From positions 372,001 to 436,000 of the forward strand of contig NZ_CP039291.1 of assembly GCF_004798685.1 (NCBI RefSeq): a DNA stretch of 64,000 nucleotides, given 5' to 3'. The stretch's first letter is position 1. The number at the start of each line of letters is the position of its first letter. Positions 1-64,000 of this stretch are shown one piece after another. The notes beneath the pieces were generated by a model that made no database searches, had not been told where the DNA came from, and saw only the letters and a list, made by a program, of their open reading frames with translations. The DNA is from Cellulomonas shaoxiangyii. GTDB lineage: Bacteria; Actinomycetota; Actinomycetes; Actinomycetales; Cellulomonadaceae. The translations under genes and the position numbers were made by a program.

Positions 1-1
1 C

Positions 2-2590
<2,589 letters not shown>

Positions 2591-2596
2591 CCGGAT

Positions 2597-2631
2597 CCGG
2601 TGGGCGGCCGCTCGCGACGGCCGCCCACCGG
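2597..2631. terminator. Bidirectional hairpin between dnaX and VOC gene
   Basis: A perfect 14-bp stem, CCGGTGGGCGGCCG at 2597-2610 paired with 2618-2631, encloses a 7-base loop. It sits just after the dnaX stop, between two convergent genes, so it can end transcription from both sides. No U-tract is visible, as is common in GC-rich actinobacteria. Confidence 0.7.
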
Positions 2632-2655
2632 CCGCGCACCGTCACGCCCCGCGGG

Positions 2656-3033
2656 TCACACCCACTGGACGAGCTGCCAGACGATGCCGTTCGGGTCGGC
2701 GAACTGGCAGTACCGCTCGCCCCACGGCTCCGTCTCGGGCGGGGTGACGACCTGCGCACCGGCCGCCGCGATGCGCGCGAACTCGGCGTCGAGGTCCTCC
2801 ACCACGAAGGCGAGCAGGAGGCCCTGGCCCGCGGCACCGGCGTGCGACGCGGGGCGGAACGACGACAACCCGGTCCGCAGCAGCGCCACGTGGGCGTGCG
2901 CGGCCGGGTGCTCGAGCGCGACGAACCCGTCCGCGGCCATGCCGCGGACGAAGCCCAGGTGCTCGGTGGCGAAGCGGGCGGACGCCTCGACGTCCGCCAC
3001 GTTGAGGGACACGGTCATGGAGCTGGCGTGCAC
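2656..3033 (-). CDS. VOC (glyoxalase/bleomycin-resistance fold) family protein
   Basis: A 125-residue single-domain protein of the vicinal oxygen chelate superfamily. It shows the paired beta-alpha-beta modules: VSLNVADVEASARFATEHLG near the N-terminus and LLAFVVEDLDAEFARIAAAG in the second half, with the typical C-terminal FADPNGIVWQLVQW. The GTG at 3033 is chosen because GGGAGG lies 5-6 bases upstream; an ATG five codons in (3018) is the alternative. It is transcribed divergently from a TetR-type regulator 77 bases away, which suggests control by that regulator. The substrate cannot be told from sequence. Similar proteins are often annotated as glyoxalases without evidence. Confidence 0.88.
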   Translation of the reverse strand: MHASSMTVSLNVADVEASARFATEHLGFVRGMAADGFVALEHPAAHAHVALLRTGLSSFRPASHAGAAGQGLLLAFVVEDLDAEFARIAAAGAQVVTPPETEPWGERYCQFADPNGIVWQLVQWV

Positions 3034-3054
3034 GGGACCTCCCGGGTCGAGAAA

Positions 3055-3077
3055 CTACGTACGCCGTATAACGTTAG
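3055..3077. promoter_or_regulatory. Imperfect dyad in divergent VOC/TetR promoter region
   Basis: CTACGT at 3055-3060 faces ACGTTAG at 3071-3077 across ten bases that include a GTATAA -10-like element. This is the only AT-rich patch in the 77-base gap between the divergent genes, so it is the natural place for both promoters and the TetR operator. The symmetry is weak (one bulged base), so this is a candidate only. Confidence 0.35.
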
Positions 3078-3110
3078 CCGGGCGGGGATGTTCCCGCCGA
3101 CGGGGGTGAG

Positions 3111-3836
3111 ATGCCGCGCGACCTGATCGACCTGCTCTGGCGGGACCACCCGGACGCCCCGCAGGGCGGTTCCCGCGGTCCGCGCGCACGCGTGAGCACG
3201 TCCGAGGCGGTCCGCGCCGCGGTCGCGCTCGCCGACGCCGACGGCCTCGCGGCGGTCACCGTGCGCAGGCTCGCGGGCGGCCTCGGCGTGTCCGCGATGG
3301 CGCTCTACACGCACGTCGGCAGCCGCGACGACCTGCTCGTCCTCATGGCCGACGCCGTCCACGCGACCGCGCCGCGCCCGCCGTACGCCGACGAGGACTG
3401 GCGCGCCCGCGTGCGCGCGGTCGCCGAGGCGAACCTCGCCCTGCTGACCGCGCACGCCTGGCTGCTCGACGTCGCCGACCAGCGCACCGCGCTCGGGCCC
3501 GGGACCATCGCGAAGTACGACCACGAGCTGCACGCCCTCGACTCCCTCGCCCTGCCCGACGTCGACCGCGACGCCGCGCTCACGTTCGTCCTCGACTTCG
3601 TCCGCGGCGCCGCGCGCGCCCGCCGGCCGGACCCGCACGGGGCCGCGATGGCCGCGGACTGGGCGACGTGGGGCCCGCGGCTGGCGGCGTACCTCGGCGA
3701 CGCGCACCCGCTCGCGCAGCGCGTCGGTGCGGCCGCCGGCGCGGAGCAGGGGGCGGCGTACAGCCCCGACCACGCGTGGCGGTTCGGGCTCGACCGCGTG
3801 CTGGACGCGCTCGACCGGCTCGCGCCCGGAGCCTGA
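3111..3836 (+). CDS. TetR/AcrR family transcriptional regulator
   Basis: A 241-residue regulator. The DNA-binding three-helix domain covers about residues 28-75 ([20 protein letters not shown], then [19 protein letters not shown]). A leader of about 25 residues, LWRDHP...GPRARVS, precedes it, as seen in regulators with a TetR-C-type ligand-binding domain; the rest is all-helical. The start ATG has GGGGTGAG just upstream. The divergent VOC gene is the most likely target, together with autoregulation. The ligand is unknown. Confidence 0.88.
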
Positions 3837-3885
3837 CCGGCTCGGCGTCGCCGCCGCACCCCCACCGACCGCCTACGCTGGTGGG

Positions 3886-4485
3886 GTGTATGAGGGCGCG
3901 ATCCAGGACCTGGTCGACGAGCTCGGGCGGCTGCCCGGCGTCGGTCCCAAGAGCGCCCAGCGCATCGCGTTCCACATCCTCGCGGCCGACCCCGCGGACG
4001 TGCGCCGGCTGGCGGACGCCCTGAGCGAGGTGAAGGCGCGCGTCCGATTCTGCGAGGTCTGCGGCAACGTCGCACAGGAGCCGCGGTGCCGCATCTGCCG
4101 CGACCCGCGCCGCTCGCCGGCGGTCGTCTGCGTCGTCGAGGAGCCCAAGGACGTGGTCGCGATCGAGCGCACGCGCGAGTTCCGCGGCACGTACCACGTG
4201 CTCGGCGGGGCCATCAACCCGATCGCGGGCGTCGGCCCGGACGACCTGCGGATCGCCCAGCTCATGACGCGCCTGGCCGACGGCACCGTCACGGAGGTCA
4301 TCCTCGCCACCGACCCGAACGTCGAGGGCGAGGCGACGTCGACCTACCTGGCGCGGCTGCTCGTGCCGATGGGCCTGACGGTGAGCCGGCTCGCGTCCGG
4401 TCTGCCGGTGGGCGGGGACCTCGAGTACGCGGACGAGGTCACCCTGGGCCGGGCGTTCGAGGGCCGGCGACGGCTCAGCGCATGA
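3886..4485 (+). CDS. recR: Recombination protein RecR
   Basis: A 199-residue recombination mediator that works with RecF and RecO to load RecA at gaps. From the GTG start the protein begins [14 protein letters not shown], the standard RecR N-terminus, which fixes the start at 3886. The helix-hairpin-helix segment [14 protein letters not shown] covers residues 15-28. The zinc finger cysteines are C56, C59, C68 and C71. The Toprim domain follows, with [12 protein letters not shown] and [12 protein letters not shown]. Length matches the family. It starts 50 bases after the TetR gene, with a TACGCT-like -10 element in between. The downstream DUF5063 gene is a frequent neighbour in actinobacteria. 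Confidence 0.97.
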
Positions 4486-4567
4486 CGACCGGCCGGGGGC
4501 GCGGCGGACCGCGCCGCCCGACGACGGCGCCGAGAGGGTGCCGGGACCTGTGAGGGAGAGGACGGAG

Positions 4568-5173
4568 ATGACGGACGACGAGCGCACGCAGGACCGCGTC
4601 GAGGACGAGCGGTTGCTGGCCGATGCGGACCTGCGGGAGATCGGCGAGACGGTCGCGGACGAGGCGCGCAGCTTCCTGGCCACGGTGACCGAGGTCGCCG
4701 CCGGCTCCGCCCCCGAGGCGTCGATGCCGTTGCTGCTGCTCGCGGTGTCCGACCTGCTCGCCGCCGGCGCGCGGCTCGGCGCGACGACCGACGTGGTGCC
4801 GCCGTCCCGCTTCGAGCCGGACGTCGGCCCCGACCCGGACGTCGAGCCGTTGCGCGTGAACCTGGCGAACCTCTTCGACGGCATCGACGAGTACGTCGAG
4901 GTCATCGACCCGATCCTCGGCCCGCAGGTCGAGGAGGCGACGATCTCCGGCGACCTCGTCGCCATCGTCGGGGCGCTCACGCAGGGCCTGGCCCACCACG
5001 ACCGGGGGCACGTGATCGAGGCGCTGTGGTGGTGGCAGTTCAGCTACCTGTCCGACTGGGGCGAGCGCGCCGCGAGCACGCTGCGCGCGCTGCAGACGAT
5101 CATCGCCCACGTCCGTCTGGACGTGGACGACGACGTCGCGACCGAGGCGGAGTACGACGCCCTCCAGCCCTGA
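4568..5173 (+). CDS. DUF5063 domain protein
   Basis: A 201-residue acidic protein matching the DUF5063 family of actinobacteria as I remember it, which is typically found just after recR. It has no signal peptide or membrane span and is mostly helical. A tryptophan-rich segment HVIEALWWWQFSYLSDWGE near residue 155 is the most distinctive part, followed by a short acidic tail. The ATG at 4568 is preferred because GGGAGAG lies seven bases upstream. Function is unknown. The position suggests cotranscription with recR across an 82-base gap. Confidence 0.8.
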   Translation: MTDDERTQDRVEDERLLADADLREIGETVADEARSFLATVTEVAAGSAPEASMPLLLLAVSDLLAAGARLGATTDVVPPSRFEPDVGPDPDVEPLRVNLANLFDGIDEYVEVIDPILGPQVEEATISGDLVAIVGALTQGLAHHDRGHVIEALWWWQFSYLSDWGERAASTLRALQTIIAHVRLDVDDDVATEAEYDALQP

Positions 5174-5223
5174 GCTGTCCCGGCTGCCCTGAGCTCTCCC
5201 GGCTGCCCTGAGCAGCCCGGCCG
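5168..5223 (+). repeat. Three tandem 19-nt units over the DUF5063 stop codon
   Basis: CCCTGAGCTGTCCCGGCTG at 5168-5186 is followed by a copy with one change (5187-5205) and a third, more diverged 18-base copy (5206-5223). The first unit contains the TGA stop of the upstream gene, so the repeat grew out of the coding end. The adjacent hairpin begins within the last unit. Confidence 0.75.
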
Positions 5224-5257
5224 CGGGCACCCGCGTCAGGCGACGCGGGTGCCGCGG
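5221..5257. terminator. Bidirectional hairpin overlapping ABC permease stop
   Basis: CCGCGGGCACCCGCGTC (5221-5237) pairs with 5242-5257 with one bulged base around an AGGC loop. It lies between the convergent DUF5063 and ABC permease genes, and the permease stop codon (5236-5238) is part of the stem and loop. It is probably a shared terminator. Confidence 0.7.
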
Positions 5258-6441
5258 GGGAGCGTGCGCTGCGGGATCTGCAGGCGGCGGACGGCGACGA
5301 CGAGGCCGAGGGTGCCCAGCAGCACGTGCGCGCCCAGGCCCCACGGCCATACCGCGGCGCCGGGCTCCGGCTCGGGCACGTCGCTCGATGTGAGCCCCGC
5401 CGTGCCGGCGAACCAGCCGCTGCACTCGTCGGCCACCTCGGGCGGGCCGGTGCGCAGGCTGCGGACGCCGGCACCGATCTGACCGAGCGGGTCGACGCGC
5501 AGGTCGTCGCCGTCGATCTCGCCCGGGGACGTGCCCGCGCCGTCGGCGAGGACGACGAAGGGGTTGAGCGCGAGCAGCCACCAGATGCGCTCGGTGTGCA
5601 CGACCTCCCGCTCCTCGGTGTAGGTGGTGCACTCCAGGTCGTCGGGCGTGCCCGCCGCGAGCTCCTCCTCGTCCAGCTCCTGCCACTGCGCGGGGCTGAC
5701 GCCGTGCACGGTGACGGTCTCGGTCACGCTCGTCGAGGCGAACGCGATCCCGAAGAAGACGGGCGTGAAGACGGCCAGTGCGGCGACGGTGAGGAAGGTC
5801 AGCACCGTGGACCCGGCGGGTCGCGCGGCGACCGTGGACCAGCCGAGACCGATCCCGCAGACGGCGGCGAGCACGACCGCGACGACGGCGAGCACGCGGG
5901 GCAGCGCCGCCACGGGCACGTCGCCGAGCGCCAGCGCGATGACGAGGAACGGCACGCTCGTCACCAGGAACGCCAGCGCCGCCGCCCACGCGGCGAGCAG
6001 CTTGCCGAGCGCGATCTCGGCGGCCGACAGCAGGGTCACCTGCAGGGTGGCCAGCGTGCCCGCGCCGCGGTCCCCGTTGACGGCGGTCGACGTGAGCGTC
6101 GGGGTCACCAGCAGCCCCAGCCCGAGCACGAGGGCCGAGACGATCGCGAAGAGCAGCGGCCCCCGGGACGGCCCGCCGTCGCCCGAGCTGAGCGCCGTCA
6201 GCGCCCCGGACGACAGCAGCGTGATCGCGCCGACCGCGACGACCCACACGACGAGCGCCGTCTTCCAGCGGGACGAGCGCACACGCTGGCGCAGCTCGAG
6301 CGCCGCCACCGTCCGCACGCCGTGCCACGTGAGCGACCACGCACCGCCGCCGGCCCCGGCCGCCGGACGCGCCGGCTGGTCCACCGTCATGACGTCTCCC
6401 GTCCCCACGCCGCCACCGCTCCGCCCGTCCACGCCGCTCAC
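5236..6441 (-). CDS. ABC transporter permease (ABC-2 type)
   Basis: A 401-residue membrane component of an ABC exporter. Hydrophobic spans are visible at TALVVWVVAVGAITLLSSGA, in the LLFAIVSALVLGLGLLVTP region, at LLAAWAAALAFLVTSVPFLVI and VLAVVAVVLAAVCGIGLGW, and again near the C-terminus (GAHVLLGTLGLVVAVRRL). The segment NGDRGAGTLATLQVTLLSAAEI is the usual ABC-2 cytoplasmic loop. A larger extracytoplasmic stretch of about 130 residues, with cysteines in DDLECTTY and ADECSGW, precedes the last span. The start is taken as GTG 6441, which overlaps the ATPase stop by four bases (GTGA) and has GAGGAG upstream. ATG 6390, behind GGGAG, is a reasonable alternative (384 residues). Substrate unknown. 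Confidence 0.87.
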   Translation of the reverse strand: MSGVDGRSGGGVGTGDVMTVDQPARPAAGAGGGAWSLTWHGVRTVAALELRQRVRSSRWKTALVVWVVAVGAITLLSSGALTALSSGDGGPSRGPLLFAIVSALVLGLGLLVTPTLTSTAVNGDRGAGTLATLQVTLLSAAEIALGKLLAAWAAALAFLVTSVPFLVIALALGDVPVAALPRVLAVVAVVLAAVCGIGLGWSTVAARPAGSTVLTFLTVAALAVFTPVFFGIAFASTSVTETVTVHGVSPAQWQELDEEELAAGTPDDLECTTYTEEREVVHTERIWWLLALNPFVVLADGAGTSPGEIDGDDLRVDPLGQIGAGVRSLRTGPPEVADECSGWFAGTAGLTSSDVPEPEPGAAVWPWGLGAHVLLGTLGLVVAVRRLQIPQRTLPRGTRVA

Positions 6442-7412
6442 CGTCGCTCCTCGTCGAGGGCCAGGTACGCCTGCTCGAGCGCGCCGCCGGCGGGGGTGAC
6501 CTGCACGACCGGCACGCCGGCCGTCACCGCGTCCCGCACGAGCGCGGCCGCGGCCGCGTCGCCGTCGAGCTCGACCAGCGCCCCGCCGTCGTCGTCGGCG
6601 CGCCAGACGGTCCCCGAGGCGTCGAGCCACGCGACCAGCGGTGCGCGGTCGAGCGCCCGGAGCCGCCACGTCCGCCGCGCGGCCGCCGCACCGTCGGCGA
6701 CGTGCCCGGCGACCGTGCGCCCGCGCGAGAGGAACACGGCGTCGTCGGCCATCTCCTCCAGCTCCGAGAGCACGTGGCTGGAGACGAGCACCGTGCGGCC
6801 CTGGTCGGCGAGCCGGCGCAGCAGGACGCGCAGGTCGACGCGGGACCGCGGGTCGAGGCCGCTCGCCGGCTCGTCGAGCAGCAGGACCTGCGGGTCGTGC
6901 ACGAGCGCGCGCGCCAGGCCGAGCCGCTGCTTCTGCCCGCGGGACAGGACGGCGGCGGGACGGTCCGCGTACTCGGACAGGTGCACGGTCGCGAGCAGCT
7001 CCTCGACGCGGCCCGTGATCGCCGCCGGGGGGACGCGGTACGCCTGCGCGAACGTCGTGAGCACCTCGCGGGCGGTCAGGGAGTCCCACGTGCCGAACGC
7101 GTCGGGCATCCACCCCGTGACGGCCCGGGCGGCGCGGGACTGCGTCACCGGGTCGACGCCCGCGATCCGCACCTCGCCGGTGTCCGGCACGAGCAGCCCG
7201 GCGAGCACCAGCAGCAGCGTCGTCTTGCCGGAGCCGTTGGGCCCGACGAGCGCGGTGACGGCGCCGGCACGGGCGACGAGGTCGACGCCGTCGAGGGCCT
7301 GCACGGAACCGAAGGCGCGGCGCAGGCCGCGCACGTCGATGCCGGGCGTCGGGGCGGGCGCCGGGCCGGTGCCGCCGGGCGGGACGTCGGGTGCGCGGGG
7401 GTCGTCGGGCAT
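6438..7412 (-). CDS. ABC transporter ATP-binding protein
   Basis: A 324-residue ATPase partner of the permease that follows it. Walker A is VGPNGSGKTTLLL, the ABC signature is LSRGQKQRLGLA, Walker B is QVLLLDEPASGLD and the switch histidine is in VLVSSHVLSE. After the nucleotide-binding domain (to about residue 240) there is a C-terminal extension of about 80 residues, as in drug and lipid ABC-2 exporters. The two genes overlap by four bases and are surely cotranscribed. The gene starts 128 bases downstream of the CBM2 gene on the same strand, so read-through from there is possible. Confidence 0.93.
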   Translation of the reverse strand: MPDDPRAPDVPPGGTGPAPAPTPGIDVRGLRRAFGSVQALDGVDLVARAGAVTALVGPNGSGKTTLLLVLAGLLVPDTGEVRIAGVDPVTQSRAARAVTGWMPDAFGTWDSLTAREVLTTFAQAYRVPPAAITGRVEELLATVHLSEYADRPAAVLSRGQKQRLGLARALVHDPQVLLLDEPASGLDPRSRVDLRVLLRRLADQGRTVLVSSHVLSELEEMADDAVFLSRGRTVAGHVADGAAAARRTWRLRALDRAPLVAWLDASGTVWRADDDGGALVELDGDAAAAALVRDAVTAGVPVVQVTPAGGALEQAYLALDEERR

Positions 7413-7525
7413 GCCCGGAACGCTAGGCCCGTGCCCTGCGCGCCGGGGTCCACCCGTGGGCGGACAGCGGGGGGCGACGGGCCGACCAGGGGCCGACGGG
7501 CGCCGCCGGCGGGGAGGGCGCCCGC

Positions 7526-7537
7526 GGGGGGGGGGGG
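7526..7537. repeat. Homopolymer of 12 G (12 C on the coding strand)
   Basis: An uninterrupted run of twelve G lies directly after the TAG stop of the CBM2 gene as read on the minus strand. A GGCGCC stem (7499-7504 with 7517-7522) lies just beyond. Such a tract is prone to slippage in the cell and to sequencing error. It is outside the reading frame as called. Confidence 0.9.
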
Positions 7538-7539
7538 CG

Positions 7540-8148
7540 CTACGGGGTCGGTGCGGGGGTCGTGGTCGGGAGCACCGTGGGCGAGGGAGTGGGCGTGGGC
7601 GTCGGCGGCGGCGTGGGGTTCCAGGTCCGCGTCGGGGTCGGCGTCGGCGAGGGCGGCGGTCCGCCCCAGCCCTCCGTCGGCGTCACGTAGCCGGTGCAGG
7701 GCTCGCCGTTCAGGCGCACCCCCATCGGGTCGCGCGGTGCGGCGCTCGTCGTGCCCTGGAAGCCGAACTCCACCGCGCCGCCCGCCGGGACCGACCCGTT
7801 CCACGCGAGGTAGCGCGCCGTGTACTCGGAGCCCGAGTACGACGTGCCCTGCCGGGGCGTCGCGGTGACGGTCGCGTTCCACGCCTGCGTGGGCCGGGTG
7901 CCGGGGACCACGTCCATCCACTCCACGACCCAGCCGCCGGACAGCGCCTGTGGCGTGGTGACGCGGACGTGGGTGACGAAGCCGCCTGCCCAGGCGTACG
8001 TCGTGAAGGCGGCGCTGCACCGCTCGACGGTCAGCCCCAGCGCGCTGCCGTGCTGGGCGGCCGTCGTGAGCCCCGCCGCGGTCAGGACGGACCCGGCGAG
8101 CACGGCGACGAGCGCGCGGGTGCGTGCGGTGAGACGGGTGCTGGTCAT
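7540..8148 (-). CDS. Secreted CBM2-like protein with Pro-Thr tail, no catalytic domain
   Basis: A 202-residue exported protein. Residues 1 to about 40 form a signal peptide (basic start MTSTRLTARTR, then a hydrophobic core). The body resembles a family 2 carbohydrate-binding module: a cysteine near each end (VERC, EPCTG), then aromatic and asparagine positions such as YLAWNGSVPAGG and VEFGFQGT. After the module comes a Pro/Thr/Ser-rich tail ending at the TAG stop with nothing behind it. A Pro-Thr linker normally joins a second domain, so this is either a free binding protein or the remnant of a larger enzyme. The preceding gene on this strand encodes a close paralogue in signal peptide and CBM, suggesting tandem duplication. 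Confidence 0.83.
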   Translation of the reverse strand: MTSTRLTARTRALVAVLAGSVLTAAGLTTAAQHGSALGLTVERCSAAFTTYAWAGGFVTHVRVTTPQALSGGWVVEWMDVVPGTRPTQAWNATVTATPRQGTSYSGSEYTARYLAWNGSVPAGGAVEFGFQGTTSAAPRDPMGVRLNGEPCTGYVTPTEGWGGPPPSPTPTPTRTWNPTPPPTPTPTPSPTVLPTTTPAPTP

Positions 8149-8173
8149 GGGGTCCGTCCTCGGGTGGGTGGGC

Positions 8174-9514
8174 TCAGCAGCCCGTGCGTCGGGTGCCGGT
8201 GACGACGTCGTCGAACCAGAGGGTGTCGGCGCCGTCGCCGTAGCTCTCCCAGCCGAGCCGCAGGTCCGTGAGCCGCGGGGCCCACGCCTTGGCGTACCAC
8301 TGCCGGTCGACGTCGTGGGTGGGCGTGCCGTCGGCCACGAGACCCGGCACCTCGGTGCCGTCGAGCCACGTGGTCAGGCGGCCGGCGGTCCCGTCGACGA
8401 GCGCCTCGACGCAGTGCCACTGCTGGGTGGGCAGCGGGCGGGACAGGGCCACGCCCGCGGGGCTCTGCTCCGGCAGGGTCGCGTCGTCGGACGAGCGGTT
8501 CCACTGCAGCGCGCCGTTCTGGCCGCCCATGCGCAGGTCCTTGCCGCCGTCCGCCGCGTCGCGCATCGCCAGGAACGTCACGTGGGAGGCGGGCAGGGCC
8601 GTGGTGTGGCGGACCCAGAAGCGGACGTAGGTGGTCGGGGGCGGCGTGGCACCCGCGGGCAGCGCCGCGGTCTGCGCCTGGACGAAGACGTGGTTGCAGT
8701 AGCCCACCGCACCGTCGACGCGCAGGGAGCGGCTGCCGCTGCGGGCCACCGCCGAGTCGATGCTCGCGCGCCCCGTGCCCGAGCAGTCGGGGTGGGTCAC
8801 CGTCCACGGCGCCGACGGGGTGGTGGAGGTCTGCGTCTCGAAGCCGTCGCAGAACGTGCCCGTGCAGGTGCCGGGCGGGGTGGTGGGTGTCGGGGTGGGC
8901 GTCGGGGTGGGTGTCGACGTGGGCGTGGGGGTGACGGTCGGCGTCGGCGTGGGCGTCACGGTCGGGGAGGGGGTCGCGGTCGGCGTGGGCGTCACGGTCG
9001 GGGAGGGCGTGACGGTCGGGGATGCGGTGGGCGTGGGCAGGGACGTCGTCGCGGTCGGCGTCGGCAGGCCACCGTGGTCCGTGGGCACGGGGAGCGTCTC
9101 GCCCTCGCACAGCACGCCGTTTAGCAGGAACGGGCCGGGCCGCGGCGCCGGGTTCACGGTGGAGGTGCCCTGGTACCCGAACGTCACGGTCCCGCCCGCC
9201 GGGATCCGGCCGTTCCACGCCGCGTTCGTCGCGGTCCAGGACCCGCCGCGCTCGGTGACCTGGGCGCTCCACGCGTTCGTGAGGGTGTGCCGGCCCGATC
9301 CCCACGTCAGCGTCCAGCCGTCCCGTGCCGGCCCGGTCGTGATGCGGACCTCGGCGACGAAGCCGCCCGGCCACGAGCTCGCGGTCCACTGCACGGCGCA
9401 CGTCTCGACCGCCTGGGCGGAGGTGGCGACGTGCACGCCGAGGGACGTGAGCATCGCGGCGACCAGGACGGCGACGAGTGCGCGGGCGCGTGCGGTGAGG
9501 CGGCTGGTGGTCAT
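8174..9514 (-). CDS. Secreted CBM2 - Pro-Thr linker - lectin/lyase-like domain protein
   Basis: A 446-residue exported protein. It has a signal peptide (residues 1-35, ending near TSAQA), a CBM2-like module (about 38-140, with [20 protein letters not shown]), a long Pro-Thr-Val linker (about 150-215), then a C-terminal domain starting TFCDGFETQ and ending with a cysteine. The C-terminal domain has the FETQ...PWTV opening, [18 protein letters not shown] and [11 protein letters not shown] features of concanavalin-like beta-sandwich domains. By eye it resembles the Cip1-type proteins of cellulolytic microbes; that match is tentative and no catalytic residues can be assigned. ATG 9514 gives the clean signal peptide. 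It lies 25 bases upstream of the second CBM2 gene, so the two are probably cotranscribed. Confidence 0.82.
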
Positions 9515-9749
9515 CGTTCTCCCCGGGCGGGCGCCGTGGCGGCGCGGTGCAGCGACGACCTGCCCGGGGGCGGGGCGGTGTCGCACTCGACGACGCAAGC
9601 GTGCGCCCGCGGCCGAGCGGGGACCAGGCCGCGAACCGCTTCACCTGCCCGGACGCCACCGTCCGTCATGCGAAATCACGCCCGTCCGCATCCTGGTCCC
9701 GACCTACACTCGCCGGGTCCCCGACCCACCTCCCGGAAGCACCCGAACC

Positions 9750-12089
<2,340 letters not shown>

Positions 12090-12155
12090 CCCGCACGCGC
12101 TCGCCCGCCTCCTCCGTCACCTCGTCAGCTGTGCGCGACCTCGTCACGTGTGCGC

Positions 12156-12183
12156 GACCTCGTCACTCCGGAGTGACGAGGTC
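12156..12183. terminator. 28-bp perfect palindrome amid repeated half-sites
   Basis: GACCTCGTCACTCC is followed immediately by its exact reverse complement. Further partial copies flank it: CCTCGTCA near 12119, GCGACCTCGTCAC near 12135, and GGAGTGACGAGGTC at 12190-12203 in the opposite sense. It lies between convergent asd and the repeat-protein gene, so a bidirectional terminator is the simplest reading. The extra copies suggest a mobile or dispersed palindromic repeat family. Confidence 0.65.
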
Positions 12184-12236
12184 GCCGCGGGAGTGACGAG
12201 GTCGACGGTGGGAGGCGCACGTGGTCGAGGGCGGCG

Positions 12237-13061
12237 TCACCGCTCGCTCGGGGGCGGCCCGTCGGACGGGCGGACCGGCACGTCGTCGCGGGCGGGGTCC
12301 GAGGGGCGGACCGGTGCGTCGTCGCGGCTCGGGTCGGCCGGGCGGGCCGGTCCGTCGTCGCGGCTCGCCCCCGACGGCGGGACGGGCACCTCGCCGCCGT
12401 CGAGGAGCGTGCGGCCGACGCGCGCCTTGACCTCCAGCTCCTCGCCCTCCCAGACCGTCATGAGGCGGCGCAGGTCGTCGATCGTGTACCCGGCGGCCCA
12501 GAAGGCGGCGAGCTCGTCGTCCCGGCGCATGTCCGCCGCGACCCCGGGCGCCGCGAGCAACGCCTCGTCCACGGGCGGTGCCTGGCCCTCCAGCAGCATC
12601 TGGCCGGCCCGCGCCTTCGCCTCGATCACGTCGACCTGCCACAGCTCGCTCAGCGCCTGGGCCTCCTGGATGCCGTACGCGTCCCAGTACGTGTCGTACT
12701 GGTCGCGGGAGTAGCCCTCGGGCATGGGCGACCAGTCGATCCCGGCCGCCTGCACGGCGCCCTCGACCGCACGCGCCACGTCCGAGTACGGGTTCGTGGC
12801 GGCGGCCGCACCGGCCCCCGCGATCGCGAGCGTGCCCGTGACGACGCCCGCCGCGACGATCTTCCCGCCGCGGTGCAGCGCGCGCACGGGTGCGGGCGGG
12901 GCGTCCCGGGCCGCCGCGCGCAGGCGCGCGGCGACGTCGTCGAGGTCGGGGTGCTGCGCGGCGGCCCGCGCGTGCAGTGCGCGGGTGATGCGTGCGGCGA
13001 GCTCGTCGTCGGTGGCCGGGAACGGGGGCGGGTCGTCCGCCGCCCGCTGCTGCTCGCTCAT
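12237..13061 (-). CDS. Membrane repeat-domain protein, anti-sigma-like in layout
   Basis: A 274-residue protein with one membrane span (about residues 67-89, KIVAAGVVTGTLAIAGAGAA). The 65-residue cytoplasmic N-terminus carries LAARITRALHAR and DDVAARLRAAARD helices. Outside the span there are two copies of a roughly 50-residue domain (116-164 and 180-228), with the pattern W-x-x-G-Y-T-x-D-D then K-A-R-x-G-x-x-L-L-[DE]-G. The tail (232-268) is three copies of xRDDxPxRPxD. The ATG overlaps the sigma-factor stop by four bases, so the two are translationally coupled. This gene order and topology are those of a sigma/anti-sigma pair, but no known anti-sigma domain is recognised. The same repeat occurs in the secreted or anchored protein at 14886. 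Confidence 0.82.
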   Translation of the reverse strand: MSEQQRAADDPPPFPATDDELAARITRALHARAAAQHPDLDDVAARLRAAARDAPPAPVRALHRGGKIVAAGVVTGTLAIAGAGAAAATNPYSDVARAVEGAVQAAGIDWSPMPEGYSRDQYDTYWDAYGIQEAQALSELWQVDVIEAKARAGQMLLEGQAPPVDEALLAAPGVAADMRRDDELAAFWAAGYTIDDLRRLMTVWEGEELEVKARVGRTLLDGGEVPVPPSGASRDDGPARPADPSRDDAPVRPSDPARDDVPVRPSDGPPPSER

Positions 13062-13768
13062 CGGTGCTCCGGTGGGGTGGTGAGGTCGGTCTGGCGCAGC
13101 GCGGCCAGGGCGCGGGAGGCGTGGGACCGGACGGTCGCGGAGGACGTGCCGAGCACGGTCGCGATCTCCGGGTCGGACAGGCCCTCGTAGTACCGCAGCA
13201 CGAGCACGGCGCGCTGCCGTGGCGGCAGCGCGGCGAGGTGCTGCCACATGGCGTCGTCGTGCACCACGTCGTCCGCGTGGTCGGCGTGCGGGTCCGCGTG
13301 CGTGGCGAGGACGTCGTCCGCGGCGGGGTGGATCGTCCGCACGTGCCAGCGCCGGCGCCACGACAGGTGCTCGTTGGTCACCATGCGGCGCAGGTACAGG
13401 TCGGGGCGCTCCATCAGCGAGATGCGCGTCCAGCGCAGGTGCGCCCGCAGCAGCACCTCCTGCACGAGGTCCGCCGCCGTGTGGCCGTCGCCCGTGAGGA
13501 CCGTCGCATAGCGCAGCAGGCCCGGGAGGTGGTCGCGCACGACGTCGTCGAGGGCGCGGGCCGCGACGCGGGTGAGGGGCGCCGGACCGGTGGCCACGGC
13601 GTCCGGCACGCCCCGCGCGGACGCACCGTGATCCGGTGGGTGGTGGTCCGGTGGGCCGGGGTGCGTGCCGGGGTGCGTGCCGGCCGCCCCGCGCTCGCGC
13701 ACGCGGCCGGCCCCGACGAGCGGGATCGCCGCGGAGTCCGGGCCGGCGGGCCGCATCCACGTGGTCAC
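13058..13768 (-). CDS. ECF/SigE-type RNA polymerase sigma factor
   Basis: A 236-residue sigma-70 family factor. Region 2 is recognisable in HLPGLLRYATVLTGDGHTAA to LVQEVLLRAHLRW, and region 4 in LPPRQRAVLVLRYYEGLSD followed by the helix-turn-helix IATVLGTSSATVRSHASRAL. Between them, VTNEHLSWRRRW is typical of the SigE-like actinobacterial group. The GTG at 13768 overlaps the amidoligase stop by four bases. The first 60 residues are low-complexity (GTHPGTHPGPPDHHPPDHG) and may not be translated; a later start cannot be excluded. It is sandwiched between the amidoligase and the membrane repeat protein, so it probably controls this locus. Confidence 0.88.
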   Translation of the reverse strand: MTTWMRPAGPDSAAIPLVGAGRVRERGAAGTHPGTHPGPPDHHPPDHGASARGVPDAVATGPAPLTRVAARALDDVVRDHLPGLLRYATVLTGDGHTAADLVQEVLLRAHLRWTRISLMERPDLYLRRMVTNEHLSWRRRWHVRTIHPAADDVLATHADPHADHADDVVHDDAMWQHLAALPPRQRAVLVLRYYEGLSDPEIATVLGTSSATVRSHASRALAALRQTDLTTPPEHR

Positions 13769-14850
13769 CGGACCACCACGCCCGCGAGGTCCGCGAGCGC
13801 CGCGCGCGGGTCGTGGGCCGCGGCGGCGCCGGGCCGGGGGAGCGGCGCGGGGTCGAGGCAGCGCAGCAGCAGCCGCTCGACGAGCGCCGCACGGCGGACG
13901 ACGGCGTGGCCGTCGATCTCGCCGGGCAGGACCCGGACCTCCACCGTGTCCCGCACCGGCCGGTCCGTGACGAGCTGCGTGAGGTTCACGTCCGCGTACT
14001 TGGTGAGGCCGACCGCCCGCGCCTCGGCGCGCAGGCCGGCCCACCCGGCGTCGTCGTCGGCCCAGGGACGCTCCACCAGCGCCACGAGTGCGTCGGGCAG
14101 CGGTGCGAGGCGCCGGCACGCCGGGTTGGTCCCGAGCGCCGCCCACAGCGGCTCGCGCCAGTGCGCGAACAGCCGCACGAGGTTGGCGAACGCCGCCGGC
14201 CGCCGGAACGGGGCGCCGTCGACGTGCACGTGCACCGCCGCCTCGTGGGGCACGGTGAACCCGAGGGCCCGTGCCGGGGCGAGCAGCCGCTCGAGGGCGG
14301 CGGCGTGGTCCGTGCCGATCGGCGGCGTGACCACCTCGCAGGGGCGCTCGCGGCCGGCGGGCAGCGGGAGGGCGACCGCGATCGTCGCGCCCGTCGGGTC
14401 GTTGACCCGCGCGGCGCCGGGGAAGACGTCGGCCCGGACGTCGAACAGGTCCGCGACCGGGTCGAGCACCGTCGCGAGCGGCGCGGCCGGGTCCGCGTGG
14501 TGCGCGACGAGCCGCAGCAGCCGCGCGTCGTCGGACAGCAGCCGGTACCACCCCCGGTGCCCGGGCCGCGCCCGCGACCCGGGCACCGGGGCGAGGTCCG
14601 CCTCGATGGTGATGTCGTCCACCAGCCGGGCGACCGGCGCACCGGCCGCGTCGACCACGTCGAACGCGGGCGACAGGTGGCGGAAGACGCCCACGCCCGG
14701 CACCGCCGACGGCTCGCTGTCCGTGTGGAAGGAGCGGTGCACGGCGCCGCCGTGGCGCTCGGCGAGCACGACCGCCAGCTCCTGCCGGTCGGAGCCGGCG
14801 GGCGCCAGCAGCTCGATCTCGAACCCCGTGCGCAGCGACAGCTCGTCCAC
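13765..14850 (-). CDS. Putative amidoligase (COOH-NH2 ligase fold)
   Basis: A 361-residue protein that looks like the amidoligase family, related to glutamine synthetase and glutamate-cysteine ligase. The N-terminal TGFEIELLAP (G9, E11, E13) matches the metal/ATP-binding GxExE motif, and VHVHVDGAPF near residue 204 matches the family HVHV element. Such enzymes join a carboxyl to an amine using ATP; the substrates of most bacterial members are unknown. GTG 14850 has AGAGGA six bases upstream. The gene overlaps the sigma factor by four bases and follows the repeat-protein gene by 35 bases, so all four genes appear to be one unit. No membrane segment or signal is seen. Confidence 0.75.
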   Translation of the reverse strand: MDELSLRTGFEIELLAPAGSDRQELAVVLAERHGGAVHRSFHTDSEPSAVPGVGVFRHLSPAFDVVDAAGAPVARLVDDITIEADLAPVPGSRARPGHRGWYRLLSDDARLLRLVAHHADPAAPLATVLDPVADLFDVRADVFPGAARVNDPTGATIAVALPLPAGRERPCEVVTPPIGTDHAAALERLLAPARALGFTVPHEAAVHVHVDGAPFRRPAAFANLVRLFAHWREPLWAALGTNPACRRLAPLPDALVALVERPWADDDAGWAGLRAEARAVGLTKYADVNLTQLVTDRPVRDTVEVRVLPGEIDGHAVVRRAALVERLLLRCLDPAPLPRPGAAAAHDPRAALADLAGVVVR

Positions 14851-14885
14851 GTCGGTCCTCTCGTCGGGGGTGCCGGGCGGCGGGG

Positions 14886-15494
14886 TCAGGAGCCGGCGAC
14901 GGTGCTGCCGGGGGCGACGGGGAGAGTCTGCCCGTCGAGGAGCGCCTGGCCGGCGCGCGCCTTGGTCTCGATGATCTCCGTGCCCCACAGCGCCGCGAGG
15001 GCCAGCGCGTCGTCGTACGTGTAGCCCGCGTCCCAGAAGGCGTCGTACTGCGCGGGGGTGTACTCGACGGCGGGCGGCGCGTCGGTCGCCGGCGCGGCGC
15101 CCTCGGCACCGTCGGCGGGGGCCGCCGCCGGGGCCGGCGCGTCCTCGGGCGCCTCCGGCCGGGACGTCTCCATGATCGAGAACGGCGTGGACCCCGGCGC
15201 GACGGGCAGCTCCTCGCCGTCGAGGATCATCTGGCCCGCACGGGCCTTCGTCTCCGTGTACCCGGTGCCCCACAGCTCGGCCAGGGCGGTGGCGTCATCG
15301 TGCGTGTAGCCGGCGCCCCAGAAGGCCTCGTACTGCTCCTTGGTGTAGCCGTCCGGCATGCCGGACCAGTCGACGCCGACGGCGTCGAGCGCGCTGCCGA
15401 CCGCCTTGCCGGCGGCCGAGTCCGGGTTGGCGGCGATCGCCGCGCCGGCGCCGCCGACGGTGAGCGTCGCGGCGATGACGCCGACCGCCACCAT
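14886..15494 (-). CDS. Exported or anchored repeat-domain protein, probable 5' frameshift
   Basis: As called from ATG 15494: 202 residues, with a hydrophobic segment at 1-22 (signal anchor or signal peptide) and two copies of the same repeat domain as the 12237 protein (50-101 and 145-197), separated by an Ala/Pro linker. Each copy carries FWxAGYTxDDAxALAxLW and TKARAGQ. The best ribosome-binding site (GGAGG) precedes a different ATG at 15532 that is one frame off. Adding one C to the CCC run just after that ATG would fuse it cleanly, giving MNPEHHDQPRRRR before the hydrophobic stretch. A one-base deletion or a sequencing error is therefore likely. Function is unknown. Confidence 0.7.
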   Translation of the reverse strand: MVAVGVIAATLTVGGAGAAIAANPDSAAGKAVGSALDAVGVDWSGMPDGYTKEQYEAFWGAGYTHDDATALAELWGTGYTETKARAGQMILDGEELPVAPGSTPFSIMETSRPEAPEDAPAPAAAPADGAEGAAPATDAPPAVEYTPAQYDAFWDAGYTYDDALALAALWGTEIIETKARAGQALLDGQTLPVAPGSTVAGS

Positions 15495-15616
15495 GCGGCG
15501 GCGGCGGGGCTGGTCGTGGTGCTCGGGTTCATCGGGTCCTCCGTGAGGGCTCGTGGATGCGTGCCCCCTCAGAACGCGGCTCGACCCGGATGTGTGGAGT
15601 CGCCGGGCCCGCGGTC

Positions 15617-17881
15617 TCAGCCGCGGGGGTCGATGGGGAAGTTCTGGTCGAAGACGTGGTCCGGGTCGTACGTGCGCTTGAGCGCGCGCAGGCGGTCCAG
15701 CGTGGCGGGCGGGAAGGCGTCGAGCAGGCGCTCGGGGCGCGGATCCGTCTCGAAGGACAGGTACAGCCCGTCCATGTGCGGGTACGCGAGCCGGTCCCAG
15801 GTGCCGTCGAGACCCGCGCGGCCCGGCCGGCCCGCGAACGCGGTGACCGAGAACGCCTGGTGGCGGTGCGCGTAGGCGGTGGCGTCGGGGGCGAGGTCGT
15901 TCCCCGCGCCGCCCGTCGCGCGCAGCTGGAGCAGCATCGCCTCGCCGGACTCCAGCACGCGGCCGAGGTCCGCGGCGGCGTCCGCGGTCATGGTCGGCAG
16001 CAGCCCGGAGCGCGAGACCGGCGGCGCCGCGCCGTCGTGGTGCCGGGCGACCGGCCCGACGATCCCCGCGTACGGCGTCAGCTGGGCCCGCTGGTCGAGC
16101 ACGGGCGCGACGCCGAGCATCGGCTCGAGCGCCTCGACGGCCGCCTGCGCGTCGTCGTCCGCCCACACGGTCATGGCCTGCGCGATCGGGCCGCGGCCGG
16201 GCGACGACGCCTGCAGGTGCAGGAAGCTCGTGAGCCGGCGCGGCGACGCCTCGACCATCCGGCCCCACCGCTCCAGCAGCACACCCGGCTCGGAGGCGTC
16301 GAAGACCATGGTCGCGAAGACGACGTCCGGCACCTCGGCGGCCTCGACCTCGACCCACGTGACGACGCCGAGGTTGCCGCCGGCGCCGCGCAGGCCCCAG
16401 AGCAGCTCCGGCTCGTGCTCGGCGTCGACGCGACGCACGGTGCCGTCGGCGGTGACCACCTCGGCCGCGACGACGTGGTCGATCGTCAGCCCGTACGAGC
16501 GCCCGAGCAGCCCGATGCCGCCCGTCGTCGCGAGCCCGCCGACGCCCACGCCGCCGTAGTCCCCGGACGAGATCGCCCACCCGCGCGGTGCGAGCGCGGC
16601 CGCCACGGCGCCCCACGTCGCACCGGCGCCGAGCCGGACGCGTCGCGTCGCCTCGTCGACCACCTCGACCTGGTCGAGCCGCCGGACGTCGAGGACCACA
16701 CCGCCGTCGTTCGTCGAGCGGCCGCTGATGCCGTGCCCGCCCGACCGCACCGCGAGCGGCCCGCGCTGGGCGCGTGCGTACGCGAGCGCGTCGACGACCT
16801 CGTCGTGCGTGCGGGGGAGCAGGACCAGGCCCGGCTCGCCGCGACGCATGTACGTCGAGCGCAGGGCCCCGTACCGGCGGTCGCCCGGCTCGACGGCGTC
16901 GAGGCCCGCGGGCGCCGCGTCGTAGTCGATGCCCTCGACCCGCTTCGCGAGCCGCGAGACCGACCGCACGGGACCGGTCCGCGTGCCGGCGGCCGCACGG
17001 GCCGCGGCGACCTGGTCGCGCACCGCCGGCGCCACCCGCTCGGCGAACGTCCGGATGTCCCGCGGGTCGTCGGTGCCGAGGACGAACGTGCCGATCCCGT
17101 CCTCGAGCGCGAGGCGGACGAGGTCGTCGACCCACCGCTCGGGCGGGCCGACGAGCAGGCCGTCGGAGGCGGGCGTGAACCGTCCCGAGAGGTTGAGCAG
17201 GCGGCGGATCTCGCGGGGGTCGCGGCCGGCGGCGGTGGCCGCCTCGTCGATCGTCGCGTTGCCGCGCACGAGGTCGCCCGGCTGCAGGTAGCCCATCGAC
17301 GGCAGCCAGCCGTCGGCCTTCTCGGCGACGAGCCGCAGCATGCGCGGCTTGTACGCGCCCAGCCAGATGCCGACGTCGTGCAGCGGCGCCGGCCCCCGCT
17401 TCGCGCCGCTGACGTGGTGGTGCTCGCCGCCGGCGCGCAGCGGACGCCGCTCGTCGGCGTCCCACAGCCCGCGGATGACGTCGATGGCCTCGCTCAGCGC
17501 GTCCACGCCCTGCCCGGGGGTGAGCCGGCGTCCGCCCATCGCCTCGATCGCGTCCCAGAACGCGCCGGCGCCGAGGCCGAGCTCGGCCCGCCCGCCCGAG
17601 AGCAGGTCCAGGCTCGCGACGGACCGCGCGAGCACGGCCGGGGGGCGCAGCGGGAGGTTGTGCACGTTCGCCGCCAGGTGGACGCGCTCCGTGCGGGCCG
17701 CCGCCCAGGTCAGCAGCGTCCACGTGTCGAGGAACGCCGGCTGGTAGGGGTGGTCCTGGAACGTCACGAGGTCCAGGCCGGCGTCCTCGCTGAGCACGGC
17801 GAGCGCGACGGGCGCCTGCGGGTCGGCGGCCTGCGGGGTGAGGAACGTGCCGAACGTCAGCTCGTGGCCGTAGTCCGTCAT
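15617..17881 (-). CDS. Fusion of luciferase-like (LLM) oxidoreductase and FAD-binding BBE-type oxidase
   Basis: A 754-residue two-domain flavoprotein. Residues 1 to about 310 are an LLM-type flavin or F420 oxidoreductase (FGTFLTPQAADPQAPVALA at the start, GRAELGLGAGAF, ADGWLPSMGY). Residues about 330-754 are a berberine-bridge-type oxidase. It has the covalent-FAD histidine in VRSGGHGISGRS, the Rossmann-like GGLATTGGIGLLGRSYGL, and the C-terminal YDPDHVFDQNFPI. The second covalent cysteine of bicovalent members is absent (GDYGGVGVGGL). The reading frame is continuous across the junction. It is divergent from a MarR-type gene 76 bases away, which probably controls it. Substrate unknown. Confidence 0.88.
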   Translation of the reverse strand: MTDYGHELTFGTFLTPQAADPQAPVALAVLSEDAGLDLVTFQDHPYQPAFLDTWTLLTWAAARTERVHLAANVHNLPLRPPAVLARSVASLDLLSGGRAELGLGAGAFWDAIEAMGGRRLTPGQGVDALSEAIDVIRGLWDADERRPLRAGGEHHHVSGAKRGPAPLHDVGIWLGAYKPRMLRLVAEKADGWLPSMGYLQPGDLVRGNATIDEAATAAGRDPREIRRLLNLSGRFTPASDGLLVGPPERWVDDLVRLALEDGIGTFVLGTDDPRDIRTFAERVAPAVRDQVAAARAAAGTRTGPVRSVSRLAKRVEGIDYDAAPAGLDAVEPGDRRYGALRSTYMRRGEPGLVLLPRTHDEVVDALAYARAQRGPLAVRSGGHGISGRSTNDGGVVLDVRRLDQVEVVDEATRRVRLGAGATWGAVAAALAPRGWAISSGDYGGVGVGGLATTGGIGLLGRSYGLTIDHVVAAEVVTADGTVRRVDAEHEPELLWGLRGAGGNLGVVTWVEVEAAEVPDVVFATMVFDASEPGVLLERWGRMVEASPRRLTSFLHLQASSPGRGPIAQAMTVWADDDAQAAVEALEPMLGVAPVLDQRAQLTPYAGIVGPVARHHDGAAPPVSRSGLLPTMTADAAADLGRVLESGEAMLLQLRATGGAGNDLAPDATAYAHRHQAFSVTAFAGRPGRAGLDGTWDRLAYPHMDGLYLSFETDPRPERLLDAFPPATLDRLRALKRTYDPDHVFDQNFPIDPRG

Positions 17882-17893
17882 GGGGGTCTCCTG

Positions 17894-17930
17894 TCGTCTG
17901 CGGTGATGATCGTATGCACAGCAGACGATC
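17894..17930. promoter_or_regulatory. Inverted repeats in LLM-BBE / MarR divergent promoter
   Basis: Two overlapping symmetries occupy the 75-base gap. TCGTCTGC (17894-17901) faces GCAGACGA (17921-17928), and GATCGT (17908-17913) faces ACGATC (17925-17930). Divergent MarR regulators usually bind such sites to repress both genes. Confidence 0.55.
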
Positions 17931-17956
17931 TGTGTCACTGCAGGTACGCTGGTGGC

Positions 17957-18415
17957 ATGAGCACGCCCGACGGTGACCTCGGCCGGCAGCTCGGCACCCT
18001 GCTGAGCCGGTGGCGCGCGGCCGTCGGGGACGTCCTCGCCGCCGTGCCGTCCGGTCCGCGCGGCTTCCACGTGCTCGGCGCCGTCGTGCACGGCAGCCCG
18101 CCGACGCAGGCCGCGCTCGCCGCCGACCTGGGGATCGACCGCACGGTCATGACCTACCTCGTCGACAGGCTCGTGGACTGCGGGCTCGTGGAGCGGCAGC
18201 CCGACCCCACCGACCGGCGCGTGCGGCGCATCGTCCCCACGGCCGCCGGCCGCGCGACCCACGCCGACCTCGCCACGCGCATCGCCACGGCCGAGGACCA
18301 CGTGCTCGCCGCGCTCGACCCGGGCCAGCGCGCCACGCTGCGCACGCTCCTGTCGCGCGCGAGCGGTGCGCCCGCGCACGGCGAGGACGTGTGCGCGGTG
18401 GTGTCCGTCGGCTGA
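17957..18415 (+). CDS. MarR family transcriptional regulator
   Basis: A 152-residue winged-helix regulator. The DNA-binding part is visible at TQAALAADLGIDRTVMTYLV followed by the wing VERQPDPTDRRVRRIVPT, flanked by the dimerisation helices. The ATG at 17957 sits behind a GGTGG box. It is divergent from the LLM-BBE oxidoreductase with palindromes between the two, so that enzyme is the likely target. The inducer is unknown. Confidence 0.9.
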   Translation: MSTPDGDLGRQLGTLLSRWRAAVGDVLAAVPSGPRGFHVLGAVVHGSPPTQAALAADLGIDRTVMTYLVDRLVDCGLVERQPDPTDRRVRRIVPTAAGRATHADLATRIATAEDHVLAALDPGQRATLRTLLSRASGAPAHGEDVCAVVSVG

Positions 18416-18446
18416 CGCGGCTGCACGGCGCGGCTGCTCGGCGCCG

Positions 18447-19202
18447 CTACTCCCGGTCGGCGAGGAACTGCGCCCACGTCCGCCCCGTCCGCAGCGCGTC
18501 GGGGCCGGACAGGTTCGCCCGTTCCCGGCAGGCGCGTCCCACGGGCCCGGGCACGCCGACCCGGACGACGCGCCGTGACCGCCCGCGTGCGGCCAGCAGC
18601 GCGCGCAGGACCTCCTCGCCGGTCAGCACCTGGGGGCCGACCACGTCCGGCACCCGTCCCTGCGGTGGGGCGAGCGTGACCTCGACGAGCTGGCGGGCGA
18701 CGGCCGGGACGTCGACGGGTTCGACCCACAGGTCGCGCGGCGCGGGGACCACGGGCAGCGTCGCCAGGCGCCCGAGCGTGCGCAGCACGAACCCGTGGAA
18801 CTGCGCGGGGCGCAGCACGGACCACCCCACGCCGGACGTCGCGACGGCCTGCTCCGCCGCGGCCTTCGCCCGGTAGTAGCCCAGCGGGATCCGGTCGGCG
18901 GCCGTGACGGAGACCAGCACGAGGTGGCGCACGCCGGCCCGGCGCGCGGCGGTCGCCACCTGCACCGCCGCGCGGTCGTCCCCGCGTCCGCCGGCCATGT
19001 GCAGCACCGTCGCCATGCCGTCGACGGCGGCCGCGAGCCCGCTGCCCGTGACGGTGTCGCCCACGACGTAGGTCGTGTCGGCGGTGTCGGCGTGCGGCCG
19101 CCGGCTGAGCACGCGTGGGCGCACCCCCGCCGCGTGCAGCAGGGGCAGCACGGACGCACCGAGGGTCCCGGTGCCGCCGGTCACGAGCACGGTGTCGGTC
19201 AT
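18447..19202 (-). CDS. NAD(P)-binding SDR-like epimerase/reductase
   Basis: A 251-residue atypical short-chain dehydrogenase of the NmrA/NAD(P)H-binding type. The cofactor motif VLVTGGTGTLGASVLPLL is at the N-terminus. VLVSVTAADRIPLGYYRAKAAAE contains the conserved Tyr-x-x-x-Lys-like pair, and SVLRPAQFHGF is the usual substrate-side loop. It is convergent with the MarR gene and divergent from the alarmone synthetase. Role unknown. Confidence 0.88.
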   Translation of the reverse strand: MTDTVLVTGGTGTLGASVLPLLHAAGVRPRVLSRRPHADTADTTYVVGDTVTGSGLAAAVDGMATVLHMAGGRGDDRAAVQVATAARRAGVRHLVLVSVTAADRIPLGYYRAKAAAEQAVATSGVGWSVLRPAQFHGFVLRTLGRLATLPVVPAPRDLWVEPVDVPAVARQLVEVTLAPPQGRVPDVVGPQVLTGEEVLRALLAARGRSRRVVRVGVPGPVGRACRERANLSGPDALRTGRTWAQFLADRE

Positions 19203-19367
19203 GGCGCCTCTCCCTTGCGGGGGCGGGGCGGGTGGCGGGCGCACGCACCCTGCCACGTCCGCGCCGCGACGGACGTACGGGCCGACGCTACGCCCGCGGG
19301 CCGCGCCGCGGGGCCGGTCCCGGGCCCGCCGGGGAACACGCGCACCGCGGCGACCGTTCGACCGGGC

Positions 19368-20174
19368 GTGGACGTGGAGCGGACGCCAGGCACCGACACG
19401 CACGCGGACGGGCTGCCGCCCGTGCGGCAGGGGGCGCGGCCCCGCGAGGCGCACCCCGACACCGGTGCGCAGGGTCGCGTCCTCGCCGAGCTGGTCCACG
19501 TGCGCACCGACCGCCTGATGCGCCCCGACGCCGACCCCGACGAGCTGCCCCGGCGCATCCGCGAGCTGCAGCGCGAGCTCACGCGGTTCCTGATGACCTA
19601 CCAGTTCGGCATCGACGAGCTGCTGACGAAGGTGAACATCCTCCGCGAGGAGTTCGAGCAGACGCACGACCACAGCCCCATCGAGCACGTCCGCTCGCGC
19701 CTGAAGTCGATGGACTCGCTCGTGCAGAAGGTGCTGCGCACGGGGTGCGAGCCGACGCTGCCCGCGATCCGCGAGCGCATCCGCGACGTCGCGGGCGTGC
19801 GGGTCACGACGAGCTTCGTCTCCGACGCCTACTGGGTGGTGCGGATGCTCTCGCGCCAGCCGGACGTCGAGGTCGTCGAGGTGAGGGACTACATCGCGCA
19901 CCCGAAGCCGAACGGGTACCGCTCGCTGCACGTCATCGTGCGCATCCCCGTGTTCCTGTCCGACCGGACCGAGCACGTGTACGTCGAGCTGCAGGTCCGC
20001 ACGATCGCGATGGACTTCTGGGCGAGCACCGAGCACCAGCTGTACTACAAGTACGACCGCGAGGTGCCGCCCCACCTGCTGGGCGAGCTCGAGGACGCCG
20101 CCCGCGTCGCGGCGGACCTCGACCGGCGCATGGGCCGGCTGCGCGACGAGCTGCGGGACCTGTCGACGCCCTGA
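19368..20174 (+). CDS. Small alarmone synthetase (RelA/SpoT-domain GTP pyrophosphokinase)
   Basis: A 268-residue protein with only the (p)ppGpp synthetase domain. The core is RIRDVAGVRVTTSFVSDAYW, then DYIAHPKPNGYRSLHVIV and VYVELQVRTIAMDFWASTEH, all diagnostic for the nucleotidyltransferase fold. The HD hydrolase, TGS and ACT domains of long RSH enzymes are absent, so it is likely a dedicated synthetase of the RelQ/YjbM kind. The start is uncertain: GTG 19368 and GTG 19374 are both in frame with no clear ribosome-binding site, and the first 50 residues are poorly conserved in character. It would raise ppGpp independently of ribosome-bound Rel. Confidence 0.9.
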   Translation: MDVERTPGTDTHADGLPPVRQGARPREAHPDTGAQGRVLAELVHVRTDRLMRPDADPDELPRRIRELQRELTRFLMTYQFGIDELLTKVNILREEFEQTHDHSPIEHVRSRLKSMDSLVQKVLRTGCEPTLPAIRERIRDVAGVRVTTSFVSDAYWVVRMLSRQPDVEVVEVRDYIAHPKPNGYRSLHVIVRIPVFLSDRTEHVYVELQVRTIAMDFWASTEHQLYYKYDREVPPHLLGELEDAARVAADLDRRMGRLRDELRDLSTP

Positions 20175-20188
20175 CCCGTACGGGCGTC
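20165..20188. terminator. Hairpin shared by convergent alarmone synthetase and MarR genes
   Basis: GACGCCC (20165-20171) pairs with GGGCGTC (20182-20188). The left arm is the coding end of the synthetase gene, and the right arm contains part of the MarR stop codon. Only 12 bases separate the two genes. Confidence 0.5.
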
Positions 20189-20672
20189 AGTGCGCGCGGC
20201 CCCGTTCCTCCGCCGTGGTGGCGTTCGCCTCCAGGCGCGCAAGCACGTCGAGCGCCGCCGCCTGCTCCTGCGTGCTCATCCCGGCGACCGTCGCGTCCTC
20301 GAGCGTCCGCCACATCGCCTCGACGCGTGCGCGCAGGGCCTGGCTCGCGGCCGTGGGCTCGACGAGCGAGACGCGCCCGTCGTCCGGGCTGGGGACCCGG
20401 CGCACGTACCCGGCGCGCTCGAGCCGCTGGACGGTACGCGTCATCGCGGCGGAGTCGGTCGAGACGAGCCGGGCGAGGTCGGCCTGCCGCTGCGGCCCGT
20501 GCTCCCACAGGTGCAGCAGGAGCAGCTCCTGGCCGGGGTGCAGGCCGATCTCCCGCAGCAGGTCGGCGGCCAGCGCGCGGTGCGCGCGGGCGAGGCGGAA
20601 GACGGCGAGGCTGACGGGCCCGGGCGTGGCGTCCTCGTCCTCCCGGCCCGGGCCGGCTCCCGTCGTCGCCAC
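20187..20672 (-). CDS. MarR family transcriptional regulator
   Basis: A 161-residue winged-helix protein. The recognition region is QADLARLVSTDSAAMTRTVQ, then the wing YVRRVPSPDDGRVSLVEPT; the N- and C-terminal helices form the dimer. GTG 20672 is the only convenient start. It faces an ene-reductase gene across 104 bases containing two clear palindromes, so it probably represses that gene and itself. No redox cysteine is seen in the first helix. Confidence 0.9.
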   Translation of the reverse strand: MATTGAGPGREDEDATPGPVSLAVFRLARAHRALAADLLREIGLHPGQELLLLHLWEHGPQRQADLARLVSTDSAAMTRTVQRLERAGYVRRVPSPDDGRVSLVEPTAASQALRARVEAMWRTLEDATVAGMSTQEQAAALDVLARLEANATTAEERGRAH

Positions 20673-20712
20673 CGGCCCAGGCTACGCGCGCGCACCGGCA
20701 CGGTCGGCGGAA

Positions 20713-20760
20713 TACCTGTCCCAGACAGGTAGTTACCTGTCTCGAACAGCAAATTGCTGT
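20713..20760. promoter_or_regulatory. Two MarR-type operators upstream of ene-reductase
   Basis: TACCTGTC-CCA-GACAGGTA (20713-20731) is a perfect 8-bp-arm palindrome. ACAGCAA-A-TTGCTGT (20746-20760) is a perfect 7-bp-arm palindrome. A further half-site TACCTGTCTCGAACAG lies between them. This is the AT-richest patch in the gap and probably overlaps both promoters. Confidence 0.75.
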
Positions 20761-20776
20761 CGAGGAGGAGAGTCCC

Positions 20777-21874
20777 ATGTCCGTCGCGTTCACCCCCGGC
20801 CGCATCGGCGGCCGCACCACGCGCAACCGCGTCGTCATGGCGCCGATGACGCGCAGCCGGGCGTACGGCCCCGGCAACAGCCCCACCGAGCTCATGGCCA
20901 CCTACTACGCGCAGCGCGCGTCCGCCGGCCTCGTCGTGACCGAGGGCACCCAGCCCTCGCCCGCCGGGCAGGGCTACGTCGACACGCCGGGCCTGCACTC
21001 GGACGAGCAGGTCGCCGGCTGGCGCCGCGTCACCGACGCCGTGCACGCGCGCGGCGGCCTGATCTACGCCCAGCTCATGCACACGGGGCGGGTCGGCCAC
21101 CCCGACATCACCGGACGCACGCCCGTCGGCCCGTCCGCCGTGCGCGCCGCCGGCGTGGTCCACACCCGCAGCGGACCGCAGGAGATGGTCGTCCCCGAGG
21201 TGCTCGACGCGGCCGGGATCGCGCGCACCGTCGAGGACTTCGCGTCCGCCGCGTCCCGTGCCGTCGAGGCCGGGTTCGACGGCGTCGAGCTGCACGGCGC
21301 GAACGGCTACCTGCTGCACCAGTTCCTGTCCACCAACGCCAACCGACGCACCGACGCGTGGGGCGGGGACGTCGTGGGCCGCACGCGGCTGACCCTCGAC
21401 GTGGCCGGCGCCGCCGCCGACGCGATCGGCGCCGACCGGGTCGGCCTGCGCATCTCCCCGACCAACCCGCTCAACGACATCGAGGAGGAGGGGCACCGCG
21501 CCACGTACACGCACCTCGTCGAGGCGCTCGACCCGCTCGGCCTCGCGTACCTGCACCTCGTCGAGGCGTCCGACGTCGAGCTGACCGGACTGCTGCGCGC
21601 CCGCTGGTCCGGGTCGCTGGTCCTGAACCCGTGGACGCCCGGCCGCATGACCGGCCCCGAGGACCTCGAGCGGCTCGACCGGGGCGACGCGGACCTGCTC
21701 GCGTTCGGCGGGCTGTTCCTCGCCAACGCGGACCTGCCGGAGCGCCTGCGCCGCGGCGGTCCGTTCAACGCCCCCGACTTCGCCCGCGCCTACGGCGGGG
21801 ACGGCGCGGGGTACACCGACTACCCGACGCTCGCCCCGGCCCCCGACGTCGACGACGTGGCGGTCGGGGCATGA
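20777..21874 (+). CDS. Old-yellow-enzyme family alkene reductase
   Basis: A 365-residue FMN-dependent NAD(P)H oxidoreductase that reduces activated C=C bonds in unsaturated carbonyls, nitro compounds and similar electrophiles. NRVVMAPMTRSRAY is the N-terminal FMN-binding strand and loop. HGANGYLLHQFLS followed by RTDAWGG is the family active-site signature. The length is normal for the NemA/OPR group. AGGAGGAG directly precedes the ATG. The next gene overlaps by four bases, so the two form an operon under the divergent MarR regulator, consistent with an electrophile response (inference). Confidence 0.94.
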   Translation: MSVAFTPGRIGGRTTRNRVVMAPMTRSRAYGPGNSPTELMATYYAQRASAGLVVTEGTQPSPAGQGYVDTPGLHSDEQVAGWRRVTDAVHARGGLIYAQLMHTGRVGHPDITGRTPVGPSAVRAAGVVHTRSGPQEMVVPEVLDAAGIARTVEDFASAASRAVEAGFDGVELHGANGYLLHQFLSTNANRRTDAWGGDVVGRTRLTLDVAGAAADAIGADRVGLRISPTNPLNDIEEEGHRATYTHLVEALDPLGLAYLHLVEASDVELTGLLRARWSGSLVLNPWTPGRMTGPEDLERLDRGDADLLAFGGLFLANADLPERLRRGGPFNAPDFARAYGGDGAGYTDYPTLAPAPDVDDVAVGA

Positions 21875-22818
21875 GCGCCGTCGCGCACGACGGCGCGGCG
21901 CCGGTGACGGTCCGCGCGGTCGTCCTCGAGGAGTTCGGCGGTCCGGAGGTGCTGCGCCTCGCGACGACGACGGTGCCCGCACCCGGCCCGGGGCAGGTGC
22001 GCGTGCACGTCGAGGCGGCGGCGGTGAACGGGTTCGACGGGAAGGTGCGCGCCGGCGTGCTGCGGGACGTCGTCCCGGTCGCGCCGCCCACCGTGCTGGG
22101 GCTCGAGGTCGCGGGGACGGTGGACGCGGTCGGCGCGGGCGTCACGGGTGTCGCCGTGGGCGACCGGGTCGCCGGCTGGACGGACCCGCCCGGAGGCGGG
22201 TACGCCGAGCAGGCGCTCCTGCGGACGTTCGCCCGGGTGCCCGAGGGCCTCGACGCCGTGCGGGCCGTGACCGTGCCCGTCGCGGGGGAGACCGCGGCGC
22301 GCGTGCTGCGCCGGCTCGGGGTGCGCGCCGGCGAGACGCTGCTCGTGCTCGGAGCGAGCGGTGCGGTCGGGGAGGTGACGGTGCAGCTCGCCGTCGCGGC
22401 GGGCGCACGCGTGGTGGGGACCGCGTCGCCGCGCCACCACGACCGCGTGCGTGCCGCCGGCGCCGTGCCGGTCGCGCACGGCGACGGCTGGGCCGACCGC
22501 GTGCGGGCGCTCGCCCCGCAGGGGGTCGACGCCGTCCTCGACGCGGCCGGGCGCGGCGGGCTGGTGGACGCGGTCGCGCTCGCGGGCGGCCCCGACCGCG
22601 TCGTGACGATCGCCGACGGACGCGGCCCCGGGTTGGGGGTGGAGTTCAGCGACCGCGCGGAGCCGTCGGTCGACGCGCTCGCCGACCAGCTGGTGCGCGT
22701 CGCCGACGGCCGCCTGGTGACCACCGTCGGCGCGGTGCTGCCGCTCGCCGACGCGCCCGCCGCGCACGCGCTCGTCGACGGCGGCCACCCTGGCGGCAAG
22801 GTCGTCCTCGTGCCGTGA
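21871..22818 (+). CDS. Zinc-free quinone-oxidoreductase-like MDR family enzyme
   Basis: A 315-residue medium-chain dehydrogenase/reductase of the NADPH:quinone reductase type. The N-terminal GroES-like part has LEEFGGPEVLRLATTTVP and PTVLGLEVAGTVDAVGAGV. The Rossmann motif is LLVLGASGAVGEVTVQLAVA. The zinc-ligand cysteines of alcohol dehydrogenases are missing. The ATG overlaps the ene-reductase stop (ATGA), so the two are coupled and probably act on related reactive carbonyl or quinone compounds. Confidence 0.9.
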   Translation: MSAVAHDGAAPVTVRAVVLEEFGGPEVLRLATTTVPAPGPGQVRVHVEAAAVNGFDGKVRAGVLRDVVPVAPPTVLGLEVAGTVDAVGAGVTGVAVGDRVAGWTDPPGGGYAEQALLRTFARVPEGLDAVRAVTVPVAGETAARVLRRLGVRAGETLLVLGASGAVGEVTVQLAVAAGARVVGTASPRHHDRVRAAGAVPVAHGDGWADRVRALAPQGVDAVLDAAGRGGLVDAVALAGGPDRVVTIADGRGPGLGVEFSDRAEPSVDALADQLVRVADGRLVTTVGAVLPLADAPAAHALVDGGHPGGKVVLVP

Positions 22819-22957
22819 CGGCGTCACCCGGACGCGCGCCGGCCCCGGCCCCGGCGCGCGTTCGGGTGAGGCTCCCGCCGCAGCGGCGGCCGACGGCCTA
22901 CCGTGGCGTCCGCGGCGGGCCGGCGCGGTCCGTGCACCCAGCGACCGAGGAGGTCAC

Positions 22958-23104
22958 GTGCGCACGCACCGACGGCGGCACCCGAGCCGCCCCCGGCGGT
23001 TCCTGAGCCGGGCCGTCGAGACGGCCGACGTCCTCGAGTTCGGCGTGGCGGTCGTCCGCGTGATCAGCTGGCCGGTCCGGCTGCTGATGCGCCTGCTGGA
23101 CTAG
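22958..23104 (+). CDS. 48-residue basic/amphipathic small protein
   Basis: A short frame opened by GTG 22958 behind a strong GAGGAGG box (spacing five). It begins MRTHRRRHPSRPRRFLSRAV and continues with an acidic turn (ETADVLEF), then a hydrophobic helix GVAVVRVISWPVRLLMRLLD ending at TAG. The pattern of strongly basic N-terminus plus hydrophobic C-terminal helix suggests a membrane-associated small protein. It stands alone, 139 bases after the oxidoreductase and seven bases before the end of the convergent membrane gene. No family recognised. Confidence 0.55.
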   Translation: MRTHRRRHPSRPRRFLSRAVETADVLEFGVAVVRVISWPVRLLMRLLD

Positions 23105-23110
23105 AACCCG

Positions 23111-24016
23111 TCACCACGGGTCGTACGGGCCGTCCTCGACGAGCCGGCGCCGTCCGCGGTCGTCGTCGAGCTCGGCGCGCGCGCCGGGGTCGCGCGCCCA
23201 GCGGTCGAGCGAGCGCAGCAGCGCCGACGGGCGCACGTCGAGCAGCGGCAGCGGCACGGCGAGCCGGGGCGTGCGCGGCGCGCGGGGGAACAGGCCCCGG
23301 CGTCGCCGCCACGTCCACGACGGCGCGTCCGGGTGTCCCTCGACGACGAGCTCCACGTGGCGCCCGGTGTCCGCGAGCCGGACCCGCGCGACGTCGTCCC
23401 ACACGAGCGAGCCCGCCCCGTCCGGGCCGTGCAGGTGCACGCCCTCGCGGGTGAGCACGAGCCGCCCGCCGCGCCGCACCCGGACCCACAGGTCCGGCAC
23501 GCACGCGGCGACCGGCAGCGCGAGCAGCCACAGCAGCAGGGCGCCGCCGGACCGGCCCGCGGCGGTGGCGACCGCCACGAGCGCCACCGCGACCCCGGTC
23601 GCGCCGACGGCATGGTAGCGGGGGAGCGTGCCGTCGAGGCGCAGCACGACGGCGGGCCACCCCTGCACCCTGGCGACCTCCACCCGCGCGCCGTCGGCCG
23701 GCGGCGTCCGTCGCAGGTGGAGCACGCCGAACCCGACCCCGACGCCGACCCACGCCGTGCCCGCCACGACGCCCGCGGCCCAGCCGGCTCCCTCGCCCGC
23801 CGCGAGGGCCGCCGCCGCGCCCGCGGCCAGGGCGGCGCCGAGCAGCACGTTCGTCAGCGTCAGGAGCCACAGGAGGCCGGTGCCCGCGGGGCGGCGGCCG
23901 TCGGCCACGAACGCCGCCAGCTGGGGCACCGTCCCGAGCGGCAGCCGGACGCGACGCAGGTCGTCGTCACCGCGCCCGGCCAGGGGGTTCCTGGGGTCGT
24001 GGCCCGCCCAGCGCAT
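23111..24016 (-). CDS. Uncharacterised membrane protein with PH-like C-terminal region
   Basis: A 301-residue protein with two hydrophobic hairpins: GTGLLWLLTLTNVLLGAALA with the following GWAAGVVAGTAWVGVGVGFG, then a second pair around residues 160-200 (AVGATGVAVALVAVATAA, GGALLLWLLALPVAA). After them, a region with alternating strands (GRLVLTREGVHLHGPDGA, ARVRLADTGRHVELVVEG) resembles bacterial PH-like domains. ATG 24016 is chosen for the GGAGGAC box upstream; an upstream in-frame GTG would add a low-complexity leader. Divergent from the GntR operon. Function unknown. Confidence 0.75.
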   Translation of the reverse strand: MRWAGHDPRNPLAGRGDDDLRRVRLPLGTVPQLAAFVADGRRPAGTGLLWLLTLTNVLLGAALAAGAAAALAAGEGAGWAAGVVAGTAWVGVGVGFGVLHLRRTPPADGARVEVARVQGWPAVVLRLDGTLPRYHAVGATGVAVALVAVATAAGRSGGALLLWLLALPVAACVPDLWVRVRRGGRLVLTREGVHLHGPDGAGSLVWDDVARVRLADTGRHVELVVEGHPDAPSWTWRRRRGLFPRAPRTPRLAVPLPLLDVRPSALLRSLDRWARDPGARAELDDDRGRRRLVEDGPYDPW

Positions 24017-24138
24017 GCCGTCCTCCGTCCGTGCGGCCCCGCGGACCGGCCGCCGCGGGTCCCCAGCGCGCCGATCCTGCCACCCCGCCCGTGCCGCGGG
24101 CCGGTCCGCGGGAAGGGTCTTGCGCTCCCGGCGGTTCG

Positions 24139-24166
24139 GTGGTTCATTAGTCATGTAATGAACCAC
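24139..24166. promoter_or_regulatory. GntR-type operator, 11-bp perfect arms
   Basis: GTGGTTCATTA and TAATGAACCAC flank a GTCATG spacer. It is the longest perfect palindrome in a regulatory gap here and the AT-richest spot nearby. It ends 22 bases before the GntR start codon. YtrA-type GntR proteins bind such long dyads and repress their own ABC operons. Confidence 0.8.
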
Positions 24167-24188
24167 GGAACAGGTAGGGAGGGACGAC

Positions 24189-24590
24189 GTGTTCGACGGT
24201 CGTGACCCCGTGTACCTGCAGATCGCCGACCAGATCCGTCAGGACGTCCTCGCCGGCGACCTCGCGGCCGAGGAGCAGGTCATGTCCACCACGCAGTACG
24301 CGACGACGTTCCGGATCAACCCGGCTACCGCCGCCAAGGCCTTCAACCAGCTCGTCGACGAGGGCGTCCTCTACAAGCGCCGCGGGGTCGGCATGTTCGT
24401 CGCACCGGGCGCCCGCGAGCGCCTCCTCGCCGAGAGCCGCGAGTCGTTCTTCACCGACACCGTCGACCCCGTCGCCGACGCGGCGCGGGTGCTCGGCATC
24501 CCGCTCGAGGACGTCGTCGCCCGCCTGCGCGAGCGCGCCGCCCACCTCGACGTCACCGCCCCCACGACCGACACGGAGGCCGCACGATGA
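24189..24590 (+). CDS. GntR family regulator, YtrA-like
   Basis: A 133-residue repressor with a GntR winged helix (VYLQIADQIRQDVLAGDLAA, then YATTFRINPATAAKAFNQLV and YKRRGVGMFVAPGA) and a short C-terminal dimerisation tail of about 50 residues. This is the YtrA-subfamily layout, typical for control of ABC transporters. GTG start. It sits first in a six-gene run, with the ATPase overlapping by four bases. The palindrome at 24139-24166 is its probable operator. Confidence 0.93.
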   Translation: MFDGRDPVYLQIADQIRQDVLAGDLAAEEQVMSTTQYATTFRINPATAAKAFNQLVDEGVLYKRRGVGMFVAPGARERLLAESRESFFTDTVDPVADAARVLGIPLEDVVARLRERAAHLDVTAPTTDTEAAR

Positions 24591-25519
24591 CCGCCACCAG
24601 CCCCGGCTACGGCGTCAGCCTGCGCGGGGTCACCCAGCGCTTCGGCGACGTCGTCGCGCTCGACGACGTCGACCTCGAGATCCGTCCCGGCACGATCACC
24701 GGGCTGCTCGGCCGCAACGGCTCGGGCAAGACCACCCTCGGCGCGCTCGTCGCCGCGTTCCGCCGGCCGACGTCGGGCCAGGTGCTCGTCGACGGCGAGG
24801 ACCCGTGGGAGAACGAGCGCACCGCCCCGGGCGTCTGCCTCGTCCGCGAGTCGGGCGACGTGCTGGACGACGACCGGCTGCGCGACAACCTCGAGTTCTT
24901 CGCCGGTGCGCGCCCCACGTTCGACCGCGCGTTCGCCGCCGAGCTGATGGACCTGTTCGAGCTCGACCCGAAGAGCAAGCCGAGCAAGCTGTCGCGCGGC
25001 AAGAAGTCGGCCTTCGGCATCACGATCGGCCTGGCCGGCCGGGCGCCGCTGACCGTGCTGGACGAGGTGCACCTCGGCCTCGACGCGCCGAGCCGGTACG
25101 CGTTCTACGACGCGCTGCTCGCCGACTACCTCGCCCATCCGCGCACGATCGTGCTGTCGAGCCACCTCATCGAGGAGATCGAGCGGCTGATCGAGGACGT
25201 CGTCGTGCTGGACCGCGGCAGCGTCCTGATCCGCCAGGACGCGGACTCGCTGCGCGCCGAGGGCGTGTCCGTCACCGGTCCCGTCGACGCGGTCGAGGCC
25301 TTCGTCGCCGGCCGCACGGTGCTCGGCACGCAGCGCCTGGGGCGCACGGCGCAGGTGACCGTGCGCGGCGTGCTCACGGACGCCGACGTCGCGCAGGCGC
25401 GGACGGCCGGGCTGGAGCTCGGGCCCGTGCCGCTGCAGGACCTGTTCGTGCACCTCACCGACCCACGCCGGCGCGGTGACCTCGCGTCCGGCCGCACCGG
25501 CAGCGCGGTCCTGCCGTGA
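24587..25519 (+). CDS. ABC transporter ATP-binding protein
   Basis: A 310-residue ATPase. Walker A is LGRNGSGKTTLGAL, Walker B LTVLDEVHLGLD and the switch histidine is in IVLSSHLIEEIE. The signature is altered to LSRGKKSAFGI instead of the usual LSGGQ form, as in several YtrB/BcrA-type ATPases coupled to GntR regulators. A 70-residue C-terminal domain follows the nucleotide-binding domain. The gene overlaps its neighbours on both sides by four bases, so it surely pairs with the following membrane protein. Confidence 0.92.
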   Translation: MTATSPGYGVSLRGVTQRFGDVVALDDVDLEIRPGTITGLLGRNGSGKTTLGALVAAFRRPTSGQVLVDGEDPWENERTAPGVCLVRESGDVLDDDRLRDNLEFFAGARPTFDRAFAAELMDLFELDPKSKPSKLSRGKKSAFGITIGLAGRAPLTVLDEVHLGLDAPSRYAFYDALLADYLAHPRTIVLSSHLIEEIERLIEDVVVLDRGSVLIRQDADSLRAEGVSVTGPVDAVEAFVAGRTVLGTQRLGRTAQVTVRGVLTDADVAQARTAGLELGPVPLQDLFVHLTDPRRRGDLASGRTGSAVLP

Positions 25520-26256
25520 GCGCCGCCGTCGCGGGCGCGCCCCCGGCCGCGCGTCGGCCCTCGCCCTTCGCGCACGCGCTGCAGCGCCAGCTCGGGGTCG
25601 CCGTCTACCTGGCGGCGTGGTTCTGGGCCGTCGCCCTCGTGTGCCTCGTCGCCGCGAGCCTCGTCGTCTGGCGGGTCAACGGGTCGGTGGACGTCTCGGT
25701 CGTGCAGTACGCACGCCAGGCGACGATCTGGTTCCCCTTCTCGCAGGCGATCCTGCTCGTCGCGGCCCTGCTGCGCCCGCACGTCGCGGCGGGCATGACG
25801 CGGCGGACGTTCCTGCGCGCGAGCCTCCTCACCGCGGTCGCCACCGGCGTCCTCTACACGCTGGTCCTGGTCGGGCTGCTGCTCGTGGAGCGCGCCGTGC
25901 ACGGGGCGCTCGGCTGGGACACGGAGGTGTGGGACCTCCCGGCGAGCGCCGACCCGGAAGCCGGTGAGCTCCTCGGCCTCTTCGGCCCGGCGATGGTGCT
26001 CGCGAACCTGAGCGGCCTCCTCGTGGGTGCCGTGTACCACCGCGGCGGCGCCTGGTGGGGCACGCTCACGCTCCCGCTGACCGTCGCACCCGTGCTCGTC
26101 GCGCTCGCGGCCGGCGGCGAGTGGTTCACCTGGGACGCGCTCGACCCGTGGGCCGGTGCGACCGCCGGCGTCGTCGTCGCGCTCGTGCTCGGTGCCGTCA
26201 CCGCGGTCGCCTACGTCCTGGTCCTGCGCAGCATCGCCATCCGCACGCCGCGCTGA
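25516..26256 (+). CDS. ABC-2-like membrane protein (first of two paralogues)
   Basis: A 246-residue integral membrane protein with about six hydrophobic spans, for example VAVYLAAWFWAVALVCLVAA, ILLVAALL, GVLYTLVLVGLLLVE and GVVVALVLGAVTAVAYVLVL. The cytoplasmic motif HVAAGMTRRTFLRAS resembles the conserved GxTRRxF loop of ABC-2 permeases. GTG start overlaps the ATPase stop (GTGA). The next gene encodes a clear paralogue, so a heterodimeric channel is likely. Confidence 0.85.
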   Translation: MSAAVAGAPPAARRPSPFAHALQRQLGVAVYLAAWFWAVALVCLVAASLVVWRVNGSVDVSVVQYARQATIWFPFSQAILLVAALLRPHVAAGMTRRTFLRASLLTAVATGVLYTLVLVGLLLVERAVHGALGWDTEVWDLPASADPEAGELLGLFGPAMVLANLSGLLVGAVYHRGGAWWGTLTLPLTVAPVLVALAAGGEWFTWDALDPWAGATAGVVVALVLGAVTAVAYVLVLRSIAIRTPR

Positions 26257-26318
26257 CCGCACCCGCCGGCCCCCGCACGCGCGCCGCCCCGCACCCGCAC
26301 CCGCCCCCGGAGGACACG

Positions 26319-27098
26319 ATGAGCACCGCCACCCCGGCTCCGCCCCACACGCGCCCGTCGCGGGCGGTCCCGGCCGGCACGCGCACCGCCCCCGTGCGGC
26401 ACGCGCTGCGCGCGCAGCTGCGCCCGGTCGCCTCGCTCAGCGCGTGGTTCTGGGCCGTCGTCGTCGTCGGCGCGGTCGTCGGCACGCTCGTGCTGGCGGT
26501 CCTCGACGGCCGGGTGGACGTCTCCGTCGTCGCGGTGGCGCGGCACGGCGGGGTCTGGCTGCTGTTCGCCCTCTCGATCGGGCTGGTGACGCTCCACCTC
26601 CCGGTCCACGTGGCCGCCGGCATGACGCGCCGGACGTTCGCCCGCTCGAGCGTCCTGACGGCGACCGTCGCCGGCATCGGCTACGGCGCTGTCCTGACGG
26701 TCCTCGTGCTCGTCGAGCGCGCCGTGCACACCCTGCTCGGCTGGGACACCCGCCTCGCCGACGCGCTCCTGCCGGGCCCGCACGGCACGGTCGGCGCGCT
26801 GCTCGCCGAGCTCGTGCCCGTGCACCTGGTCGCGAGCGTCACGGGCCTGCTCGTCGGGTCCGTCTACCAGCGGGTCGGCGCCTGGTGGGGCACGCTCGCC
26901 CTGCCGTTGACCTGCCTGCCGCTCCTGCTCGTGGTCACGCTGGAGGACGAGCGCCTCGGTCCCGTCGCGCTCGCCGAGCCGCTCGCGGCCGGGCATGCCG
27001 CCGCGGCGCACGTGCTCGGCGGGGTCGCCCTCGCCGTCGCGACGGCCGGCGTCCACGCCGCCGTGGTCGGCGGCGTCGCCATCCGCAGCAGGCGCTGA
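26319..27098 (+). CDS. ABC-2-like membrane protein (second paralogue)
   Basis: A 259-residue protein resembling the preceding one along its whole length (HVAAGMTRRTFARSS, VLVLVERAVHTLLGWDT, GSVYQRVGAWWGTLALPLT). It has a 30-residue Pro/Thr-rich cytoplasmic leader and about six spans. ATG 26319 has a CCGGAGGAC box. The 62-base gap from the previous gene is GC-rich with no terminator seen. It probably forms the membrane half of the GntR-linked exporter with its paralogue. Confidence 0.85.
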   Translation: MSTATPAPPHTRPSRAVPAGTRTAPVRHALRAQLRPVASLSAWFWAVVVVGAVVGTLVLAVLDGRVDVSVVAVARHGGVWLLFALSIGLVTLHLPVHVAAGMTRRTFARSSVLTATVAGIGYGAVLTVLVLVERAVHTLLGWDTRLADALLPGPHGTVGALLAELVPVHLVASVTGLLVGSVYQRVGAWWGTLALPLTCLPLLLVVTLEDERLGPVALAEPLAAGHAAAAHVLGGVALAVATAGVHAAVVGGVAIRSRR

Positions 27099-27248
27099 CC
27101 TCCCGGCCCCGGCCGCACCCGCAGCACCCCGCACCACCCGCCCACGTCCCCACGGGTCCGGCCCGCGCCGGTCCCGCGGCACCCTGCACCCTCGCACCGC
27201 CCGTCCGCACCGCCCGTCCGCACCACCCGTCACCCACCGGAGGGCACC

Positions 27249-28220
27249 ATGAGCACCCCAGTCGTCCAGGCCGAGCGCCTGCGCAAGGCGTACGGCAGCA
27301 CCGTCGCCGTCGCCGACGTCAGCCTCACCGTCGAGCGCGGCGAGATCTACGGCATCCTCGGCCGCAACGGCGCCGGCAAGACCACCACCGTCGAGATGCT
27401 CGCCGGGCTGCGCACCCCGGACGCCGGCACGGTCCGCGTCCTCGGGCTGGACCCGACGCGCGACGCCACCGCGCTGCACGAGCGCGTCGGGCTGCAGCTC
27501 CAGGAGAGCGCGCTGCCCGACCGGCTGCGCGTGCGCGAGGCGCTCGACCTGTACGCGTCCTTCTACGCCCGTCCCGCGGACCCCGCGGACCTGCTCGACC
27601 TGCTCGGGCTCACCGCCAAGGCGGGCACCGCGTTCAAGGACCTGTCCGGCGGGCAGAAGCAGCGCCTGTCGGTCGCGCTCGCGCTCGTGGGCCGGCCCGA
27701 GGTCGCGATCCTCGACGAGCTGACGACGGGCCTCGACCCGCACGCGCGCCGCGAGACGTGGGCGGTCGTCGAGGCGATCCGGTCCGCGGGCGTGACGATC
27801 GTGCTGGTCACGCACCTGATGGAGGAGGCCGAGCGGCTCTGCGACCGCATCGCCCTCATCGCGTCGGGGCGCGTCAGCGCGGTCGGCACGCCCGAGCAGA
27901 TCGTCGCGCTCGCGCACGGCGAGCAGGTGCTGCGGGTGCGCCCCGACGGCGCGGTGACCGACGACGTCCTGCTGGGTGCCCTCGCGGGCGTGCCCGGCGT
28001 GCGGGACGCGTCGGTCGACGACCGCACGCTCGTCGTCCGCGGCGGCGGGACGCTCGTGCAGGACGTGCTGGTCGCCCTCGACCGGCACGGCGTGCGCACG
28101 TCCGACGTCCGCCTCGACCGCGCGTCGCTCGAGGACGCGTTCGTCTCCCTCACCGGCGACGGGCCCGGTACCGCCGCCGACGCCCGTCCGTCCGTCCCCG
28201 CGTCCGCCTCGGAGGTGTGA
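27249..28220 (+). CDS. ABC transporter ATP-binding protein, DrrA-like
   Basis: A 323-residue ATPase with Walker A LGRNGAGKTTTVEML, signature LSGGQKQRLSVA, Walker B AILDELTTGLD and switch histidine in LVTHLMEEAE. The C-terminal 90-residue extension is the DrrA/NatA type found in drug and antibiotic exporters. GGAGGGCACC precedes the ATG. The 150-base leader contains only C-rich sequence. It is followed after one base by its permease. Confidence 0.93.
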   Translation: MSTPVVQAERLRKAYGSTVAVADVSLTVERGEIYGILGRNGAGKTTTVEMLAGLRTPDAGTVRVLGLDPTRDATALHERVGLQLQESALPDRLRVREALDLYASFYARPADPADLLDLLGLTAKAGTAFKDLSGGQKQRLSVALALVGRPEVAILDELTTGLDPHARRETWAVVEAIRSAGVTIVLVTHLMEEAERLCDRIALIASGRVSAVGTPEQIVALAHGEQVLRVRPDGAVTDDVLLGALAGVPGVRDASVDDRTLVVRGGGTLVQDVLVALDRHGVRTSDVRLDRASLEDAFVSLTGDGPGTAADARPSVPASASEV

Positions 28221-28221
28221 C

Positions 28222-29034
28222 ATGACCACGACCCCCACGACCCCCATGACCCCCACGACCCCCGCGCCGACCCGCCGCGGTGCCGTCCTCGCCCGCATGA
28301 CCGCGGTCGAGGGCCGCCTGCTGGTCCGCGACCCGTCGGTCCTGTTCTTCGCCCTGCTCTTCCCCGCGACCGTCCTCACGGTGCTCGGCCTCGTCATGCC
28401 GTGGGCCGACGAGCCGTACGACACGTCCGACCCGCTGCTGGCGCGGATCACGGCCATCACCGGCTACACGCCGATCGTCCTGAGCATGGCCGTCGCGACG
28501 GTCGCGCTGTCGACGTTCCCGTCGATCGTGGCGACGTACCGCCAGCGCGGCGTCCTGCGGCGCCTGTCGACCACGCCGGTGGGGCCCTACCGGCTGCTGG
28601 TCGCGCAGGTGCTGGTCAACCTCGCGACCCTGCTCGCCGCCGCGGCGCTCGCGGTCACCGCGGGTGCGGTCGTCCTCGGCATCAGCCTGCCGGTGCAGCC
28701 GCTGCTGGTGCTGGGCGTGTTCGCGCTCGCCGTGCTGTCGTCGTTCGCCCTCGGCTCGCTCGTCGCCGCGCTCGCGCCGACGGCGGCGGCCGCCAACGGG
28801 TGGGGCATGACGCTCTACTTCGTGTCCCTGTTCTTCGCCGGCGTGTGGCTGCCGCTGCCGGTCATGCCGCAGGTCGTGCAGGACATCGCCGCGTACACCC
28901 CGCTCGGCGCCGCGTCGCAGGCGATGACCGCGGCGTGGGTGGGCCAGCCGTTCCCCACCACGCAGGTCCTCGTCATGGCCGCGTGGGCGCTGATCGCCAC
29001 GCCGGTCGCGGTGCGGCTGTTCCGCTGGACGTGA
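28222..29034 (+). CDS. ABC-2 type permease, DrrB-like
   Basis: A 270-residue permease with six spans. The leader is a run of MTTTPTTPMTPTTPAPTRRG. The ABC-2 signature area is TYRQRGVLRRLSTTPVGPYR followed by LLVAQVLVNLATLLAAAALA, and the family motif in the fifth span is YFVSLFFAGVWLPLPVMPQ. The ATG follows the ATPase stop by one base, behind GGAGGTG. A strong hairpin ends the operon at 29043. Confidence 0.92.
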   Translation: MTTTPTTPMTPTTPAPTRRGAVLARMTAVEGRLLVRDPSVLFFALLFPATVLTVLGLVMPWADEPYDTSDPLLARITAITGYTPIVLSMAVATVALSTFPSIVATYRQRGVLRRLSTTPVGPYRLLVAQVLVNLATLLAAAALAVTAGAVVLGISLPVQPLLVLGVFALAVLSSFALGSLVAALAPTAAAANGWGMTLYFVSLFFAGVWLPLPVMPQVVQDIAAYTPLGAASQAMTAAWVGQPFPTTQVLVMAAWALIATPVAVRLFRWT

Positions 29035-29042
29035 CCGGGCCG

Positions 29043-29066
29043 CCGGCGTCCGGACGGACGCCGGCC
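29043..29066 (+). terminator. Terminator hairpin after the ABC operon
   Basis: GCCGGCGTCC (29043-29052) pairs perfectly with GGACGCCGGC (29057-29066) around GGAC. It lies nine bases after the last stop codon and insulates the following cellulase promoter. Confidence 0.75.
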
Positions 29067-29376
29067 ACCGACCGGCACGGGCCGGGCCGCACGACGCCGT
29101 CGGAGGGGACGGCGCCGGACGGCCCGGCCCGTCGCCGTCCCGGTGGGCGCGCTCCCACCAGTTCCTCCCACTAATCGTTTCGCGACCTTCCCCGGTCCCG
29201 GCGCGCTCAGGAGAGTGAGCCCGGTACAGACCACGATCGCGGGCGCACCGAGGCGCCCGCCCCGTGCGTCCGTTTCTTCGTGCACCGCACCGGCGCGCGC
29301 ACCCGCGCCCGCCGGGACACCGGGGACCGCCCGCACCGACGCGCGCGCCCCGGACGCCGAGAAAGGTACGGAAACG
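29067..29376 (+). other. Leader and promoter region of the GH48 gene
   Basis: A non-coding stretch of about 310 bases. It holds the CelR-like operator (29144-29157), then a less GC-rich patch (CACTAATCGTTTCGCG, 29158-29183) where the promoter probably lies, then some 180 bases of GC-rich leader and a GAAAGGTACGG ribosome-binding region before the ATG. A frame is open through the leader, but it lacks a signal peptide and is not believed to be coding. Confidence 0.6.
29144..29157. promoter_or_regulatory. CelR/CebR-type operator upstream of GH48 cellulase
   Basis: TGGGCGCGCTCCCA differs at one base from TGGGAGCGCTCCCA, the 14-bp palindrome recognised by the LacI-family cellobiose repressors CelR/CebR in cellulolytic actinobacteria (from memory of the literature). 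It lies 220 bases before the GH48 start and just ahead of the likely promoter. Cellobiose-controlled repression is the expected role. Confidence 0.75.
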
Positions 29377-31920
29377 ATGTCCTCATCCACCCGACGGCGT
29401 GCCGTCAGGACGGCCTGGGCCGTCCTGACCGCCACGTCGCTCGTGGGCATCGCGGGCGTCCAGTCCGCGATCGCCCTCGCGGGGCCGACGGCGCAGAACG
29501 CGCCCGTCGCCGCGGCGGCCGCGCCGGCCGACTCCGAGTACGCCCAACGGTTCCTCGAGCAGTACGAGAAGATCAAGGACCCGGCCAACGGGTACTTCAG
29601 CCCGCAGGGCATCCCGTACCACGCGGTCGAGACCCTCATGGTCGAGGCGCCCGACTACGGCCACATGACGACGTCCGAGGCGTACAGCTACTGGCTGTGG
29701 CTCGAGGCGCTCTACGGCCAGGCCACCGGTGAGTGGGCCCCGCTGAACGAGGCGTGGGCCACCATGGAGACCTACATGATCCCGCAGGCTGCGGACCAGC
29801 CGACGAACTCGTTCTACAACCCGCAGAAGCCCGCCACGTACGCGGCGGAGTACAACCACCCGAGCGGCTACCCCTCGCAGCTCAACACGAGCGGCACGGT
29901 GGGTGTCGACCCGCTCGCCAACGAGCTGAAGTCGACCTACGGCACGTCGGACATCTACCAGATGCACTGGCTCGCGGACGTCGACAACGTCTACGGCTTC
30001 GGCAACGCGCCCGGCCCCGGCTGCCAGCTCGGCCCGGACCACGAGGGCGTCTCGCTCATCAACACGTTCCAGCGCGGCCCGCAGGAGTCGGTCTGGGAGA
30101 CCATCCCGCAGCCCACCTGCGACGACTTCACGTTCGGCGGGCGGAACGGCTTCCTCGACATCTTCACCGGTGACGCGTCGTACGCGAAGCAGTGGAAGTT
30201 CACGTCCGCGTCGGACGCCGACGCACGCGCCGTCGAGGCCGTCTACTGGGCCAACAAGTGGGCGACGGAGCAGGGCAAGGCGGCCGAGGTGGCCGGCACG
30301 GTGGCCAAGGCCGCCAAGCTCGGTGACTACCTGCGCTACACGCTGTTCGACAAGTACTTCAAGACGATCGGCTGCACCTCGCCGTCGTGCCCCGCGGGCA
30401 CCGGCCGCGACAGCGCGCACTACCTGCTGTCCTGGTACATGGCGTGGGGCGGCGCGACCGACGCGGCGGCCGGCTGGTCGTGGCGCATCAGCTCCTCGCA
30501 CGCGCACTTCGGGTACCAGAACCCGTTCGCGGCGTGGGCGCTGTCCAACGACGCGAAGCTGACGCCGAAGTCCCCGACCGCCAAGTCGGACTGGACGAAG
30601 GCCATGGACCGCCAGCTCGAGTTCTACACGTGGCTGCAGTCGAGCAACGGCCCGATCGCCGGTGGCGCCACCAACAGCTGGGACGGTGCGTACGCGCAGC
30701 CCCCGGCCGGCACCCCGACGTTCTACGGCATGGCCTACACCGAGGCGCCCGTGTACGTCGACCCACCGTCGAACCAGTGGTTCGGCATGCAGGCGTGGGG
30801 CGTGCAGCGCGTCGCGGAGCTCTACTACGAGACCGGCAACGCGAAGGCCAAGCGGGTCCTCGACAAGTGGGTCCCGTGGGTCGTCGCGAACATCAAGGTG
30901 AACGGCGCCGACTGGTCGGTGCCGAGCGAGCTCACGTGGTCCGGCAAGCCCGACACGTGGAACGCGGCGAACCCGGGCGCCAACGCGGGCCTCACCGTCA
31001 CGCTGAAGAGCTCGGGCCAGGACGTCGGCGTCGCCGGCGACACCGCCCGTGCGCTCCTCTTCTACGCCGCCCGCTCGGGCGACACCGCGTCGCGCGACAA
31101 GGCGAAGGCCCTGCTCGACGCCATCTGGGAGAACAACCAGGACGAGCTCGGTGTCGCGGCGCCGGAGACGCGCGGGGACTACCAGCGCTTCGACGACGCG
31201 TACGTGGCGAACGGCAACGGCGTGTACGTGCCGTCGTCCTTCTCGGGCACGATGCCGAACGGCGACGTCATCAAGCCGGGCGTCTCCTTCCTCGACATCC
31301 GGTCCTTCTACAAGCAGGACCCGCAGTGGTCGAAGGTGGAGACCGCGCTGCGCACGGGCGTGAACCCCACGTTCACGTACCACCGGTTCTGGTCGCAGAC
31401 GGCGATCGCCGGCGCACTGGCCGACTACGCCCGCCTGTTCGAGGGCGGCGGCCCGACGCCGACGCCCACCGTGACGCCGACGCCCACGGTCACGCCCACG
31501 CCGACGGTGACGCCGACGCCGACGGTCACGCCGACGCCGACGGTCACGCCGACGGTGACGCCGACCCCCACGGTCACGCCGACCCCGACGCGGAACCCGA
31601 CCGCGGCCTGCTCGGTCCGCTACACCAGCAACGAGTGGAACACGGGCTTCACCGCGTCGGTGCGCATCACCAACACCGGCACGACGGCCCTGTCCGGGTG
31701 GAACCTGCGGTTCGACCTGACGGGCGGTCAGCGGGTGCAGCAGGGCTGGAGCGCCCAGTGGGCGCAGTCCGGCCAGACCGTGACGGCGACGAACGCGGCG
31801 TGGAACGGCACGCTCGCGGCCGGCGCCTCGGTCGAGATCGGGTACAACGGCTCGCACACCGGCCAGAACCCGAGGCCGACCGCGTTCAGCCTGAACGGCT
31901 CCACCTGCACCACCGGCTGA
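29377..31920 (+). CDS. GH48 reducing-end cellobiohydrolase with CBM2
   Basis: An 847-residue secreted exocellulase that releases cellobiose from reducing ends and works together with endoglucanases. It has a signal peptide (1 to about 36) and a GH48 catalytic domain (about 52-690). The proton donor by comparison with Cel48F is E101 in HMTTSEA, with partner E90 in MVEAPDYG. A Thr-Pro-Val linker covers about 693-742, and a C-terminal CBM2 (about 744-845) carries [14 protein letters not shown] and [12 protein letters not shown], with the two cysteines near its ends. The ATG at 29377 gives the only sensible signal peptide. Single-gene unit, bounded by a CelR-like operator and a strong terminator. 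Confidence 0.96.
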
Positions 31921-31964
31921 CGCACGACCGCTGACCCCGCCGCGACCCCATGCGCGGCGGTGGC

Positions 31965-31999
31965 GAGGGCCGGTCCCGGGACTCCCGGGGCCGGCCCTC
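31965..31999 (+). terminator. Terminator of the GH48 gene
   Basis: A 16-bp stem (31965-31980 with 31984-31999, one G-T pair) with a three-base loop, 45 bases after the GH48 stop codon. Confidence 0.75.
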
Positions 32000-32036
32000 C
32001 GTCGTGTCCGCACGTCGGCAGGACGCACGAACGACG

Positions 32037-32070
32037 AAGCCCCCGGTCGGCATCTGCCGACCGGGGGCTT
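32037..32070 (-). terminator. Terminator of tRNA-Pro
   Basis: AAGCCCCCGGTCGGC (32037-32051) pairs perfectly over 15 bp with 32056-32070 around ATCT. On the minus strand it begins 11 bases after the tRNA 3' end. Confidence 0.85.
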
Positions 32071-32080
32071 CCTCGCACTG

Positions 32081-32154
<74 letters not shown>

Positions 32155-32394
32155 TGGAGCCCCATGAGAATAGCGGACGTTCGGGGCGGGAGTGAAACCG
32201 GCCTCGGGCGGGCGCGGGAGGGGCGTGTCGACTCGCGTGTCGTCCCCGGAACCGGTGTCCTCCCGCGGGCGTACGCACGCCGTGCGCACACCCCCGGGAC
32301 GAGGTCCCGGCCGCGGCCGACGCACCCCGGTGACACGCCGACCGACGCGGCGCCCGGGCGACGACGAACGCTCTCGTGGGCGCCGGCCGCGACG

Positions 32395-33366
32395 TCAGGC
32401 GGCGACGAGCGTCAGCAGCGTCGCCTCCGGCCGGCACGCGAACCGCACCGGTGCGTACGGCGACGTGCCCAGGCCGGCCGACACGTGCAACCACGCCGAC
32501 CCGGCGCCGCCCGCCCGGTCGGGGCGCGCCCCCGGCCAGCCGTGCAGGCCCTTGGCGCGCCCGGTGTCGAGGTCGCAGTTCGTCGTCAGCGCGCCCCACA
32601 GCGGCACGGTGAGCTGCCCGCCGTGGGTGTGCCCGGCGATCATCAGGTCGACGCCGTCGGCGTGCATCGCGTCCAGCACCCGGCGGTAGGGCGCGTGCGT
32701 GACGCCGACGTGCAGGTCGATGTCCGGTGCGTCCCGGCGGTCGCTGCGCGCCCGCGCGTCGTCGGGTCCGCCCGCCGCCGGGAAGCGGTCCTGCTCGAGG
32801 TGGGCGTCGTCGGTGCCGACGAGCGACAGCCGGCGGCCGTCGACCTCGAGAGCGTCGCGGCGGTTGGACAGGTCCGTCCACCCGGCCGACGTCAGCCGGG
32901 CGACGAGCTCGCGCCACGGCAGCTCCACGGGCGGGCGGGCCGGCGCGCGGCGCGCGTCCGGGAGCAGGTACCGCGCCGGGTTCTTCGGCATCGGGGCGAC
33001 GTAGTCGTTCGACCCGAGCACGAACGCCCCGGGCAGGGCCAGCAGCGGCTCGAGCGCCCGCAGCAGGGCCGGCATGGAGTCGCGGTGCGCCCAGTTGTCC
33101 CCGGTGTCGACGACGAGGTGCGGGTCGAGCGTCGCGAGGTCGCGGACCCAGTCGACCTTGCGCCGCTGACCGGGGGTCAGGTGCAGGTCCGACACGTGCA
33201 GGACGCGCAGCGGGGCCTGACCGGCCGGCAGCACCGGGACGGTCACCTCGCGCAAGGCGTACCAGCGCGCCTCCACGAGCGACCAGGTGACACCGGCGCC
33301 GCCGGCGAGCGCGAGCCCGCCGACGGTGCGCAGGGCAGGGCGGAGCGCGGTGAGCGAGGGGTGCAC
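32395..33366 (-). CDS. Metallophosphoesterase
   Basis: A 323-residue calcineurin-like phosphoesterase with an N-terminal hydrophobic segment (LRTVGGLALAGGAGVTWSLV). The metal-binding motifs run in order: HVSDLH, DTGDNW, GSNDY (the GN[HD]-type position), THAPYRR and the C-terminal AGHTHGGQL. It lies three bases downstream of the class A PBP gene and on the same strand. The same pairing exists next to ponA2 in Mycobacterium (Rv3683 area, from memory), which suggests a cell-envelope role. Substrate unknown. Confidence 0.92.
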   Translation of the reverse strand: MHPSLTALRPALRTVGGLALAGGAGVTWSLVEARWYALREVTVPVLPAGQAPLRVLHVSDLHLTPGQRRKVDWVRDLATLDPHLVVDTGDNWAHRDSMPALLRALEPLLALPGAFVLGSNDYVAPMPKNPARYLLPDARRAPARPPVELPWRELVARLTSAGWTDLSNRRDALEVDGRRLSLVGTDDAHLEQDRFPAAGGPDDARARSDRRDAPDIDLHVGVTHAPYRRVLDAMHADGVDLMIAGHTHGGQLTVPLWGALTTNCDLDTGRAKGLHGWPGARPDRAGGAGSAWLHVSAGLGTSPYAPVRFACRPEATLLTLVAA

Positions 33367-33369
33367 GCG

Positions 33370-35946
33370 TCAGCCGTTGCCGCGGCCGGCGTTGCCGCCC
33401 TGGCCGCCGCCCTGCCCGCCACCCTGGCCACCGCCCTGGCCGCCGCCTTGCCCGCCGCCCGGGCCGCCGCCCTGCCCGCCGCCCGGGCCGCCACCCTGCC
33501 CGCCGCCCGGGAAGCCGGGCTGGACCTGGTTCGGGTCGGGTGCGGGAGGCTGCCCGTTGGACAGCCGCAGGGTGATGGTGGCACCGCGCGACGCCGTGCC
33601 GGCGGGCGACTGGTCGGCGACGGTGCCCGCGGGCACCGGGGACGCCACCTGCTCGTTCGAGACCGTCACGCGGAAGCCCGCACGCTCGAGCCTGCTGCGC
33701 GCGTCCTGCTCGGTGAGGCCGACCACGGACGGCACGTCGCGGCGCTCGCCGAACACCTGACGGTCGTTGGGCGAGACGAACCCGGGCACCTCGACGCCGC
33801 TGAGCGTGCTGTCCATGTACCGCTTCCACGTCGGCGCCGCGATGGACGAGCCGTACGGGCCGCGGGTGTACTTCTTGCCGTTGATGACCAGGCCGCCCAT
33901 CGAGCGCATCCCGTCGCTGTGGCCGACCCACACGACGGTGGCGCGCAGCGGGTTGTAGCCCGCGAACCAGTTGTTCTCGTTGTTCGAGGTCGTGCCGGTC
34001 TTGCCCGCGGCCGTGTAGGACGGCTTGCCGACGCTGATCGCCGTGCCGGTCCACACGTTGCTCAGGGCGAAGTTCATCGCCGCGGCGATCTGGGGCTCGA
34101 CGGCACCCTGGCGGCAGTCGGCGGACGGGACCGGCAGCTCCTCGCCGGCGGGGTTCTGGACGGACGTGATCGCGATCGGCTTGCAGTAGGTGCCGCCCGA
34201 GGCGAACGTCGCGTACGCCGCCGCCATCTGCAGCGGAGACGTGGACTGCGAACCGAGGACGTTCGCCGGGGTCGCCGTGAACGGTGCGTTCATGGGGGTG
34301 CCCCACGACGGGTCGATCGCGTTCGGGTCTCCGGCCTGCGTCACGCCGAGCTCGGCGGCCCCGCGCATGATGTCGCAGAGGTTGAGCTCCTTGGCCATGG
34401 CCATGTACGCCGAGTTGACCGAGTTCCGCGTGGCGTCCAGGACGGACTGCGGGATCGCGCGCCCGCCCTCGGAGTTCGCGAACGGGTAGTCGCCCACGAG
34501 CCGGATGCAGTTGGGGAACTCGCGCTGGTCGTACTTCATCCGGGTCCCGTTGACCGTCTCGTTCAGCGCGTGCCCCTTGCGCAGCCACTCGAGCAGCGTG
34601 AAGACCTTGAACGTCGACCCGGGGGAGAAGCCCGACGATCCGCCGTACTCGAACGACGCGTTGTAGTTGACGGCCGTCTCCTGCGCCGGGCGGTCCTTCA
34701 GGTTCGAGTAGATGCGGTTCTGCGCCATCGCGAGGATCTTGCCGGTGCCCGGCTCGACCGTGACGATCGAGGAGGCGATGCCGGACGAGTCGTCGACCGG
34801 GACGCCGGCCTTCACCTCGGCGTCGGCGATGGCCTGCTCGCCGGGCAGCAGCGTCGTCGTGATCCGCAGGCCCCCGCGGTACAGCAGGTTGAGCCGGTCC
34901 TGCCGGGTCGGGCCGAACGCGGGGTCGTTGATGATCACCTTCGTGACGTAGTCGCAGAAGAAGCCGGAGCCCGCGACGACGTCACCGGCGGCCATGCACC
35001 CCTGCTTGAGCGGCTGCGGGCGCAGCGTGTCGGCGATGGGCGTCGCGACCCCCGCGGCGAGCTCCTCCTGGGTGATGTACTTCTCGCGCGCCATGTCACG
35101 CAGCACCTGGTCACGCCGCTTCTGCGACTTCTCCAGCCGCGCGGCGCGCTCCTCCTCGGTCTGCTCCGCGGGACCGACCGGGTCGAGCGCCGACGGGCTC
35201 TGCGTGATGCCGGCGATGGTCGCGGCCTCGAGGTAGGTCAGGTCCTTGGCCGGCTTGCTGAAGTAGTACTGCGCGGCCGACTCGACGCCGTACACGGAGG
35301 CACCGAACGGCGCGATGTTCAGGTAGCTCTCGAGGATCTCGTCCTTCGACATGGACTTCTCGAGCGTGATCGCGATCTTCGCCTCGCGGATCTTGCGGGC
35401 GACGCCCTCGGCGCCCTCGCTCTCCCGCGCGGCGTCGATGAGCGCGAGGCGCTCCGCCTCCGACCCGGCCTGCTCGGCGGCGTCGACGAAGACGTTCTTG
35501 ACGTACTGCTGCGTCAGGGTGGACGCACCCTGCGTGTCGCCCATGAGGGTCGCGACCGCAGCGCGCGCCATGCTGGGGACGTCGACGCCCGAGTGCTCGT
35601 AGAAGCGCCGGTCCTCGACCGCGATGACCGCCTGCTGCATGATCGGCGCCATCTCCGCGAGCGGCACGATCACCCGGTTCTGCACGTAGAACGTCGCGAG
35701 CAGCGTGCCGTCGGCGGCGAGGATCTCCGACTTCTCGGGCAGGTCGCGCTGCTCGAGCTGGCTCGGCAGCTCCTCGAACGCCGTGACGGACAGGTCGGTC
35801 GCGCCGTTGGTCACGGCCACGGCCGGCAGCAGCATGCCGGCGGCCAGCACCCCGCCCACGACGGCGACGAGGCAGAAGGAGACGAGCAGTGCCAGCGCCT
35901 GCACGGCGCTGACGCTGCGTCCGCGGGCGCGGGCAGGGGTCGGCAT
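33370..35946 (-). CDS. Class A penicillin-binding protein (PonA2-like) with PASTA domain
   Basis: An 858-residue bifunctional peptidoglycan synthase. One N-terminal span (VSAVQALALLVSFCLVAVVG) is followed by the glycosyltransferase domain, with the catalytic glutamate in AVEDRRFYEHSGVD and GASTLTQQYVKN. The transpeptidase domain has SxxK in GSTFKVF, SxN in NSVNSAY and KTG in AAGKTGTTSNN. A PASTA domain follows (VPSVVGLTEQDARSRLERAG). The extreme C-terminus is a glycine-rich tail of GGGQ and GGGP repeats over about 45 residues. ATG 35946 fits the span. Divergent from the WhiB-family gene, as for ponA2/whiB4 in mycobacteria. Confidence 0.95.
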   Translation of the reverse strand: MPTPARARGRSVSAVQALALLVSFCLVAVVGGVLAAGMLLPAVAVTNGATDLSVTAFEELPSQLEQRDLPEKSEILAADGTLLATFYVQNRVIVPLAEMAPIMQQAVIAVEDRRFYEHSGVDVPSMARAAVATLMGDTQGASTLTQQYVKNVFVDAAEQAGSEAERLALIDAARESEGAEGVARKIREAKIAITLEKSMSKDEILESYLNIAPFGASVYGVESAAQYYFSKPAKDLTYLEAATIAGITQSPSALDPVGPAEQTEEERAARLEKSQKRRDQVLRDMAREKYITQEELAAGVATPIADTLRPQPLKQGCMAAGDVVAGSGFFCDYVTKVIINDPAFGPTRQDRLNLLYRGGLRITTTLLPGEQAIADAEVKAGVPVDDSSGIASSIVTVEPGTGKILAMAQNRIYSNLKDRPAQETAVNYNASFEYGGSSGFSPGSTFKVFTLLEWLRKGHALNETVNGTRMKYDQREFPNCIRLVGDYPFANSEGGRAIPQSVLDATRNSVNSAYMAMAKELNLCDIMRGAAELGVTQAGDPNAIDPSWGTPMNAPFTATPANVLGSQSTSPLQMAAAYATFASGGTYCKPIAITSVQNPAGEELPVPSADCRQGAVEPQIAAAMNFALSNVWTGTAISVGKPSYTAAGKTGTTSNNENNWFAGYNPLRATVVWVGHSDGMRSMGGLVINGKKYTRGPYGSSIAAPTWKRYMDSTLSGVEVPGFVSPNDRQVFGERRDVPSVVGLTEQDARSRLERAGFRVTVSNEQVASPVPAGTVADQSPAGTASRGATITLRLSNGQPPAPDPNQVQPGFPGGGQGGGPGGGQGGGPGGGQGGGQGGGQGGGQGGGQGGNAGRGNG

Positions 35947-36134
35947 ACCCGTGAGGGTACCGGCGGGCGCTGACGCGCGGGGGTGGCGCTCGCCACCCCC
36001 GCGCCTCCTCCACGCGACCTGCACAGCCCGACGCGCGGACTGCGCCGGGTGGCGGAAACCGGCGGGCGGGTCTATACGGGCGCCTGCTGACCCGCTAGCG
36101 TCCCCGGTGCTATCGGCAGGGACGGAGGTCACAG

Positions 36135-36446
36135 GTGACGGTGCTCGAGGTGGACGGCCACTGGACCGCGCGCGCAGCGTGCGGGTCCAACAATCTGGCG
36201 CCCGACGCGCTCTTCGTCGAGGGCTCGGCGCAGCGGGACGCCCGCAGCGTGTGCGTGGGCTGCCCCGTGCGCCTGGACTGCCTGGCGGACGCGCTCGACA
36301 GCCGCGCCGACTTCGGCGTGTGGGGCGGCATGACGGAGCGCGAGCGGCGGGCGCTCCTGCGCCGGCGTCCCGACGTGGTGTCGTGGCGCAACGAGCTCGT
36401 CGGCTCGGACATGTCGCTGGCGTCGCTGTCGTCCGCGCGTGTGTGA
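36135..36446 (+). CDS. wblA: WhiB-family iron-sulfur regulator (WblA/WhiB4-like)
   Basis: A 103-residue redox-sensing regulator. The four cluster cysteines are C16, C40, C43 and C49 (ACGSN and CVGCPVRLDC), followed by the Wbl turn GVWGGMTERERRALLRR. GTG 36135 gives the standard length. Its position divergent to the PASTA PBP, with RidA, Crp and Nth genes following, is that of whiB4 in Mycobacterium and wblA in Streptomyces. The symbol rests on this synteny rather than on sequence alone. Likely role: oxidative stress and developmental control. Confidence 0.9.
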   Translation: MTVLEVDGHWTARAACGSNNLAPDALFVEGSAQRDARSVCVGCPVRLDCLADALDSRADFGVWGGMTERERRALLRRRPDVVSWRNELVGSDMSLASLSSARV

Positions 36447-36455
36447 GCGCTCCCA
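36442..36455. promoter_or_regulatory. Second near-match to the CelR palindrome, after wblA
   Basis: TGTGAGCGCTCCCA has 13 of 14 bases in common with TGGGAGCGCTCCCA. It overlaps the wblA stop codon and lies 56 bases before the small DUF4177 gene. A GAGCGCTCCC core also occurs inside crp near 37853, so chance is a real possibility in such GC-rich DNA. Confidence 0.3.
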
Positions 36456-36510
36456 CCAGGGACGCGGCAGCCGACGTCGGCGGGCGGGCGCCCGCCACTA
36501 GGGTGGGCCC

Positions 36511-36666
36511 ATGGCCACCCAGTGGGAGTACGCGACCGTTCCGCTCATCATCCACGCCACCAAGGCGATCCTCGACCAGTGGGGGTCCGACGGGTGGGAG
36601 CTCGTGACGGTCATCCAGGGCCCGGACGCGGGGCTCGTCGCCTACCTCAAGCGGCCGAAGCCGTGA
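36511..36666 (+). CDS. Small DUF4177-like protein
   Basis: A 51-residue protein beginning MATQWEYATVPLIIHATKA, with the DQWGSDGWELVTVI core and a C-terminal YLKRPKP. This is the WEY...DGWELV pattern of DUF4177. It starts 64 bases after wblA and overlaps the RidA gene by four bases (GTGA). A similar tiny gene precedes the RidA gene in mycobacteria. Function unknown. Confidence 0.88.
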   Translation: MATQWEYATVPLIIHATKAILDQWGSDGWELVTVIQGPDAGLVAYLKRPKP

Positions 36667-37160
36667 GCGGTGCCGCGCGGGTCGGTACCCGGCTCTCCGA
36701 GCTCGGCCTGACCCTGCCCGGCGTCGCGGCGCCCCTGGCGGCGTACGTGCCCGCCGTGCGCGACGGCCGGCACGTGTGGACCTCGGGGCAGCTGCCCTTC
36801 GTCGACGGCGCGCTCCCGGCCACGGGCAAGGTCGGCGGCGACGTCACGCCGGAGGACGCGGCCGACCTGGCGCGCGTCGCGGCGCTCAACGCCCTCGCGG
36901 CCGTGGGCGCCCTGCTCGCCCAGGAGGACGGGACCGACCCGGTGACGGCGCTCGACCGCATCCGGCGGGTCGTCAAGCTCGTCGGCTTCGTCGCGAGCGA
37001 CCCCGCGTTCAGCGGGCAGCCGGCCGTGGTCAACGGCGCGAGCCTGCTGCTGCACGAGCTGCTCGGCGAGGCCGGCGTGCACGCGCGGTCCGCGGTGGGC
37101 GTCGCGGTGCTGCCGATGGACTCCCCGGTCGAGCTCGAGATCGTCGTCGCGGTCGACTGA
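36663..37160 (+). CDS. RidA (YjgF/YER057c/UK114) family protein
   Basis: A 165-residue member of the reactive-intermediate deaminase family, which hydrolyse enamine/imine intermediates from PLP enzymes. YVPAVRDGRHVWTSGQLPF carries the family entry strand. The middle (AADLARVAALNALAAVGALL) and the end (ARSAVGVAVLPMDSPVELEI) match the trimeric fold. The canonical arginine region reads ARSAVGVAVL. Compared with the 130-residue archetype it belongs to the longer YjgF-like group common in actinobacteria. Coupled to the DUF4177 gene by a four-base overlap. Confidence 0.9.
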   Translation: MSGAARVGTRLSELGLTLPGVAAPLAAYVPAVRDGRHVWTSGQLPFVDGALPATGKVGGDVTPEDAADLARVAALNALAAVGALLAQEDGTDPVTALDRIRRVVKLVGFVASDPAFSGQPAVVNGASLLLHELLGEAGVHARSAVGVAVLPMDSPVELEIVVAVD

Positions 37161-37187
37161 CCCCGGCGCGCCGACGGCACGCCGGGG
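37161..37187. terminator. Hairpin between RidA and crp
   Basis: CCCCGGCG (37161-37168) pairs with CGCCGGGG (37180-37187), directly after the RidA stop, between convergent genes. Confidence 0.65.
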
Positions 37188-37242
37188 CGGACGGGCACGC
37201 GGTGGCACGCCGGTGCACACGGGCACCCCGCGTGCGGACCCG

Positions 37243-37920
37243 TCAGCGGGCGCGGCGCTCGAGCCGGTCGACGTCCAGCAGCACGACCGCACGGCCCTCG
37301 CGGCGGACCCAGCCGCGCGCGGCGAAGTCGGCGAGCGCCTTGTTCACGGTCTCGCGCGACGCGCCGACGAGCTGCGCCAGCTCCTCCTGCGTCAGGTCGT
37401 GGGCGACCCGGATGCCCTCGTCGACCTCCTGCCCGAAGCGGGTCGACAGGTCGAGCAGGGCCTTGGCCACGCGTCCCGGCACGTCGGAGAACACCAGGTC
37501 GGCGAGCGCCTCGTTGGTGCGGCGCAGCCGGCGGGCCAGCGCCTGCAGCAGGTGCTCGGCGACCGTCGGCTTGTCCTCGAGCCAGCGGATCAGGTCCGGG
37601 TGGCCGAGCTCGAGCACGACGGCGTCGGCGACCACGGTCGCCGTCGCGGTGCGCGGGCCCGGGTCGAACAGGGACAGCTCGCCGAACATCTCGCCCGGGC
37701 CGAGCACGGCGAGCAGGTTCTCGCGGCCGTCGTTCGAGCGGCGGCCGAGCTTGATCTTGCCCTCGCGCACGACGTAGAGGCGGTCACCCGGCTCGCCCTC
37801 ATGGAACAGGACGTCGCCCCGACCGGCATCGATCTCCTTCATCGACGCGATGAGCGCTCCCGACGACTCCGCGTCCAGACCCGCGAACAGCGGGGCCGTC
37901 AGCACGATGTCATCCGCCAC
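37243..37920 (-). CDS. crp: Crp/Fnr family transcriptional regulator (Crp/GlxR-like)
   Basis: A 225-residue global regulator. The cyclic-nucleotide fold has GDVLFHEGEPGDRLYVVREG and GEMFGELSLFDPGPRTATATV, the cAMP phosphate-binding cassette with its E and R. The C-terminal helix-turn-helix is LTQEELAQLVGASRETVNKAL. GTG 37920 gives the family length. The gene location between RidA and nth is the conserved place of crp in Mycobacterium (Rv3676) and Streptomyces. Expected to respond to cAMP and control many carbon and stress genes. Confidence 0.95.
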   Translation of the reverse strand: MADDIVLTAPLFAGLDAESSGALIASMKEIDAGRGDVLFHEGEPGDRLYVVREGKIKLGRRSNDGRENLLAVLGPGEMFGELSLFDPGPRTATATVVADAVVLELGHPDLIRWLEDKPTVAEHLLQALARRLRRTNEALADLVFSDVPGRVAKALLDLSTRFGQEVDEGIRVAHDLTQEELAQLVGASRETVNKALADFAARGWVRREGRAVVLLDVDRLERRAR

Positions 37921-38159
37921 AGCGGCACCTTCTCTCTCCCGGACCTTGCCGGCCTTGCGTCCCGCACCCTCGGCAGCACGGTGTGGTCGACCGCGCGGCG
38001 ACGCCCGCGGAGTGCGCGGGACGGCGCGGCGGGGGCGGTGCGTGCGGTCGTGCCCGCCCCTGCTGTCACATGTCAGTCTGCCGCATCGCACGCGGGTCGC
38101 GCGTCGGGCGCCCGTGCGCACGCGCAGCGGCGGCCCGGTGGGACTGCCCGCCGGGCGGC

Positions 38160-38579
38160 TCAGCCGCGACCGGTGGTGCGCGCCAGGAGGCCGGCGACGG
38201 CCCCCGGGTCACGCGCGAGGCGCTCCACGAGGCGGTCCGTCACGCGGTGCAGCGCCTGCTCGACGCCGTCCTCGTAGCGCGCGAGGCGCGCGTCGAGGTC
38301 GCGCAGGGCCGGCAGCACGCCGACCTCGCGCACGGCGGCGGTGCCCTCCAGCGCCCCTGCCAGCGCGGCCGGCGGCGGCGCCTCGAGAACCACGTCGACC
38401 GGGAGCACGGACGCCATGCCGGCGCCGAGGTCCTCGGGCCGCGCGGCGCTCGCCACCACCAGGTCCATGCGGGCACGCACGACGCGGCGCCACCGCCCGA
38501 CGCGGGCCTGCTCGGCCCGCAGCGCGCGCCGTTCCTGGCGGAGCTCGTCCAGCGGGTGCCCGAGGGCCGACGACGTCAC
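38160..38579 (-). CDS. Coiled-coil protein resembling RsiG
   Basis: A 139-residue helical protein. LDELRQERRALRAEQARVGR followed by WRRVVRARMDLVVA and a C-terminal helix LRDLDARLARYEDGVEQALH recall the two antiparallel helices and middle loop of RsiG, the c-di-GMP-dependent anti-sigma factor of Streptomyces. The E-x3-S-x2-R-x3-Q-x3-D ligand motif of RsiG is not clearly present. The match is by eye and only moderate. Start uncertain: GTG 38579 is used, and GTG 38627 would add 16 residues. Divergent from nth. Confidence 0.6.
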   Translation of the reverse strand: MTSSALGHPLDELRQERRALRAEQARVGRWRRVVRARMDLVVASAARPEDLGAGMASVLPVDVVLEAPPPAALAGALEGTAAVREVGVLPALRDLDARLARYEDGVEQALHRVTDRLVERLARDPGAVAGLLARTTGRG

Positions 38580-38716
38580 GTGAGGGGGATCGGCCGGGTC
38601 GCGTCGGACTTGAGCGTTCTGCCCCACGGCGGGGAGTACGTCACCCGGGGGGAGCAGCGCCCGGCGGGCACGCGCCGGGCGGGTGCGGCGTCGGTGCCCC
38701 GGCGTAGCCTGCCCGC

Positions 38717-39415
38717 GTGGACAGCACCAGCCCCGAGAGCCCCCTCGCGCGCACCCGGCGCGCCCGGCGCATCGACCGTGCGCTCGCCGTCCGTTACCCG
38801 GACGCGCACTGCGAGCTCGACTTCCGCGACCCGTTCGAGCTGCTGATCGCCACGGTGCTGTCGGCGCAGACCACGGACGTGCGGGTCAACCAGACGACCC
38901 CCGAGCTCTTCGCGCGGTACCCGGACGCCGTGGCGCTCGCGGCGGCGGACCTCAGCGAGCTCGAGGAGATCCTGCGGCCGACCGGGTTCTACCGGGCCAA
39001 GTCGCGCGCCGTCATGGGCATCGGCCAGGCGCTTGTGGAGCGCTTCGGCGGGGAGGTGCCGGCGCGCCTCGAGGACCTCGTCACGCTGCCCGGCGTGGGA
39101 CGCAAGACCGCGAACGTCGTGCTCGGGAACGCGTTCGGGGTCCCGGGCATCACGGTGGACACGCACGTCGCGCGGCTGTCGAGGCGGCTGGGCTACACGA
39201 CGAGCGAGGACCCGCTCGTCATCGAGCAGGACCTGCAGCCGCTGATCGAGCGGCGCGACTGGACCATGGCCTGCCACCGGCTGATCTTCCACGGACGACG
39301 CACGTGCTTCGCGCGGCGGCCGGCGTGCGGGGCGTGCCCCGTCGCGGCGCTGTGCCCGTCGGCCGGCATCGGCGAGACCGACCCGGTCCGCGCGACCGCG
39401 ATGCTCAAGGGCTGA
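38717..39415 (+). CDS. nth: Endonuclease III (DNA glycosylase/AP lyase)
   Basis: A 232-residue base-excision repair enzyme acting on oxidised pyrimidines. The helix-hairpin-helix [18 protein letters not shown] contains the catalytic lysine, and [13 protein letters not shown] contains the catalytic aspartate. The C-terminal iron-sulfur loop has C-x6-C-x2-C-x5-C ([17 protein letters not shown]). GTG 38717 with a short basic leader is typical in actinobacteria. It follows crp and an RsiG-like gene. Confidence 0.97.
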
Positions 39416-39418
39416 GGC

Positions 39419-40369
39419 TCAGGCCCCGACGCGCCGGTCGCGGGCCCGTGCGCTGCCGACCTCCGCGAGCCAGTCGACGAGCAGCTCGCCGACCTGCTCG
39501 GGCGCCTGGTCGGTGAGGAAGTGCCCGGCGCCGCGCAGCAGCTCGTAGCGGTAGGGGTGGGCGAGGGCGCGCGTCGGCGTGCGCAGCGCCGCGTGCGAGG
39601 CCGGGCGCAGGCCGTCGCGGGCCCCGTGCACCTGCAGCACGGGTACCGGCCGGGCGTCGCGCAGCACCGCGCGGTACCGGCGACCGTCGGGGCGCGGGGT
39701 CGACCGGACGAGCCAGCGCACCTGCTCCAGCTGGCTGTGCGCGGCGAACGGCACCCGCAGCGCGCGGCGGTACGTGTCCACGGCCGTGACGTCGGGGCGG
39801 CCGGGCATGCCGCCCCACTGCGTGAACATGCGCTCGACGAGGTCGCCCTCGACGACCGCGCGCTCCGGCAGCGACGGGAGCTGCGTGAACGCGAGCAGCG
39901 CGGCCGCGGCCGGGTGCGGGGCGGTGCGTGGCTCGAGGACGCGGTCGAGCGGGTGCGGGCCCGCGAGCACGCCGAGCGCCCGGACCACGTCCGGGTGGGC
40001 GGCGGCGGTGGCCCAGGCGACGTCGGCGCCCGTCCCGCTGCCGACGACGACCGCGTCCGACTCGCCCAGCGAGCGGATGACGCCCGCCGCATCGGCCGCG
40101 AGCGTCGGCACGTCGTAGCCCTGCGGGGGCTTGTCGGAGCCGCCGGTGCCCCGTAGGTCCATGGCGGCGACGCGGTAGCCCGCGGCGGCGAGCACCGGCA
40201 GCTGGTGGCGCCAGGCCCACCAGAACTGCGGGACGCCGTGCAGCAGCAGGACGAGCGGCGCGTCCTGGTCGCCCGCCACGGTGACGTGGAAGCGGGCGCC
40301 GTTCGCGGTGACGAAGCGGTGCTGCCAGGGGCCGTCGAAGAGCAGAGCGGCGGAGTCGACGGTGGTCAT
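39419..40369 (-). CDS. Alpha/beta hydrolase (epoxide-hydrolase-like)
   Basis: A 316-residue hydrolase. LLLHGVPQFWWAWRHQLPVL contains the oxyanion HGxP, as in epoxide hydrolases and haloalkane dehalogenases. The nucleophile elbow reads VVVGSGTGADVAW, so the usual nucleophile position is S or G-x-G rather than a clear GxDxG; activity is not assured. The histidine near the end is in LLRGAGHFLTDQAPE. Convergent with nth (three-base gap). Substrate unknown. Confidence 0.85.
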   Translation of the reverse strand: MTTVDSAALLFDGPWQHRFVTANGARFHVTVAGDQDAPLVLLLHGVPQFWWAWRHQLPVLAAAGYRVAAMDLRGTGGSDKPPQGYDVPTLAADAAGVIRSLGESDAVVVGSGTGADVAWATAAAHPDVVRALGVLAGPHPLDRVLEPRTAPHPAAAALLAFTQLPSLPERAVVEGDLVERMFTQWGGMPGRPDVTAVDTYRRALRVPFAAHSQLEQVRWLVRSTPRPDGRRYRAVLRDARPVPVLQVHGARDGLRPASHAALRTPTRALAHPYRYELLRGAGHFLTDQAPEQVGELLVDWLAEVGSARARDRRVGA

Positions 40370-40380
40370 CGGGTGCGAAC

Positions 40381-41796
40381 CTACCGGCTCGGCCCCCGCT
40401 CGTGACCCCCCTCCGCCGCACCGGGGGCCGGGGCGGCCGTGTCCTCGGCCACGGGAGGCGCCTGCGGGTCGACCGCGGCCGTCGCGGCCCGGTCGGTCGC
40501 GTCCGGCCCCGCGGCGCCCTCGGCGAGCGCGGTGTGCACGCGCCCGCGCCACGCGAGCACGGACCCGCCCAGCAGGGCCGCGAGCAGCGACGCCGCGAGC
40601 ACGCCGACCACCACGTGGTCGGCCAGGACCGTGCCGGTACCGAAGGCGAGCGACCCGACCAGCAGCGACACCGTGAACCCGATGCCGGCGAGCAGGCCGA
40701 CGCCCGTCACGTCCCACCAGCCCAGGCCCGGCGCGAGCCGTGCGCGGGTGAACCGCGACACCAGCCACGTCGCGAGCACGATGCCCAGGGGCTTGCCGAG
40801 CACGAGGCCGAGCACCACGCCCAGCCCGACCGGCTCGGTGAAGGTCGCGCCGATCGTGGCCGGCTCGACGGCCACGCCCGCGGCGAAGAGCGCGAACACC
40901 GGCACGGCGAACCCGGCGGACACCGGCCGCCACAGGTGCTCGTAGCGCTCCGCGAGGGAGTGGTCGGAGTCCGCGTCCTGGGCGTCCGACCCCGGGACGG
41001 CCGAGCCCACGGCGGCGGGGACGGCGAAGCCGAGCAGCACGCCGGCGATCGTCGCGTGCACGCCCGACGCGTGCAGCAGCGCCCACGCGGCGAGCGCGAG
41101 CGGGACCAGCACGAACGGCGAGCGCAGGCCGCGGCGCAGGGCGAGGGCGAAGACGGCCACGCACGCGAACGAGCCGAGCATGAGCCCGAGCGTCACGGTG
41201 TCCGTGTAGCCGACGGCGATGATGACGATCGCCAGCAGGTCGTCGACCACCGCGAGCGTCAGCAGGAACGCGCGCAGCGCGACGGGCACGCCGCGGCCGA
41301 CGATGGCGAGGACGCCCACCGCGAACGCGATGTCGGTGGCGGTCGGCACCGCCCAGCCCTCCGGTGCGCCGTCCGGCATCGCCGCGTTGACGGCGAGGTA
41401 GATGCCCGCCGGCACGATCATGCCGCCGACCGCCGCGGCCGCGGGCAGCGCCGCCGTGGCCACGTGCCGCAGCTCGCCCACGACCATCTCGCGCTTGAGC
41501 TCGAGGCCCACGACGAAGAAGAAGATCGCGAGCAGCCCGTCGGCGGCCCAGTGCGCGAGGTCGAGGTCGAGGTGCAGCGCGGCGGGACCGACGACGGTCC
41601 CGCTCACCGCCTCGTACGACGCGGGGGCGAGGTTGGCCCAGAGCAGCGCCACGACGGCGCCGACCAGCAGGAGCATGCCGCCGATGCGCTCGTCGCGCAG
41701 CGTGTCGGCCAGGTTGCGCTCACCACCGGGGGTGAGGGCGGAGAAGAGCGTGCGCGCGGGGCGCTGCGCCGGGATGCCGGACGGGGGCGTGGGCAC
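40381..41796 (-). CDS. nhaA: Na+/H+ antiporter NhaA
   Basis: A 471-residue antiporter with about twelve spans. Ion-binding residues are visible in LAVVDDLLAIVIIAVGYT (equivalent to the D163/D164 pair of E. coli), with ATDIAFAVGVL upstream; FFVVGLELKREMVVGEL is the other hallmark. A 60-residue Ala/Asp-rich cytoplasmic tail extends the usual length. GTG 41796 has GAGAGG seven bases upstream. It may contribute to Na+ and alkaline pH tolerance. Confidence 0.95.
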   Translation of the reverse strand: MPTPPSGIPAQRPARTLFSALTPGGERNLADTLRDERIGGMLLLVGAVVALLWANLAPASYEAVSGTVVGPAALHLDLDLAHWAADGLLAIFFFVVGLELKREMVVGELRHVATAALPAAAAVGGMIVPAGIYLAVNAAMPDGAPEGWAVPTATDIAFAVGVLAIVGRGVPVALRAFLLTLAVVDDLLAIVIIAVGYTDTVTLGLMLGSFACVAVFALALRRGLRSPFVLVPLALAAWALLHASGVHATIAGVLLGFAVPAAVGSAVPGSDAQDADSDHSLAERYEHLWRPVSAGFAVPVFALFAAGVAVEPATIGATFTEPVGLGVVLGLVLGKPLGIVLATWLVSRFTRARLAPGLGWWDVTGVGLLAGIGFTVSLLVGSLAFGTGTVLADHVVVGVLAASLLAALLGGSVLAWRGRVHTALAEGAAGPDATDRAATAAVDPQAPPVAEDTAAPAPGAAEGGHERGPSR

Positions 41797-41917
41797 AGGT
41801 GTACCTCTCGGTGGGGTCGGTCGAGACGTTGCCGACCAGACTTCCCGGCGCACCGGGAGTCCACCTTACCGACGACGAGGTGACGCACGCCCGGTGAGGG
41901 CGGCGCGGCCGCTCGTG

Positions 41918-42643
41918 TCAGGCGTCGGCCGGCTCCGGCACGTCCGCGCGGTCGTCCTGACCGCGGCGGTCCTTCGGCGGGTCGAAGCGGTAGCCGACGT
42001 TGCGCACGGTCCCGATCAGCTGCTCGTGCTCGGGTCCGAGCTTCGCGCGCAGGCGCCGCACGTGGACGTCCACGGTGCGGGTGCCCCCGTAGTAGTCGTA
42101 GCCCCAGACCTCCTGCAGGAGCTGGGCGCGCGTGAACACGCGGCCCGGGTGCTGCACGAGGTACTTGAGGAGCTCGAACTCCTTGTACGTGAGGTCGAGC
42201 GGGCGCCCGCGCAGCCGGGCGGTGTAGCCGCCGGCGTCGATGGTCAGCTCGCCCGAGGAGATCTCCTGCGGTGCGTCGTCGAACGACGCCGTCGCGGCGC
42301 GCTCCATGACGAGCCGGAACCGCGTCTCGACCTCCGCCGGCGTCGCGTGCTCGAGCACGATGTCGTCCGCGCCCCACTCCGCCGTGACGACCGTGAGGCC
42401 GCCCTCGGTGAGCACGAGCACGAGCGGCACCGTCAGGCCCGTCGCGCGCAGCAGCCGGCACGTGGTGCGGGCCGTCACGAGGTCACGCCGTGCGTCGAGC
42501 ACGACGATGTCCGCGTCCGGTGCGTCCACGAGCGCCGACGGTTCGACCGGCAGGACCCTGACCCGGTGGGACAGGAGCCCCAGGGCGGGCAGCACCTGTG
42601 CCGAACCACCGGACGCTGGCGTGAGCAGCAGCAGGTCCGCCAC
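41918..42643 (-). CDS. glnR: GlnR, OmpR-type nitrogen regulator
   Basis: A 241-residue orphan response regulator. The N-terminal receiver starts [20 protein letters not shown] and has VVLDARRDL at the expected phosphorylation position, as in GlnR proteins that are not phosphorylated by a partner kinase. The C-terminal winged helix is nearly identical to Streptomyces GlnR as remembered: [20 protein letters not shown], then [23 protein letters not shown] 42643 has AGGAGGTGAAC directly upstream. No kinase gene is adjacent. It controls nitrogen assimilation genes in actinobacteria. Confidence 0.95.
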
Positions 42644-42738
42644 GTTCACCTCCTGGCGTGCGAGTGGGCACACGGTACCGCGTGCTCCCACGCAGTCGCG
42701 TCGACCGACCGGGGGGTGGCGTCTGAGAGAATCCCGGC

Positions 42739-42804
42739 GTGCTGACCCGCCCGGCCCTCCGCCGTCCCTGCAGGCCCGCGCCCGGGTGCCCGGTGCGGCC
42801 GTGA
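42739..42804 (+). other. Possible 21-residue leader peptide
   Basis: A GTG-opened frame ([21 protein letters not shown]) ends in a TGA that overlaps the GTG of the next gene by four bases. GAGAGAAT just upstream could be a -10 element, which would make the leader leaderless. There is no direct evidence of translation. Confidence 0.3.
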
Positions 42805-43535
42805 GCGTCGAGACCCGCTCCGTCCTGACGGCCGTCCTCGCCGCCGCCGTCGCAGTCGCCGGCTTCCTCGACGTGCTGCCGCTCGCCGGCCTCGCGGCCG
42901 TCCTCGTCGTCGTGCTCGCCGCGGGGTGGCCCGCGCTCGCCGGCCTGCCGTTCGTGCCCGGTTCCGTGGCGGTGGTCGCCCTCGGTGGCCTCGGTGCGGT
43001 GGCGGCCGTGACGTTCACGCCCCTGCAGCCCTACCTCCAGCACATGCCCCTCGTCTTCGCGGCTGCCGTCGTGCTCGCGTTCGTCAACGAGCTCCTGCGC
43101 CGCGACGGGCGGGTCCGCCTCGTCGAGTCGGTGTCCGGGACCGTGACGGGCACCGTGCTCGCGGTGTGCGTGACCGGCTGGGTCGCCACGGCGCGCCTGG
43201 AGGGCGGGGCGGCCCTCGTGGTCGCCGGGGCGGTGGCGCTCGCGCTCGGCTCGGCCGCCGTCGCGCTGCACGGCCGCCGGGGCCTGGTGTACCTGGTGAC
43301 GGTCGTCGCCGCGACGGCCGGCGGGACGCTCGTGGGAGCCGTGCTGCCGACGGTCGAGCTCCTCACGGGCGCCGTGCTGGGCTTCGGTGTGGGCGTGCTG
43401 GTCGCCGCGATGCACGCGCTGTTCGACCGGGTCCCCGCGCTCGCGCGCCGCCTGCCGTCGCTCGCGGTGGCGGTGCTGCCCGTGACGGTCAGCGGCGTGC
43501 TGGTCTACGTCGCCGGGCGCGTGCTCGCCGGCTGA
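42801..43535 (+). CDS. Uncharacterised multi-span membrane protein
   Basis: A 244-residue hydrophobic protein with seven or eight predicted spans, for example [73 protein letters not shown] and [18 protein letters not shown]. The only charged stretch is the loop [19 protein letters not shown]. It is divergent from glnR, which in many actinobacteria has a membrane protein beside it. GTG 42786 is an alternative start five codons upstream. Function unknown. Confidence 0.82.
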
Positions 43536-43541
43536 GACCGG

Positions 43542-43913
43542 TCAGTACACGAGGGCCTGCGCGTCGGGCCGCAGCGTCTCCTCCACGAACACCGCGGCGC
43601 CCGCGACCCGCACGCCCGGCAGGACGTCCTGCGCGGTGATGCCCCGACGCGCCGCGCACTGCGTGCACACCGTCACGCGGCCCTCGGCGAGGAGCAGGTC
43701 GAGCAGCTCGGGCAGCGGCGTGGCGTGCTCGAGCACGAGCCCGGCGGCGCGGCCGGGCAGCGCGAACCACGCCGACTCCCCGGTGAGCCACAGGCTGACC
43801 TCGGCGCCGGCGGCGACCGCGGCGGCCGCCACCGTGAACGCCTGGTTGGCCGCCTCGGGCCGGTCGGTGCCGCTGGTGGTCTTCACGACGAGGGGACGGG
43901 GGGTGGGGGTCAC
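43542..43913 (-). CDS. DsrE-like sulfur-relay-fold protein
   Basis: A 123-residue protein of the DsrE/DsrF-like fold: VVKTTSGTDRPEAANQAFTV and AAVAAGAEVSLWLTGESAWF match the first half. A cysteine pair in VTVCTQCAARRGI lies where DsrE proteins carry a persulfide cysteine. No DsrF/DsrH partners are present, so this is the stand-alone type. Convergent with the membrane gene, six bases apart. Confidence 0.85.
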   Translation of the reverse strand: MTPTPRPLVVKTTSGTDRPEAANQAFTVAAAAVAAGAEVSLWLTGESAWFALPGRAAGLVLEHATPLPELLDLLLAEGRVTVCTQCAARRGITAQDVLPGVRVAGAAVFVEETLRPDAQALVY

Positions 43914-43980
43914 GCGCCCAGCGTAGGGAGCGCGGGCGCCGTGGGAAGAGGTGGGCCCCGCCGGTCGTTAGGATCGGTGC

Positions 43981-44088
43981 ATGACTGCGCTCGAGGGCTT
44001 CTTCATCGGCCTGCTCGTGGCCGCCACGCTGGCGATCGGGTGGTTCGCCGTGTTCGTCGTCTACCGCCTGTACAAGGGCCAGCGCTGA
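43981..44088 (+). CDS. 35-residue single-span membrane protein
   Basis: MTALEGFFIGLLVAATLAIG followed by WFAVFVVYRLYKGQR: one hydrophobic helix with a basic C-terminus, expected to be cytoplasmic. AGGATCGG precedes the ATG. A strong hairpin follows. It stands alone between the DsrE-like gene and the nitrobindin gene. Function unknown. Confidence 0.72.
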   Translation: MTALEGFFIGLLVAATLAIGWFAVFVVYRLYKGQR

Positions 44089-44109
44089 CCCGTCGACGGG
44101 TCGTGCACC

Positions 44110-44142
44110 CGCTGCGGGTGACCGGTCGGGGCACCCGCAGCG
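44110..44142 (+). terminator. Hairpin after the 35-residue membrane protein
   Basis: CGCTGCGGGTG (44110-44120) pairs perfectly with CACCCGCAGCG (44132-44142) around an 11-base loop, 22 bases after the stop codon. Confidence 0.7.
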
Positions 44143-44196
44143 CGCAGGTCCGGGCCGGCGTCCGTCCCGGGCCGGCGTCCGAGTCGAGGAGGCAAC

Positions 44197-44781
44197 GTGC
44201 CGTTCGTCCTGCCCGAGGGCCTGGCGCCCGAGGTCTACCCGCTCGCCTGGCTGGTCGGGCGCTGGCGCGGTGAGGGCGTCGTCGGGTACCCCGGCGTCGA
44301 GGAGAGCGCCTTCACGCAGGAGCTCGACATCACGCACGACGGCGGGCCGTACCTGGCGTACACGACGACGCTCCGGCTCGTCGTCGCACCCGACGACGCG
44401 GCCGCGCTCGACGACGCACCCGCGCCCGCCGCAGGCGAGGACGCGGCGGCCGGCGACGGCCCCGTCTGGTCGACCGAGTCCGGGTACTGGCGCGTGCCGC
44501 CGGAGCGCCCCGAGGGCCTCGCCGACGGCCAGCACCCCGTCGAGCTGCTGCTCGCCGACCCGTCCGGCCACGTGGCCGTGTACGTCGGCGCCGTCGGCAA
44601 CGGCCGCATCGACCTCGTCTCCGACCTCATCGCGCACACCGCCACGGGCGCGGCCGTGAACGCCGGCAAGCGCCTGTACGGGCTGGTCGACGGGGAGCTC
44701 ATGTGGGCGCACGACCTGGCCGCGTTCGGCCACCCGATGCAGTCGTACGCGTCCGGCCGGCTCGCGCGTGTGGAGGACTGA
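44197..44781 (+). CDS. FABP-like heme-binding nitrobindin family protein
   Basis: A 194-residue beta-barrel protein of the nitrobindin/THAP4-like family, which binds heme and isomerises peroxynitrite. LAWLVGRWRGEGVVGYPGVE is the GxWxGxG family start, and a C-terminal histidine (ELMWAHDLAAFGHPMQSYAS) is the expected axial ligand. An Asp/Ala/Pro-rich insert of about 30 residues (about 67-96) breaks the barrel between two strands and is unusual. GTG start. The ygfZ gene follows one base later. Confidence 0.88.
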   Translation: MPFVLPEGLAPEVYPLAWLVGRWRGEGVVGYPGVEESAFTQELDITHDGGPYLAYTTTLRLVVAPDDAAALDDAPAPAAGEDAAAGDGPVWSTESGYWRVPPERPEGLADGQHPVELLLADPSGHVAVYVGAVGNGRIDLVSDLIAHTATGAAVNAGKRLYGLVDGELMWAHDLAAFGHPMQSYASGRLARVED

Positions 44782-44782
44782 C

Positions 44783-46000
44783 GTGACCACCACCCCCGCC
44801 GACGCCGCTCCCGCGCCGGGACCCCGCCACCGCAGCCCCCTGCTGGCCCGGCACGGCGCGGTCGCCGCGGCCGGCCCCGACGCCGGCGTCGCGTGGCACT
44901 ACGGCGACCCGACCGCCGAGCAGCGGGCCCTCACGCGCGGCGGTGCGGTCGTCGACCAGTCGCACCTCGGCGTCGTCACCGTGACCGGCCCGGACCGGCT
45001 CAGCTGGCTCCACTCGCTCACGTCGCAGGAGCTCACCGACCTGCCGCCCCGCACGTCGACCGAGCTGCTCGTGCTCGACCCGCAGGGGCGCCTCGAGCAC
45101 GCGGCCGGCGTCGTCGACGACGGCAGCACGACGTGGCTGATCACCGAGACGGCGCCCGCGCTCGCGGCCTGGCTGGACCGGATGCGGTTCATGCTCCGCG
45201 TCGAGGTCGCCGACGTCACCGACGACTGGGCCGCCGTCGCCGAGCCGCTCGACGCGGAGGGCGGCGAGGGCGAGCCCGTGACGTGGCGCGACCCGTGGCC
45301 GCGCACCGGGCCGGGCGGGACCCGCTACGGCCCGTCGGACGCCGACCACCCCGGCGCCGACCGGCGGTGGCGGCTCGTGCTGGTGCCCCGGGACCGGCTC
45401 GTCGAGGAGGTCCGTGCGCGCGAGGCCGCCGGCTGGCCGCTCGTCGGGACCTGGGCGTCCGAGGCCCTGCGCGTCGAGGCGTGGCGCCCGCGCACGTCGC
45501 GCGAGGTCGACGAGCGCACCATCCCGCACGAGCTCGACTGGCTGCGCACGGCCGTGCACCTGCACAAGGGCTGCTACCGCGGGCAGGAGACGATCGCGCG
45601 CGTGCACAACCTCGGCCGCCCGCCGCGCCGGCTCGTGATGCTGCACCTGGACGGCTCCGGGCACCTCGTGCCGGAGGCCGGTGCCGAGGTCTTCCTGCCC
45701 GACCTCGACGAGCGCGGCGCCGTGACGCGCGCCGGGGACGCGTCGGAGGGCGGCACGCCCGGGCGCCCCGTCGGGCGCGTGACGTCGGTCGCGCGGCACC
45801 ACGAGCTGGGGCCGATCGCGCTCGCCGTCGTGAAGCGGTCGGTGCCCGAGGACGCGGTGCTGCTGGTCGACTGCGACGGCGGCGCCGTCTCGGCCGGCCA
45901 GGAGGTCGTCGTCCCGGGCGAGGGCGTGTCGGCCGACCGCCCGGCCGCGCGCGGTCCGCTCACCCGCGGGCTCGGCCACCACCCGATGCTCGGCGGCTGA
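44783..46000 (+). CDS. ygfZ: YgfZ/GcvT-like folate-binding iron-sulfur maintenance protein
   Basis: A 405-residue protein of the T-protein fold. The diagnostic signature KGCYRGQE is at residues 262-269. The N-terminal part (GGAVVDQSHLGVVTVTGPDR, LTSQELTDLPP) is typical. YgfZ supports iron-sulfur enzymes through tetrahydrofolate. GTG 44783 has GGAGG upstream. The preceding nitrobindin gene is one base away, and this pairing is common in actinobacteria. Confidence 0.94.
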   Translation: MTTTPADAAPAPGPRHRSPLLARHGAVAAAGPDAGVAWHYGDPTAEQRALTRGGAVVDQSHLGVVTVTGPDRLSWLHSLTSQELTDLPPRTSTELLVLDPQGRLEHAAGVVDDGSTTWLITETAPALAAWLDRMRFMLRVEVADVTDDWAAVAEPLDAEGGEGEPVTWRDPWPRTGPGGTRYGPSDADHPGADRRWRLVLVPRDRLVEEVRAREAAGWPLVGTWASEALRVEAWRPRTSREVDERTIPHELDWLRTAVHLHKGCYRGQETIARVHNLGRPPRRLVMLHLDGSGHLVPEAGAEVFLPDLDERGAVTRAGDASEGGTPGRPVGRVTSVARHHELGPIALAVVKRSVPEDAVLLVDCDGGAVSAGQEVVVPGEGVSADRPAARGPLTRGLGHHPMLGG

Positions 46001-46003
46001 GCC

Positions 46004-47116
46004 GTGGGCGCGGCCGCGTCGTCGCTGCGGGGGTCCGCCGCGGTGCGCGTGCTCGTCGCGTCGCGCGTGCGGGCCGGGCGGGCGCGGGTCCGGGCGTCGT
46101 GGGCGTTCGTGCTGCAGGCGTCTGTCGCGGCGGGCGTCGCCTACGCGATCGGCCGGTACGTCTTCGGGCACGAGCTGCCGTTCTTCGCGCCCGTCAGCGC
46201 GTGGATCGCGCTGGGCTTCTCGCGGGACCGGTCCGTGCGGCGGGTCGCCGAGCTCGCCGCGGGCGTCGCGATCGGCGTCGCCGCGGGGGACCTGGTCGTG
46301 CACGTGATCGGCTCCGGGGCCTGGCAGATGGCGCTCGTCCTGTTCCTGTCGGCGCTGCTCGGGCGGTTCCTCGACGCGGGCCCGATGCTGACCACGCAGG
46401 CGGGCGTGCAGGCGATCGTCATCGTCGGGCTGCCGTCGATCCCCGGCGCCGGGCCGTTCAGCCGGTGGGTCGACGCACTCATCGGCGGCGGCGTCGCGCT
46501 CGCGGTCGCGCTCCTGACGCCCACGGACCCGCGGCGCCACCCGCGCCGCCTCGCGCGCGCCGCGGCGGAGGAGCTCGCGGGGGTGCTGCAGGGCGTGTCC
46601 CGGGGGCTGGCGCGCCGGTCGGGCGACGACATCGGCGCGGCGCTGCTGACCGGACGCGCCTCGCAGCCCGCGCTCGACGAGTGGCGGTCCGCGGCGTCGT
46701 CGGCCGCGGAGCTGGCCCGGCTCGCGCCCGCCCACCGCCGCCACCGGCCCGAGCTCGAGCGGATGGTCCTCACCGCCGTGCTCCTCGACCGGGCCATGCG
46801 CAACGCGCGCGTCCTGGCCAGGCGCGCCCGCCGGACCGTCGCCGACGGCCACGACGCGCCGGCGCTGGCCGACGCCCTCGCCTCGACGGCCGGCGCGGTC
46901 GAGGAGCTCGCCGACGCGCTCGGCACCGGTGCGCCGCCGCGGGCCGCCCGCGAGCGGCTGCTCACGGTGGCCGCGTCGCTCGACCCGCACGCGCTCGCGC
47001 CCGGGGACTGGCAGGTGCAGTCGCTGGTGCTCCTGCTGCGCTCGCTCGTCGTCGACCTGCTCGAGGCCGCCGACGTCCCGCCGGCGGAGGCGCGCGACGC
47101 CCTGCCGGAGCTGTAG
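46004..47116 (+). CDS. FUSC-family membrane protein (aromatic-acid exporter-like)
   Basis: A 370-residue protein with an N-terminal membrane domain of four to five spans (SWAFVLQASVAAGVAYAIGR, LPFFAPVSAWIALGFS, VAIGVAAGDLVVHVIG, ALVLFLSALLGRFLD and VDALIGGGVALAVALLTPTD) and a helical cytoplasmic C-terminal half. PVSAWIALGFSRDRSVRRVA is the FUSC-like motif. GTG start three bases after ygfZ. Substrate unknown. Confidence 0.88.
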   Translation: MGAAASSLRGSAAVRVLVASRVRAGRARVRASWAFVLQASVAAGVAYAIGRYVFGHELPFFAPVSAWIALGFSRDRSVRRVAELAAGVAIGVAAGDLVVHVIGSGAWQMALVLFLSALLGRFLDAGPMLTTQAGVQAIVIVGLPSIPGAGPFSRWVDALIGGGVALAVALLTPTDPRRHPRRLARAAAEELAGVLQGVSRGLARRSGDDIGAALLTGRASQPALDEWRSAASSAAELARLAPAHRRHRPELERMVLTAVLLDRAMRNARVLARRARRTVADGHDAPALADALASTAGAVEELADALGTGAPPRAARERLLTVAASLDPHALAPGDWQVQSLVLLLRSLVVDLLEAADVPPAEARDALPEL

Positions 47117-47144
47117 CGGTCGGCGCAGTGCGTAGGCTCGCCGC

Positions 47145-47489
47145 GTGGACATCATCGGCTTCGCGCAGGTGTGGCTCTTCGTGCTCTTCTACCTGGTGAT
47201 CTTCGGGTTGAGCGCGTGGGCGCTGGTCGACTGCCTCCGCCGTCCCCCGCAGGCCTTCACCACGGCCGGCAAGCGCACGAGGACGTTCTGGACGTGGGTG
47301 CTCGTGGCCGCGACCGTCGTCGCCTTCATCTGCATCCCGCCGCCGATCGGAGTCGGGCTGCCGTTCCCGAGCTTCCTCGCGCTCGTCAGTGCCGCCGCCG
47401 CGATCGTCTACCTCGTCGACGTGCGTCCGGCCGTCGCGCCGTACACGCGCCGCCGCGGCCCCGGCGGCCCCTCGCGCGGCGGCTGGTGA
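47145..47489 (+). CDS. DUF2516 family membrane protein
   Basis: A 114-residue protein with three spans: VWLFVLFYLVIFGLSAWALV, WVLVAATVVAFICIPPPIGV and FPSFLALVSAAAAIVYLVDV. DCLRRPPQAFTTAGKRTRTFW is the conserved loop of DUF2516, and the tail YTRRRGPGG is basic. GTG start behind a TAGGCT -10-like box. Common in actinobacteria, function unknown. Overlaps the next gene by four bases. Confidence 0.9.
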   Translation: MDIIGFAQVWLFVLFYLVIFGLSAWALVDCLRRPPQAFTTAGKRTRTFWTWVLVAATVVAFICIPPPIGVGLPFPSFLALVSAAAAIVYLVDVRPAVAPYTRRRGPGGPSRGGW

Positions 47490-48553
47490 CGGGGACCGTG
47501 GCCACGGGGGCAGCACCCGCGCACGTCGGGACGGCCGCCGTGCCGCTCGCGCTCGTGCGGCGCGGGGACCTGGTCGAGTCGGTCCACAGCGGCCACGTCG
47601 TCGTGCTCGCGCCGGACGGCACGGTGCGGCTCGCGCTCGGGGACCCCGACGTCGTCGTCTGGCCGCGCTCGTCGCTGAAGCCGCTGCAGGCGGTCGCGAT
47701 GCTGCGCAGCGGGCTCGACGTCGACGGCGAGCGGCTCGCGCTGGCCTGCGCGTCGCACAACGCTGAGGACGGCCACCTCGACGTCGTCCGGCGGATGCTC
47801 GCGGCCGCCGGCCTGACCGAGGACGACCTGCAGAACACCCCCGACTGGCCGCTGCACGCCGAGGCCGCGTACGCGTGGCGCACCGCCGGGCACGGGCCGG
47901 CGTCGCTCACGCAGAACTGCTCGGGCAAGCACGCGGCGATGCTCGCGACGTGCCGGGCGGCCGGCTGGGACACGGCGACGTACCGGGACCCCGCGCACCC
48001 CCTGCAGCGCGCGGTGGTGCGTGCCGTCGCCGACCTGACGGGCGACGCGCCCGCGCACGTCACCGTCGACGGGTGCGGTGCGCCGGTGCTCTCGACGACG
48101 CTGCGCGGGCTCGCGCGGGCGTTCGGTCGCATCGCGGCGGCGGCCGGCACGGGGGACGGCTCGGGCGACGGAGCCGGGCACGGGGCGGCGCCGGAGGCGC
48201 GCGTCGGGCGGGCGATGTCCGCGCACCCGTGGCACGTCGGCGGCACGGGCCGGGACGTGACCGCGGTGATGGCGGCCGTGCCGGGCCTGGTCGCCAAGGA
48301 CGGCGCCGACGGGGTGTACGCGGCCGGGCTGCCGGACGGCGGGGCGGTCGCGCTCAAGGTCGCCGACGGCGGCTCGCGGCCCCGGCCCGCGGTGCTCGCC
48401 GCCGCGCTGGCCGTGGCGGGCGTCGACCCCGCGGTGCTGCGCGACCTCGCCGCGACGCCCGTGCTGGGGCACGGCGTGCCCGTCGGCGCGGTCGTCGCGA
48501 CGTTCGGTCCGGGCGCGGCGGTGGACGGTCGCGCGCCGGGCGGCGGCGCGTGA
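47486..48553 (+). CDS. Asparaginase (type II, thermolabile-asparaginase family)
   Basis: A 355-residue protein of the asparaginase family distinct from E. coli AnsA/Ans[19 protein letters not shown] contains the nucleophile-like SSx[15 protein letters not shown] is a strong family motif, and [13 protein letters not shown] is the glycine-rich catalytic loop. GTG 47486 overlaps the DUF2516 stop. A glycine/acid-rich insert ([12 protein letters not shown]) interrupts the second half. Followed by dtd with another four-base overlap. Confidence 0.92.
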
Positions 48554-48987
48554 GGGCGGTCGTCCAGCGCGTCACGCGCGCGGCCGTGCGGGTCGACGGC
48601 CGGGTCGTCGGCGAGATCACGCGTCCGGGGCTGGTCGCGCTCGTCGGTGTCACGCCCGGCGACGGGCCGGCGCAGGTCGAGGTCGTGGCGCGCAAGATCG
48701 CCGAGCTGCGGATCCTGCGCGACGAGCAGTCGGCCGTCGACGTCGGGGCGCCCGTGCTCGTGGTCAGCCAGTTCACGCTCTACGCGGACGTGCGCAAGGG
48801 GCGGCGGCCCACGTGGAACGCCGCCGCGCCCGGGCCGGTCGCGGAGCCGCTCGTCGACGCGGTCGTCGACGCGCTGCGGGCGCGGGGCCTCGAGGTCGCG
48901 ACGGGGCGGTTCGGTGCCGACATGCAGGTCGAGCTCGTGAACGACGGGCCCGTGACGATCCTCGTGGAGTCGGCGCCCGCGGTCTGA
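48550..48987 (+). CDS. dtd: D-aminoacyl-tRNA deacylase
   Basis: A 145-residue proofreading enzyme that removes D-amino acids from tRNA. The N-terminus [20 protein letters not shown], the [15 protein letters not shown] motif and the C-terminal [11 protein letters not shown] (Gly-cisPro motif) are all present. GTG start is in a GTGA overlap with the asparaginase gene. Length is standard. Confidence 0.97.
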
Positions 48988-49045
48988 CGCCCCGCTCGCC
49001 GCGGCGGCCCACGCGGCCGGCGCGGCCGGCGCCGGTGGCCGCGGG

Positions 49046-50533
49046 TCAGCCGAGTCCCACGACCTCGCCCGCGGCGTTCCGGCCGAGGACCGGCCCCGGC
49101 CCCGTCGACAGTCCGGACAGCCCCGGCGGGACCGCGACGGGCGTGCTCGGGCGCCCGTCCGGCAGCGCGAGCCGCAGCAGCCGGACCGCCTGCTCCTCGC
49201 CCTCGTCGGCGACCGGGACGTACAGGTCGCGGCCGTCCGTGCCGACGGTCCCGGCGGCGGCCTCGTCGTGCACCGCGTGCAGGTGCTCCCACAGCGGCGC
49301 GCCCGTCCGCGCGTCGTAGGTGTGCACGCCGTCCGCGGCGACGGCGTGCACCCGGCCCTGCACGACCAGGGCCGAGTGCACCTCGTCCACGGAGACGGTC
49401 CACCGCTGCCGTCCCGTCGCGGTGTCGACCGCGTGCAGGCCGGCGCGCGTCGCCGCGAGGACGAGGCGGCCGCCGCTGCCGTCGTCCACGGGCACGTCCA
49501 CGGGCGGCCTGGGCAGCAGCACGTTCAGGCGCTGCGTCACCAGGTGCCACTGCTCGCCGTCGGTGACGAGGAGCCGGCCCCGCCCGTCGGCGCCGTCGGT
49601 CCAGGCGACGGTCGCGTCGGCGGGCACCCGGGCGCGGCGCACCAGCGTGCCCTCCGCGTCGAGCAGCTCGACCCCATCGACGTCGCGCACGGCCGCCGCA
49701 CCGTCGACGCGGCGCACCCCCCGGGCGTCGAGACCGAGCAGGGGCCGGCCGGTCGGCGGCTCGCGGCGCCACCGCTCCTCGCCGGTGGTCACGTCGACAC
49801 CCCGGACGAGGAGGGTGTCGGGCTCCACCGGGTGGCCCAGCACGGCGACCTCGCCCAGCAGCGCGAGCGACGTGGCGGGCGTGCCCGGCCCGGCGTCGGT
49901 GGCGTGCTCGGCGACGACGGTGCCGTCCGTCGCGCGCACCACGACGAGCCGCGAGGTCGTGGGGGGCACGTCGTGCGCGAGGACGCCCGCGTCCCGTGAC
50001 CAGGCGTCGGTGACGAGGCAGACCAGCAGCGCCGGCCGGCCCGTGGTCGCGGCACCGGCGTGGCACGTGGGTTGCGGCGTGCCGAGCGTGTCCACGGCGT
50101 CGGCGGGGGCGCTGGTGAGCGGCACGACCCACGCGTCCGCGCCGGTGGCGGGCGCGAGCGCGACGAGCTCGCTGCCGTCGGGGGTCCCGCGGACGCCGGT
50201 CAGCGGGTCACCCGTGGGGACGACAGGGCGGGGCAGCCGGTCGAGCGGCAGGCGCCAGACCTCCGTGAGCGCGTCCGGGAGGGGCGCCCGCACGCCCGGC
50301 ACCGTCCGCAGCTCGGCCAGGGCGGCGCGGTCGCGCGCGTCGGTGACGAGCTGGGCGCCGAGCAGGACGACGGCGAGGGCCGCGCCGGCGACGGCGAAGC
50401 GGCGCCGGCGGCGCCGGGCGGGGGCGGGCGACGGCGCGGCGTGCTCCGGGCCCGCGTGCGGGCGCGCGGGGGCCGGGGCGGCCCCGTCGTCCTCGACGAG
50501 CTCCACCTCGGTCCGGCCGCGGCGCAGCACCAT
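49046..50533 (-). CDS. Membrane-anchored PQQ-like beta-propeller protein
   Basis: A 495-residue protein. A basic Ala/Pro-rich N-terminus is followed by one span (RRRRFAVAGAALAVVLLGAQ) and an extracytoplasmic beta-propeller. Repeats with tryptophan docking motifs are visible: TGADAWVVPL, TGEERWRREPP, TGRQRWTVSV and TGAPLWEHLH. There are no PQQ ligand residues that I can point to, so a structural or binding role is likelier than dehydrogenase activity. Similar proteins are common in Cellulomonas. It is convergent with dtd across 58 bases of GC-rich sequence. Confidence 0.85.
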   Translation of the reverse strand: MVLRRGRTEVELVEDDGAAPAPARPHAGPEHAAPSPAPARRRRRRFAVAGAALAVVLLGAQLVTDARDRAALAELRTVPGVRAPLPDALTEVWRLPLDRLPRPVVPTGDPLTGVRGTPDGSELVALAPATGADAWVVPLTSAPADAVDTLGTPQPTCHAGAATTGRPALLVCLVTDAWSRDAGVLAHDVPPTTSRLVVVRATDGTVVAEHATDAGPGTPATSLALLGEVAVLGHPVEPDTLLVRGVDVTTGEERWRREPPTGRPLLGLDARGVRRVDGAAAVRDVDGVELLDAEGTLVRRARVPADATVAWTDGADGRGRLLVTDGEQWHLVTQRLNVLLPRPPVDVPVDDGSGGRLVLAATRAGLHAVDTATGRQRWTVSVDEVHSALVVQGRVHAVAADGVHTYDARTGAPLWEHLHAVHDEAAAGTVGTDGRDLYVPVADEGEEQAVRLLRLALPDGRPSTPVAVPPGLSGLSTGPGPVLGRNAAGEVVGLG

Positions 50534-50595
50534 GCGGGCACGCTACCCAGTCCCGGACGGATGGTGGCACCGGGTCGGTGCGCCCGGTCGGGTGC

Positions 50596-50685
50596 TCGTC
50601 CACATGTTCGTCCACAGCTGTGCGCAGCCGCTCACCAGGCGTGCCGCGGGCCGGACACAGGGGTGTGGACAGCAGCTGTGGACGG
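50596..50685. promoter_or_regulatory. Cluster of four DnaA-box-like 9-mers
   Basis: TCGTCCACA occurs at 50596-50604 and 50608-50616. The reverse-strand forms TGTGGACAG (50664-50672) and TGTGGACGG (50677-50685) read CTGTCCACA and CCGTCCACA. All fit the relaxed actinobacterial DnaA box YYVTCCACA. Two of them sit in an 11-bp inverted repeat, GTCCACAGCTG/CAGCTGTGGAC. The cluster lies just upstream of the PQQ-like gene. Confidence 0.45.
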
Positions 50686-50691
50686 CGGGGC

Positions 50692-50721
50692 GTCGCGGCA
50701 CGGCGCGCGCCGTGCCGCGAC
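50692..50721. repeat. 30-bp perfect palindrome
   Basis: GTCGCGGCACGGCGC is followed with no spacer by its exact reverse complement. It marks the left edge of the RHS remnant: coding resemblance begins at the very next base. It could be a terminator, a recombination point or a protein-binding site. Confidence 0.8.
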
Positions 50722-51240
50722 ATGGCATCGGTCGTGTACGCGAACGGCACGTCCGTCGCGGTCGGGCGCGACGGCGCGGGTGCGCTGCAGCAGCTCGCCT
50801 GGTCCTTCGCGGCGGGGTCTGCGCCGGTGACCGACGCGGTGGTTCGCTCGCAGTCCGGGCGGGTGCTGCGCAACACGCTGACCGACGGTGCAGTGCAGGA
50901 CGTGTCGTCGTCCTGGTACGACACGACCGGTCGACTGGTCCGGGCCGCGATCCCGCGGCACGTGCTCACGTACGGGTTCGCCGCGTCGGGCGGGTGCGGG
51001 GCCAGCCCGGGCGCCGGCCTGAACGGGAACCGGACCTCCTCGACCGACGTCCTCGACGGCGGCGCCCCGACGACGGTGACGTCGTGCTACGACCACGCGG
51101 ACCGGCTCACCGCCACGACGGTCACGGGTGCGCCGACGGGCGCGAGCCCGGTCGCGGGGCTGAACCTCGGCGGCACGTCGCTCCAGTACGACGCGAGCGG
51201 GAACACCACGGTTCTCGCGGACCAGATCCTGACGTACGAC
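50722..51240 (+). pseudogene. RHS-repeat protein fragment, truncated at both ends
   Basis: An open stretch of about 173 codons with clear RHS/YD-repeat core sequence: VVYANGTSVAVGRDGAGALQ, SQSGRVLRNTLTDG, SSWYDTTGRLVRAAIP, TSCYDHADRLTATTV and LQYDASGNTTVLADQILTYD. There is no signal peptide, no N-terminal domain and no C-terminal core or toxin. The RHS resemblance stops at about 51240 in mid-repeat, where sequence from another gene begins in a different frame. It differs from the core of the full-length RHS protein downstream, so it comes from another RHS gene. Confidence 0.8.
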
Positions 51241-51242
51241 GC

Positions 51243-51326
51243 CCGCAGGCCGACGACACCATCGCCGGTGCCCGGACCGAGTTTGCTGCCGCCACGGCCG
51301 CTGACGACTCGCAGGTGGCGTCGTGA
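51243..51326 (+). pseudogene. C-terminal tail of a deleted upstream gene
   Basis: 27 codons ending in TGA (PQADDTIAGARTEFAAATAA, DDSQVAS). The tail overlaps the DUF4913 start by four bases, exactly as an intact operon partner would. DUF4913 genes in actinobacterial mobile elements often follow a conjugation ATPase gene, so that is the likely lost parent; the parent cannot be proven from 27 residues. Confidence 0.5.
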
Positions 51327-51778
51327 GCGACTGGGGCCAGGACGCGTACGGCGACGACGCGCTACGCGTCGACATCGACGACGAGCAGGCAGCCGGCGGT
51401 GCTGGCGCGGATGTACCGAGCCTGTACTACGGGTCGGTCGACGAGTTCGTACGCGAGTACCTGCGCAACGTCTACCGCCGCCGCATCGACGGCCGGCACC
51501 GCTACTGGGCCGCCGAGTGGTGGCGCTACGACGAAGCCGTCATCCGTCTAGAAGCCCTCTGGCGCGCCTGGGAACACTTACGCCTCGACCCCGGCACCGG
51601 GAAGAGCTTGTGGTGGCGTGACCACGCCGACCACCACATGCCGGCGCTCATGGACCCGGACGGACCCTTCGGCGCGGCGGATGCCCCGCACGACTTGTGC
51701 AAGAGAGGCGAGCCGCTGCCCTACATGGCGCCTCCGGACGGCTTGTTCGTCGACCTTCGTGCGAAGCTCGCACCATAG
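51323..51778 (+). CDS. DUF4913 family protein (mobile-element cargo)
   Basis: A 151-residue acidic protein. YYGSVDEFVREYLRNVYRRR, AAEWWRYDEAVIRLEALWRA and WWRDHADHHMPALMDPDGPF are the hallmarks of DUF4913, which is found on integrative and conjugative elements and plasmids of actinobacteria. Function unknown. GTG start in a GTGA overlap with the decayed upstream tail. No integrase, relaxase or att site is visible nearby, so it is a stranded remnant. Confidence 0.85.
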   Translation: MSDWGQDAYGDDALRVDIDDEQAAGGAGADVPSLYYGSVDEFVREYLRNVYRRRIDGRHRYWAAEWWRYDEAVIRLEALWRAWEHLRLDPGTGKSLWWRDHADHHMPALMDPDGPFGAADAPHDLCKRGEPLPYMAPPDGLFVDLRAKLAP

Positions 51779-51932
51779 GCGCCTGCCGCCCCTCCCGAGG
51801 CCCCAGCGCCCACGCATAATCGCGTTCCACTCGGCTGAGCGAGTGATCACGCGCGCGAGCCGGTCACACGGACGTCCCTCCCCTCTAGGGTCATGCGCGA
51901 CCGTCCGCTGAAGCCCAGCATCATGAGGAACT

Positions 51933-54900
51933 TTGAACAAGCCGTCCGCACGTCGCCCTACCAGCCTGCGTCGCGGTATGACCGCTCTCCTGGCCACACT
52001 CGCGGTCACGCTGACGATCGCGGGCCTCTCCCTTGTGGCAGGCCATCAATTCTTGCCGAGCGCGACGGCCGTCGTCAGCGATACGTCAGTCCTGAGTCTC
52101 AGCGCGGCGAGTCATGCGGTCGATGCCAATAGCCCCGCTACCACCTTCACGGTGAGGCGCCACGCAGGCATCTCCTCACCCTATCGATTGAGCGTCTACG
52201 ACGAGACCGGACGCCGCGTCTACAACTGCAGCCCGAGCACCAGTAGCCTTTGTCGATCCACTCAAGACATCACTTTCACAAGTCGCACACCAAATAACAC
52301 AGTACGCACATACACCGCGTACATCGCGCAAGATAGCCCCACCACTGGGCCACCGGTCACCGACGTCCGTGCTTCCTCTAGCGTGACGGTCAGCAATCTT
52401 GGGTGGACCGGCGCGCTGTCATTGACAGCGGACCGAGCCGATGTGGACGCGAACGGCCCAACCACAACCTTCACCATCACGCGAACGAAGGGCACTCCAG
52501 ACCCGTATCAATTGAGCGTGTATGACGATACTGGACGAAAGTTGTACAACTGCTCCTCGACGTACGAGCACTGCCGGGCAGATAACCCGATCACTTTCAC
52601 CGCACGCACGGCGAATAACGCCTCCCGCACATACACGGCCTACGTGGCTCAGGACGCGCCCACGACAGGGCCGCCGGTGCAGGACGTGCGCTCCCCCTCC
52701 TCAGTTGAGGTGAGGAATCTCGGCTGGACGGGGACCGTGAGCCTGCGTGCCCACCCCATCGACAACCTCCACATGGGAACCGATGTCCACGCGGACGATC
52801 CCGCCACTACATTCACCATCAATCGCACCAAGGGCATTCCGGAACCATACAGACTGAGCGTCTACGACGACACTGGCCGCAAGGTCTATAGCTGCACTCC
52901 GACATACGAGCACTGTCGGTCCGACGACCCCATTACCTTCACCGCGCACACCCCGAACAACGCCGAACGCGTTTACACGGCGTACGTCGCTCAAGACGCC
53001 CCTAACACTGGCCGACCGGTGAACGACATTCGCTCAACCTCTGCGGCCAAGGTGCGTAACGTCGGCTGGACCGGCTCTGTCATACTCGACTACCTTGGCG
53101 ACAGCCGGTATCGGGTGAAGTTGAGTAGGGCTCTGGGCGACCCCTACAACGTCAGCATATATGACGAGAAAGGCCGACGCTTTCACACCTGCTACGCGGA
53201 TTACAACTTCTGTGGAAAGACGGATCCGTACGAGGTTGCCATCGCAACCTCGCCCGAAAACCCGCGCGATCTCACTGCCTATGTAAGCCAAGGCGGCGCG
53301 GTGGGCGGATCTGGAGAAGATGTCCGTGCGCACAGTAAAGGTCTGACCAGCCAGGATCCACCGCCTGAGGAAGTAAGTGAGACGGATGGCGGTTTCAACC
53401 CCTCGCAGCCATGCACTCAGTTGTGCCATGGCGACCCGATAAACTCCGCTACCGGTGAGTTCTGGGAAGACGTCACAGACCTCTCCGTCGAGGGAGTTGG
53501 CCCCTCTCTCTCGTGGACTCGCAGCTATGGCGCCACGCGTGCATCCATTCCAGGATCTCTGGGTTGGGGTTGGACGTCCAACCTAGACATGCGTCTAGAA
53601 ATCGGGGCTGGGTCTGCAGAGGCGACCCTAGAGAATGCGGATAGCGTCCGGGTGCTGCAGGAGAACGGCAGCTCCATAGTCTTCCGACGGGACTCGAACG
53701 GCCATTACACAAGCTCTTCGCAGACGCTTGCGACGCTGACAACGCAAGCCGACGGGTCCTTCCTGCTCAGCCGTCGACAAACGGAGAACTTCCGATTCGA
53801 CGCTAGCGGTCTCCTGATCGCCGTATTCGACCGCCTAGAGAATCAGCTTGATGTCGGGTACAACAGTGCCGGCCGGGTCGGTCGGATCGGCGATTCGAAA
53901 GGTCGATTCATCACCGTTCGTTGGAACGGTGCAAACGTCGCTTCCGTTTCAGATCACTCTGGCAGGACGGTGGTGTACGCGTACAACGCCAACGGCGAGC
54001 TCACGAATGTAACCCTTCCCGATGGCTCGACGAAGGTGTACACGTACGACCACTCGCACCGCGTCCTCAGCTTGACCAGCGCAAGCGGAGGCACAACGAC
54101 GAACGTCTATGACGGCGATGGGCGCATCACACAGCAGACAGATCCTCTCGGACGCGTTCTTACTTTCGCCTACGACATCTCCCCGGTTGATGAGTACAAC
54201 GAAACAACCATCACCGACTCCACGGGAGCGAGCACCGTCGAGCGGTACAGCAGTGGGCGCCTGATGTCCCAAATCAGAGCCGCGAAGACCACTGAAGAGG
54301 CAGTCACTCACTACACCTACGATGCAAGCAATAACGTTGTGTCGATCAGAGACCCGCTCGATCGGCTCACACAGTTCACATACGACCGGCGCGGGAATCG
54401 CATCATGGTCACCGATCCGCTTGGGCGAATCTCCACCACGACGTATGACGAGTTCAATAACCCGCTTGTGGCCACGAACGCCGCGGGGGAGTCGACGACC
54501 TTCACCTACGACGAGCGGGGGAACCTGCTGTCGATGACCGACCCGACCGGCACGGTGACGACCTTTACGGTCAACCCGGACGGCACGGTTGCGACCGCGA
54601 CCGACCCGCTCGGCCGGGTCACGACCTACGCCTACGACGCGCGAGGCTTCATTGCGTCGTTCACCGGCCCGGACGGTGCGGTGGTGACCACCGTGCACGA
54701 CACCCTCGGCCGGGTTACCTCGACCACCGACCCGCGTGGGGCCGCTCCGGGCGCTGACGCTGGCGACTTCACCTCGACGTTCACCTACGACGCCGCCGGG
54801 CGCCGGTTGACCGCCACCGACCCGGTGGGCGCGGTCGTAGCGTCGGCATACGACGCGGCCGGTCGCCCGACGAGCGTCACGGACGCGTCCGGTGCGACGA

Positions 54901-57536
54901 CGACGACCGAGTACGACGTCGCCGGTCAGGTCACGGCCGTCGTCGACGCCGAGGGGCAGCGCACGACGTTCACCTACGACGGCGCCGGCCGGGTCACCAC
55001 GGTCACCGACCCGACGGGGGCGACGACGACCACCACCTACGACGTCCTCGGGCGCGCAACCAAGGTCACCGACGCCCTGGGGCGGATCTCGCGCAACGAG
55101 TACGACGCAGCCGGCCGCGTCACCGCGACCGTCAGCCCGTCGGGCGCGCGCACGACGTACACCTACGACGCCGGCGACCAACTGGTGTCGGTGACCGATG
55201 CCCTCGGCAAGGTCACCACCACCGCTTACGACCCGGCCGGTCGCCCGGTCACGGTGACCGACGCCGACGGGCGGAAGGTGACTACCAGCTACGACCGTGC
55301 CGGCCGACCGGTGAAGGTGCTACGCGCCGACGGCAGCGCCCTGCAATGGGAGTACGACGCCACCGGCAAGGTCACCGCGACCGTCGACGCCTCCGGTGCC
55401 CGCACCACCTACACCTACGACACCGCCGGCAGGCGGGCCACGGCCACCGACACCGCGGGGCGGACCACGACGTTCGGGTACGACCGGGCCGGACTGCTGA
55501 CCACCGTGACCCGGGCCGACGGCGCCGTCACCACTTACGCGTACGACGCGGCTGGTCGTCGCACCGGCACGGACTACTCCGACACCACCCCGGACGTGGC
55601 CACCGTCTACGACGTCGCCGGGCGCCCGACGTCGGTCACGGACGGCACCGGCACCACCACCTACGCCTACGACAACCTCGGGCGTGTCCTTGAGGTCGAC
55701 CGCGGCGCCACTTCGGTCGGGTACGCCTGGGACGTGCTGGGCCGGCTGACCGAGCTGACCTACCCCACCGGAAACACGGTGCAGCGCGAGTACGACGCAG
55801 CTGGGCAGCTGACTACCGTCACCGACTGGGCGAACCGCGAATACACCTACACCTATGACGCCGACGGCCTGGTCGAGCAGCTCGCCTACCCCAACGGCGT
55901 GACCACCGACTACGACCACGACGCCAACGGTCAGACCCTTGTCGTGACCACCAGCGGCAACGGGACCGACCTGCTCGAGCTCGCCTACGGCTACACCGAC
56001 GCCGGTCTGCTCGCCGACCAGGCCACCACCCGCTCCCCCCACTCCCGCGCGCCGCCCACCACCCCGGCGACCAGCACCACCTACGCCTGGGACGACCTCG
56101 CCCGCATCAGCGAGGTGACCGGGGACGACGCCGGCACGTTCACCTTCGACGCCGCTGGCTCCGTCACCACCCTCGCCGACGGACGCGCCATGGCCTACGA
56201 CACCGCACGCCAGCTCACCACCCTGGTGACCCCGGCCGCGGCAGCCGGCGACGCTCCCGCCACGACGACGTACACGTACGACGGGCGCGGCAACCGCGCC
56301 AACGCCGTCACCGACACGGGCGCGGCCGCCGGCACCGTCGCGCACGCCTACAACCAGGCCAACCAGCTCGCCAGTCTCACCGCAGCCGACGGCATCACCA
56401 CCACGTACACGTACGCCGCGGACGGGCTACGAGCCAGCGCCACCACCGTCGCCAACACCGAGCAGTACACCTGGGACACCCTCGCCGGTGTCCCGCTGCT
56501 ACTCACCGACCACGCCCACGCCTACATCTACGGCAACGGCACTACACCCCTCGCACAGGTCGACCTCGCCGATGCCTCCATCGACTACCTCCACACCGAC
56601 ACACTCGGCTCCGTGCGCAGCACCACCGACGCGACCGGTGGCGTCACCTCCGACGCCGACTACGACACCTACGGACGCGCTCAAGACGTCACCAGCGCGC
56701 GAAGCTCGGCGGTCACGCGGTTCGGGTACGCCGGGGAGTACACCGACCCCACCGGCTACCTCTACCTGCGCGCCCGCTACTACGACCCCACCACCGCCCA
56801 ATTCCTTACCCGCGACCCCCTCGAAGCCACCACCGGCAACCCCTACGGCTACACCGACGGGAATCCCCTGCAGTACACCGACCCGTTAGGTTTGTTTTGG
56901 GGCGACGTCGACTGGGACATGCTTTGGGGGGACCTTGACACCGCAGCACGTGGTGCGAACCAAGGGATCGCTGATGTCGTCAACCCCTCCCACTGGGCTG
57001 ACGGATTACAGCAACTTCCCACGGCTATCGAATCCGCATACCGCGAGGGCGGGCTCTTGCTCGCTGTGAACCAGTTCAACCCGGTTTTTCACCTTCTGGT
57101 CAACACTTCTCGCGGATGGGAGCTGGGACAGAAGGGCTGCGTTTACGAGTCGGCACGAGCTTTTGCCCATGCATCGTTTGATGCTGCAGGCGCTGTGTCC
57201 CTCGCAGCGGGAGGTACCTCTGCAGTTCGGGGGCCAGCGACACCCAAGCCGCCCGTGGTCCCGCCGCGCGCAGCCTCCGTGGCGTTCGACGAGTCAGCAC
57301 TGTCACACATATTCCGAACGGATCGCGGACACCTCGCCCACGACACCCCCGCTAACCGAGCGCTGATTCAGTCCGCTGTGCGCCCGGGCAATATCTCGAC
57401 AGTCGTCAACCTGCCCGACGGCGCTACCATCACCACGTACTTGCGCGCGCTACCTGACGGCACTCAAGCGTGGGCGAGGGTTCACAGTTCGAGAGGCATA
57501 ACGAACGGAGGCCTCAATGAGCGCATCTTACGATGA
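51933..57536 (+). CDS. Secreted RHS-repeat polymorphic toxin
   Basis: An 1867-residue exported giant. It has a TTG start behind GAGGA and a signal peptide (1 to about 46). Four roughly 95-residue repeats (about 47-440) each carry LSVYDxTGRxxYxC, a second cysteine and NLGWTG. The DUF6531-like entry (DPINSATGEFWEDVTDLSVE, about residue 505) leads into many YD repeats (GRVTxxxD, YTYDAxG). The conserved RHS core end is YLRARYYDPTTAQFLTRDPL (about 1610-1630), then TDPLGLF. After it comes a 213-residue unique C-terminal domain ending NGGLNERILR, with HIFRTDRGHLAHDTPANR near residue 1792. That domain is probably a toxin; the conserved histidines hint at a nuclease-like fold, but I cannot name it. 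GC falls at both ends and rises in the core. Confidence 0.93.
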   Translation: MNKPSARRPTSLRRGMTALLATLAVTLTIAGLSLVAGHQFLPSATAVVSDTSVLSLSAASHAVDANSPATTFTVRRHAGISSPYRLSVYDETGRRVYNCSPSTSSLCRSTQDITFTSRTPNNTVRTYTAYIAQDSPTTGPPVTDVRASSSVTVSNLGWTGALSLTADRADVDANGPTTTFTITRTKGTPDPYQLSVYDDTGRKLYNCSSTYEHCRADNPITFTARTANNASRTYTAYVAQDAPTTGPPVQDVRSPSSVEVRNLGWTGTVSLRAHPIDNLHMGTDVHADDPATTFTINRTKGIPEPYRLSVYDDTGRKVYSCTPTYEHCRSDDPITFTAHTPNNAERVYTAYVAQDAPNTGRPVNDIRSTSAAKVRNVGWTGSVILDYLGDSRYRVKLSRALGDPYNVSIYDEKGRRFHTCYADYNFCGKTDPYEVAIATSPENPRDLTAYVSQGGAVGGSGEDVRAHSKGLTSQDPPPEEVSETDGGFNPSQPCTQLCHGDPINSATGEFWEDVTDLSVEGVGPSLSWTRSYGATRASIPGSLGWGWTSNLDMRLEIGAGSAEATLENADSVRVLQENGSSIVFRRDSNGHYTSSSQTLATLTTQADGSFLLSRRQTENFRFDASGLLIAVFDRLENQLDVGYNSAGRVGRIGDSKGRFITVRWNGANVASVSDHSGRTVVYAYNANGELTNVTLPDGSTKVYTYDHSHRVLSLTSASGGTTTNVYDGDGRITQQTDPLGRVLTFAYDISPVDEYNETTITDSTGASTVERYSSGRLMSQIRAAKTTEEAVTHYTYDASNNVVSIRDPLDRLTQFTYDRRGNRIMVTDPLGRISTTTYDEFNNPLVATNAAGESTTFTYDERGNLLSMTDPTGTVTTFTVNPDGTVATATDPLGRVTTYAYDARGFIASFTGPDGAVVTTVHDTLGRVTSTTDPRGAAPGADAGDFTSTFTYDAAGRRLTATDPVGAVVASAYDAAGRPTSVTDASGATTTTEYDVAGQVTAVVDAEGQRTTFTYDGAGRVTTVTDPTGATTTTTYDVLGRATKVTDALGRISRNEYDAAGRVTATVSPSGARTTYTYDAGDQLVSVTDALGKVTTTAYDPAGRPVTVTDADGRKVTTSYDRAGRPVKVLRADGSALQWEYDATGKVTATVDASGARTTYTYDTAGRRATATDTAGRTTTFGYDRAGLLTTVTRADGAVTTYAYDAAGRRTGTDYSDTTPDVATVYDVAGRPTSVTDGTGTTTYAYDNLGRVLEVDRGATSVGYAWDVLGRLTELTYPTGNTVQREYDAAGQLTTVTDWANREYTYTYDADGLVEQLAYPNGVTTDYDHDANGQTLVVTTSGNGTDLLELAYGYTDAGLLADQATTRSPHSRAPPTTPATSTTYAWDDLARISEVTGDDAGTFTFDAAGSVTTLADGRAMAYDTARQLTTLVTPAAAAGDAPATTTYTYDGRGNRANAVTDTGAAAGTVAHAYNQANQLASLTAADGITTTYTYAADGLRASATTVANTEQYTWDTLAGVPLLLTDHAHAYIYGNGTTPLAQVDLADASIDYLHTDTLGSVRSTTDATGGVTSDADYDTYGRAQDVTSARSSAVTRFGYAGEYTDPTGYLYLRARYYDPTTAQFLTRDPLEATTGNPYGYTDGNPLQYTDPLGLFWGDVDWDMLWGDLDTAARGANQGIADVVNPSHWADGLQQLPTAIESAYREGGLLLAVNQFNPVFHLLVNTSRGWELGQKGCVYESARAFAHASFDAAGAVSLAAGGTSAVRGPATPKPPVVPPRAASVAFDESALSHIFRTDRGHLAHDTPANRALIQSAVRPGNISTVVNLPDGATITTYLRALPDGTQAWARVHSSRGITNGGLNERILR

Positions 57537-57750
57537 CCGCGGGGAGAATCTCACCGCGCAGGAAGCATTCTTGGCCATGACCGATTTCGTTTGGCAATAT
57601 GCACGCAGGAACCCTGAATACATGATGACCATCCTCGCTGACATCCAAATTTACCCTAACGGCGAGACTGCTGATCCGGCAGCCTGGACTGATTGGCTTG
57701 ACAGCGTGGCATGGGTGAAGTCTGGCAAACCGCCGCGAACTGGCTCCTGA
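57517..57750 (+). CDS. Candidate immunity protein for the RHS toxin
   Basis: A 77-residue acidic protein (MSASYDDRGENLTAQEAFLA; WQYARRNPEYMMTILADIQI). Its ATG lies inside the last codons of the RHS gene in another frame, overlapping by 20 bases, with GGAGG five bases upstream. Small acidic genes placed directly after polymorphic toxin genes usually encode the cognate immunity protein. GC is low (31 of 60 bases at 57541-57600). No known immunity family is recognised. Confidence 0.72.
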   Translation: MSASYDDRGENLTAQEAFLAMTDFVWQYARRNPEYMMTILADIQIYPNGETADPAAWTDWLDSVAWVKSGKPPRTGS

Positions 57751-58512
57751 AATGGTGCCAACCTGAAGCGCCAGGGCGTCGATCCGTACGGTATGTAACT
57801 CGCCGACCGCTCGCGATCGAGTCCGGCGGATGGTTCTAGGCGCGTAGGCGAAGCGTCGGGATGTAGGCCGCCAGACACACCGCCGCCACACTGGCTCGGA
57901 AGAGACTGGAGACGACGCCGCCCGTTCGTTCTAACCCGCTTCATGCATCGCCGATAACCGCCGTTACGACATTAGTGCGCTCCTGAGAGCGGACGCCACC
58001 CAGGTGTTAGCCGCCGTTCGGCGCAGGCGCCGCTCTGAGGTAGTCGAGCACGCGCTCCCCGAGCTCGGTCGGGACCCAGTGGGCCGACGGTGCGCGGAAG
58101 CTATCCGGAAGAGCGCTCCGTGGACGGCGGACGAAAGGTCGCTCCGTAGCGCTTGAGTCGGACCTCGACGGACGAGCCATCTTCGTTCCGCTCCTCCTCA
58201 TCGGCGGACGTGTCGTGCTCCAGTTCGCCGCTCGAAGTTCACACAGCGAACCACCCAACATGCAGGGCAACAGGCCGCGACAGGGCTCCGATCCCGGTTG
58301 ACGACCACCATCAGGCACAACAACATCGTGCGCATTGGTCCCGTGACCAAGGGTGGACCGTTCAGGGTGTCGCTAGGCGCGCAGCGAAAGCACTGGCTGA
58401 AGCTTCCCGTCTGGCGGCAGAAGGTTCAGCCGATTCACGTGCATGGAACGCTCCAAGGGTGGTGTCACGCACAATCCGAGCAACTCCTCTCGGAGACTTT
58501 GGGGTAGGTGGA
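57751..58512. other. Decayed intergenic stretch in the RHS island
   Basis: About 760 bases without a convincing gene. Short open frames exist on both strands; the minus-strand one ending at 58007 has WVPTELGERVLDYLRAA, and a plus-strand one near 58320 has RIGPVTKGGPFRVSLGAQ. None has a start with a good ribosome-binding site and all are interrupted. Such remnants are common downstream of RHS genes, where displaced toxin tips and immunity genes decay. Confidence 0.6.
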
Positions 58513-58941
58513 ATGGGTAACTACGCAATGCGGGATCTCATGGCCGAGCTCGCACCAGACATCGAAGGCGTCTCATCGGAGGTGGGAACTCGGGGAGAGG
58601 TGGCTTTCCTCCGCGTGTACCGCACCGCTGCTCCCGAACGTTGGGCGGTTGTGAGTACACCAGGAGACAGGTGGTTCTCCCTCGAGATCGACGGGGGTTT
58701 TTCCCTCGACCATTTCGAGGAGGAGACGCCTACCGGTGACGCGCGGCGCGTCGTGGGTCTGTATGTGCGTCTCGCGGCAATTTACCTGACTGAAGGAGGA
58801 GTGACAGTTGCGGCTCGTGGTGGCCGCCGGACGCGCTCGGTACGTCTCGCGGCGGCGGGTGAGGAATATGTCCTGCGCAGGTCGATCGGTGGTCAGATTC
58901 GGAACTTGCTGCGTTTTTGCGACTCGCGAGAGAGAGCCTAG
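58513..58941 (+). CDS. Uncharacterised protein, possible orphan immunity protein
   Basis: A 142-residue protein beginning MGNYAMRDLMAELAPDIEGV, with FLRVYRTAAPERWAVVST, GDRWFSLEIDGGFSLDHFEE and a C-terminal basic helix RRSIGGQIRNLLRFCDSRER. GGTGGA precedes the ATG; the frame stays open upstream, so a longer form is possible. There is no signal peptide or span. The central part is a beta-rich fold with acidic patches of the kind seen in immunity proteins, and the place (downstream of an RHS toxin, in lower-GC DNA) supports that guess, but no family is recognised. Confidence 0.6.
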   Translation: MGNYAMRDLMAELAPDIEGVSSEVGTRGEVAFLRVYRTAAPERWAVVSTPGDRWFSLEIDGGFSLDHFEEETPTGDARRVVGLYVRLAAIYLTEGGVTVAARGGRRTRSVRLAAAGEEYVLRRSIGGQIRNLLRFCDSRERA

Positions 58942-59150
58942 TCGTCGTGCCTTCTCGCCTCGTCTTGCGTGGCTGCGTGGAGGACGCGCAGGCGCAGGCT
59001 TACGGGCTGCCGTATCGGTTACCCACCCGGCGAGACCGAAACGTGATACATCAAGGGCTTCGACGTTCGTGCGCTCGTCGGAGCGACCAGGACCATTCGA
59101 CCGAACCGGCCGGGTGGCACGGCGGGCGACCGGGCCGGGAGGATGACGGG

Positions 59151-59714
59151 ATGCGGGTCGAGGCGGTCGAGGGCGACATCACGCGCGAGCACGTCGACGT
59201 GGTGGTGAACGCGGCGAACTCGTCGCTGCTGGGGGGCGGGGGCGTCGACGGCGCGATCCACGCCGCGGCGGGACCGGGCCTGCTGGCCGCGTGCCGGGAG
59301 CTGCGGCGCACCACGCTGCCCGGCGGCCTGCCCGTGGGCGACGCCGTCGCGACGCCCGCGTTCGACCTGCCGGCGCGCTGGGTCGTGCACACGGTGGGGC
59401 CGAACCGGCACGCCGGCGAGACCGACCCCGCCCTGCTCGCCTCGTGCTTCGAGCGATCGCTCGAGGTCGCCGCCGGGCTCGGTGCGACGAGCGTCGCGTT
59501 CCCCGCCGTGGGCGCGGGCGTCTACGGATGGGACGCGGACGAGGTGGCCCGCGTCGCGGTCGGGGCCGTCCGCGCGTGGCCGGACGCCACGGGCACGGGC
59601 ACGACCACGGGCGCGGCGGCCGGTCGGCGGCGGCCCGCCTGTGTCGAGCTCGTGCGGTTCGTGCTGTTCTCGCCGCGCGTCCACGACGCGTTCGCGCGCG
59701 CGCTCGGCGCCTGA
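59151..59714 (+). CDS. Macro-domain protein (ADP-ribose/O-acetyl-ADP-ribose hydrolase-like)
   Basis: A 187-residue single macro domain. VVNAANSSLLGGGGVDGAIH is the ADP-ribose-binding loop with the catalytic Asn/Asp region; GDAVATPAFDLPARWVVHTV and FPAVGAGVYGW complete the pocket. Members of the MacroD/YmdB group remove ADP-ribose from proteins or deacetylate O-acetyl-ADP-ribose. GGGAGG lies nine bases before the ATG. It marks the return to normal GC content after the RHS island. Confidence 0.94.
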   Translation: MRVEAVEGDITREHVDVVVNAANSSLLGGGGVDGAIHAAAGPGLLAACRELRRTTLPGGLPVGDAVATPAFDLPARWVVHTVGPNRHAGETDPALLASCFERSLEVAAGLGATSVAFPAVGAGVYGWDADEVARVAVGAVRAWPDATGTGTTTGAAAGRRRPACVELVRFVLFSPRVHDAFARALGA

Positions 59715-59805
59715 GCGGCCCCTCGACCGCTGATCGCCCCCGTCGGCGCCGGAGCCCCGGGTCGGCGCGTGGCCCGCCGGCGGTCCCGTGCCTAGGCTCG
59801 CGACC

Positions 59806-60528
59806 ATGGCCGACGTGCTGCCCGCGCTGCCCGAGGACGACCTGACGCGCGTGCTGTGCGTCGTCGCCCACCCCGACGACCTCGAGTACGGCGCGTCGTG
59901 CGCCGTCGCGCGGTGGACGGCCCACGGCGTCGACGTCGCGTACCTGCTGCTCACGCACGGCGAGGCCGGGATGGACGCGTCCCCGCCGGCCGAGACGGGC
60001 CCGCTGCGCGCACGCGAGCAGGTGGCTGCAGCCGCGGAGGTCGGCGTGCACGAGGTCGAGCTCCTGGACCACCCCGACGGCGTGCTGGAGCCGGGGCTCG
60101 CGCTGCGCCGCGACGTCGCGGCGGCCGTCCGCCGGTACCGCCCCGACGCGGTGCTGACGATGACCTGGGAGGCCGAGGTCGGCTGGGGCCTGAACCAGGC
60201 GGACCACCGCGCGGCGGGCCTCGCGACGCTGGACGGCGTGCGCGACGCGGGCAACCGGTGGGTCTTCACGGACCTGCTCGACGAGGGCCTGGAGCCCTGG
60301 GGCGCCCGCCGCCTGCTCGTGCACGGGCACACGCGCCCCACCCACGCCGTCGACGTGACGGGGGAGCCGCTGCGCCGCGGCGTCGCCTCGCTCCAGGCGC
60401 ACGCGTCCTACCTCGCGGGCCTGCCGTGGCACCCGGACCCGGCGGAGATGGTGCCGGCCATGGCCGCCGAGGGCGGGCGCGCCGCGGGCGTCGAGCACGC
60501 GGTGCTGCTGCGCGCGTACGACCTCTGA
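59806..60528 (+). CDS. PIG-L family deacetylase
   Basis: A 240-residue zinc-dependent deacetylase of the LmbE/MshB group. The metal-binding motif is AHPDDLEYG (H22, D24-D25), with TMTWEAEVGWGLNQADHRAAG holding the second histidine (a DHRA variant of the usual HPDH) and VHGHTRPTHAVDV near the end. Substrates are usually N-acetylglucosamine conjugates; mycothiol-type chemistry is possible, but MshB itself is longer. ATG 59806 lies seven bases after a TAGGCT box, and an in-frame GTG is present at 59788. Confidence 0.9.
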   Translation: MADVLPALPEDDLTRVLCVVAHPDDLEYGASCAVARWTAHGVDVAYLLLTHGEAGMDASPPAETGPLRAREQVAAAAEVGVHEVELLDHPDGVLEPGLALRRDVAAAVRRYRPDAVLTMTWEAEVGWGLNQADHRAAGLATLDGVRDAGNRWVFTDLLDEGLEPWGARRLLVHGHTRPTHAVDVTGEPLRRGVASLQAHASYLAGLPWHPDPAEMVPAMAAEGGRAAGVEHAVLLRAYDL

Positions 60529-60552
60529 CCCGGGCGCGCCCGCTCCGGGTCA
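60526..60552. terminator. Hairpin containing both stop codons of convergent genes
   Basis: TGACCCGG (60526-60533) pairs with CCGGGTCA (60545-60552). The TGA stops of the PIG-L and aldo/keto reductase genes are the outer ends of the two arms. Confidence 0.65.
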
Positions 60553-61416
60553 GTCCGCGGTGGAGTTGAGGCGGTCCAGCTCCTCGGCGGTCAGCTCGAG
60601 GTCGGCGGCGAGGACCGAGTCCTGGATCGACGCCGGGCGCGAGGCGCCCGGGATCGGGACGACGACGTCCGCCTGGGCGAGCTCCCACGCGAGCGCGACC
60701 TGGTGGGGGCTGACGCCGCGCGCCTGCGCGACCTCGGCGAACGGCGCGAACCGGTCGCCCAGCTCGCCGGCCCGGGCGATGCCGCCGAGCGGGCTCCACG
60801 GCAGGAACGCGATGCCGAGCTCGGCGCACAGGTCGAGCTCCGGCTGCGAGGAGCGGAACGCGGGGGAGTACTGGTTCTGCACGGACGCCAGGCGCCCGCC
60901 GAGGACCTCCTGCGCGAGGCGGATCTGCTCGGGGTTCGCGTTCGAGACGCCCGCGAGGCGGATCGTGCCGGCGTCGAGCAGGTCGGCGATCGCGCCGACA
61001 GACTCCTCGTAGGGCACCTCGGGGTCGGGGCGGTGGAACTGGTAGAGGCCGATCGCCTCGACGCCGAGCCGGCGGGCCGACTCCTGCGCGGCCTGCTTGA
61101 GGTACTCGGGCCGGCCGTTCAGCGTCCACGTGCCGTCGCCCGGGCGCAGGTGGCCGCCCTTCGTGGCGACGAGCACCGACGACGCGTCGCCGTGCCACGT
61201 GCGCAGCGCCTCGGCGATCAGCTCCTCGTTGTGGCCGACCTCGTCGGCGTGCAGGTGGTACGCGTCCGCGGTGTCGATCAGCGTGACGCCCGCGTCGAGC
61301 GCGGCGTGGATGGTGGCGACCGAGCGCTCGCGGTCGGGGCGGCCCTCGATGGACATGGGCATGCCGCCGAGGCCGATCGCGCTCACGGGGACGTCGGCGA
61401 TGTGTCGTGTCTGCAT
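60550..61416 (-). CDS. Aldo/keto reductase
   Basis: A 288-residue NADPH-dependent TIM-barrel oxidoreductase. DTADAYHLHADEVGHNEELI contains the catalytic Asp and Tyr; VLVATKGGHLRPGDG has the catalytic Lys; LYQFHRPDPEVPYEESVGAI has the His. NPEQIRLAQEVLGGRLASVQ and IPGASRPASIQDSV belong to the cofactor site. Alternative substrates cannot be told. ATG 61416. Stands alone. Confidence 0.93.
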   Translation of the reverse strand: MQTRHIADVPVSAIGLGGMPMSIEGRPDRERSVATIHAALDAGVTLIDTADAYHLHADEVGHNEELIAEALRTWHGDASSVLVATKGGHLRPGDGTWTLNGRPEYLKQAAQESARRLGVEAIGLYQFHRPDPEVPYEESVGAIADLLDAGTIRLAGVSNANPEQIRLAQEVLGGRLASVQNQYSPAFRSSQPELDLCAELGIAFLPWSPLGGIARAGELGDRFAPFAEVAQARGVSPHQVALAWELAQADVVVPIPGASRPASIQDSVLAADLELTAEELDRLNSTAD

Positions 61417-61524
61417 GCCCCCATCCCACGCCCGGGGCGACCCGAGCGCACGCGGGGGCGCCCGGCCCGGCCTGCCGGGACGCGTGCGGTGCGCCAGGCG
61501 CTCCCGGCGCCCGGGCGGGCCGGG

Positions 61525-62385
61525 TCAGAGGCCGGGGACGTCCAGGCGCAGGACCGAGGCGATGGTCCGGACCACGCCGTTCTCGTCGTTCGACGGCGCG
61601 AGGAACCGCGCACCCGCGCGCACGTCGGGGTGCCCGTTGGCCATGGCGAACGACCAGTCCGCCGCCGCGAGCATGCCGACGTCGTTGAGGTAGTCGCCGA
61701 ACGCCATGGTGTGCTCCGGGCCGACGCCCAGCGCCGCCTGCACGGCCCGCAGCGCGGTGCCCTTGTCCGCCGTGGGGCTCATGACGTCCACCCAGTGCTC
61801 GCCCGAGACGAGCACCCGCGCGACGTCGCCGAACGACGCGAGCGCAGGGCCCGCGCCCGCCTCCGCGTCCCCGAAGTCGTGCACCGCGACCTTGAGCACG
61901 GTGTCCTGCACCGCCGTGAGGTCGTCGACCGTCTCCAGCAGGGCGTAGTACGGCGTGCACTGCGCGAGGAACGCGTCGTCGGTGCGCTCGACGTACGCGC
62001 TGCGCTCGCCGCAGAGCACGACCCCGACGTCGAGCGTCGCCGCGGCCCCGCGCACCCGGCGGACGACGTCGCGCGCCACCGCGAGGTCGAGGCCGTCGAC
62101 CGCGACCGCCACGCCGTCGCGGACGACGTGCGCGCCGTTCTCCGCGATGTACACGAGGTCGTCGCGGCCCATCGTGCGGCGCAGCGTGGGGTACGCCCGC
62201 CCGCTCGCGGGGGCCACCGTGACGCCCCGCGCGAGCAGCGCGTCGAGCAGCGGCCAGAACGTCGGGTGCACCCGCTTGGCGCCGTCGAGCAGCGAGCCGT
62301 CCATGTCGAGCGCGATCAGCCGCACGTCCGGGACGTGGTCGAGAACGGGCGGGTCGGCGACGGTCACCGGTCGAGCATGCCTCAC
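61525..62385 (-). CDS. HAD-superfamily phosphatase (Cof-like)
   Basis: A 286-residue haloacid dehalogenase-like hydrolase. The nucleophile motif is IALDMDGSLLDG (D27, D29). Motif II is in GVTVAPASGRAYPT, and motifs III/IV are DKGTALRAVQAALG and MAFGDYLNDVGMLAAA. The cap of type C2B sits between. Cof-type enzymes dephosphorylate small sugar phosphates or cofactor intermediates. GTG 62385 overlaps the upstream stop (GTGA); GTG 62367 is another possible start. Confidence 0.92.
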   Translation of the reverse strand: MRHARPVTVADPPVLDHVPDVRLIALDMDGSLLDGAKRVHPTFWPLLDALLARGVTVAPASGRAYPTLRRTMGRDDLVYIAENGAHVVRDGVAVAVDGLDLAVARDVVRRVRGAAATLDVGVVLCGERSAYVERTDDAFLAQCTPYYALLETVDDLTAVQDTVLKVAVHDFGDAEAGAGPALASFGDVARVLVSGEHWVDVMSPTADKGTALRAVQAALGVGPEHTMAFGDYLNDVGMLAAADWSFAMANGHPDVRAGARFLAPSNDENGVVRTIASVLRLDVPGL

Positions 62386-63584
62386 CAGTTCCGCCCGCCC
62401 GGCGCGCCGCCGCCCGCACCGGGGTCCCGCCCGGTGCCCGGCGCACCGCCGCCGGAGGTGCCGCCCGACGGGCCGTCCGGCGCGCCGTCCCCGCCGGTCC
62501 CGTCGTCCGGTCCGGCGCCCCCGCCGGTCGCGTCGTCGGCTCCTGCGCCCCCGCCGTTGGCCTGCTGGTTGCGCTCCGCGACCTGGGCCTGGCGCTCGGC
62601 CTCCGCGTCCTGCGGCGCCGGGGCCTGGTCCGCCCCGGTGGGCGCGTCCGCGTCCGCGCCCTCGTCGGGTGCCGGTGCCCCCGGCGTCGGGCCGATCTCC
62701 CCGGCGTTCATGGCCCTGCCGACGTTCTGCGCGCGCTCGCTGAGCTCCGCGAGCTGCTCCTGCGCGGCCTGCTGCTCCTGCTCGCGCTCCTCGTCACCGC
62801 CACCACCGCCGCCGCCACCGGCACCGGACGACGGCGGGGTCGGGCAGGCCGGGTCCGCGAGCGCCTCGGCCCGCAGCGCGGCGTGGTCGGCGGCCTCCTC
62901 GAGCAGGTAGTGCGCCCAGCGCAGCTCCTCGGAGTACACGGGCGGGTCCGCGCCCTCGTACGGCGGCTCGAGGACCTCCTCGTCGTACGGCTCCCCGGCG
63001 GCGCGCGCGACCAGCGCGACGCCCACGGCCACGGCCTCCGCGAGCGCATCGTCGGCGGCGGCCTCCATCTCGGTGGTGTACGCCTCGAGGACGGTCGCGC
63101 GGTTGGTCTGCACGGCGCAGCGGTGCTCGTCGGGCACGCCGACCAGCGCCTGGTCGAGCGCGTCGAGGGCGGACGACCACAGCCCGGCGCGCGCACGCGC
63201 CGTGCCGGCGTTGAAGTCGGCCTTCCACTGCTCGACCGGTACCGCGGACCGCTGCCGGTCGAACACCTCCATGGCCGCCCCGTCGTCGCCGGCGTCCCAC
63301 GCCGCCCGACCCTGCCCGTAGACCGGGAGCAGCACGAGCATGTGCACGCCGAAGAACAACAACACGGCGGCCGGCAACCAGGTCCAGAACAGCAGGCGCC
63401 GGCGGCGCCGGACGTGCGGCGGCTCGGCCGCGCGTGCCGCCCGGCGTGCGGCGCGGCGCCCGGCGGTGGTCCGCAGCCTGGCCCGCGACCTGCGGTCCTG
63501 CTCGTCGCGTTCGGCCTTCGCCAGCTCCTTCCGGCGTCGTGCGGCCGCCTGCGCGGCGCGTGCCCGGTCCTTCTCGCGGCTCAT
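62382..63584 (-). CDS. Membrane protein with TPR-like domain, partner of VWA protein
   Basis: A 400-residue protein. A 60-residue charged N-terminus (MSREKDRARAAQAAARRRKE, coiled coil) is followed by one span (FWTWLPAAVLLFFGVHMLVL), then an extracytoplasmic helical region with TPR-like spacing (GDDGAAMEVFDRQRSAVPVE, ARAGLWSSALDALDQALVGV) and a long Gly/Ala/Pro/Gln-rich tail. It overlaps the upstream VWA gene (ATGA) and the downstream HAD gene (GTGA). This VWA-plus-TPR arrangement is like BatA/BatB/BatC-type operons. Function unknown. Confidence 0.8.
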   Translation of the reverse strand: MSREKDRARAAQAAARRRKELAKAERDEQDRRSRARLRTTAGRRAARRAARAAEPPHVRRRRRLLFWTWLPAAVLLFFGVHMLVLLPVYGQGRAAWDAGDDGAAMEVFDRQRSAVPVEQWKADFNAGTARARAGLWSSALDALDQALVGVPDEHRCAVQTNRATVLEAYTTEMEAAADDALAEAVAVGVALVARAAGEPYDEEVLEPPYEGADPPVYSEELRWAHYLLEEAADHAALRAEALADPACPTPPSSGAGGGGGGGGDEEREQEQQAAQEQLAELSERAQNVGRAMNAGEIGPTPGAPAPDEGADADAPTGADQAPAPQDAEAERQAQVAERNQQANGGGAGADDATGGGAGPDDGTGGDGAPDGPSGGTSGGGAPGTGRDPGAGGGAPGGRNW

Positions 63585-64000
63585 GCGGACCGCCGGCGGC
63601 TGGACGCCCGGCCCCACGTCCAGGCCTCCGCCGCGAGCAGCAGCGCGGCGAGCAGGGCGAACGGCCAGACGACGTCACGCGTGCCGATCACGTCGGTGCG
63701 CCCGTCGGCGGCGATCGCCGCCACGTCGACGTCGGCGACGAGGGACCCCGTCGGCGTGGGTGCGGTGCGGTGGACGTACGGCACGCCGAGCTCCTCGGCG
63801 ACGGCGCGCAGGCCGTCCTCGTCGATGCGGGACACGGCGTCGCCGCCCGCGGGGTCGGTGATGTAGGGCGGGTCGGGGTCGACCGTGCCGTCGTAGCTGC
63901 GCATGCGGCCGCCCTGCGCGGTGCCGTAGCCCAGCACGGCGCCGCCGTCGACGAGCGGCGCCAGCTCGGCGAACGACGCGGCGTCGCCCTCGCCGGTCTG
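63581..64000 (-). CDS. VWA-domain membrane protein, C-terminal part (runs off window)
   Basis: 140 codons are visible; the start lies beyond base 64000. The sequence (GDAASFAELAPLVDGGAVLG, then AVSRIDEDGLRAVAEELGVP) matches the last part of a von Willebrand factor A domain, as in BatA/BatB-like proteins. One span near the end (DVVWPFALLAALLLAAEAWTW) precedes a short basic tail. It is the upstream member of the operon with the TPR-like protein. Confidence 0.8.
   Translation of the reverse strand, partial: QTGEGDAASFAELAPLVDGGAVLGYGTAQGGRMRSYDGTVDPDPPYITDPAGGDAVSRIDEDGLRAVAEELGVPYVHRTAPTPTGSLVADVDVAAIAADGRTDVIGTRDVVWPFALLAALLLAAEAWTWGRASSRRRSA

Follow-up and report, generated by a model that had tools for sequence, protein, structure and literature searches.

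In the passages on RsgI and SigI of Clostridium thermocellum cited here (PMC4711584), RsgI combines an outer domain, a membrane span and a cytoplasmic part that binds the sigma factor, and SigI autoregulates. The same passages give SigI no sigma region 4 but a C-terminal domain of its own, and describe the outer domains of RsgI as mostly carbohydrate-binding modules. Class I anti-sigma domains, in the cited part of PMC7406223, have four helices, some with the motif Hx3Cx2C. PafA, the ligase of pupylation, is a carboxylate-amine ligase derived from glutamine synthetases, and it links a carboxylate with the lysine of a protein (cited passages of PMC3511204); the Pup-like motif ends in E or Q (PMC3511204).

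Four genes in the window (the whole stretch of DNA analysed, 64,000 nucleotides) are a conserved unit: a repeat gene (REP), an amidoligase gene (AMID), a sigma factor gene (SIG) and a putative anti-sigma gene (ANTI). They lie in that order on one strand, the minus strand, as a sequence-only reading had proposed (Table 1). That reading was also correct about the four-base overlaps, which join AMID to SIG (13765-13768) and SIG to ANTI (13058-13061); REP and AMID do not overlap. A unit HMM recovers the two repeat units claimed for each of REP and ANTI, and the shared motif [VI]DWSxMPxGY reads VDWSGMPDGY in REP and IDWSPMPEGY in ANTI.

The proposed four-gene extent, 12237..15532, is right about the layout but wrong about the start of REP: the ATG at 15532, although preceded by a ribosome-binding site, does not share the reading frame of the repeats. 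Compared with two close relatives, the window's REP lacks one base in the interval from this ATG to the hydrophobic segment, and the start therefore looks frameshifted. In strain G071, REP is broken. Taken together, these two cases suggest that REP may be dispensable in the window's genome and in G071.

Table 1. Positions of genes, repeat units, membrane span and promoter in the window.
Feature	Positions	Strand	Details
Predicted ECF-type promoter	15571..15599	-	-35 CTCCACA (15593-15599), 16-nt spacer, -10 CGTTCT (15571-15576)
REP	14886..15532	-	Stop at 14886; first in-frame ATG at 15494; predicted exported or membrane-anchored repeat protein
REP repeat unit 1	15195..15347	-	Unit HMM; coordinates counted by hand on the translation
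REP repeat unit 2	14910..15062	-	Unit HMM; coordinates counted by hand on the translation
AMID	13765..14850	-	GTG start; Amidoligase_2 (PF12224), glutamine-synthetase-type fold, 361 aa
SIG	13058..13768	-	GTG start; SigE-family ECF sigma factor; TIGR02983, Sigma70_r2 and r4_2 matches
ANTI	12237..13061	-	ATG start; 274 aa; putative anti-sigma factor with cytoplasmic helices, single span, two outer repeats
ANTI membrane span (approximate)	12795..12860	-	Best 19-residue Kyte-Doolittle window, 1.84, starts at residue 68
ANTI repeat unit 1 (approximate)	12570..12713	-	Unit HMM and predicted helices 119-128, 131-141, 145-157
ANTI repeat unit 2 (approximate)	12378..12524	-	Unit HMM and predicted helices 172-189, 194-204, 208-220

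The linkage is kept in relatives, as had been anticipated. Among the 48 family AMID genes that we read, 42 lie in the arrangement REP-AMID-SIG-ANTI and 4 in REP-AMID. A repeat gene directly adjoins AMID in 54 of 56 named loci, and genes flanking the unit recur in no more than 9 of the 56. Most loci come from related families. In the search for co-occurrence that had been suggested, repeat and amidoligase share genomes in 5/345 cases in a class sample and 2/346 in a phylum sample, the window's genome being counted in each. Of the 51, 5 and 2 genomes with an AMID of this clade in the family, class and phylum samples, we found none that lacks the repeat (all three sets include the window's genome). 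The linkage of repeat and AMID is not due to chance. REP genes also stand alone, without an adjacent AMID, at ten loci, and AMID lies elsewhere in those genomes. Locus L183 (Kineococcus) has a SIG-ANTI pair with three repeat units and AMID not adjacent, and in the complete genome G039 we found a one-unit REP and no AMID. Where the order is SIG-ANTI-AMID, ANTI is the only repeat protein adjoining AMID.

The repeat had been called unrecognised, and so it is: Pfam, NCBIfam and solved structures gave no convincing match, and the window proteins and eight rows of set A5 gave no carbohydrate-binding or wall-binding Pfam match. The estimate of some 50 residues also stands (about 45-50), but the consensus string quoted for the domain is not kept whole; the best-kept positions are W25, K33, G37, G43 and P47. 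The lysine K33 is near-invariant, and is absent from 10 of 33 units in sigma-less loci. Across the family set, 102 of 107 REP and ANTI proteins have two units by the HMM and the remaining five, all REP, have one; the one-unit proteins inspected are fragments, broken or truncated genes. Each unit is predicted to form three helices (ANTI structure prediction). The linkers between units are proline-rich. We take the repeat to be an exported helical domain without earlier description.

The sigma factor had been treated as a fixed element of the locus, which is not borne out: the constant pair is the repeat and the amidoligase, and two-component systems occupy the position of sigma/anti-sigma in the Microbacteriaceae loci. 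Beside the pair we see sigma/anti-sigma genes (in two gene orders), a two-component system of NarL type or of OmpR type or, in some loci, no adjoining signalling gene. AMID and repeat occur without a neighbouring sigma gene in Microbacteriaceae and in L121, L143, G830, L076, L077 and L088, and distant clades show different gene orders. The repeat and the amidoligase are the core of the locus; the attached switch is exchanged.

AMID scores 58.5 bits against PF12224 (gathering cut-off 22), its sole Pfam match. Its predicted GS/GCS fold has GxExE on the first strand, and acidic, histidine and arginine positions of catalytic type are conserved. A sequence search found no relative of known structure for the AMID clade, and no signal peptide is evident by eye. 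Judged by this predicted fold, AMID would be an ATP-dependent carboxylate-amine ligase.

ANTI has the anti-sigma topology ascribed to it, with a cytoplasmic part of about 65 residues, one hydrophobic span and repeats predicted outside. Over 45 ANTI proteins the second-best Kyte-Doolittle windows average 0.76. Arg/Lys residues precede the span in ANTI sequences. Structure prediction places helices at residues 18-36 and 40-53 of the cytoplasmic part, in blocks of pLDDT 63-78, and a low-confidence helix at 61-75 that runs into the span. The zinc motif Hx3Cx2C is absent and the cytoplasmic part has no cysteine; only some class I anti-sigma members carry the motif. ANTI lies directly downstream of SIG, overlapping it, in 43 of 43 cases. 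As a putative anti-sigma factor it probably restrains SIG.

SIG itself scores 144.7 bits against TIGR02983 (cut-off 141.55) and has both region 2 and region 4 (PF04542 and PF08281, above cut-off). Three of six relatives' sigma factors also exceed the TIGR02983 cut-off; the other three miss it by 3.9-9.5 bits, but TIGR02983 remains their top match. The motif CT[CG][CA]ACA-N16/17-CGT lies upstream of all 42 examinable REP genes that head sigma-type operons, a set that includes the window and leaves out the broken REP of L034. It precedes the REP start by about 35-44 nt, and by 74 nt in the window, where the in-frame start is displaced. Overall, 44 of 59 REP-type genes carry the motif (mononucleotide shuffles expect 0.26/59), and in Cellulomonas it is missing where REP stands alone or forms a pair with AMID. 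No SIG target is established outside its own operon.

We tentatively prefer, as possible though short of probable, a self-amplifying envelope signalling module around an enzyme-substrate pair, AMID and the repeat. The sequences show a conserved gene unit, the co-occurrence, the promoter motif, the predicted fold of AMID with its conserved residues, and a repeat common to REP and ANTI; sigma binding, autoregulation, catalysis, the substrate, its lysine and the signal are inferred. SIG would be held at the membrane by ANTI. The outer part of ANTI is the two-repeat domain of REP, and through it ANTI would report on the binding partner of REP or on the way in which REP is produced. A changed state of this outer domain would release SIG, and freed SIG would transcribe its own operon from CT[CG]CACA-N16/17-CGT, giving more REP, AMID, SIG and ANTI together. 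AMID would covalently modify the repeat domains in the cytoplasm, with the near-invariant lysine of each unit as the first candidate site. Modification would have to come before export, because AMID has no evident signal peptide and the repeats are predicted outside. This difference in location also counts against modification, and the conservation of K33 could be due to structure instead. Several further observations count against the module: repeat genes without an adjacent AMID, SIG-ANTI-AMID loci with ANTI as the sole neighbouring repeat protein, Cellulomonas REP genes without the promoter, the possible dispensability of REP in the window's genome and in G071, and the lack of any established SIG target outside the operon. 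In a more specific version, which we consider unlikely, AMID would form an amide, such as an isopeptide bond, at the conserved lysine of each exported three-helix unit, ANTI would carry these units as a sentinel substrate and SIG would read the modification state; the ligase-substrate pair would also have been coupled to two-component systems of two kinds.

The earlier suggestion that AMID makes a ligand is not favoured relative to AMID acting on the repeats. In such a scheme AMID would make a small amide (for example of gamma-glutamyl type), and the repeats would bind this compound once it is outside the cell, with REP as carrier or buffer and ANTI as receptor. By fold, the neighbours of AMID (glutamine synthetase, glutamate-cysteine ligase, YbdK) are ligases that act on small molecules, and the scheme would account for a repeat outside and an enzyme inside. 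However, the surroundings of the pair in the 56 loci, where outside frames seldom recur, contain neither a conserved exporter gene nor a second conserved gene for biosynthesis, and we find the scheme doubtful. The repeats might instead bind an envelope or extracellular polymer, as in RsgI, while AMID modifies a wall precursor and not the repeats. This is distinctly unlikely, despite an outer domain common to the anti-sigma factor and the co-encoded exported protein, proline-rich linkers that separate the units, and two-component systems whose position suits envelope sensing: the repeat has no carbohydrate-binding or wall-binding Pfam match, and polymer binding alone would leave the same-genome occurrence of repeat and AMID in two samples unexplained.

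In sigma-type loci AMID is tightly coupled to SIG and ANTI, as would fit a cytoplasmic regulator whose target is either SIG or the part of ANTI inside the cell, but AMID and repeat are kept together in Microbacteriaceae and the other loci where no sigma gene adjoins, making such a role very improbable. We give next to no credence to a neighbourhood that is inherited gene order only, without shared function. The origin of most loci in related families would suit it; the co-occurrence in class and phylum samples, the differing gene orders of distant clades, the exchanged switch and the rarely recurring flanks all argue against it.

Among the matches listed, titles and abstract openings in the openly licensed PubMed Central literature gave no description of this locus. 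What seems to be new here is the combination of repeat, amidoligase and exchangeable switch, together with the undescribed exported helical domain. One clade of the large Amidoligase_2 family thereby gains a defined partner, which may also be its substrate. The replacement of sigma/anti-sigma by two unrelated kinds of two-component system beside a constant pair offers a natural comparison of the signals of envelope switches. Moreover, ANTI and an exported protein encoded with it have one outer domain in common, which opens the signal to testing.

AMID resembles the Amidoligase_2 and glutamine-synthetase-like ligases of the cited passages (Iyer et al. 2009, via PMC3511204 and PMC8939145) in Pfam family, predicted fold and conserved acidic, histidine and arginine positions; it differs in forming a distinct clade with an exported helical repeat gene nearly always adjacent. 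Like PafA, as cited above (PMC3511204), AMID would be a carboxylate-amine ligase of glutamine synthetase descent with a proposed lysine target, but it matches only PF12224 in Pfam, and the lysine proposed for it belongs to a repeat that is exported. None of 36 REP C-termini has a Pup-like GGE or GGQ ending. As in the ECF sigma/class I anti-sigma pairs of the cited part of PMC7406223, SIG has regions 2 and 4, and an overlapping downstream gene encodes a putative anti-sigma factor with a single span. Against the four helices of class I domains, the cytoplasmic part of ANTI has two predicted at moderate confidence and a further one at low confidence; it has no cysteine, and the operon adds an amidoligase and a repeat protein. 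SIG differs from SigI in being a SigE-family ECF sigma factor with regions 2 and 4. The repeat, unlike the outer domains of RsgI, matches no carbohydrate-binding module in Pfam, although a new kind of module is possible, and the cited RsgI/SigI passages mention no amidoligase (PMC4711584). The likeness to RsgI/SigI of those passages is that ANTI is predicted to have an outer domain, a span and a cytoplasmic sigma-binding part, that SIG, like SigI, would autoregulate, and that the outer domain is of a kind found in secreted proteins of the system as well, here REP.

The locus that couples REP and AMID to a switch is almost certainly one functional unit. In the window it encodes REP, an exported or membrane-anchored protein with two repeats of about 45–50 residues; AMID, a GS-fold amidoligase; SIG, an ECF sigma factor; and ANTI, a putative single-span anti-sigma factor with two more repeats outside. 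AMID matches Amidoligase_2 in Pfam (PF12224, E 1.2e-15). TIGR02983 places SIG in the SigE family of ECF sigma factors, scoring 144.7 bits against a cut-off of 141.55. REP and ANTI have no believable match among Pfam or NCBIfam families, and sequence comparison with solved structures gave none. SIG and ANTI very probably form a sigma/anti-sigma pair, and AMID is in all likelihood an active ligase.

The source genome is a single contig of 3.9 Mb, and the nearest named relatives are Cellulomonas. Between its RBS-linked ATG and the hydrophobic segment, the window REP has one base fewer than its counterparts at L033 and L090, suggesting either a frameshifted gene, a wrong assembly or translation from the first in-frame ATG. 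REP of another genome (G071) is also split across two frames. The gap that separates the upstream plus-strand gene from the end of ANTI contains a palindrome, the 28-bp core of which has a single site in the genome.

Coordinates of the features discussed
Feature	Location	Strand	Remark
REP, AMID, SIG, ANTI	window 12237-15532	minus	four genes in that order
RBS-linked ATG of REP	window 15532		out of frame with the repeats
First in-frame ATG of REP	window 15494		
Perfect 32-bp palindrome	window 12154-12185		GCGACCTCGTCACTCC / GGAGTGACGAGGTCGC
More partial palindrome copies	window 12119-12207		
Aspartate kinase and aspartate-semialdehyde dehydrogenase-like genes	window 8760-12089	plus	pointing towards ANTI; identified by eye
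Regulator gene resembling that of the Agreia loci	L151 (Quadrisphaera) 3-707 and upstream	minus	present in addition to SIG-ANTI, about 4 kb upstream of REP
Second SigE-family sigma gene, then three-repeat anti-sigma-like gene	L183 (Kineococcus vitellinus) 3557-4995		5.9-kb contig without AMID
Two more repeat proteins, away from SIG-ANTI-AMID	L182 6840-7793; L181 5486-6856 (Actinoplanes sp. NBRC 103695)		one has a single repeat after an anti-sigma-like segment

AMID and the repeat travel together. Among 221 Cellulomonadaceae genomes, the repeat (ANTI as query) is present in 55 and AMID in 51, and all 51 also have the repeat. Four genomes have the repeat without AMID: G003 (840 contigs), G155 (91% complete), G186 (83% complete) and G039, which is complete and whose REP has one unit; a second AMID search of these four found none. 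We read 60 loci, drawn from the family genomes and the window, which cover 48 of the 55 AMID matches of the family search. The order is REP-AMID-SIG-ANTI for 42 of the 48, REP-AMID for four and AMID-SIG-ANTI for one (a second copy in G054); in G031, REP and AMID lie about 7 kb apart. In G054, apparently C. phragmiteti, about 7 kb separates the two copies of AMID (L036), the second of which has no REP. In 28 of 43 loci AMID and SIG share 4 bases (at the other 15 junctions our script found the AMID stop without a standard start codon nearby), and SIG and ANTI share 4 bases in 39 and 1 base in 4.

The association extends beyond the family. AMID occurs in 5 of 345 genomes in the class sample and 2 of 346 in the phylum sample (both including the window's), and the repeat was found in exactly those genomes, although few candidates were scored per genome and remote relatives could escape; in G830, from the phylum sample, the two genes adjoin. 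A scan of named organisms, some of them also in the genome samples, gave 56 AMID loci, and in 54 the end of a repeat gene is no more than 400 bases from AMID. The exceptions are a C. phragmiteti copy that retains SIG and ANTI (L110) and a contig that starts within AMID (L142), whose bin carries REP at another contig's end (L157). As a flank control, every frame of seven reference loci was compared with all 56. AMID frames were found again in 53–56 loci, repeat frames in 41–50 (17 with the Microbacteriaceae reference), and sigma frames, for references having one, in 37–39; no frame outside the unit recurred in more than 9.

Gene arrangements around AMID
Label	Order	Occurrence
A	REP-AMID-SIG-ANTI	Cellulomonadaceae, Promicromonosporaceae, Sanguibacter, Kineococcus, Quadrisphaera
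B	SIG-ANTI-AMID, ANTI with 2-4 repeats	Actinoplanes, Paractinoplanes, Virgisporangium, Acidothermaceae, one Frankiales bin, one unplaced bin
C	REP-AMID, then HisKA_3-type kinase and LuxR-type regulator	7 loci: Agreia (3), Frigoribacterium (2), Curtobacterium sp. Leaf261, another Microbacteriaceae
D	REP-AMID, then OmpR-type regulator and kinase	two Curtobacterium
M	REP-AMID, no adjoining signalling gene seen	L121 (upstream sequence short), L143, pairs in Cellulomonas

Pfam checks covered the L137 kinase, the L130 regulator and the two genes of L138; other C and D loci were assigned by similarity to these. G830, of arrangement M, has a Ser/Thr kinase gene upstream on the opposite strand. In a 59-row AMID tree, which leaves out the truncated or split loci L151, L153 and L157, B, C and D each form one group with starred support, and A and M do not (2 and 3 changes). 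The five labels need five changes (minimum possible 4, shuffled mean 20.1), the labels being our own and rows with the downstream side lost to a contig end (for example L108, L122 and L133) being called A by kinship. AMID of the Quadrisphaera locus, L151, is split across two frames.

Of 59 REP-type genes, 44 are preceded by the motif CT[CG][CA]ACA-spacer-CGT, with a spacer of 16 nt in 38 cases and 17 nt in 6; mononucleotide shuffles predict 0.26 per 59, for regions that come from related sequences and are hence non-independent. The 44 are 42 heads of sigma-type operons plus L075 and L090; the motif is missing from the other 15, which comprise REP-AMID pairs and stand-alone or additional REP genes. 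Its form, distance and company fit autoregulation, and SIG probably controls its own operon through this predicted promoter. We looked for a wider SIG regulon and established none.

In the 209 family-set units used to build the HMM of the repeat, W25 and K33 are invariant, P47 is present in all 205 units reaching that position, and L21 (98%), G43 (98%), G37 (95%) and D17 (94%) follow. Arrangement B keeps W25, K33, G37, G43 and P47 in 18/18 units. The 11 loci without sigma keep W25 and G37 in 33/33 units and K33 in 23/33, with at least one K33 in each protein. AlphaFold2 (81 sequences) predicts two three-helix units in the window ANTI, with pLDDT about 92–98 and poor confidence around the span; compared with solved folds, none stood out. 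Ten stand-alone REP paralogues (L079–L087, L089) have two repeats and mostly an M[KNT]P..ST start, with neither a sigma-type promoter nor an adjoining AMID.

We propose that ANTI would hold SIG, that a change in the outer repeats would set SIG free, and that freed SIG would drive transcription of the operon. AMID would act on the repeat. We favour the repeat as substrate because it, not a sigma factor, is AMID's constant partner; this is plausible, if somewhat short of probable, and AMID making a small amide ligand instead is nearly as open. For a repeat substrate, K33 is an unlikely modification site. Helix spacing puts this lysine on the side that carries conserved small residues, and its role may therefore be structural.

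For the repeat, Pfam and NCBIfam gave no family model and solved structures no relative, and openly licensed PubMed Central yielded neither a paper on it nor a description of repeat, amidoligase and sigma/anti-sigma together. The component parts are of known kinds; their combination and the repeat are without found precedent. An outer domain common to an anti-sigma factor and another protein, here ANTI and REP, recalls the RsgI logic (PMC4711584). PafA, a GS-derived ligase able to target protein lysines (PMC3511204), would by analogy be a precedent for a GS-type ligase such as AMID acting on a protein lysine.
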